IMG/VR virus record: IMGVR_UViG_3300023276_000338
Span: 1-26,629 of that record
Reading direction: 5' to 3' (one strand)
Source: a virus
DNA length: 26,629 nucleotides
The notes under the pieces were generated by a model. That model ran no database searches. It was not told where the DNA came from and was given only the letters and a program-made list of their open reading frames with translations. This document shows, one piece after another, positions 1 to 26,629 of this stretch. Each line of letters opens with the position of its first letter. Positions within the stretch are counted from its first letter, which is position 1. The translations under genes were made by a program, and so were the position numbers.

Positions 1-1
1 G

Positions 2-85
2 AACGGAGGAGAAGATAAGGACATGATTATTTCCCATTTGAAAGACACAGTGGACTCATTAACACCCCCACCCCATGCTAAATAA
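2..85 (+). CDS. C-terminal end of an upstream gene (partial)
   Basis: An open frame enters from the left edge and stops at TAA 83-85. The 27 visible residues are hydrophilic, pass through DMIISHLKDTVDSL and end in a proline-rich TPPPHAK. The composition looks like a genuine protein terminus, but nothing identifies a family. It is on the same strand as the rest of the window and is followed by 75 bases without a clear gene before the methyltransferase. Confidence 0.4.
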   Translation, partial: NGGEDKDMIISHLKDTVDSLTPPPHAK

Positions 86-160
86 ACAAAACATAGAGGA
101 AACCACAACACAGCGTAGCGGAGAGAGGAATATGTTTATAACCAGCCTTCGGGCGTAACC
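86..160 (+). other. Leader region of the methyltransferase gene
   Basis: This short A-rich stretch contains an eight-codon frame (ATG 132-134 to TAA 156-158, MFITSLRA) preceded by a purine-rich GAGAGAGGA, one of the few SD-like strings in the window. It also contains a tiny GCC-TTCG-GGC hairpin near 145-154, just before the ATG at 161. It could be a leader peptide or simply chance; no promoter hexamers are convincing. Confidence 0.2.
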
Positions 161-850
161 ATGAAATACTTAAAAGATATAAAGGACTGGAAAGAAATGA
201 AAAATCAAGTTATTTGTGCTGATTGCCTTGATGGTATGAAGCTGATACCTGACAAGAGTATTGATTTGATACTTACTGACCCTCCTTATGGGATAGGAGC
301 GTCGAAAGGTTCATTTATGAGACAAGGAAAACAAACAGGGAAAAGCAAGTGCGTCTCTGGCCTTAACTATACCGCCTCTGACTGGGATAATGAACCACCT
401 AACAAAGAAGCCTTTAATGAAATTTTTAGGATTAGTGAGAATCAGGTAGTTTTCGGAGGAAACTATTTTGTAGAATACTTGTACAATAGCCCCTGCTGGA
501 TAGTTTGGGACAAGAATAACGGAAACAATAGATATGCCGACTGTGAACTTGCGTGGACGTCTTTTAAGACAGCAGTTAGAAAGTTTAAACATACTTGGCA
601 TGGAATGATTCAAGAAAACATGAAACATAAGGATATGCGAGTTCACCCCACTCAAAAACCAGTAGAGCTTATGCGCTGGATACTAGAAAACTACTCAAAA
701 GAAGGCGATTTAATCTGTGACCCTTTTATGGGAAGCTGGACAATGGCAAGAGCTTGTAAAGATTTAGGTAGAGACTTTATAGGCTTTGAGCTAGACGAGA
801 ACTACTGCAAGATAGGAGAAAAGAGATTGCAACAAGAAGTATTATTTTAA
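161..850 (+). CDS. DNA methyltransferase, adenine-N6 or cytosine-N4 type
   Basis: S-adenosylmethionine-dependent DNA methyltransferase of the N6-adenine/N4-cytosine class. The catalytic motif IV is TDPPYG (D40 to Y43). The cofactor motif I follows near the C-terminus (D187-P-F-M-G-S-W-T), then a GRDFIGFELDENY segment, so the order is the beta type with motif IV first. At 229 residues it is compact, with a short recognition region between the motifs. The usual FxGxG cofactor loop reads F-M-G-S-W, with tryptophan at the last glycine. The true start may be ATG 197 (MKNQVICADCLDGMKL), where family members commonly begin; neither start has an SD sequence. No restriction endonuclease lies beside it, so it is probably an orphan phage enzyme that modifies phage DNA, for example to evade host restriction. 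The class is secure; the target base and site cannot be read. Confidence 0.88.
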   Translation: MKYLKDIKDWKEMKNQVICADCLDGMKLIPDKSIDLILTDPPYGIGASKGSFMRQGKQTGKSKCVSGLNYTASDWDNEPPNKEAFNEIFRISENQVVFGGNYFVEYLYNSPCWIVWDKNNGNNRYADCELAWTSFKTAVRKFKHTWHGMIQENMKHKDMRVHPTQKPVELMRWILENYSKEGDLICDPFMGSWTMARACKDLGRDFIGFELDENYCKIGEKRLQQEVLF

Positions 851-870
851 AATTATAGATACCTTCCTCT

Positions 871-1096
871 AGTGGAGGTGGCGGAATAGGTAGACGCTAT
901 ATTGACAGTAAGTCCCTGTGAAGTACAAGCAGGGCAGACTTATAAAGTTTCCCGTGACCTACTTTTCCAAGTCGGGACTCAAAGCAAAGCGAAGTAAGGC
1001 ATGCAGGGTGACTATACGAGTAACAAATTGGATGGACCGACATGGCACGCTAGGTCGGATTGAACAGTGCCTCTCGTCAAATCCCTGCCCTCCACT
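871..1096 (+). tRNA. Interrupted tRNA-Leu-like gene (anticodon not assignable)
   Basis: The 5' part matches the tRNA-Leu class: acceptor strand GTGGAGG (872-878), TG, then a D arm GCG-GAATAGGTAGA-CGC (881-897) of typical Leu form. The 3' part is TCAAATCCCTGC followed by CCTCCAC (1089-1095), which pairs perfectly with the acceptor strand. The complementary T-stem strand GCAGGG lies at 1003-1008, followed by T1009. Joining T1009 to T1077 would restore a canonical seven-base loop TTCAAAT. Thus 67 bases appear to interrupt the T loop, and 105 bases (898-1002) occupy the place of the anticodon and variable arms, where no standard anticodon stem is found. Local hairpins include TAAGTCCCTG (909-918) with CAGGG...ACTTA (930-942), TCCCG/CGGGA (950-977) and CCGAC/GTCGG (1037-1058). 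The outer helix extends to 12 bp (867-878 with 1089-1100). The T stem would have six pairs, one more than usual. CCA is not encoded. It may be an intron-bearing tRNA, a decayed tRNA or a tRNA mimic. Confidence 0.55.
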
Positions 1097-1129
1097 AGAG
1101 ACAAGTGTTTATAATCTAACCAACGTATT

Positions 1130-1306
1130 ATGAAAGCACTAGCATGGATCAACATGGTCATAGCCAGCCTAATGGCTCTCTACTGTATGGCAGGACTTCC
1201 TGATGCATACAACACAGAAGATAGGTTTGGTATTATGTTTGCAATAGTTGTATTCGTTATGTTTGCGGTGTATCCAGGAATAAATCTGTTTAAGAAGAAA
1301 AAGTAG
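1130..1306 (+). CDS. Small two-helix membrane protein
   Basis: A 58-residue protein starting at ATG 1130 and ending in TAG. It has a hydrophobic segment at about residues 4-22, a short polar turn (PDAYNTEDRFG), a second hydrophobic segment at about 35-53 and a basic KKKK tail. This N-in, C-in hairpin with a charged tail is the general look of class II holins and other small phage membrane proteins, but there is no lysin next to it and no family signature. An inner-membrane location is inferred from the helices alone. It lies directly behind the tRNA-like element; a TATAAT at 1110-1115 could serve as a -10 box, but no -35 is visible. Confidence 0.6.
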   Translation: MKALAWINMVIASLMALYCMAGLPDAYNTEDRFGIMFAIVVFVMFAVYPGINLFKKKK

Positions 1307-1393
1307 TTTACATAAAGTAAGTAATTTGATACTATGTAGACACACCATAAGTACAGAAGAATTTTCATAGGAATACCTTAACGGGTCGGAGTT

Positions 1394-1423
1394 TGGTCGT
1401 TGCTCTGGAGGAAAAAACGACCA
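1394..1423 (+). promoter_or_regulatory. Hairpin with purine-rich loop upstream of a small gene
   Basis: TGGTCGTT (1394-1401) pairs perfectly with AACGACCA (1416-1423). The 14-base loop carries GGAGGAAAA. It ends ten bases before ATG 1433. The SD-like loop is too far from that ATG to act as a normal ribosome site. It may be an mRNA structure or protein-binding site; the function is unknown. Confidence 0.4.
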
Positions 1424-1432
1424 CCAAAAATT

Positions 1433-1621
1433 ATGATTATATTTATCGACACAGACACAAAGAGTAAATACGTTAGATTCAACACAGAAGAGCCTATTGA
1501 GGCGTTTAAGTATGCGGTGGAGACAATCAACGAGTTCATGGACGAAGCGATAACCAAAGTCTACAAGAAGCCGCAGTCTCTAGGAGAGATTGGCAATAAA
1601 AAAATACCTAAAAATTCATAA
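1433..1621 (+). CDS. Small hypothetical protein, 62 residues
   Basis: Starts MIIFIDTDTKSKYVRF and continues with a predicted amphipathic helix (EEPIEAFKYAVETINEFMDEAI) and a lysine-rich tail ending KKIPKNS. The beta-strand opening followed by a helix is compatible with a small alpha/beta fold. I do not recognise a family. ATG 1433 is preferred over an in-frame TTG at 1400 because the TTG lies inside the 1394-1423 hairpin. It sits at the head of the small-gene run that leads to the terminase genes. Confidence 0.55.
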   Translation: MIIFIDTDTKSKYVRFNTEEPIEAFKYAVETINEFMDEAITKVYKKPQSLGEIGNKKIPKNS

Positions 1622-1640
1622 AACTTAATAACCAAAAGCT

Positions 1641-2177
1641 ATGTCAAAAAAGCTTACAGCAAAACCATTAGAACTTGACGGTCTACTTGGTGCAGCTAAC
1701 AAAATACCACCGTCAAAGATTAACAACGTTGGAAAGGTTTCTTCTTTCCGTAGAGCATTAAAGCTTGCTCTAAAAGGATATTCAGACGGAATTGAAAGCT
1801 TTATGAGTGTATTCAGAAAAGACTTCGAAGACATAAACAAAACAAAAGTAGACCTAGAGGCTAAACTACAGGGAGAGAAGATTAAAAAGGCAGAAAAAGA
1901 GGACCTAGAGAAACAGGTTGCTGACATAGTTGAGGCTCAAAAAGGAATCCAAGAAGAAGCAACAAAGAAGATGGAAGAGTTCCAAGCAGAGAACGACAAG
2001 CCTATCGAGGTCACGTTTGACAGCGAAGCTTTCAACGAAACTAAACTAGCTCTAGAAGAATCTGCTCAAATAATCTACGGAATGACTAGAAAGGATAAAG
2101 ACGGAAACATTATCCAAGAGTCTTATGATGTAAACGCTGTAGATGTACTATTCGAACTACTTGATAAAGCTGTATAA
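1641..2177 (+). CDS. Coiled-coil hypothetical protein
   Basis: A 178-residue soluble protein. The N-terminal part (1-60) is basic and mixed. Residues about 60-120 are strongly charged, with heptad-like K/E/L spacing (DLEAKLQGEK, KEDLEKQVADIVEAQ), predicting a long coiled coil. The C-terminal 60 residues are more globular and contain DGNIIQESYDVNAVDVLFELL. No catalytic motif is visible. The next gene starts immediately after its stop codon, so the two are probably cotranscribed. Tail, scaffold or DNA-associated roles are all possible; I do not assign one. Confidence 0.6.
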   Translation: MSKKLTAKPLELDGLLGAANKIPPSKINNVGKVSSFRRALKLALKGYSDGIESFMSVFRKDFEDINKTKVDLEAKLQGEKIKKAEKEDLEKQVADIVEAQKGIQEEATKKMEEFQAENDKPIEVTFDSEAFNETKLALEESAQIIYGMTRKDKDGNIIQESYDVNAVDVLFELLDKAV

Positions 2178-2390
2178 ATGACTAAACCTAAATATCTATT
2201 CAAACCTGGAGACGTTATTAAGCACAAACTCTCTAACGACAAGTGCATCATCGGAAAGATTCAAGAAGACGTATACGATCTTGGAGAGGAAGGCAAGATA
2301 ACTAATTACAGTTATTCTGTAACCGTTGATCTAACAGGTTCTGTCTTAATAGACGTAGATGTAGCTCACGTAACAATGACTAAAGTATAA
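2178..2390 (+). CDS. Small SH3-like beta protein (first of a pair)
   Basis: A 70-residue protein that starts on the base after the upstream stop. It contains KPGDVIKHK near the N-terminus, then alternating short strands (CIIGKIQEDVYDL, YSYSVTVDL, VLIDVDVAHV). The xPGDVV-type opening and strand pattern resemble small SH3/KOW-like barrels. The following gene has the same plan (HKPGDVVIYKKK...), suggesting a tandem duplication. Function unknown; adaptor or binding roles are plausible for such folds. Confidence 0.55.
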   Translation: MTKPKYLFKPGDVIKHKLSNDKCIIGKIQEDVYDLGEEGKITNYSYSVTVDLTGSVLIDVDVAHVTMTKV

Positions 2391-2566
2391 TGAACGACCC
2401 TAAACACAAACCAGGTGATGTAGTTATCTACAAGAAGAAATACTCTTTCATTGACACTATTGAATGGGGAAGACTAGTAGATGAACAATGGGAGTACGGT
2501 ATGGCAAAGACCAACAAGGGATGTCCTATCCTTGAATCAGAAATAATAGACAACTGTAAACAGTAG
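2390..2566 (+). CDS. Small SH3-like protein (second of a pair)
   Basis: A 58-residue frame whose ATG overlaps the upstream TAA (TAATG) and which ends at TAG 2564-2566. It opens with NDPKHKPGDVVIYKKK, then DTIEWGRLVDEQWEYGMAK and LESEIIDNC, paralleling strand positions in the preceding protein. The overlap implies translational coupling. It is likely a diverged paralogue of its neighbour. A promoter for the next gene overlaps its last codons. Confidence 0.55.
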   Translation: MNDPKHKPGDVVIYKKKYSFIDTIEWGRLVDEQWEYGMAKTNKGCPILESEIIDNCKQ

Positions 2567-2576
2567 AGAGTATAAT
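2547..2576 (+). promoter_or_regulatory. Sigma70-like promoter with operator-like inverted repeat
   Basis: TAGACA (2547-2552), an 18-base spacer and a perfect TATAAT (2571-2576) precede the terminase genes (ATG 2604). The spacer contains ACTGT-AA..ACAGT (2553-2557 and 2560-2564), an inverted repeat placed where a repressor could block RNA polymerase. The hexamers match the consensus at 11 of 12 bases; binding by a regulator is inference. Confidence 0.55.
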
Positions 2577-2603
2577 AAATATATATTAAGTCAATGCTGT
2601 AGC

Positions 2604-2906
2604 ATGCCATTTGAAAAAGACAACAAGCTTTGGAAGAAATCACATGAAGCTGCAAAGGATAACAAGAACAAGCTTAATGATTTAATGGAACTGGTTGTTA
2701 CTGGTGGCTTTACTGATTACGCAGAGAAGTTAAGCAGGCTAAACGACAAAGAGAAGCTAGAGAAGCCAGAGCAAGAGTTTATGGATAGGCTAGAGAGGAT
2801 GTTTGAATACGTAGCTCCAAAGAAAGCCAGAACAGAACTAACAGGCAAGGACGGCAAAGACCTTCCAACACCTATACTTGAAATAGCCAGTAAGAAAAAG
2901 AAATGA
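2604..2906 (+). CDS. Probable small terminase subunit or packaging-associated protein
   Basis: A 100-residue, highly charged helical protein just upstream of the large terminase region. It opens MPFEKDNKLWKKSHEAAKDNK, the sort of basic N-terminus seen in small terminases. The later segment FMDRLERMFEYVAPKKARTE followed by LTGKDGKDL resembles the tail common in small packaging proteins (a lysine/proline turn, RTELTGKDG). No clear helix-turn-helix can be identified by eye. If correct, it would recognise viral DNA and hand it to the motor. It overlaps the next gene by ATGA. The role rests on gene order and a partial motif. Confidence 0.45.
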   Translation: MPFEKDNKLWKKSHEAAKDNKNKLNDLMELVVTGGFTDYAEKLSRLNDKEKLEKPEQEFMDRLERMFEYVAPKKARTELTGKDGKDLPTPILEIASKKKK

Positions 2907-3232
2907 GTGTAAGATATGTAAATATGTGGAGGCGTTGCGTTAGGTTTTCTGAACACGAAGACCTTCCTAAAGAGCTTGTTGATGAAATGATTGATGATGT
3001 ATGGTGGGACATGGCCTATAGGGGTAGAGCGCTAACAGAAGAGCCAGCCTATGAGAAGTCTAGAGACCCTAGAACTCTGTACTGGTGGCACGTGGCTAAT
3101 GCAATAGGAGTATATGTGGGAAAGGCCAATGCTAGAAGAATGTATAAAAACAAAAAGATCCTTGGACTGAACGCAAAGATTGACAAGGAGCTAAAAAGCC
3201 AGAGGGGTATGCAAGTTAGTTATAGTGCATAG
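2903..3232 (+). CDS. Hypothetical protein between terminase genes
   Basis: A 109-residue protein overlapping the upstream stop codon by four bases (ATGA). It is rich in tryptophan and charged residues (LVDEMIDDVWWDMAYRGRAL, TLYWWHVANAIGVYVGK), and its C-terminal half is strongly basic (NARRMYKNKKILGLNAKIDK). No known domain is evident. Its place between the probable small and certain large terminase genes suggests a packaging-linked role, which is inference only. About 50 bases without a gene separate it from the large terminase. Confidence 0.55.
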   Translation: MSVRYVNMWRRCVRFSEHEDLPKELVDEMIDDVWWDMAYRGRALTEEPAYEKSRDPRTLYWWHVANAIGVYVGKANARRMYKNKKILGLNAKIDKELKSQRGMQVSYSA

Positions 3233-3284
3233 GTAAGACCACGAGAGAATCGAAGGCAGGTTTCTCCACCGTAAAGATCAAAAT

Positions 3285-4565
3285 ATGTTGTTTTCAATAA
3301 CCACCGCCACGAAGAAAGTAATGGCAATGAAGGATAGGATCAGGGCGTGTCCTGGTGGTACTTCAGCTTCAAAGACTATCTCTATCTTGATGGTGCTTAT
3401 TCATTTGTGCCAGACTGACAAAGAGCCAACGCTAACGAGTGTAGTATCTGAATCTATTCCACATTTGAAACGTGGAGCTATTCGTGATTTCAAGAACATA
3501 ATGCAGGCTCAAGGATATTGGGAGGAGTCACGATGGAATGCTACTGACTCTATGTATACGTTCGAGACTGGAAGCAGGATGGAATTCTTTTCAGCAGATA
3601 GTGGAGACAAGTTGAGAGGAGCTAGGCGTGATAGGTTATTCATTAACGAGGCCAACAACTGTACCTTTGAAGCATTCGAGCAATTGGAGGTCAGAACAAA
3701 AGAGTTTATATTTATCGATTGGAATCCAACAAATGAGTTTTGGTACTACACAGATGTAAAACCGTCTCGTAACGACGTTGAGGAGTGTGTGCTTACGTAT
3801 CTAGACAATGAAGCGTTATCGGTTGAGATTGTAGATTCAATTGAACAGAGAAAGAATAGAAAGGGTTGGTGGCAAGTTTATGGACTTGGTCAACTTGGTG
3901 AGGTTGAAGGTAAGATTTACAAGGGATGGAAGATAATTGACGAGATATCAGATGAGGCTAGGCTTGTCAGAAGAGGAATGGATTTCGGATACAGTAACGA
4001 CCCTTCGTCTATTGTTGATATATATTTATACAACGGGAACTATATTATTGATGAGATAGCTTATCGAAAAGGATTAAGCAACAAACAATTGGCAGATATA
4101 TTGTTAGCAGACGAGACGCATACATTGGTTATCGCAGATTCAGCAGAGCCTAAATCAATTGATGAGTTGAGAGTCTATGGAGTTAATGCAGTTGGATCAA
4201 AGAAAGGAAGAGACTCTGTATCATATGGAATACAGTGTGTGCAAGAGAATCAAATCTTTATGACAAAGAGATCAGTCAATGTGATTAGAGAGTACAGGAA
4301 CTACCTATGGGAGACAGACAAGAACGGAAAGATATTAAACACTCCAGAGCATACGTTCTCACATTCGATGGATGCGATCAGATATGCTATAGCGAGTATG
4401 CACGCAAAGACCAAAGGATTAAACATCGAAGAATACAAAGAAGCAGCTTTAGAATACTCTGAAAACGACAGAGAACACCTTATTAGAACGAAGACCCCTG
4501 TGGCAGATGGATATGAACTTATGGACAAGTACGATGATGCCTCCGAAGCGTATTTAAAATCATGA
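3285..4565 (+). CDS. terL: Terminase large subunit (packaging ATPase and nuclease)
   Basis: DNA-packaging motor that pumps the genome into the prohead and cuts it. The ATPase half has a Walker A-type loop GGTSASKT (residues 24-31) and a Walker B strand RLFINEA (117-123), with E122 as the likely catalytic glutamate and asparagine at the usual aspartate. The nuclease half shows an RNase H-like set of acidic residues: D233 (RRGMDFGYSNDPSS), D285 (LVIADSAEP) and D363 (SHSMDAIRYA). The length of 426 residues is normal for PBSX-type/Terminase_3 proteins. It ends in TGA, just before a promoter for the portal gene. The start at ATG 3285 follows an A-rich stretch with no SD sequence and gives a Walker loop close to the N-terminus, as usual for this group. 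Confidence 0.93.
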   Translation: MLFSITTATKKVMAMKDRIRACPGGTSASKTISILMVLIHLCQTDKEPTLTSVVSESIPHLKRGAIRDFKNIMQAQGYWEESRWNATDSMYTFETGSRMEFFSADSGDKLRGARRDRLFINEANNCTFEAFEQLEVRTKEFIFIDWNPTNEFWYYTDVKPSRNDVEECVLTYLDNEALSVEIVDSIEQRKNRKGWWQVYGLGQLGEVEGKIYKGWKIIDEISDEARLVRRGMDFGYSNDPSSIVDIYLYNGNYIIDEIAYRKGLSNKQLADILLADETHTLVIADSAEPKSIDELRVYGVNAVGSKKGRDSVSYGIQCVQENQIFMTKRSVNVIREYRNYLWETDKNGKILNTPEHTFSHSMDAIRYAIASMHAKTKGLNIEEYKEAALEYSENDREHLIRTKTPVADGYELMDKYDDASEAYLKS

Positions 4566-4573
4566 GAAAGTAA

Positions 4574-4602
4574 TTGCCATCATCGCTTTAGGACTGTATA
4601 AT
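4574..4602 (+). promoter_or_regulatory. Sigma70-like promoter for the head genes
   Basis: TTGCCA (4574-4579), a 17-base spacer and perfect TATAAT (4597-4602) lie between the terminase stop and the portal start at 4634. Transcription would begin near 4609 and read the portal and later head genes. The spacing is ideal and the hexamers match at 11 of 12 positions. Confidence 0.6.
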
Positions 4603-4633
4603 ATAGGTATAAAAGCTGTGTATTATTCCCTAC

Positions 4634-6421
4634 ATGCCTTTTATGAAAGATACCGAAAAAACATTAGACACGCCGCTGAACATGAGCGTCAAGGGTGGGT
4701 TTGATAACAAAGCTGTAGTAACGTATTTAGAAGTCATCAGTAATAACAGTTCAGAAAAGAATCTCCAAATAGCAAAGAATAAAGCTATTCAGGAGTTGTT
4801 GGAGTCAACGTTTGAAGTTTCTAATCCATCAGGGACACAGAAGATACCGTCACAAAGACTTTATCAGGCTCTTTGGCGAGTTCAGAACAGAATGAAGCCA
4901 TTGGATTTCATGATTCATGGAACAGGACAACCACAATATAAAGAGAAGATAGTGTCAGATGGTGTATCTACGGTTATGGATAGAGGAGGATACGATTCAG
5001 CATTAAGAGATAAGAACGGTGCATTCTTTTCATTGCTACTATACGGAGATGCTACGATTATGGTTGGTGCGAATGACGACAAGAAGTCTTATGCTCCAGT
5101 ATTGTTCACTCCAGTTAGTATTGATAATGTTTACGCAGATGTATTCGCTACAGGAATAAGAAACAGAGGTAATGCAGGAAGTGCTTATAGAGCAGTTGCT
5201 ATCTTCAGTTATTCATGGAATAGAGCAGTTGATCTATTCCCTAAACTAAAAGAGATTGGTGGAATAGGTAAGATACCTAGAGAACGTGAAGGATGGGATA
5301 AAGAGTTAGAAAGAAAGTATGAGCAAGAGTTTTCTATGGAAGACGAAGTTGAGATAGGATTCGGATGGGATATATCTAAACAGAACTTCACAGTATTCGC
5401 TGGATCAGCTTGTACTGTCCTAGAAGAATACAATGGAGATGACTATCCATTCTTAAAGAAAGACGGAACTCCTTATATACCACTACTTCATTTTATTTGT
5501 GTTCCTTCAAGCGAAGGATTCTACAATCATGGAGTTGGTGACCTTCTATATAAGCTAGCGATAGTATCAGGAAGACTATTGAACATGGAGGTTGGACACG
5601 CAGAAGACAATACATATCCAATCACTATCGTATCTACACCTCAAGCAGAGGCGTCTAACTTCTTCGCTAAACTAGCCACAGCACATAAACAGAGAGCGGC
5701 TGGTAAGAAACCGTTTGTCGTGTTAGAGAGAGACCCTAACGACTCTAATGACGTTCAGGCTAAATCACTAACTACACAGAACCTAACTAACGAATGGCAG
5801 TTAATCTACAATACATTCCTAGATGAAATCCAAATGCTTGGAATCAATCTTAAAGAACTTACACAGGAAGGTAATCCTACTGCTACAGAAATACTTTCAG
5901 ATGAAGAGAACTCACAGTCATGGGTTAAGCAGGTTATGGAATACAATGCTTCAGAATCACAAGAGGCAGTTGAGATAACACTAGACTGTATTGAAGAGTT
6001 CGTTTCAAAGAATTCTAAAGTTCCACTTAATCTAACTACAAAGATACCTACTGAAGACGGACAGGACGAGGTTAGAGCTGACGGAATGAATATGGGAATG
6101 TTAAAGACAGCGATTAAGGACGGTGATTGGTTCGTGAAGATAAATTCTCGTACAGGAGCTATTCCTTCAAACACAATGTTAAGAGCAAAGATAATGAGTG
6201 TCTTCCCATTGGCACAACCTGGATCACCAGCACAAGGGAAGCTAGCAAAGATGATGGCAGAGATAGCTGACATGGATTTAATGCCAGAAGAGTTCATGCC
6301 ACAACAGCAAGAGGCACAGGCTACGCCAGAAGCAGCACAGGCTGATCTAGCAGCAGAGCCTATATCAGAAACACAAAGACAGAGTTTTAATCCTAGAACA
6401 TCTAAACAAGTTGCAGTATGA
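4634..6421 (+). CDS. Portal protein
   Basis: A 595-residue protein immediately after the large terminase and before the scaffold, the standard portal position. The portal forms the dodecameric ring through which DNA enters and leaves the head. The sequence has the mixed alpha/beta body typical of podovirus-type portals: an N-terminal region, a core segment SSEGFYNHGVGDLLYKLAIV with a long helix (GRLLNMEVGHAEDNTYP), then LTQEGNPTATEILSDEENSQ, which resembles the conserved ETATE/PTATE region of portals preceding the clip and crown helices. The tail (about 545-595) is glutamine- and alanine-rich (FMPQQQEAQATPEAAQ), as in portals with a C-terminal barrel or disordered end. Its last codon overlaps the next gene by ATGA. 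The assignment comes from position, length and motif pattern. Confidence 0.85.
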   Translation: MPFMKDTEKTLDTPLNMSVKGGFDNKAVVTYLEVISNNSSEKNLQIAKNKAIQELLESTFEVSNPSGTQKIPSQRLYQALWRVQNRMKPLDFMIHGTGQPQYKEKIVSDGVSTVMDRGGYDSALRDKNGAFFSLLLYGDATIMVGANDDKKSYAPVLFTPVSIDNVYADVFATGIRNRGNAGSAYRAVAIFSYSWNRAVDLFPKLKEIGGIGKIPREREGWDKELERKYEQEFSMEDEVEIGFGWDISKQNFTVFAGSACTVLEEYNGDDYPFLKKDGTPYIPLLHFICVPSSEGFYNHGVGDLLYKLAIVSGRLLNMEVGHAEDNTYPITIVSTPQAEASNFFAKLATAHKQRAAGKKPFVVLERDPNDSNDVQAKSLTTQNLTNEWQLIYNTFLDEIQMLGINLKELTQEGNPTATEILSDEENSQSWVKQVMEYNASESQEAVEITLDCIEEFVSKNSKVPLNLTTKIPTEDGQDEVRADGMNMGMLKTAIKDGDWFVKINSRTGAIPSNTMLRAKIMSVFPLAQPGSPAQGKLAKMMAEIADMDLMPEEFMPQQQEAQATPEAAQADLAAEPISETQRQSFNPRTSKQVAV

Positions 6422-6741
6422 CAAAGGTGAAAAAAGAGACAGTAGCAAAGCTCATTGAAAACAGGGGTAACTACCAACCTGAAACGTTAAAGGCATTAGG
6501 AAGTCTTGAGAAACTATATGCAGCAGCAGACTTCTACGACAGGCAGCCAGACGTTATGGAGTTAATAATAGCGAATGAGTTATTGCATTATGCACAGAAC
6601 GAACAGTTTACTAGTGAAGAGTTCACAGCGTTTAGCGGAGGATTGATGAGGTTCGGGATGTTCTTTAAAGAGTGTTCCGATCAAAGGAAGTTAATTGAGA
6701 AGAACAAGATTGACATAAAGGAGGACGAAGAAGCGGTTTAG
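6418..6741 (+). CDS. Hypothetical protein after the portal gene
   Basis: A 107-residue, probably all-helical soluble protein whose ATG overlaps the portal stop (ATGA), implying coupled translation. It contains ALGSLEKLYAAADFYDRQPD and a central MELIIANELLHYAQNEQFTSEE segment, and ends with an acidic/basic tail KNKIDIKEDEEAV. No motif identifies it. The position between portal and scaffold suggests a head-assembly accessory protein, but I would not name it. A double hairpin follows its stop codon. Confidence 0.6.
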   Translation: MTKVKKETVAKLIENRGNYQPETLKALGSLEKLYAAADFYDRQPDVMELIIANELLHYAQNEQFTSEEFTAFSGGLMRFGMFFKECSDQRKLIEKNKIDIKEDEEAV

Positions 6742-6751
6742 TTGTAACGAG

Positions 6752-6806
6752 TGCTAGAGTTCACAGCTCTCTAGCATTCATTATAGCCAAACGGCTATCG
6801 ATATTT
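6752..6806 (+). terminator. Double hairpin, possible weak terminator
   Basis: TGCTAGAG (6752-6759) pairs with CTCTAGCA (6769-6776), and ATAGCC (6783-6788) with GGCTAT (6793-6798) around an AAAC loop. The second is followed by CGATATTTTAT, a loose U-rich tract. They lie in the 83-base gap between the post-portal gene and the scaffold gene and may terminate or process the portal transcript partially. Confidence 0.45.
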
Positions 6807-6824
6807 TATAACTTGAACGTCTAT

Positions 6825-7532
6825 ATGGATGAACAGGAAACACACTCTGATGGTGACCTAGATCTAGGCATCAAAGGGGATGATGTTGCTGACACCACAG
6901 CAACTGACACTAATACTGAATCACAGGAGGAGGCTCCTGCAGAGGAAGTAAAAGATGAACAGGAGCAAGACGCCCTTGAATTGGGCGACGAAACTCAACC
7001 AAACAAGGGTAAAGCTGAATCAGCAAAGGAAGAGCAGGCTGATGCGTGGGCCAAGAAAATCAAATCAGGTGACAAAACCATTGATGATCTACCTACAAAT
7101 CTTGCATGGCTCAAACCTGATGTTGAGGCGAAGCTAGGAACGTCAAAGGAAGATCCTAGAGACACGGTGCGAAAAGTTCTTGCAGAAGAAAAAGAACAAG
7201 CAGCATTCAAATCTCTTGAGTCAGAACTAAATGACATGGGATTAACTAATGACCAGAAAGTATCTCTATCGGAAAAGTACAAAGTCTTTAAAGGAAAAGG
7301 ATTGAGTCCATTGGATTCACTTCAAACAGCCTGCGAAGCATTGAGTATTGATCCACAAGAGGCTTACACCGATGCTAAACGCCAAGCTATGCGATTGCGA
7401 ACACCTGGAAACTACAAGAAGGCTTCTGGAGCAGATGCTTCAGACCTACATGGAGAAGCTGGGTATGCAGCAGTTAAGGAGAATGTTCCTGAAGAAAAGA
7501 GGAAAGAGTATCTACGCAAGCTGATTCAATAG
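6825..7532 (+). CDS. Capsid scaffold (prohead assembly) protein
   Basis: A 235-residue, extremely acidic and low-complexity protein directly upstream of the major capsid gene. The first ~75 residues are dominated by D, E, T and Q (EESQ-like runs, EEAPAEEVKDEQEQDALELG). The middle carries DAWAKKIKSGDKTIDDLPTN, and the C-terminal half is helical and charged (VRKVLAEEKEQAAFKSLESEL), ending in a basic EKRKEYLRKLIQ that could contact the coat protein. This composition and position are typical of phage scaffolds that guide shell assembly and leave before DNA packaging. ATG 6825 is preferred over an in-frame TTG at 6813. No protease gene is visible, so scaffold exit without cleavage is possible. Confidence 0.75.
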   Translation: MDEQETHSDGDLDLGIKGDDVADTTATDTNTESQEEAPAEEVKDEQEQDALELGDETQPNKGKAESAKEEQADAWAKKIKSGDKTIDDLPTNLAWLKPDVEAKLGTSKEDPRDTVRKVLAEEKEQAAFKSLESELNDMGLTNDQKVSLSEKYKVFKGKGLSPLDSLQTACEALSIDPQEAYTDAKRQAMRLRTPGNYKKASGADASDLHGEAGYAAVKENVPEEKRKEYLRKLIQ

Positions 7533-7542
7533 CTCTGGAAGA

Positions 7543-7578
7543 GTTGTAAGATAAGAAACTATTTCTTAATTTTACAAC
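7543..7578 (+). promoter_or_regulatory. Long hairpin just before the capsid gene
   Basis: GTTGTAA (7543-7549) pairs with TTACAAC (7572-7578), and AAGAAA (7553-7558) pairs with TTTCTT (7562-7567) around a three-base CTA loop, with a small internal loop between. It ends four bases before the capsid ATG. It may stabilise or process the capsid mRNA, or control its translation; it lacks a following U tract within the gap, so termination is less likely. Confidence 0.5.
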
Positions 7579-7582
7579 CAAC

Positions 7583-8773
7583 ATGGCAGTTAATTCACAT
7601 TCAGCGTTGGCTCCCGTAAATTTTATGCCGATGGTTCAAGACTATTTGAACCAACGTCTTGTTGCGAAAGAACTTTGTCGCACAGAATTTAAGGCACAGC
7701 TACGCTCTGGACAATCTATCGATTGGCCTTACACAACAGACATGAGAGTACAAACGTACACTCCTGGTACTGATCTTACTATGGATGCTAATACAGCGAC
7801 TTCTGATACAATGCTTATCAATCAGTCTCGTGCATCTACATTCGTACTTGATCCTAATCAACAGGCTCAAGCAGAAGATAAAACAATTCAGGCTAAACTA
7901 GCTAACCAAGCTTCTTTCCGAATTGCTTCTGACATCGACCAAAAAATCTTGAAAGAAGGAGCTGATTACGCTGATAGCACTATCACTGGCGGAGTTCTTT
8001 CTGCTTCAACTCTTTACGCAAGTATGACTGACGCAATGGCTAGGCTTCAAAGACAGAACGCAAACGACGGAACTATGTTCTGTGTTCTTGATCCTGAAAC
8101 TATTGCTCTACTTGCTCAAATCGAAGTGGCAAACGGATTTAACCTAGCTGACTCTGCTCTTCAGAACGGATTCGTAGGTAAATCTCAAGCAGGTTTCTAC
8201 GTTTACAACTCAAACAACCTACCTGCTACAGTTACTCTAACTATGGACACACAACCTGCAAACGGTGAAGCAATCGTTGTTGCTGGTGTTACACTAGACT
8301 GGGTTACTGACGGTACTGCTGCTGCTGCAGGAGAAATGAACATTGGTGCTAATATCGCTGATGCTCAAGCTATCCTAGTTACAATGCTTAACGGAACTAC
8401 TGCTCCAGCTGTAGGTGACTACGTTGACGTAGCTGTAGACGACAGAAGAATTTTCCAGAACATTGGGCTTTCTGCTGCTGCCTTTGCTACAAACGCATGT
8501 GTAATCACAGCGTTTGGTAAGCTTTCATGTTCAGAAACAATGGCTACTGCAACTAACGAGTTCTCTGTTGAGACTGCTTCTATGATCTTCGGAACTAAAG
8601 GAGCTATTTCACTTGGAATGCAAATTGAGCCAACAATGGCATTTGCTAAAAATCCAGATAGACCAATGGAAACAAACTACGCTATCCATACTCTATTCGG
8701 TAAGAAGGTTTTCGAAAGAGACACAAAGCGTCTTGTTAAGATGACAAGAACATCAAGTCCTGCGACTACTTAA
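7583..8773 (+). CDS. Major capsid protein with an inserted domain
   Basis: A 396-residue shell protein following the scaffold gene. The start MAVNSHSALAPVNFMPMVQDYLNQRLVAKE and the body (FRIASDIDQKIL at about 112-123, MARLQRQNANDGTMFCVLDPE at about 152-172) resemble P22-like/HK97-fold coat proteins. After GFYVYNSNNLP (about 204-214), typical for these coats, comes a segment of about 110 residues (213-326) with TMDTQPANGEAIVVAGVTLDW and MNIGANIADAQAIL. That pattern, a QPANGE turn, an xxxGVTL strand, then IGAN and a helix, is common in phage tail and fibre proteins. The coat fold then resumes with SMIFGTKGAISLGMQIEP. The segment would probably sit on the capsid surface. The capsid identity comes from position and pattern; the inserted-domain reading is inference. 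Confidence 0.85.
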   Translation: MAVNSHSALAPVNFMPMVQDYLNQRLVAKELCRTEFKAQLRSGQSIDWPYTTDMRVQTYTPGTDLTMDANTATSDTMLINQSRASTFVLDPNQQAQAEDKTIQAKLANQASFRIASDIDQKILKEGADYADSTITGGVLSASTLYASMTDAMARLQRQNANDGTMFCVLDPETIALLAQIEVANGFNLADSALQNGFVGKSQAGFYVYNSNNLPATVTLTMDTQPANGEAIVVAGVTLDWVTDGTAAAAGEMNIGANIADAQAILVTMLNGTTAPAVGDYVDVAVDDRRIFQNIGLSAAAFATNACVITAFGKLSCSETMATATNEFSVETASMIFGTKGAISLGMQIEPTMAFAKNPDRPMETNYAIHTLFGKKVFERDTKRLVKMTRTSSPATT

Positions 8774-8785
8774 AGTTTAATGCCT

Positions 8786-8820
8786 TGAGGGGCGGCTTTA
8801 TAGCCCCTCATTCTTAATTC
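8786..8820 (+). terminator. Intrinsic-type terminator after the capsid gene
   Basis: TGAGGGGC (8786-8793) pairs with GCCCCTCA (8803-8810) around a nine-base loop, followed by TTCTTAATT. A strong GC-rich stem with a T-rich tail soon after the capsid stop is a good terminator and could limit transcription of the fibre genes relative to capsid. Confidence 0.65.
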
Positions 8821-8829
8821 AGACACCCA

Positions 8830-8851
8830 GAGTACGGGGGAACGGGTACTC
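8830..8851 (+). promoter_or_regulatory. Inverted repeat in the capsid-fibre gap
   Basis: GAGTAC (8830-8835) and GTACTC (8846-8851) form a six-pair stem around a G-rich ten-base loop. A TATAAT string follows at 8865-8870, 10 bases before the next ATG, but no -35 match lies 16-18 bases upstream. It may be an operator or an mRNA hairpin. Confidence 0.3.
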
Positions 8852-8879
8852 AAACACACTGGTCTATAATCAAAAAATC

Positions 8880-9170
8880 ATGCCTAAAAATCCTTTTTAC
8901 GCTGACAAAGTCGTTCTGAAAGACGGCGGAGTTATCGAAACATCTGATGGAACTGCGATCATCGAAGTAGATGAGAACGGTGTACCATCAATAAAAGCTG
9001 ATATTTCAGAGGCATTAGCATATGGATCTATCTATGTAGGAGATTCTGCTGGTGTAACATCCGAACTAGCTCTTGGGGCTAGTGGGTATATTTTAACCTC
9101 TAACGGGACTACCGCTGTGTGGGCCGCTGGAGGAGTTCCAACAGGAACAACAATCACTGCAACCAATGAT
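8880..9170 (+). repeat. Duplicated 97-codon N-terminal module, copy A
   Basis: Codons 1-97 pair with 10239-10529. I count 90 of 97 identical residues, but about 54 codons differ silently and only 36 codons are identical. One patch around codons 85-93 stays almost unchanged at DNA level. It is an old or recoded duplication rather than a recent copy. Confidence 0.85.
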
Positions 9171-10220
9171 ACTGCTACTGGAGCAGTGTTGAACATGGCT
9201 CATGACTCTGCTAGTCCTGCTGAAGGAGATCTAATTGGAATGATAGTTGGACAGGGTAACGACGATGGAGGAGATCCATTTACATACGCATCATTTGGTG
9301 CTGCTATTGGCGATCCTTCTGACGGTTCTGAAGAAGGTTCATTTGCAGTATTCTGTGCTAAAGGTGGTGTATTCAGCACTGCTGGGGATCCAGACTTCAT
9401 TGTTGGCCCAGGAACAATAGAAATTGCCTATACTGACGACGGAACTACAGGTGCGCAAATTAGAACTTACCATGTATCAACTACTCCTGCTATTGATGAC
9501 GCAGTTAGTCTCTTTGTAGCTTCGGGGTATAATGATGCCGCTGGAGAGCTAGAATATGGTACTGCTGGTTTTGTAATCCTTAACCCTGCACAGGGAGCAG
9601 AAGTTGCTGGATGGGGAATAAGCCTACAGAACGGAAGTGGTTCATTACAAACTACTCCACAGTTAAGCCTACTTGGTGCTACTGCTGGTCTTACTCTAAC
9701 AAGTGAGCAATCAGGAGCTGAAGGAGCTTCACTTGTTCTTTATCAAGATTCTGCTAGTCCTGCTGCAAACGATGCAATTGGAATGGTTAAGTTTCTAGGT
9801 GAAGACAATGCTAGTGGATTCAAAGAATACGCACAACTATGGGGACAGATTGATGACCCTACTGCAGGTGCTGAATTTGGTTCTATCTCATTTAAGATGA
9901 TGAACGGAACTGGAAGTTTAGCTACTGCTGCCAACATTTCACACGATGGTGCAAGAGCAGAGCTTGCGATTGGTGACGGTACTGCTGGCCCAGCGCTTCT
10001 TAAGAATGCTGGTACAGGCCCACTATTGCTAGACGCTGGAGACACAGGTGCAGGTATTGCACTTGAAGAAGGAGCTTCTGGTGACGTAGTTCTTCTACCT
10101 GGTGCTTCTGGTACAGTTAAATTCGGTACTCACTCTGCACTTGGCGGAGAGACTGTTTCTGGATTTATCACAATCACAGATGCAGGTGGAACATCAAGGA
10201 AGGTAGCTATCGTAACTTAA
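8880..10220 (+). CDS. Fibre-like virion protein with repeated modules (paralogue A)
   Basis: A 446-residue protein with an N-terminal ~97-residue region nearly identical to that of the next gene. Later come related ~60-residue modules beginning near residues 105, 200 and 285, each built as SxSPAxxD-x-IG...GxD...Y...I-DP-x-G-x-E-G, for example DSASPAEGDLIGMIVGQG and DSASPAANDAIGMVKFLG. Modules of this kind, rich in G, A, T and S, are frequent in marine and environmental phage fibres and decoration proteins. The C-terminus (about 375-446) is glycine- and valine-rich and ends with ITITDAGGTSRKVAIVT. No trimerisation or enzymatic motif is obvious. It follows the capsid terminator, and the shared N-terminal region may be a virion-anchoring part while the rest varies. 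Exact location on the particle is unknown. Confidence 0.7.
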   Translation: MPKNPFYADKVVLKDGGVIETSDGTAIIEVDENGVPSIKADISEALAYGSIYVGDSAGVTSELALGASGYILTSNGTTAVWAAGGVPTGTTITATNDTATGAVLNMAHDSASPAEGDLIGMIVGQGNDDGGDPFTYASFGAAIGDPSDGSEEGSFAVFCAKGGVFSTAGDPDFIVGPGTIEIAYTDDGTTGAQIRTYHVSTTPAIDDAVSLFVASGYNDAAGELEYGTAGFVILNPAQGAEVAGWGISLQNGSGSLQTTPQLSLLGATAGLTLTSEQSGAEGASLVLYQDSASPAANDAIGMVKFLGEDNASGFKEYAQLWGQIDDPTAGAEFGSISFKMMNGTGSLATAANISHDGARAELAIGDGTAGPALLKNAGTGPLLLDAGDTGAGIALEEGASGDVVLLPGASGTVKFGTHSALGGETVSGFITITDAGGTSRKVAIVT

Positions 10221-10238
10221 TAAATAACAACTTATAAT

Positions 10239-10529
10239 ATGCCTAAAAATCCATTTTATGCTGATAAGGTTGTCCTAAAAGACGGTGGAGTTATAGAAAC
10301 GTCTGACGGTACAGCTATTATCGAGGTGGACGAGAATGGTACGCCTTCTATTAAGGCCGACATTTCAGAAGCCCTAGCATACGGATCAATTTACATAGGT
10401 GACTCCGCTGGAGTTACTTCAGAGCTAGCCATAGGAGCTAGCGGATATGTTCTAACTTCTAACGGAACAACTGCTGCATGGGCAGAAGGTGGAGTTCCAA
10501 GTGGAACAACAATCACTGCCACCAACGAC
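10239..10529 (+). repeat. Duplicated 97-codon N-terminal module, copy B
   Basis: Second copy of the module at 8880-9170. The differing residues are 35 (V/T), 53 (V/I), 65 (L/I), 71 (I/V), 80 (V/A), 83 (A/E) and 88 (T/S), mostly conservative. Confidence 0.85.
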
Positions 10530-11387
10530 ACTTCTGCTGGTGCTATATTAAACTTTATGCACGATTCTGCCTCTCCTGCTGAAGGAGATGGGGTAGCAGC
10601 TATTACTGGAATCGGGAACGATGCTGGCGGAGATCCTCTTACTTACGGAGGCGCTATAATCGGGATAGATGACATAGGAGCTGGAACTGAAGCAGGGTTT
10701 TTTGGAATAGGCATTGCCCAAGATGGTGTGTTTGATTCTAGCAAGATTAACTTCGCAGTTTATGGAGGTGGAGGAGGATTCTCTGCTTATGATGAAGGTG
10801 TTGAAGGTGTTGAGATGGAATACCTACACGTTACTGCAAGCATTGCCGCTAATGACAAGTGTGCTTCGCTGCTATTTGGTATTGAAGATACTGTTGCTGA
10901 CGACATAATTGGCTTCGCTCACATGGATATAATCGCAAGTGATGTAACACAAGGAGCCGAAGAAGGAGAGCTACACTTCTATCTTATGAGTGGAGGTAAT
11001 AACACAAGCCCTACGTTCACTTTACAGGGAGACCATATTACGGTTCAAGATAACGTTGGAATGGCTTTTGCTAGTACAAATAGCATTACGGCTACGTCAG
11101 AAGGTGTTGCTGCTTCAGGTATTGATGTAGTTACATACATTACTACCAACGGTGATCAAGATGAAGACAACGTCACTCTTGCCAACGGTTCATACCAAGG
11201 ACAAATAAAACAGTTCATCGTGGTGGCAGTAGGAAACGCAAACGATTCAGTAAGCATTACACCAGCAACTATGCTTGGAGGAACAAAGATTACATTTGCA
11301 GCTAGTCCTCTAGGACTTGGTTGCCATATGTTATGGAATGGTTCGGCATGGGGAATTACTGGTAATAATGGCGGAACTGTCTCTTAA
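10239..11387 (+). CDS. Fibre-like virion protein (paralogue B)
   Basis: A 382-residue relative of the preceding protein. Residues 1-97 match it at 90 positions, including the start MPKNPFYADKVVLKDGG. It then carries two of the ~60-residue modules (DSASPAEGDGVAAITGIGND and the weaker TASIAANDKCASLLFGIED). The C-terminal ~110 residues differ completely: SEGVAASGIDVVTYITTNGD followed by DEDNVTLANGSYQGQIKQFI and a terminal MLWNGSAWGITGNNGGTVS. That strand-rich end with GQ(I/T)K...I...N...I resembles the caps found at the ends of phage fibres. The gap from the first gene is only 18 bases. Shared N-terminus with different C-terminus suggests two alternative or stacked fibres that use the same attachment site. 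Confidence 0.7.
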   Translation: MPKNPFYADKVVLKDGGVIETSDGTAIIEVDENGTPSIKADISEALAYGSIYIGDSAGVTSELAIGASGYVLTSNGTTAAWAEGGVPSGTTITATNDTSAGAILNFMHDSASPAEGDGVAAITGIGNDAGGDPLTYGGAIIGIDDIGAGTEAGFFGIGIAQDGVFDSSKINFAVYGGGGGFSAYDEGVEGVEMEYLHVTASIAANDKCASLLFGIEDTVADDIIGFAHMDIIASDVTQGAEEGELHFYLMSGGNNTSPTFTLQGDHITVQDNVGMAFASTNSITATSEGVAASGIDVVTYITTNGDQDEDNVTLANGSYQGQIKQFIVVAVGNANDSVSITPATMLGGTKITFAASPLGLGCHMLWNGSAWGITGNNGGTVS

Positions 11388-11398
11388 TAAATTTAGAT

Positions 11399-11420
11399 GC
11401 TGGGGGTCAAGGCCCCTAGC
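11399..11420 (+). terminator. GC-rich hairpin between fibre genes
   Basis: GCTGGGGG (11399-11406) pairs with CCCCTAGC (11413-11420), with one G-T wobble and a six-base loop. It lies just after the stop of paralogue B. The trailing bases are not T-rich, so it may protect or process mRNA rather than terminate. Confidence 0.4.
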
Positions 11421-11444
11421 CCCAAGTCTATTAACCCAAACAAC

Positions 11445-11702
11445 ATGACTGTACTTCCAATAGCATCATCTTCAAAGCTACTCGCTGTTACTCCTAGCGA
11501 TACTGCTGCGTTGCAATTTGATGGAAAGGTATTAAGAACTAAAGGAGTTTATATAGGTGGAGCAGGAGACCTAGCAGTTGATGCAGAAGACGGAACAGCG
11601 GTAATCTTTCAGAACGTACCTGCTGGATCAATTCTTCCTATCGACGCTAGTTTTATCAACGCAACAAATACAACAGCTACAAGTATCGTTGCACTATTTT
11701 AA
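11445..11702 (+). CDS. Small virion-associated protein of the VPAGxILPI type
   Basis: An 85-residue beta-rich protein. Key pattern: SKLLAVTPSDTAALQF, then TKGVYIGGAGDLAVDAEDG, VIFQNVPAGSILPIDASFI and the end NATNTTATSIVALF. Small proteins with GGAGD, VPAG-IlPi and TgTTAt-Iv are common in phage structural modules; their exact role (decoration or spike base) is not settled in my knowledge. An ATG at 11397 in frame would add 16 residues, but that codon falls at the base of a hairpin, so ATG 11445 is preferred. Confidence 0.6.
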   Translation: MTVLPIASSSKLLAVTPSDTAALQFDGKVLRTKGVYIGGAGDLAVDAEDGTAVIFQNVPAGSILPIDASFINATNTTATSIVALF

Positions 11703-11710
11703 TCTAAACT

Positions 11711-11872
11711 ATGTCTTTATCTCAAAAACTAACAACAGGAATAGTAATCTCTCCAATATCTGGAAATGATACAGACGGAGGGATTGTAAGTGGAAGTCGT
11801 CTTCTATTAGAGACAGGAGTAGGTGACGGAATACTTCTAGAAACAGGATCTTATATCTTAAAAGAAAACTAA
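11711..11872 (+). CDS. Small hypothetical protein, 53 residues
   Basis: Starts MSLSQKLTTGIVISPISGND and ends with LLLETGVGDGILLETGSYIL followed by KEN, ending in TAA. The paired LLETG repeat is reminiscent of short repeats in phage tail-associated proteins (LLLETGD-type). The start lies nine bases after the previous stop and the next gene begins ten bases after its end, as expected for a real member of this operon. Function unknown. Confidence 0.5.
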   Translation: MSLSQKLTTGIVISPISGNDTDGGIVSGSRLLLETGVGDGILLETGSYILKEN

Positions 11873-11882
11873 CCAAAACATA

Positions 11883-12938
11883 ATGGCAGATTCAAAAGTT
11901 ACAGGTTTGTCGGCATTAGGGGCAAAGGCAGACCCAGCCGATATATGTTATCTAGTTGATGACCCTACTGGCAGTGCGACCAGTAAAAAAATTACAGTAG
12001 ATAATCTTAACTACTGGAGTAAGAGTGCCGTAACAGGACAGGTGTCTCTCATTGATGAAACCGCAAGAGCAACTTCGCTTGTAAGTGTGCAAGCTGGCTC
12101 TGCACTGACACCATTGACAGTACAGGGAGTAGGTGGCTTTGAGTCAACAATATATTCTTCTGGTAGCAATGGAGCCTATGCTGCACGCGTTCATTCTACT
12201 GGACTAGCTTCATTCTCTGCTGTATCAGCAGTGGTTGCCCTAGTTACACCGCACGCTGACGATGCGGCTGACTCTTTCGTAGCTGGGTTTTCTCCATTCT
12301 TGGAGAGTGATGCAGGGCCAGCAGCTAAAGTTCCACTGTTCTTCTTTGACGGAGGTTCTGGAGCAATGTGGACAAAGATTATAGATAGTGAAACTGGAGC
12401 TAACATAAGAATGCTTGAGCCAGCTAATGACGCTAATCCACAACAAACATATGGTTCTACTGAAAACAATGCCTTGACTACTATTCAGTCTTATAAGGCA
12501 GGATCACAAGATCTTGAATTCGTAGAGTTTGAAACTAAATCAGAGCTAGCAGATGCTAACGCAGGGCAGTATAAGTTTAAAGTAGATGAGAGCCTGATTT
12601 TAACAATAGACGACGATGGAATAGTGGTTGAAGGTGGAATGAGAATGAGAGTTACGGAGGTTACTGCAGCTACTTATGATCTAGCCTCTAACGACTACAT
12701 CCTTGATGTTACTTACACAGCAACTGGAGCAGTGACAAGTCTTACAATCCCAACTGCTCAAACTGTCGCTGGAAGAATTATAGTAATTAAAGACTCTGCA
12801 GGCAATGCAGGTACAAACAACATTACAGTAGACACAGAGGGAGGACAGAACATTGACGGATCTGCGACCGCTATTATTAGCGGAGACTACGATTCAATCA
12901 CTCTGTATTGTGATGGTAATAATTGGTTCATAATCTAA
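11883..12938 (+). CDS. Fibre-like virion protein with a C-terminal cap
   Basis: A 351-residue protein. The opening MADSKVTGLSALGAKADPAD followed by ICYLVDDPTGSATSKKITVDNL is a form common at the start of phage fibre proteins. The middle (about 60-250) is S-, A- and G-rich without clear repeats. The last ~80 residues, with YTATGAVTSLTIPTA, GRIIVIKDSAGNAGTNNITV and DYDSITLYCDGNNWFII, match the general form of a fibre cap often found in environmental phages, with alternating strands and a final W-F-I-I. It probably forms a trimeric fibre or spike on the particle. Start is an ATG after an A-rich stretch (AAACATAATG). Confidence 0.65.
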   Translation: MADSKVTGLSALGAKADPADICYLVDDPTGSATSKKITVDNLNYWSKSAVTGQVSLIDETARATSLVSVQAGSALTPLTVQGVGGFESTIYSSGSNGAYAARVHSTGLASFSAVSAVVALVTPHADDAADSFVAGFSPFLESDAGPAAKVPLFFFDGGSGAMWTKIIDSETGANIRMLEPANDANPQQTYGSTENNALTTIQSYKAGSQDLEFVEFETKSELADANAGQYKFKVDESLILTIDDDGIVVEGGMRMRVTEVTAATYDLASNDYILDVTYTATGAVTSLTIPTAQTVAGRIIVIKDSAGNAGTNNITVDTEGGQNIDGSATAIISGDYDSITLYCDGNNWFII

Positions 12939-12945
12939 TAAAAAT

Positions 12946-13527
12946 ATGTCTAAAAACTTAAGAGCTGTAAATACAAATCAGATAAAGTGGGATGACTTAA
13001 GAATTGTCCCAGGAGCGTTCAGCTTTCCAGGAAGCGCAGATCCGACCCTTTCTTCTTGGCAGCCGACTGGAAGCGGGGCTACATTCAGGGTTTATGAATT
13101 CAATAAAAACGATGAAGCGTTTGGTTCTACTCAAATGCCTCATAGCTATAAAGAGGGGACTGATCTATATTTTCATATTCACTGGACCCCAAGAGATAGA
13201 GGAACGGCAGAGAGCGAGAACACAGTAGGGTGGAAAGTTGACTACACTATTGCTGACATAATGGAGAACTTCGTGGCATCTGCCACTGCTGACCTTTCTG
13301 ATGCGTGTTCTGGAGTAAACGAAAGACACGAAATAACATCAAGCGTTCAGGTAAGTGGAGCGGATCTTAAAATATCTCACGTAATAATGTTGAGAATCTA
13401 CAGAAGCGATACTGGAGCAGACGATACGTGGGTAACTAACACTGCTGGAAATAGGCCTGCATTGCTTGAATTTGATATTCATTATCAGATTGACGATAGA
13501 GGCTCTCAAGAAGAAACATCTAAATAA
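12946..13527 (+). CDS. Jelly-roll-like virion protein
   Basis: A 193-residue strand-rich protein. Recognisable parts: FSFPGSADPTLSSWQP, FRVYEFNKNDEAFGSTQMPH, then TDLYFHIHWTPRDRG and NTVGWKVDYTIADIMENF, and near the end RIYRSDTGADDTW and LLEFDIHYQIDDRGSQEE. I recognise the pattern (a YEF..NDE..QMPHsY.EGTD then HIHWTPRD) as one that recurs in environmental phage structural regions, without a known function. The aromatic- and histidine-rich strand suggests a beta-sandwich. It probably forms part of the fibre or decoration group here. Confidence 0.6.
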   Translation: MSKNLRAVNTNQIKWDDLRIVPGAFSFPGSADPTLSSWQPTGSGATFRVYEFNKNDEAFGSTQMPHSYKEGTDLYFHIHWTPRDRGTAESENTVGWKVDYTIADIMENFVASATADLSDACSGVNERHEITSSVQVSGADLKISHVIMLRIYRSDTGADDTWVTNTAGNRPALLEFDIHYQIDDRGSQEETSK

Positions 13528-13533
13528 AATAAT

Positions 13534-14082
13534 ATGTCATATATAAATTGGTTAGAAAGGGTGATGACTGGTGATGAGCCAGACAACTCTTTAGCAGAAA
13601 TGATGGAGAGGGCTGCTGGATTTCATATCGATAAAACGGTTACGATTTCAGGAACAGGAGCGCAAACCGCTAACGTATTACAACTTACTGGCTCTGTTGT
13701 TATTACGAATCAGTGGGCTGAAGTAAAGCGAGTAGGAACAATGGCAAATCTTACTAACATGTATGCAGACCTATACGACGGCACCAACACAGTTGACTTA
13801 ACTGCTGATGGAGCTGCTTTAAGCGGAATGCCTGCTGGAACATATTTTACAAAAGATAAAGTCGCTGCTGAAGTTTATAGTGTAAATGATGCTAGTGAAG
13901 CTAGGCTGTTAGAAACTCTTGCAGATAGAAAGTCTGGTAGACCATTTACTATTACACAAAAGAATGGAGCTGATACATTTATCCGCTTACACTTCACAAC
14001 AACAGACAATCCTATTGATGCAGACATAAAGATTCACTTTGAATACTATCCAATCAACGGAGGCACCTTGACCTTCTTATAA
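13534..14082 (+). CDS. Virion-associated beta protein, unknown role
   Basis: A 182-residue protein that starts MSYINWLERVMTGDEPDNSL, then has TVTISGTGAQTANVLQLTGS, a segment MYADLYDGTNTVDLTADGA and ends IHFEYYPINGGTLTFL. The strand pattern and the DADIKIHFEYYPI end resemble other small virion proteins that sit next to the HIHWTP-type protein in such operons. It is six bases after the previous gene. No enzymatic motif is visible. Confidence 0.55.
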   Translation: MSYINWLERVMTGDEPDNSLAEMMERAAGFHIDKTVTISGTGAQTANVLQLTGSVVITNQWAEVKRVGTMANLTNMYADLYDGTNTVDLTADGAALSGMPAGTYFTKDKVAAEVYSVNDASEARLLETLADRKSGRPFTITQKNGADTFIRLHFTTTDNPIDADIKIHFEYYPINGGTLTFL

Positions 14083-14098
14083 ATAAAACCCAGTAACT

Positions 14099-14407
14099 AT
14101 GAGTGAAAAATCAGTCTTGAGTGAAATCAGGGGCCTAAAAGCACTGTTCTTGGAAAAGTTTGACAGGAACGAAGAGCAGCACAAGAACATCGCAAAGTCT
14201 TCAGACAGCAACAAGAAGAAAATAGAAAAGATAGATGAGGTAAGAGAGAAGTATCAGCCTATGTGGGAGAACCAACACGAGGAAAGATCTGCTATTAAGA
14301 ATAAGGTGTTCGACTGGGCGTGGAAATTATTTGCAACTGCAGTATTTGGAGCTTCTCTAGCCCCAGAAGTGGCAAAAAAGTTCGCAGCATTATTTAACCT
14401 CGCATAG
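14099..14407 (+). CDS. XhlA/holin-like coiled-coil membrane protein
   Basis: A 102-residue protein. Residues 1-65 are charged and helical (EIRGLKALFLEKFDRNEEQH, KKKIEKIDEVREKY), predicting a coiled coil. Residues about 69-90 (VFDWAWKLFATAVFGASLAP) form a hydrophobic segment, followed by a short AKKFAALFNLA tail. A coiled coil followed by one C-terminal membrane segment is the layout of XhlA-type hemolysin/holin accessory proteins. The lytic enzyme that would normally accompany it is not adjacent. The role is inferred from topology; a virion or membrane-anchoring role is also possible. Confidence 0.5.
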   Translation: MSEKSVLSEIRGLKALFLEKFDRNEEQHKNIAKSSDSNKKKIEKIDEVREKYQPMWENQHEERSAIKNKVFDWAWKLFATAVFGASLAPEVAKKFAALFNLA

Positions 14408-14408
14408 C

Positions 14409-14519
14409 ATGAAAGCAAAATCAAGAACTGTGAAGTCAAAGACTCCTTACAGAAAAGCAAAGGCAGCAATGGGACACAAACCAAAGAAGGTGTACATCGT
14501 TAAAAAGACAAAGAAATAA
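14409..14519 (+). CDS. Small basic peptide, 36 residues
   Basis: ATG 14409 to TAA 14517-14519 encodes a lysine- and arginine-rich peptide (KAKSRTVKSKTPYRKAKAAM then KKVYIVKKTKK). It is compatible with nucleic-acid or membrane binding, but too short for any family call. The stop overlaps the next gene by TAATG, suggesting coupled translation, which supports it being real. Confidence 0.45.
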   Translation: MKAKSRTVKSKTPYRKAKAAMGHKPKKVYIVKKTKK

Positions 14520-17500
14520 TGGCGTTAGACGTAATCCAACCAGGGAGAATAGATGTATCTAGCAAGTCTCTAATTTGGGACTACACAGGTGCAACTTTGA
14601 GGTGTGACACTCCTTTAATAGGAACTGATGCAGCTAATAAGGATTATGTCGATTCAGTAGCAGGTGGCGGAGGAATATGGGGAACCATTACAGGGACTCT
14701 ATCTAATCAGCTTGATTTACAAGCCGCTCTAGACCTTAAGTTTGACGCAGCGGACTTCGACTCATCTTTTGACACTAGACTCGCTACAAAGGACACTGGT
14801 GACCTTGCAGAGGGTGTTAATTTGTATTATACACAGGCTAGATTTGATGCTGCGTTTGCAGCAAAAGATACAGACGATCTATCAGAGGGTGCTACCAATT
14901 TATATTGGGACTATGACGCAGACAGTCAGAATATAGTAAATGTTGCAGATCCAGTTAATCCACAGGATGCAGCTACTAAAGTCTGGGTTGAGGCGCAGAT
15001 CACTGCAGAAGATTTTTGGGATAGAGCAGGGACTACTTTAACAACTCACACTTCTGGAGATAGTGTTAGCCTTGATGCTAATGCTACTTATCAGATAGAG
15101 ACGGTTGATATGGTGGCCAAGTATTCTAATAACTATTTCTTTGGTAATTCTGGTATATCTACAGTATCTGGGGCGTGGAATATGGCCGTAGGAGACGCAG
15201 CGTTAAGTAGTATAACTACTGGTAACAGGAATAATGCTTGGGGATATTTAGCTGGAAGAGACATAACGACTGGTTCAAAGAACAATATAATTGGTGCTGC
15301 GGCTGGAATAACTATTACAGATGGAGAAGAGAACTGCGCAGTAGGTAATCAAACATTTGGAGGAGGGTCAACTAATCCTAATAGGTCAGTAGCAATTGGA
15401 TACCAAGCTGGACTCAATTCTGACCAGGATGACTGTGTGCTTATTGGGCATAACGCTGGATATTCTAATTCTAGGGACAATACTCTTTATATAGCCAATA
15501 CAAATACAGCTACTCCTTTAATATACGGAGAGTTCGACACTCCACTTCTTCAATTTTATGCACCTACAAAGCTTGGAGATGATACACAGTTCTTATTTGG
15601 CGATTCTGGAAATCTTGCTATGGAATACGTGTCTGCTGATAACGAGTTCTGTATGGGATTCGCAGGAGGAGGAACTGAAGTTTGCTTAACTGGCAATACA
15701 GAGGTTCATAGGACTACAAACTTCCAGTTTAAGCCTATAGGTACTTCTGTGTTGTGGGAAAACTTTGCTTATGGTGGAGGAACTAGTATGAGGAACAAGA
15801 GGGCGCAGGGAATAGAAGGAGCTGAAGAGTCTATTGTGAATGGGGCAATATTAAATCAGTATTTTGTCCAAGGTTATCACGAAAATGGTGGTGGTCCAGG
15901 AGGAGGAGATTATTATTCAGGAGCAGAGATTAGGTTCACTGTAGACGCAGCTATTGGAGCTAGTGCAGAGATGCCTACAAGGTATGAATTATATTTAACT
16001 CCTGATGCCAGTACAACTCCTGAATTAGCCTTTGCTATTGGAAGTGATAAGCTGGTTCATCTTCCTGGGACACTGGGGGTAGGAACCCTTCCTGGAACAA
16101 TTCCTTTGGAAGTGGTGGGAACTCTTGGAGAATTCAGAATTACACAAAGAGAAGACAATAGCACGACCAAGCAAGCTAGATATACAATGAATCATTATAC
16201 TATAGCTGAACAGCCGTTAGGGGTAATGGTAGCTCAAAGTACAAGCACTGCTAATACAATAGCTTTTGGTGGAGGTTCTAGTTTAGTAAATGCAGCGACA
16301 AGCTTTTCATTCTATGCAGCAGCTAACAATACAACAACTACTGGTAGTGCAAAGATGGTAATTGACGGAGTAAATAATGCTACTTATGCAGGATTAAATT
16401 CTTCTAAAGTAGGGGTGGGGTATACAACAGGAGCTGTTTTACCAGATGACTTCAGCGTAAATGGAACTGCTAGCATATATGAAGACTCTAGCTCAACAAT
16501 AGATAACGGATTAAGAATAGAACAGGATGGGACTGGAGATGCTCGCATGGAGTTCCTTCTTACAGGAGGACAGGCGTTTTCAATGGGTATAGACAATAGC
16601 GATAGTGATAAATTCAAGATGGCGATTGATACTGATGTTGGCATAAACACATGGCTTGAAGTTGATACGTCAAAAGATGTTTTCTTTACACCAAATGCTA
16701 CAGTAAGCGTAGATGGAGATATAGAATTAACAAAAACTGGGGAAGCTACTGCAATAAACCAAGGACTGCCTTCTCATGAAATAAACTTAATAGCTAGTGA
16801 TTGGATAGGAGGTGTCGCAACTGATGTTACTACTACTTTATCTAATTACCAGCCAGTTGGAGGAGACGGTGCTACTTTAGGAATGAGCTTTGACGGAGAC
16901 TTAAGATACATATGGAGTGATGAAGGAGTGGCTTTTGTGGGAGATGCTGCAGGAGGAGACACTTGCATTTTTGCGGGTTCAGTTGCTCCAGCAGGAAAAG
17001 GTGTGAACATGACGTTTAGAGGAGGAAATGCTGTTGCGGCTGCAGCAGATGGTGGAGACTTAAGAATGGAGCCTGGAGAGCCTGGTGCTGGAGGTGTTCC
17101 TGGAACAATCAACTTTGGACAGTCTGGACTAGCCGATCAGGGGTGTGTTTTCTTTAAGTCATATATGAGGTATCAATCAGAGCTTGATTACTCTGATGAT
17201 GGAGAGAATCATAATGCTGATGCTCTTGAAACTAGCGACGCTCTTGATAACACAATCTCGTATTCAGACAGTGTTCCAGACAATGCTGTAATAAGAGTAG
17301 AGGTAACTATCAGCGCAGTAGAAAGTGATGGTTCAGATAGAGGAACTTATAGAATCAGTGGAGTGTTTTATAGAGACGGAGGAAACATATCTCAACAAGG
17401 AAGCACGGTGTATGATTATGTAGAAACAAGTGATTTAAACTGGGATGTAACTTTTTCGCTTAACACAGTCGACCAATTGGCTGAAGTACAGGTCAATGGA

Positions 17501-17560
17501 AATGGTGACACTGTTAGGTGGACAAGTTTTATCAAGGACTCAATCGTAATAACAACCTAA
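14519..17560 (+). CDS. Large fibre protein with YadA-head-like repeats
   Basis: A 1013-residue protein and the largest in the window. Its N-terminus (about 20-55) contains LIWDYTGATL and GTDAANKDYVDSVAGGGG, a linker motif also seen in the next gene. Residues about 205-325 carry repeats of the N..iG..AG type (AVGDAALSSITTGNRNNAWG, CAVGNQTFGGG, AIGYQAGLN, LIGHNAGYS), which resemble left-handed beta-roll repeats of YadA-like adhesin heads. The long middle is G/S/T-rich and probably forms further beta structure. The last ~110 residues (from YSDSVPDNAVIRVEVTI) form a more compact strand-rich region ending RWTSFIKDSIVITT. It is likely a long trimeric fibre for host attachment. The start overlaps the upstream stop by TAATG. 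No pectate-lyase or hydrolase motif is seen. Confidence 0.75.
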   Translation: MALDVIQPGRIDVSSKSLIWDYTGATLRCDTPLIGTDAANKDYVDSVAGGGGIWGTITGTLSNQLDLQAALDLKFDAADFDSSFDTRLATKDTGDLAEGVNLYYTQARFDAAFAAKDTDDLSEGATNLYWDYDADSQNIVNVADPVNPQDAATKVWVEAQITAEDFWDRAGTTLTTHTSGDSVSLDANATYQIETVDMVAKYSNNYFFGNSGISTVSGAWNMAVGDAALSSITTGNRNNAWGYLAGRDITTGSKNNIIGAAAGITITDGEENCAVGNQTFGGGSTNPNRSVAIGYQAGLNSDQDDCVLIGHNAGYSNSRDNTLYIANTNTATPLIYGEFDTPLLQFYAPTKLGDDTQFLFGDSGNLAMEYVSADNEFCMGFAGGGTEVCLTGNTEVHRTTNFQFKPIGTSVLWENFAYGGGTSMRNKRAQGIEGAEESIVNGAILNQYFVQGYHENGGGPGGGDYYSGAEIRFTVDAAIGASAEMPTRYELYLTPDASTTPELAFAIGSDKLVHLPGTLGVGTLPGTIPLEVVGTLGEFRITQREDNSTTKQARYTMNHYTIAEQPLGVMVAQSTSTANTIAFGGGSSLVNAATSFSFYAAANNTTTTGSAKMVIDGVNNATYAGLNSSKVGVGYTTGAVLPDDFSVNGTASIYEDSSSTIDNGLRIEQDGTGDARMEFLLTGGQAFSMGIDNSDSDKFKMAIDTDVGINTWLEVDTSKDVFFTPNATVSVDGDIELTKTGEATAINQGLPSHEINLIASDWIGGVATDVTTTLSNYQPVGGDGATLGMSFDGDLRYIWSDEGVAFVGDAAGGDTCIFAGSVAPAGKGVNMTFRGGNAVAAAADGGDLRMEPGEPGAGGVPGTINFGQSGLADQGCVFFKSYMRYQSELDYSDDGENHNADALETSDALDNTISYSDSVPDNAVIRVEVTISAVESDGSDRGTYRISGVFYRDGGNISQQGSTVYDYVETSDLNWDVTFSLNTVDQLAEVQVNGNGDTVRWTSFIKDSIVITT

Positions 17561-17561
17561 A

Positions 17562-18623
17562 ATGGCTCTAAACCCTACAACAGGATTTGTGAACGGAAGT
17601 GCTTACGCAGAAGGGCTAAAGCTGGGCGCTACAGTCGTTGTAGACTCGATTCTAGACGAAGACACTCTTGTTAGTGATTCCGCAACTGCATTGGCCACAC
17701 AGCAAAGCATTAAGGCTTATGTTGATGCTGCTGCAGGCGGAGGAACGCCTACGGATATTACAGTGGCAAATGAGGCCACAGACACCACTTGTTTTCCTTC
17801 TTTCTTTACAGCAGCTACTGGCGATTTGGGACCTAAAACCAATGCTGGATTAACATTCAACTCTGCTACATCAATTTTAGGGGCAACAGGATTTAGTGGA
17901 CCTTTGACTGGAAATGTGACAGGAGATGTAAGTGGAAATGCAGGGACGGTTACAGATGGCGTTTATACGGACGACGCAGATGTTTCTAGTAATTCCTGGG
18001 TTTTAGATGAAGATGATATGGCTAGCGATTCAAACACTAAAGTTCCTACACAGCAGAGCGTTAAGAAATATGTTGATGATAATGCTGGGGGAGGATATTC
18101 GGCAGAAACAATTTTGGCAAGATCAGTCAACCCATTTGACCCATCATCTGGAGATGTAATGGTAAATTTTACAATAAGCAGCAATACGACGTTAAGTGTT
18201 GGTCAAGTTGAAATCCCTTTTGACATAACCGCTGCGCAATTCTCGTTTTATGTTGTTGCGGCTAATGTCGCTGGAACTTTAGATGTTACATTGTATGCAG
18301 AAGATGGCCAGTCTCAAGTGTTTGCAGAGACAACTACCAGTATTTCTGGCAGCGGAATGCACTCTCACACTTTTTCTTCACCAGTTACAATTCCTGCTGG
18401 AATATATTATCTTGGGTTTAATCCTAATTCTACGGCCAACATAATAGTATATGCTTGGGATACAGACATTGGGTTCTCAAATCTTTGGAGTTATGGAGTT
18501 AGCGGAAAGCCAAAATTAGAAGGAACAACGACAATTACTGCTGGAACTCCACCAGCAACGTTTACCCCTTCGGGGCTTACCAGCGCCGTAGACAAAACCG
18601 TAATAACAAGATTCGACACTTAA
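17562..18623 (+). CDS. Fibre-like protein with repeated YVD linker motif
   Basis: A 353-residue protein directly after the big fibre gene. Two copies of a DED..SDS...TQQS-KaYVD-GGG motif occur: residues about 30-61 (LVSDSATALATQQSIKAYVD) and about 148-179 (MASDSNTKVPTQQSVKKYVD). The same YVD...GGG theme appears in the neighbour at 14519, pointing to a common modular origin. Between them lies a GPLTGNVTGDVSGNAGTV stretch like triple-helical or beta-helical stalks. The last ~170 residues (from YSAETILARS) form a strand-rich unit with a PAGIYYLGFNPNS element that looks like a carbohydrate-binding or tip beta-sandwich. Likely a second fibre or chaperone-like partner; host range involvement is inference. 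Confidence 0.65.
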   Translation: MALNPTTGFVNGSAYAEGLKLGATVVVDSILDEDTLVSDSATALATQQSIKAYVDAAAGGGTPTDITVANEATDTTCFPSFFTAATGDLGPKTNAGLTFNSATSILGATGFSGPLTGNVTGDVSGNAGTVTDGVYTDDADVSSNSWVLDEDDMASDSNTKVPTQQSVKKYVDDNAGGGYSAETILARSVNPFDPSSGDVMVNFTISSNTTLSVGQVEIPFDITAAQFSFYVVAANVAGTLDVTLYAEDGQSQVFAETTTSISGSGMHSHTFSSPVTIPAGIYYLGFNPNSTANIIVYAWDTDIGFSNLWSYGVSGKPKLEGTTTITAGTPPATFTPSGLTSAVDKTVITRFDT

Positions 18624-18644
18624 CTAACAACTTAATCAAACAAT

Positions 18645-19514
18645 ATGAGTTATATACTAAATGAAACACCAACAGGGTTAGTAGATGGGGCCAACACCTC
18701 CTACACAACAGCAGATACTCTCTATCAGGCTGTAGTAATCACTGTAGACGGAGTTATCTACACTGGATCAGTAACGTTCGCTGCAAATGTCTTTACACTA
18801 GGAGACGCACCGACTGCGAGCATAACGATTTCGTACTATAATTCCGCAACATCATCTCCATCGGCAGGAAGCCTATTGGTTTCTGATGTATATGCAGCGT
18901 TCGGAAGGCTTAAGCGAGACATATCAGACGTTGGAGACACTACGTTCTTTGATTGGTGTGACTGGGTAAATAAATTCGCCTATAGACACATTAAAGGTGC
19001 TGACACTCCTCAATTGATTACAGAGACAACAATCAACTCTAGGATTGGTCAAGAATGGGAGTATCTACCTTCAGACTTCAGAGATATTGCTGGATTTGAG
19101 TGTGGCCTTTATCAGGTAAACAATGGAGTTCCTAATAACCGTTCAGATGTTCTTTTGCCTTATGGATCAGGAGGAACTGGATACAGAATAGAGAAGGATA
19201 GGATCTACTTCATGCCAGTACCTACAGAAGCACGAACTTATAACTTAAGATATGTATCTTCTGAACCAGAAATTGATGCAATGACTGATTCGTTCATCGC
19301 TCCACTGGATTCTAAATATATGCAGTACATCGTTAATGCTATCGACGTACTATATAGCCAATGGGACGAAGAAATTGGAATGGAGAGCATTGCAGACGTT
19401 CGATTCACAAGATTACTCGCAGAATTATCAAAAAATATAAAACAAACGCCTGATGTATACGCATTAGACGACTTTACCCAATCATTCTCATGTCATACAA
19501 ACCAATACAGGTAG
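18645..19514 (+). CDS. Head-tail adaptor with an N-terminal fibre-type domain
   Basis: A 289-residue protein placed before the nozzle-like gene. Residues about 80-280 (VSDVYAAFGRLKRDISDVGD, FDWCDWVNKFAYRHI, EWEYLPSDFRDIAGF, RIYFMPVPTEARTYNLRYVS, KYMQYIVNAIDVLY) have the helical/strand arrangement of adaptor proteins like T7 gp11/P22 gp4 that join the portal to the tail. Residues 1-70 (ETPTGLVDGANTSYTTADTL, VVITVDGVIYTG, APTASITISYY) match a short domain common in phage fibre and other virion proteins. Such a fusion may let the adaptor present a binding site for fibres. It overlaps the next gene by 25 bases. The adaptor identity comes from position and length pattern rather than from a diagnostic motif. 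Confidence 0.65.
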   Translation: MSYILNETPTGLVDGANTSYTTADTLYQAVVITVDGVIYTGSVTFAANVFTLGDAPTASITISYYNSATSSPSAGSLLVSDVYAAFGRLKRDISDVGDTTFFDWCDWVNKFAYRHIKGADTPQLITETTINSRIGQEWEYLPSDFRDIAGFECGLYQVNNGVPNNRSDVLLPYGSGGTGYRIEKDRIYFMPVPTEARTYNLRYVSSEPEIDAMTDSFIAPLDSKYMQYIVNAIDVLYSQWDEEIGMESIADVRFTRLLAELSKNIKQTPDVYALDDFTQSFSCHTNQYR

Positions 19515-21070
19515 ATAACAAGATGCAGATGTCTTCGGCGTTGAGTACGATGGCTCCGAAGGGTGTCAATTTAAGGACACCACCACAGTTCTTGGATGTA
19601 GATCAGGCTTTGAATATCCAGAACTACGAAATTGAAGATACTGGTCGTTTAGTAAAGAGACTAGGTCTATACAATATATACGATAGCGGAACTGAAGCTA
19701 TTACCATGTTTGAACAGTGGACTTCTGATATATGGATGGTAGGATTCGGGACTACACTGGCCTATTACACAAAGTCTACTGGTGTTTTAACCAACATTAA
19801 GACTGATTTCTCTGTTAATGAGGAGTTCTCTGGTAAAAAATACGGAGACTATTTCTTTTTATGTAATGGAGTAGATAAGGTATGGTATATGACAATCTCT
19901 GACCTTACTACCGTAACGCAGATAGCTGCTTCTCCTGCCGAGGCTAATCACATGGCTGTGATTGGTGCTAGACTATTCGTATCAGTAAATGATTCAGTTA
20001 GATATTCAGAAATAGACGATGGAACAAATCCTCCTTTCCAAACATGGACTGAAGGAACACTAGCAACTGATGGAGGCTCTGTAAGCTACAGAAACGCTGG
20101 AAACGTTAGGTCAATCGTTCCACTAGGTGCAAATGTAGTCGTATTCAGTGATGATGGATTCTATTCATTCGTGATTACACTATTTGACAGTGCAGGAACC
20201 ACATCTAAAACAGAAGACATAGCAAATTATGTAGAAGACTTTGGAGGAGCAAGAGGAGCTATTAGCACAGAGAAAGGTATCTTTTATACCAATGAAGCTG
20301 GGCTATGGAATCTAGTCTCTGTTGGACAGACAGACATTCCTTATAGTAGGCAATACTCACCAGTGTCTTATTCTCTAGGAAATACTTATTTCGATAACGC
20401 AGATTTCACTAGATGTGATTTATATTACGACCAAAAGAAGCGTGTTGTTTATGTAACTGCTGGACAAGGATCTCAAACAAATAATGTAGTGCTTGCATAT
20501 CATACTGAATACAAAGCTTTCTACACTATTACTGGATGGAACATCTCTAGATTCCTGAACGATAACGGGGTTATGTATGGTGCTTCAGACGCAAAGACTG
20601 CCTTATACAAACTATTTACTGGATATACAGACGACGGACTTATTATAGGAACAGACTACAGGCAAGAGATTTCGCTTGGAGAAGTTGAATATAGAAAGAA
20701 ACTACTTGGTGTTTATACCCAAGGCTTCTTAAGTCAATCTTCATTAGTCAAGGTGCGTTTTGATGCTTATAATGAGAAAGGAAGGATAACTACTGATAAA
20801 CTTAAATATGATTGGACAGCACAATACGCTACAGGATCAGGAGATGGATACAATTCAGCTATCTACAGCAGTTCTGTATACGGGGGAGACAGTGACGATA
20901 GTGGCCTCGTAGAATGCTTTGATGGGGCTAGACCATTTATAAGTAACTTACAAAGGTTACAACTTCACATAACAAGTGCTGACGAATTTCCTCATGTATT
21001 AACCTGGGTAAAACTAGGCGCTAGAATCAAATCTAAATGTAGAGTTAGAACATTATCACAAACAACTTAA
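19490..21070 (+). CDS. Tail nozzle-like beta-propeller protein
   Basis: A 526-residue protein rich in short strands, with no helix-rich part. It opens SALSTMAPKGVNLRTPPQFL (an APKGVNLRTPP segment seen in such tail proteins) followed by VDQALNIQNYEIEDTGRLVK, then repeated propeller-like blades: TEAITMFEQWTSDIWMVGFG, FSGKKYGDYFFLCNGVDKVW, VIGARLFVSVNDSVRYSEID, VVVFSDDGFYSFVIT, IFYTNEAGLWNLVSVGQTDI. Together with the preceding adaptor this corresponds in position and style to the nozzle/stabilising proteins of short-tailed phages (T7 gp12 and P22 gp10 in function). It would close the head and form the tail channel. Its start lies within the end of the adaptor gene. Length is compatible with the nozzle family. 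Confidence 0.65.
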   Translation: MSYKPIQVDNKMQMSSALSTMAPKGVNLRTPPQFLDVDQALNIQNYEIEDTGRLVKRLGLYNIYDSGTEAITMFEQWTSDIWMVGFGTTLAYYTKSTGVLTNIKTDFSVNEEFSGKKYGDYFFLCNGVDKVWYMTISDLTTVTQIAASPAEANHMAVIGARLFVSVNDSVRYSEIDDGTNPPFQTWTEGTLATDGGSVSYRNAGNVRSIVPLGANVVVFSDDGFYSFVITLFDSAGTTSKTEDIANYVEDFGGARGAISTEKGIFYTNEAGLWNLVSVGQTDIPYSRQYSPVSYSLGNTYFDNADFTRCDLYYDQKKRVVYVTAGQGSQTNNVVLAYHTEYKAFYTITGWNISRFLNDNGVMYGASDAKTALYKLFTGYTDDGLIIGTDYRQEISLGEVEYRKKLLGVYTQGFLSQSSLVKVRFDAYNEKGRITTDKLKYDWTAQYATGSGDGYNSAIYSSSVYGGDSDDSGLVECFDGARPFISNLQRLQLHITSADEFPHVLTWVKLGARIKSKCRVRTLSQTT

Positions 21071-21079
21071 CAAAATAAT

Positions 21080-23449
21080 ATGGCTTATACTCCTGCAACT
21101 AAATTACCTCAATTGAACTTTGCTCAATGGTCTAGACCAGATGCACCAAATCCACGTCTAGCCGCACCAATTGACGTAAGCTCAACAACGCTAGTCTTTA
21201 CGTCCGCACCTCTGGACTATTTAGGCAACGTTATTACTGGTGACTTCTTAATGAGGTCAACAAATAAAAACAACTATACAGAGTTAATGTATATCCCTGC
21301 TGGAGCAATGAGCGTGGACGGATTAACTGCCACTGGTGTAATTAGAGGTGTTAGAGTGAGTGGATTAGACTATACAACTGGTGATGCTAACTATGCAGAT
21401 GTACACGAAGGAGACTCTCCTATTGGATTTGCTATCTCTGCTGTATATGAGTCAATTCTAGCTGGAATCTTTTCTGGGACTATAGCGACAAATGGATTGT
21501 CTTTAAGGATAGGAGACGGGACAGATTCAAACACTACTATATACGCTTCTGGAGTAAGTGAGACTGGGTGGTTAAGAAAGAACGCTACAAGTGGAAAGGC
21601 GGAATATTCTAATGACGGGACCAACTGGCTTACATTTGATGCTATTTCAACTTCCAATGTGGTTATAGCCAGCTCAACAGATACAACTCCTGGAACTCTT
21701 GATGCAAAGATGACTGTGTCTTCTGGGTCTGGAGCAACAGTAACAAAAACTCTCGTCAATCCTGCTGGGAATGAGTCTATCAATATAGACGTGGCTTTAG
21801 ACACATCTTCTCTAGATTCTGCTTCTGATAGAAGCAGCTCTTTCACTTCAGCCTATTTAACTTCTGGGGCTGCAGTATTTGCTGACTATACTTTATGGAC
21901 TCCAGTGACTGACGGAGCTTTTCAAATTACTATAGATGGAGTGGCTCTAGATGTTACTGGAATAGACTTTAGTGGAGTAACCAACATGGGTGGCGTTGCG
22001 TCTATAATACAAGCAGCGCTTCGAGCTGAAAGTGGTGGATCAGAAACTTGTACATGGACAGGAACTCTGTTAGTTATTGCCTCTGTACTTACAACATCAG
22101 TTAGTGAAGTAACCGTAACTACTGCTGGGACTGCTGGAACAGACATTTCTGGAGCTGGCCTTAATTCATACATGGATTGTGATACTGGAAATGGGGTGGA
22201 AACCCTTGCTACATTTGACGTCTCTAATGATGCTGGCAAGTTGGTGGCTCTTGCTAGCGATGGATATTTAGATAACAGCTTGTTGAGCCTTAATGCGCCA
22301 ATACACTATACTTTTGACACAGAGAGCGCTCCGTTTGGAGACTCTACTTCGCAGTTTGATATAACCAACACGGCTGGTGACACATACCGATATACATACG
22401 ATGGCACAGGCACAGACCCTGGAATCACTTCTATTACGTTTCCAGTAGGAGGATATGTATATGCAGGTGGGTCTAATTTTAATGCTGCCAACCAGGTGTT
22501 TGGAATAATTACAGCGTCTGCTACTAATTACTTCGAGATAGAAAATACTAGTGGAGTAGTTGAGTCAAACAAAACTCTTGGAACTGGACTGCTTACTATC
22601 ACAGAAAACGTATTTATAAAAAATCTTGGAGACTCCACTTCACAGTTTGATATTACCAACACCGCTGGTGATACATATAGATACACCTGGGATGGGAATG
22701 GAACTGATCCAGCTATAAATTCCGACACCTTAAAGGTGGGGGCGGTGTTGCTGATAAACGGTGAAGATTTTGCCGGAGGAAACAAGGGGGCGTTTAAAGT
22801 AACTACAGTAGGAACTGATTACTTTGAAGTAACAAATACAGGCGGAGTGGTCGAGTCTAACAAGTTAATAGGGACTGGCGAAATAAAGAAGTTGCTATCT
22901 CACGTTGTTGTAAAAGGAGTTGGTGGAGGAGGGGCTTCTTATGAATGTGGTTCAGACAACGATGCCTCTGGAGGTGGTGGAGGAGCTGGTTATTGTGAGA
23001 GTATTATCTCTGCAGATGACCTGGGAGAACATGAATATATGGTAATAGGTGATGGTGGAATAGGTGATGATGGAACTGCTGGTCTTCCAACGAATGGGGT
23101 AAATACGATTTTTGGAAGCCATTTTATAGCAGAAGGGGGGCTGATTGGCACATCGGATAGTGTTGGTGGAAAAGGAGGGGATGGAACTGGAGCAGAAATA
23201 AACATAACTGGTAGCGATGGATTTAACATAGAGAACAGCTACTCTGGTTCAGAATCTATTGAGTATCCTGGGATGGGTGGAGCAAGTCAGTTGTCTGGCT
23301 CTGTAAGAGGAAACCTTACTCAATCTACTGGTGTTACTGGATACGACTATGGAGGAGGAGCGTCTGGTGCTAGAAGTAACAATGGAGGAAGTAGCCAAAA
23401 CGGAGCGGATGGAGGACCTGGAGTTGTGTTCGTTACTGAATTTTATTAG
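21080..23449 (+). CDS. Tail fibre / adhesin with glycine-rich tip
   Basis: A 789-residue protein following the nozzle gene. The N-terminal ~130 residues include VSSTTLVFTSAPLDY, NNYTELMYIPAGAMSVDGLT, ATGVIRGVRVSGLDYTTGD and EGDSPIGFAISAVYESIL; this pattern is a recurrent N-terminal domain in such phages and probably anchors it to the tail. Residues about 275-370 form a strand/helix unit (GAFQITIDGVALDVTG, VASIIQAALRAESGG) like those in phage sheath and fibre proteins. Two ~97-residue copies follow at 420-600. The last ~175 residues are glycine-rich (VVKGVGGGGASYECG, GGGGGAGYCES, YGGGASGAR, NGGSSQNGADGGPGVVFVT), the pattern of glycine-rich or polyglycine-sandwich adhesin tips (as in T-even-type gp38-like adhesins). 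It is a good receptor-binding candidate. Confidence 0.75.
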   Translation: MAYTPATKLPQLNFAQWSRPDAPNPRLAAPIDVSSTTLVFTSAPLDYLGNVITGDFLMRSTNKNNYTELMYIPAGAMSVDGLTATGVIRGVRVSGLDYTTGDANYADVHEGDSPIGFAISAVYESILAGIFSGTIATNGLSLRIGDGTDSNTTIYASGVSETGWLRKNATSGKAEYSNDGTNWLTFDAISTSNVVIASSTDTTPGTLDAKMTVSSGSGATVTKTLVNPAGNESINIDVALDTSSLDSASDRSSSFTSAYLTSGAAVFADYTLWTPVTDGAFQITIDGVALDVTGIDFSGVTNMGGVASIIQAALRAESGGSETCTWTGTLLVIASVLTTSVSEVTVTTAGTAGTDISGAGLNSYMDCDTGNGVETLATFDVSNDAGKLVALASDGYLDNSLLSLNAPIHYTFDTESAPFGDSTSQFDITNTAGDTYRYTYDGTGTDPGITSITFPVGGYVYAGGSNFNAANQVFGIITASATNYFEIENTSGVVESNKTLGTGLLTITENVFIKNLGDSTSQFDITNTAGDTYRYTWDGNGTDPAINSDTLKVGAVLLINGEDFAGGNKGAFKVTTVGTDYFEVTNTGGVVESNKLIGTGEIKKLLSHVVVKGVGGGGASYECGSDNDASGGGGGAGYCESIISADDLGEHEYMVIGDGGIGDDGTAGLPTNGVNTIFGSHFIAEGGLIGTSDSVGGKGGDGTGAEINITGSDGFNIENSYSGSESIEYPGMGGASQLSGSVRGNLTQSTGVTGYDYGGGASGARSNNGGSSQNGADGGPGVVFVTEFY
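22337..22880 (+). repeat. Tandem duplicated module in the adhesin
   Basis: Two in-frame copies about 97 codons apart, starting with G420 (nt 22337) and G517 (nt 22628). Both begin GDSTSQFDITNTAGDTYRYT, continue with GTDP and finish near GVVESNK-x-GTG. The first ends with SNKTLGTG and the second with SNKLIGTG. The DNA has diverged at many third positions while the protein is well kept. Confidence 0.85.
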
Positions 23450-23467
23450 AAATTAACTTAAATATAA

Positions 23468-25795
23468 ATGTTTACTAAATTAAAAGAATCTCTTGGATTT
23501 ATAGGAGAGAGTAGGCCGGTCTATCAAGTTCAGGGAGCTGTACAGACAAACGGAACGTATTCGTACTCCTTGGGCGGCAAGACTGTCAATGTTACCGACG
23601 AAGAGGTTAAAAAGTACGGTAATATCGCCAAGGCTGGAAAGGCAAAGATGGGAGACGTGAATTTGTCTGCAACAGTTATAGCTCCGCCAGAACCTAAAAA
23701 AGAGCCAAAGCCGCTATTTAAAACTGTTGAAGAAGAGGCGAAGTACGCTATAGACGCTGACATAGAAGATACGGCAACTACCTACAAAGACCTATTTGGT
23801 TATTCTGGTGGAGTTCCAAAGACCATCGAGGAACAGGTTTCTAAACTAACCGAACAGCAACAGAAACAGAGGGAGTTTATGGCTACACAAAGTGGTTTAG
23901 CCAGTGGGATAGAGTCTTCTCAAATTAAGCGTGCAGAGAAAGAGTCTGCTGCGTCTGTAGCTGGAACTACTGCCGCAATGGCTCAAGGAAGAGAAGGTGC
24001 TATGGCTGGATCAGCTCCAACTATAGTTTCTGAATTCCAACAAACTGCTGCTGGAATCATTAAAGAGTCCAAAGACAGGATTAGACTAGCAGAGAGTCAA
24101 AGAGAACAGGCTAAATATAACATGGAGAATGCTCAAGGAGAAGCTAGAATAGCTGCTGCTGAAGCCTACAAGAGAGCGTCTGCAAGAGCTGCGTCAGAGA
24201 TTAGAGCTGCAGAGACTACGTTGTTAGATGCTCAAGGAGCTGCATCTGCTGAAGCAAGGGCTAACTTTGCTGCATTTTCAGGATTAGTAGACAACGGAAC
24301 TGTGTTGGATACAAACTCTATCTCTTCATTCGCTCAACAGCTTGGAATACCTTTTGAAATGGCTAACTCATATTACGAAGGAAGCCAAAGAATTAGAGAC
24401 GATAAGAATCTAGACCTAGAACAAAAGCAGGTTGAAATGGCACAGCTTAACGAAGACTTTGAGAACGGATGGCTAGGAGAGAAGTCAAAGGAGGCGAAGA
24501 GTGTTCAGTTCTATCAACAGGCTGCGAACTCTGGACTTTACTCACAAACACAACTACAAGAGATGGCTTCAACAATGGGGATTTCTAATGAGAACAATCC
24601 TACATATATGGCTCAATTAAAGATGGATCAAGCTAGTGCGGCTATTAAGCAGTACGAAGCAGATCATCTTGGACAGCCACCTGCGGAAGGAACTTCAGAC
24701 TGGTATGACTATCAAATAAATAAACTAGAATATCAAAAGGCTCAAGAAGAGTTATTTGAAACTACTGGAGGTTTTAGTGTTTCTACTGCCAATGAAATTA
24801 CAGGATCTACAATTACTCAAAAATATGACACTGATATTAGTTATGGAATTCCTGGACAAAGAGCTGGAAAGCACGATGGATTAGACTATGTTCTTGCTGG
24901 GGGAATGGGTGCTGACGTAAGAGTGCCTATATCTGGTACAGCCAGAATAGTGAACGACCCTAACCCAGGAGTAAACAAGGGGTGGGGGAATCAGGTTATC
25001 GTAACAGACAAAGAAGGAAGAGATCATATGTTTGGACATCTAGCAAATATACAGGTTAACAACGGAGACTTCGTTAATGCAGGAACAATAATTGGAGGAC
25101 AGGGAAACACTGGATACACTTCTGGAAAGACTGGAATACACGTCGACTATAGAATCAAGCAAGACGGGAAGTATATTAACCCAGAGACATTCTTGAACAA
25201 TCCTCCTGTATCTACTGACCAGTCAGTTATTTCAACTTTGCCAGAAAAAACCATAGACAACGTAAGGTCCGAGGCTAACAGCTTTAGACAGGAGGCCATA
25301 GTTAAAACCTATAGTGATGTTTTGAACAAAAAGATGTCTGTTGAAGCAATGGTGGGGTCTGGGCTGGGTGGACCAGCGGACCTAGCAATAGTGTTTGAGT
25401 TTATGAAAGCATTAGATCCGACTTCTGTTGTAAGAGAGTCTGAATATGAAGCAGCTTCAGCCGCTGGAAACATCTTTGCTGGAACTTTTGCAAAGTTTAA
25501 TGGATATTTAAAACCTGAAGGAGGGTTCTTGCCAGACACTGTCAAGGAAGGGTTCCTAGACTTGGTTGACGTGAAGATGGATTCGTCTACAAAGCAATAC
25601 GAAAATCTATACAACCAGTATTCAAAACGAATAAACAATATAGCCAACGCTAACGTTGCAGACGAAGTTCTTACTGATTATAGACTTACTGAAGGAGCAG
25701 AAGAGCTAGACTTTGATTCTATCTGGGATCAGGCAGGAGATACTTCTACTCCAGCAGAACAACAGCAAGAAACTAATATATGGGATAATATATAA
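23468..25795 (+). CDS. Virion-associated M23 peptidase with long helical region
   Basis: A 775-residue protein. Residues about 1-75 are a mixed N-terminal part. From about 110 to 440 the sequence is helical, A-, E-, Q- and R-rich (KESAASVAGTTAAMAQG, EAYKRASARAASEIRAAE), typical of internal virion or tail-tip proteins that stretch across the cell envelope. Residues about 455-575 form a LytM/M23-type metallopeptidase: H469-D-G-L-D473 (the HxxxD zinc motif), HMFGH524L and H558-V-D560. The family usually has HxH at the last position, so D560 replaces the second histidine. M23 enzymes cut peptidoglycan cross-links, so it could open the wall during DNA entry. The C-terminal 200 residues are again helical. 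It lies after the adhesin gene, where tail lysins are often found. Activity is not certain because of the D560 change. Confidence 0.75.
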   Translation: MFTKLKESLGFIGESRPVYQVQGAVQTNGTYSYSLGGKTVNVTDEEVKKYGNIAKAGKAKMGDVNLSATVIAPPEPKKEPKPLFKTVEEEAKYAIDADIEDTATTYKDLFGYSGGVPKTIEEQVSKLTEQQQKQREFMATQSGLASGIESSQIKRAEKESAASVAGTTAAMAQGREGAMAGSAPTIVSEFQQTAAGIIKESKDRIRLAESQREQAKYNMENAQGEARIAAAEAYKRASARAASEIRAAETTLLDAQGAASAEARANFAAFSGLVDNGTVLDTNSISSFAQQLGIPFEMANSYYEGSQRIRDDKNLDLEQKQVEMAQLNEDFENGWLGEKSKEAKSVQFYQQAANSGLYSQTQLQEMASTMGISNENNPTYMAQLKMDQASAAIKQYEADHLGQPPAEGTSDWYDYQINKLEYQKAQEELFETTGGFSVSTANEITGSTITQKYDTDISYGIPGQRAGKHDGLDYVLAGGMGADVRVPISGTARIVNDPNPGVNKGWGNQVIVTDKEGRDHMFGHLANIQVNNGDFVNAGTIIGGQGNTGYTSGKTGIHVDYRIKQDGKYINPETFLNNPPVSTDQSVISTLPEKTIDNVRSEANSFRQEAIVKTYSDVLNKKMSVEAMVGSGLGGPADLAIVFEFMKALDPTSVVRESEYEAASAAGNIFAGTFAKFNGYLKPEGGFLPDTVKEGFLDLVDVKMDSSTKQYENLYNQYSKRINNIANANVADEVLTDYRLTEGAEELDFDSIWDQAGDTSTPAEQQQETNIWDNI

Positions 25796-25817
25796 AACTA
25801 ATTTATAACAATATAAA

Positions 25818-26629
25818 ATGGAATATACGGCTCAAGATGTAAACTTCTTAAAGCTTCTAAAGGAGAAGGGCGTAGATCAACAAACTGCTTTTGCAGAGCT
25901 TAAGAAAAAAAAACTACAGACACAATCTCCAGCGGTATCTATGGCGTTAAAAACAGCTGAATCTGCAATGGGAGAACAAAGGGTGGGAGAATTAGCTGCT
26001 CAAACTCCAAAGCTGCCAGTTCCACAAGCAATGGAAAAAGTCGAACAGGCTAGACCTGCGATTAAAGAAGCACAAGCTAAAGGAGAAGACTATAGGGTTT
26101 TAACAGAAATATTAGGAAAGACACCAGAAGAAGCTGATGAAATTATAGGCAAGAAAAGCCTTGTTCAAAAAGCTATGGACATCCCATCTCTTGCAATGGA
26201 GGGGGCAGAGGCTGGAGAGAAAAAGAAAATGGCAATACAGCAAAAGGAAGAGCAGTTAAAGGCAGAGGGTAAAGATTTTGCTACACGGCTTTCAAACATA
26301 GAAATTACAGATGATATGCCTATTCCAGACAAGGTGGCTGCATGGAGTGCTAAAAATACAGGAAAGCTTTTGGGCAAACTTAATGAAATGGGAGTAGAGG
26401 CATTGCCATATACAGAGCCTATTAAGGCTGCAATTTATGAACAATTTGTAGACCCTATTTTTGAGTCTGTAATGGAGGCTGACATTATTCCAGAAAGAGG
26501 AACTGGAGACTGGTTTCAATCTATGAAAGAAGTGGGAGAAGATATAAAATCCGTAATCCCAGAGGCTGTTAAGGAAGTCCCAAGAGATTTTGGTGAATTT
26601 ATACAATCAAATCCAGACGTAGCATTAGA
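25818..26629 (+). CDS. Helical internal or ejection-type protein (partial at the right edge)
   Basis: The frame opens at ATG 25818 (AACAATATAAAATG) and remains open for 270 codons to the window edge. It starts MEYTAQDVNFLKLLKEKGVD and is rich in A, E, K, Q and M, with few aromatic residues, giving long helices (KSLVQKAMDIPSLAMEG, EKKKMAIQQKEEQLKAEGKD). No motif is visible in this part. The position after the M23-protein and the composition resemble very large internal virion proteins that are ejected into the cell; the missing C-terminal part might contain the functional domain. Short gap of 22 bases after the previous stop. Confidence 0.6.
   Translation, partial: MEYTAQDVNFLKLLKEKGVDQQTAFAELKKKKLQTQSPAVSMALKTAESAMGEQRVGELAAQTPKLPVPQAMEKVEQARPAIKEAQAKGEDYRVLTEILGKTPEEADEIIGKKSLVQKAMDIPSLAMEGAEAGEKKKMAIQQKEEQLKAEGKDFATRLSNIEITDDMPIPDKVAAWSAKNTGKLLGKLNEMGVEALPYTEPIKAAIYEQFVDPIFESVMEADIIPERGTGDWFQSMKEVGEDIKSVIPEAVKEVPRDFGEFIQSNPDVAL

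Follow-up and report, generated by a model that had tools for sequence, protein, structure and literature searches.

The described RNAs closest to the element reported here are bacterial tRNA-Leu, a class II tRNA, and RNAs that are tRNA-like in part: tmRNA, which combines tRNA-like ends lacking an anticodon arm with body pseudoknots; the bacterial Y RNA YrlA, in which a tRNA-like module sits on an extended stem; and mascRNA and menRNA, which are human nuclear RNAs cleaved by RNase P from long RNAs and without a hypervariable domain. The last two represent tRNA-like non-coding RNAs (PMC11693755), and the tRNA-like structures of plant RNA viruses are a case of viruses mimicking tRNA without forming a complete one (PMC5723415). 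Since tRNA mimicry is known as a principle, anything categorically new in what follows lies in the RNA class.

The window, that is, the whole 26.6-kb stretch of DNA analysed here, is a tailed-phage contig from a virus record, with genes for a terminase large subunit (3285-4565), a major head protein, and further virion proteins. The element at 867-1100 is intergenic, with a DNA methylase gene (161-850) on one side and a 58-aa ORF (1130-1306) on the other. Elsewhere in the window, two tandem paralogous genes (8880-10220 and 10239-11387) are nearly alike in their first ~70 residues (MPKNPFYADKVVLKDGGVIETSDGTAIIEVDENG...).

The element and its relatives, which comprise the window's build with an interrupted T loop (type B) and a simpler one (type A), share with bacterial tRNA-Leu the 7-bp acceptor geometry (type A), U8-G9, a 3-bp D stem, GG in the D loop, and C56-A57-A58 in the T loop; the element has AAUAGG at the place of the AAUUGG of E. 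coli tRNA-Leu. Unlike tRNA-Leu, they have no anticodon arm, a T stem of 6 bp, and no encoded CCA, the T loop is interrupted in type B, and G55 replaces U55 in all 111 type A members listed. T-loop motifs outside tRNA often have G at position 55, and the G55 of type A fits a T loop without need of modification. With tmRNA, the element shares tRNA-like ends, the lack of an anticodon arm, and body pseudoknots (predicted in the element), but its D arm is of Leu type rather than Ala type, it has a real D stem, and the tmRNA model does not match it. As compared with YrlA, its stem has no conserved sequence, and the element is unmatched by Rfam; a hypervariable domain distinguishes it from mascRNA and menRNA; and the plant-virus structures belong to RNA genomes, whereas the element is internal, DNA-encoded, and found in tailed phages.

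Anatomy of the window element

A sequence-only reading of the window had described a Leu-type acceptor and D arm at the 5' end, a perfect 12-bp outer helix, and a T arm at the 3' end of the element, with no standard anticodon stem between them. The acceptor, D arm, and outer helix are present (Table 1), and the absence of an anticodon stem is borne out in the window. As to the T arm, the two strands of its stem are not adjacent, the 5' strand lying 74 nt upstream of the 3' strand. The T stem stacks gap-free on the outer helix in the tRNA fashion, and the T loop is split into U54, GACUAUA, a 4-bp stem, a 52-nt insert, and then UCAAAU. The window has the type B hallmarks of a Leu-type D arm, a variable linker, a 6-bp T stem with a split T loop, and an outer helix in tRNA register. 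The fold exceeds chance: among shuffled versions of the element, 5 of 200 fold equally well (z -2.4). The pseudoknots of the T-loop insert are weakly supported statistically across the class and are given as predictions only.

Table 1 Features of the type B element in the window (positions are those of the window)
Feature	Position	Strand	Basis
Outer (extended acceptor) helix, 5' strand CTCTAGTGGAGG	867-878	+	12 perfect pairs with 1089-1100
U8-G9 two-base linker, tRNA-like	879-880	+	sequence; register shared with most members
Leu-type D arm GCGGAATAGGTAGACGC, stem 881-883/895-897	881-897	+	(nearly) identical in most members
Hypervariable domain replacing anticodon and variable arms	898-999	+	no family-wide word or anticodon arm
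Conserved CAU preceding T stem	1000-1002	+	type A: C 74%, A 93%, T 100%
T stem, 5' strand GCAGGG	1003-1008	+	6 bp with 1083-1088; 97.5-99.4% of cells paired family-wide
U54 equivalent of T loop	1009	+	by comparison with UGCAAAU, the type A T loop
Conserved GACUAUA strand, inserted after U54	1010-1016	+	ACTATA in 61/67 pattern matches, its six positions being left free in the search pattern
T-loop insert stem, 5' strand CGAG	1017-1020	+	covarying pairs with 1073-1076
T-loop insert, predicted H-type pseudoknot (1037-1041/1054-1058 and 1044-1048/1067-1071)	1021-1072	+	z -1.8 for the window
T-loop insert stem, 3' strand CTCG	1073-1076	+	covariation with 1017-1020
T loop, second part [U/G]55 C56 A57 A58 A59 U60	1077-1082	+	TCAAAT in 73/93, GCAAAT in 20/93 members
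T stem, 3' strand CCCTGC	1083-1088	+	covariation with 1003-1008
Outer helix, 3' strand CCTCCACTAGAG	1089-1100	+	pairs with 867-878

Searches for known RNA classes were negative throughout: ARAGORN (plain, with introns allowed, and in tmRNA mode) found nothing in the window, Rfam 15 at gathering thresholds gave no match in the window and 20 other loci, and an Rfam cmscan of window positions 800-1200 with E values up to 10 gave no group I, tRNA, or tmRNA match. In place of the 5-bp T stem and uninterrupted 7-nt T loop of tRNA-Leu, the window has a 6-bp stem and an interrupted loop. As to tmRNA, whose tRNA-like domain is of Ala type and comes with a tag ORF, no model matches the window, and its D arm is of Leu type.

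Membership, types, and covariation of the family

The relatives number about 90 of the window's build (type B) and at least 111 of the simpler build (type A), nearly all from phage contigs, so that the family as seen here amounts to about 200 phage sequences, including SPP1 and phi3T. Both types have the tRNA-type outer stem, U8-G9, the Leu-type D arm (GGCGGAAUAGGUAGACGC), a YCAU, and the 6-bp T stem. The T loop of type A is an uninterrupted UGCAAAU, whereas in type B, position 54 of the loop is separated from position 55 by GACUAUA, a stem that covaries, and a variable insert that is often predicted to be pseudoknotted. Among 80 loci with related terminases, two have related elements, one with the split T loop (L035) and one with the plain UGCAAAU (L012). 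A split-T-loop pattern matched 51 IMG/VR contigs and 8 contigs in the GTDB genome collection (84,980 genomes scanned); looser patterns gave 93 distinct type B members, with the D arm recognisable in 90. The pattern running from the D arm to a plain T loop (type A) matched at least 120 viral contigs, 111 of them with checked pairing, and none of 795 genomes from two bacterial phyla, a sample outside which lie the Bacillota, whose phages are rich in type A. We regard the family as phage-linked because about 200 viral contigs stand against these 8 GTDB contigs for type B and none of the 795 genomes for type A. A covariance model of 37 other type B loci, built without the window, scored the window element at 63.2 bits (E=1.3e-17) and had no second match within the window.

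Across a non-redundant set of 107 type A elements, chosen with no pairing filter, acceptor positions 1-7 are paired in 89-100%, as compared with 50% for shuffled partners (ten positions tested); all four Watson-Crick pairs occur at most positions, the last pair is nearly always G-C, and pairing drops off past 7 bp. Outer-stem pairing in 58 type B elements extends further, up to 20-27 bp, and the helix covaries in both sets. In the 37-member alignment, the T stem and the insert stem combined reach 99.5% pairing, and doubly changed cells number 31 versus 7.9 in shuffles. The insert stem occurs as CGAG/CTCG, CTAG/CTAG, CAGG/CCTG, CTCG/CGAG, and CTCT/AGAG. These covarying homologues strongly support the suggestion of the sequence-only reading that the element may be a tRNA mimic or a new structured RNA; neither homologues keeping a normal tRNA nor a coding pattern of substitution was seen.

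The region between the D arm and the T stem has no conserved word across the family. It is closed, in the relatives, by a helix ending at YCAU (mean 6.0 bp versus 4.5 bp shuffled) and is just 21-32 nt long in several well-formed members. An anticodon arm with a 5-bp stem and a 7-nt loop follows the D arm in 3 of the 111 type A members and 4 of the 90 type B members, counts close to those from shuffles (2.7 and 1.8). With neither an anticodon arm nor an encoded CCA, the element is not a tRNA. Base 73 is A in 55% of members, only a preference. A pairing between D-loop AUAG and insert CUAU is unsupported, since AAAAG D loops coexist with unchanged ACTATA and single changes in ACTATA are mostly uncompensated. 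Antisense matches of the variable arms to their own phage contig equal those of shuffles, and thus no target was found.

The element at 867-1100 is real. Taken together, the covariation of the outer and T stems, the exact tRNA register, the model match on the window, and the lack of an Rfam match strongly support, with high confidence, that it belongs to one RNA family. That family is apparently undescribed so far; a search of the open-licence literature, with subscription papers and preprints outside its scope, brought up no account of such a phage RNA.

Several members have features of their own. Two copies per phage occur at L126, L312, and L335, those of L312 lying head to tail, mere bases apart. 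The outer stem GTCACTG/CAGTGAC is common to L343/L346, L247, L256, L292, and L306, whose variable domains are unrelated, as if swapped. In L139, L012, and L282, T-arm-like hairpins (GGTTCAATTCC and similar), perhaps captured tRNA pieces, lie within the variable domain. A third variant, in Bacteroides phage BS-TP2 (L352:2003-2112), has a Leu-type D arm, an ordinary T loop TTCGAAT, a 5-bp T stem, and an outer stem of tRNA length, with crossing helices GAGTA/TACTC and GAGCTTT/AAAGCTC where an anticodon arm would be.

Carrier phages and cassette exchange

Type A was found in the Bacillus phages phi3T, SPP1, and Goe3, the Enterococcus phages EFDG1 and VEsP-1, Latilactobacillus phage TMW 1.1365 P3, Lactiplantibacillus phage H1-Guo, Lacticaseibacillus phage R24.2, and Leuconostoc phage Ln-9, in each case unannotated or covered by a hypothetical ORF only; no type B was found in annotated phages by short-core BLAST. 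In SPP1, the element lies between gene 9 and gene 11. The word tRNA is absent from the revised SPP1 annotation, in which the terminator listed in Table 2 at 6780-6824 is the sequence directly 3' of the element (PMC6316719). This sequence, directly downstream (L347:3540-3590) and a terminator in PMC6316719, contains a second short tRNA-like hairpin set (ACGGAC...GGGTTCAATTCCC..GTCCGT).

There is no constant neighbour gene across type A or type B. Type A often lies directly upstream of terminase genes and, in lactobacillus and enterococcus phages, after ArpU/DUF1492-type regulators, while type B is mostly in early/replication regions. Proximity to tRNA genes is enriched (type A, 19/111 versus 6.4 expected; type B, 6/90 versus 0.9 expected), and the elements beside tRNA genes are on the same strand in all 25 cases. 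A terminator follows 19 of 105 elements on the 3' side, as compared with 3 in control stretches. In Burkholderia phage FLC9 (L348:1595-1715), a degenerate Leu-like tRNA adjoins a tRNA-like gene that lacks annotation and has an insertion of ~40 nt in its anticodon loop (CCCCATTTAAG...AGGGG).

EFDG1, a member of the Herelleviridae, and VEsP-1, a 39-kb phage of another kind, have elements that are 99% identical within unrelated flanks. Another element is common to SPP1 and SPO1-like phages of B. subtilis (about 83%), and a third to phi3T and Goe3-like phages (about 81%). Hence what is exchanged is the RNA as such, which moves as an exact cassette among unrelated phages of one host genus.

Proposed role and rival explanations

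The family combines a conserved elbow and stem of tRNA type with hypervariable arms, lacks an anticodon arm, and is exchanged as a cassette within a host genus. Retention of the leucine-tRNA elbow and stem without the anticodon arm yields a tRNA look-alike that is unable to translate, and our tentative proposal is that it serves as a phage-encoded standalone structured RNA, a trans-acting mimic of the leucine-type tRNA elbow aimed at a host tRNA-binding factor. In this proposed mechanism, the element would be transcribed as a separate RNA that acts in trans in the course of infection. Its constant elbow would be bound by a host protein that recognises tRNA elbows, which could be a factor in translation or in RNA modification or processing, or else a defence protein that senses tRNA; sequestration or retargeting of the bound protein, in a host-specific manner, would fall to the variable arms. 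An action that is in trans and directed at the host is suggested by the near-identical elements with unlike flanks (EFDG1/VEsP-1) and by the sharing among B. subtilis phages, and the lack of a constant neighbour, the same-strand proximity to tRNA genes, and the terminators downstream of some members were also counted in its favour. Points against it are the chance-level complementarity of the hypervariable arms to their own phage and the weak class-wide support for the pseudoknots.

The main rival, although unlikely in our estimation, is a cis role in phage mRNA, in which a leader or intercistronic element would direct RNase P/RNase III processing, stabilise a polycistronic mRNA, or control termination before the packaging genes. 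The position of type A just upstream of terminase genes, often after ArpU/DUF1492-type regulators, would fit such a role too, as would the intergenic SPP1 copy and the terminators that follow some members. However, the neighbours vary widely, type B lies mostly in early/replication regions, the unit that moves is an isolated cassette, and the long outer helices of type B offer no ordinary tRNA-like RNase P site.

Far less probable is an aminoacylatable, tmRNA-like RNA, which RNase P and CCA addition would convert to a leucylated RNA with a non-coding arm. The Leu-type D arm, the tapering of the type A outer stem after 7 bp, and the preference for A at base 73 are in line with this idea, but the 13-bp acceptor/T stack, the missing CCA, the variability of base 73, the long type B outer helices, and the negative results with the tmRNA model and ARAGORN are not. 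Even slighter is the chance of a Y-RNA-like partner of a Ro/Rsr protein on the bacterial YrlA principle: the layout is alike, with a tRNA-like module closed by a long stem, but the outer stem has no conserved motif, almost any pair being allowed, and Rfam gives no match.

A tRNA-Leu split by an intron, whether of group I or of another kind, is the unusual-intron option of the sequence-only reading. It accounts for Leu-like ends far apart but is refuted by the homologues, with an anticodon arm not above chance in 201 members, linkers down to 21-32 nt, covarying helices within the supposed insert, and no intron-model match, and we give it practically no weight. Equally negligible is a decayed tRNA pseudogene, which would suit the frequent proximity to tRNA genes but is refuted by the strong compensatory change and the invariant motifs across unrelated phages.

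Returning to the trans-acting elbow mimic, the family may, with confidence somewhat short of even, represent a large undescribed class of phage non-coding RNAs, anticodon-less elbow mimics whose hypervariable arms are host-specific and which pass as cassettes between unrelated phages; by means of them, a host machine that binds or senses tRNA, possibly an antiviral one, would be captured or misdirected. Type B is in itself an example of a T loop opened at 54/55 to accommodate another domain. Since SPP1, phi3T, Goe3, and EFDG1 carry the element unannotated, its role is directly testable in B. subtilis. If the proposal is true, these RNAs would constitute a new kind of viral tRNA mimicry, based on an internal, anticodon-less element of DNA phages, and a candidate host-takeover or counter-defence RNA.
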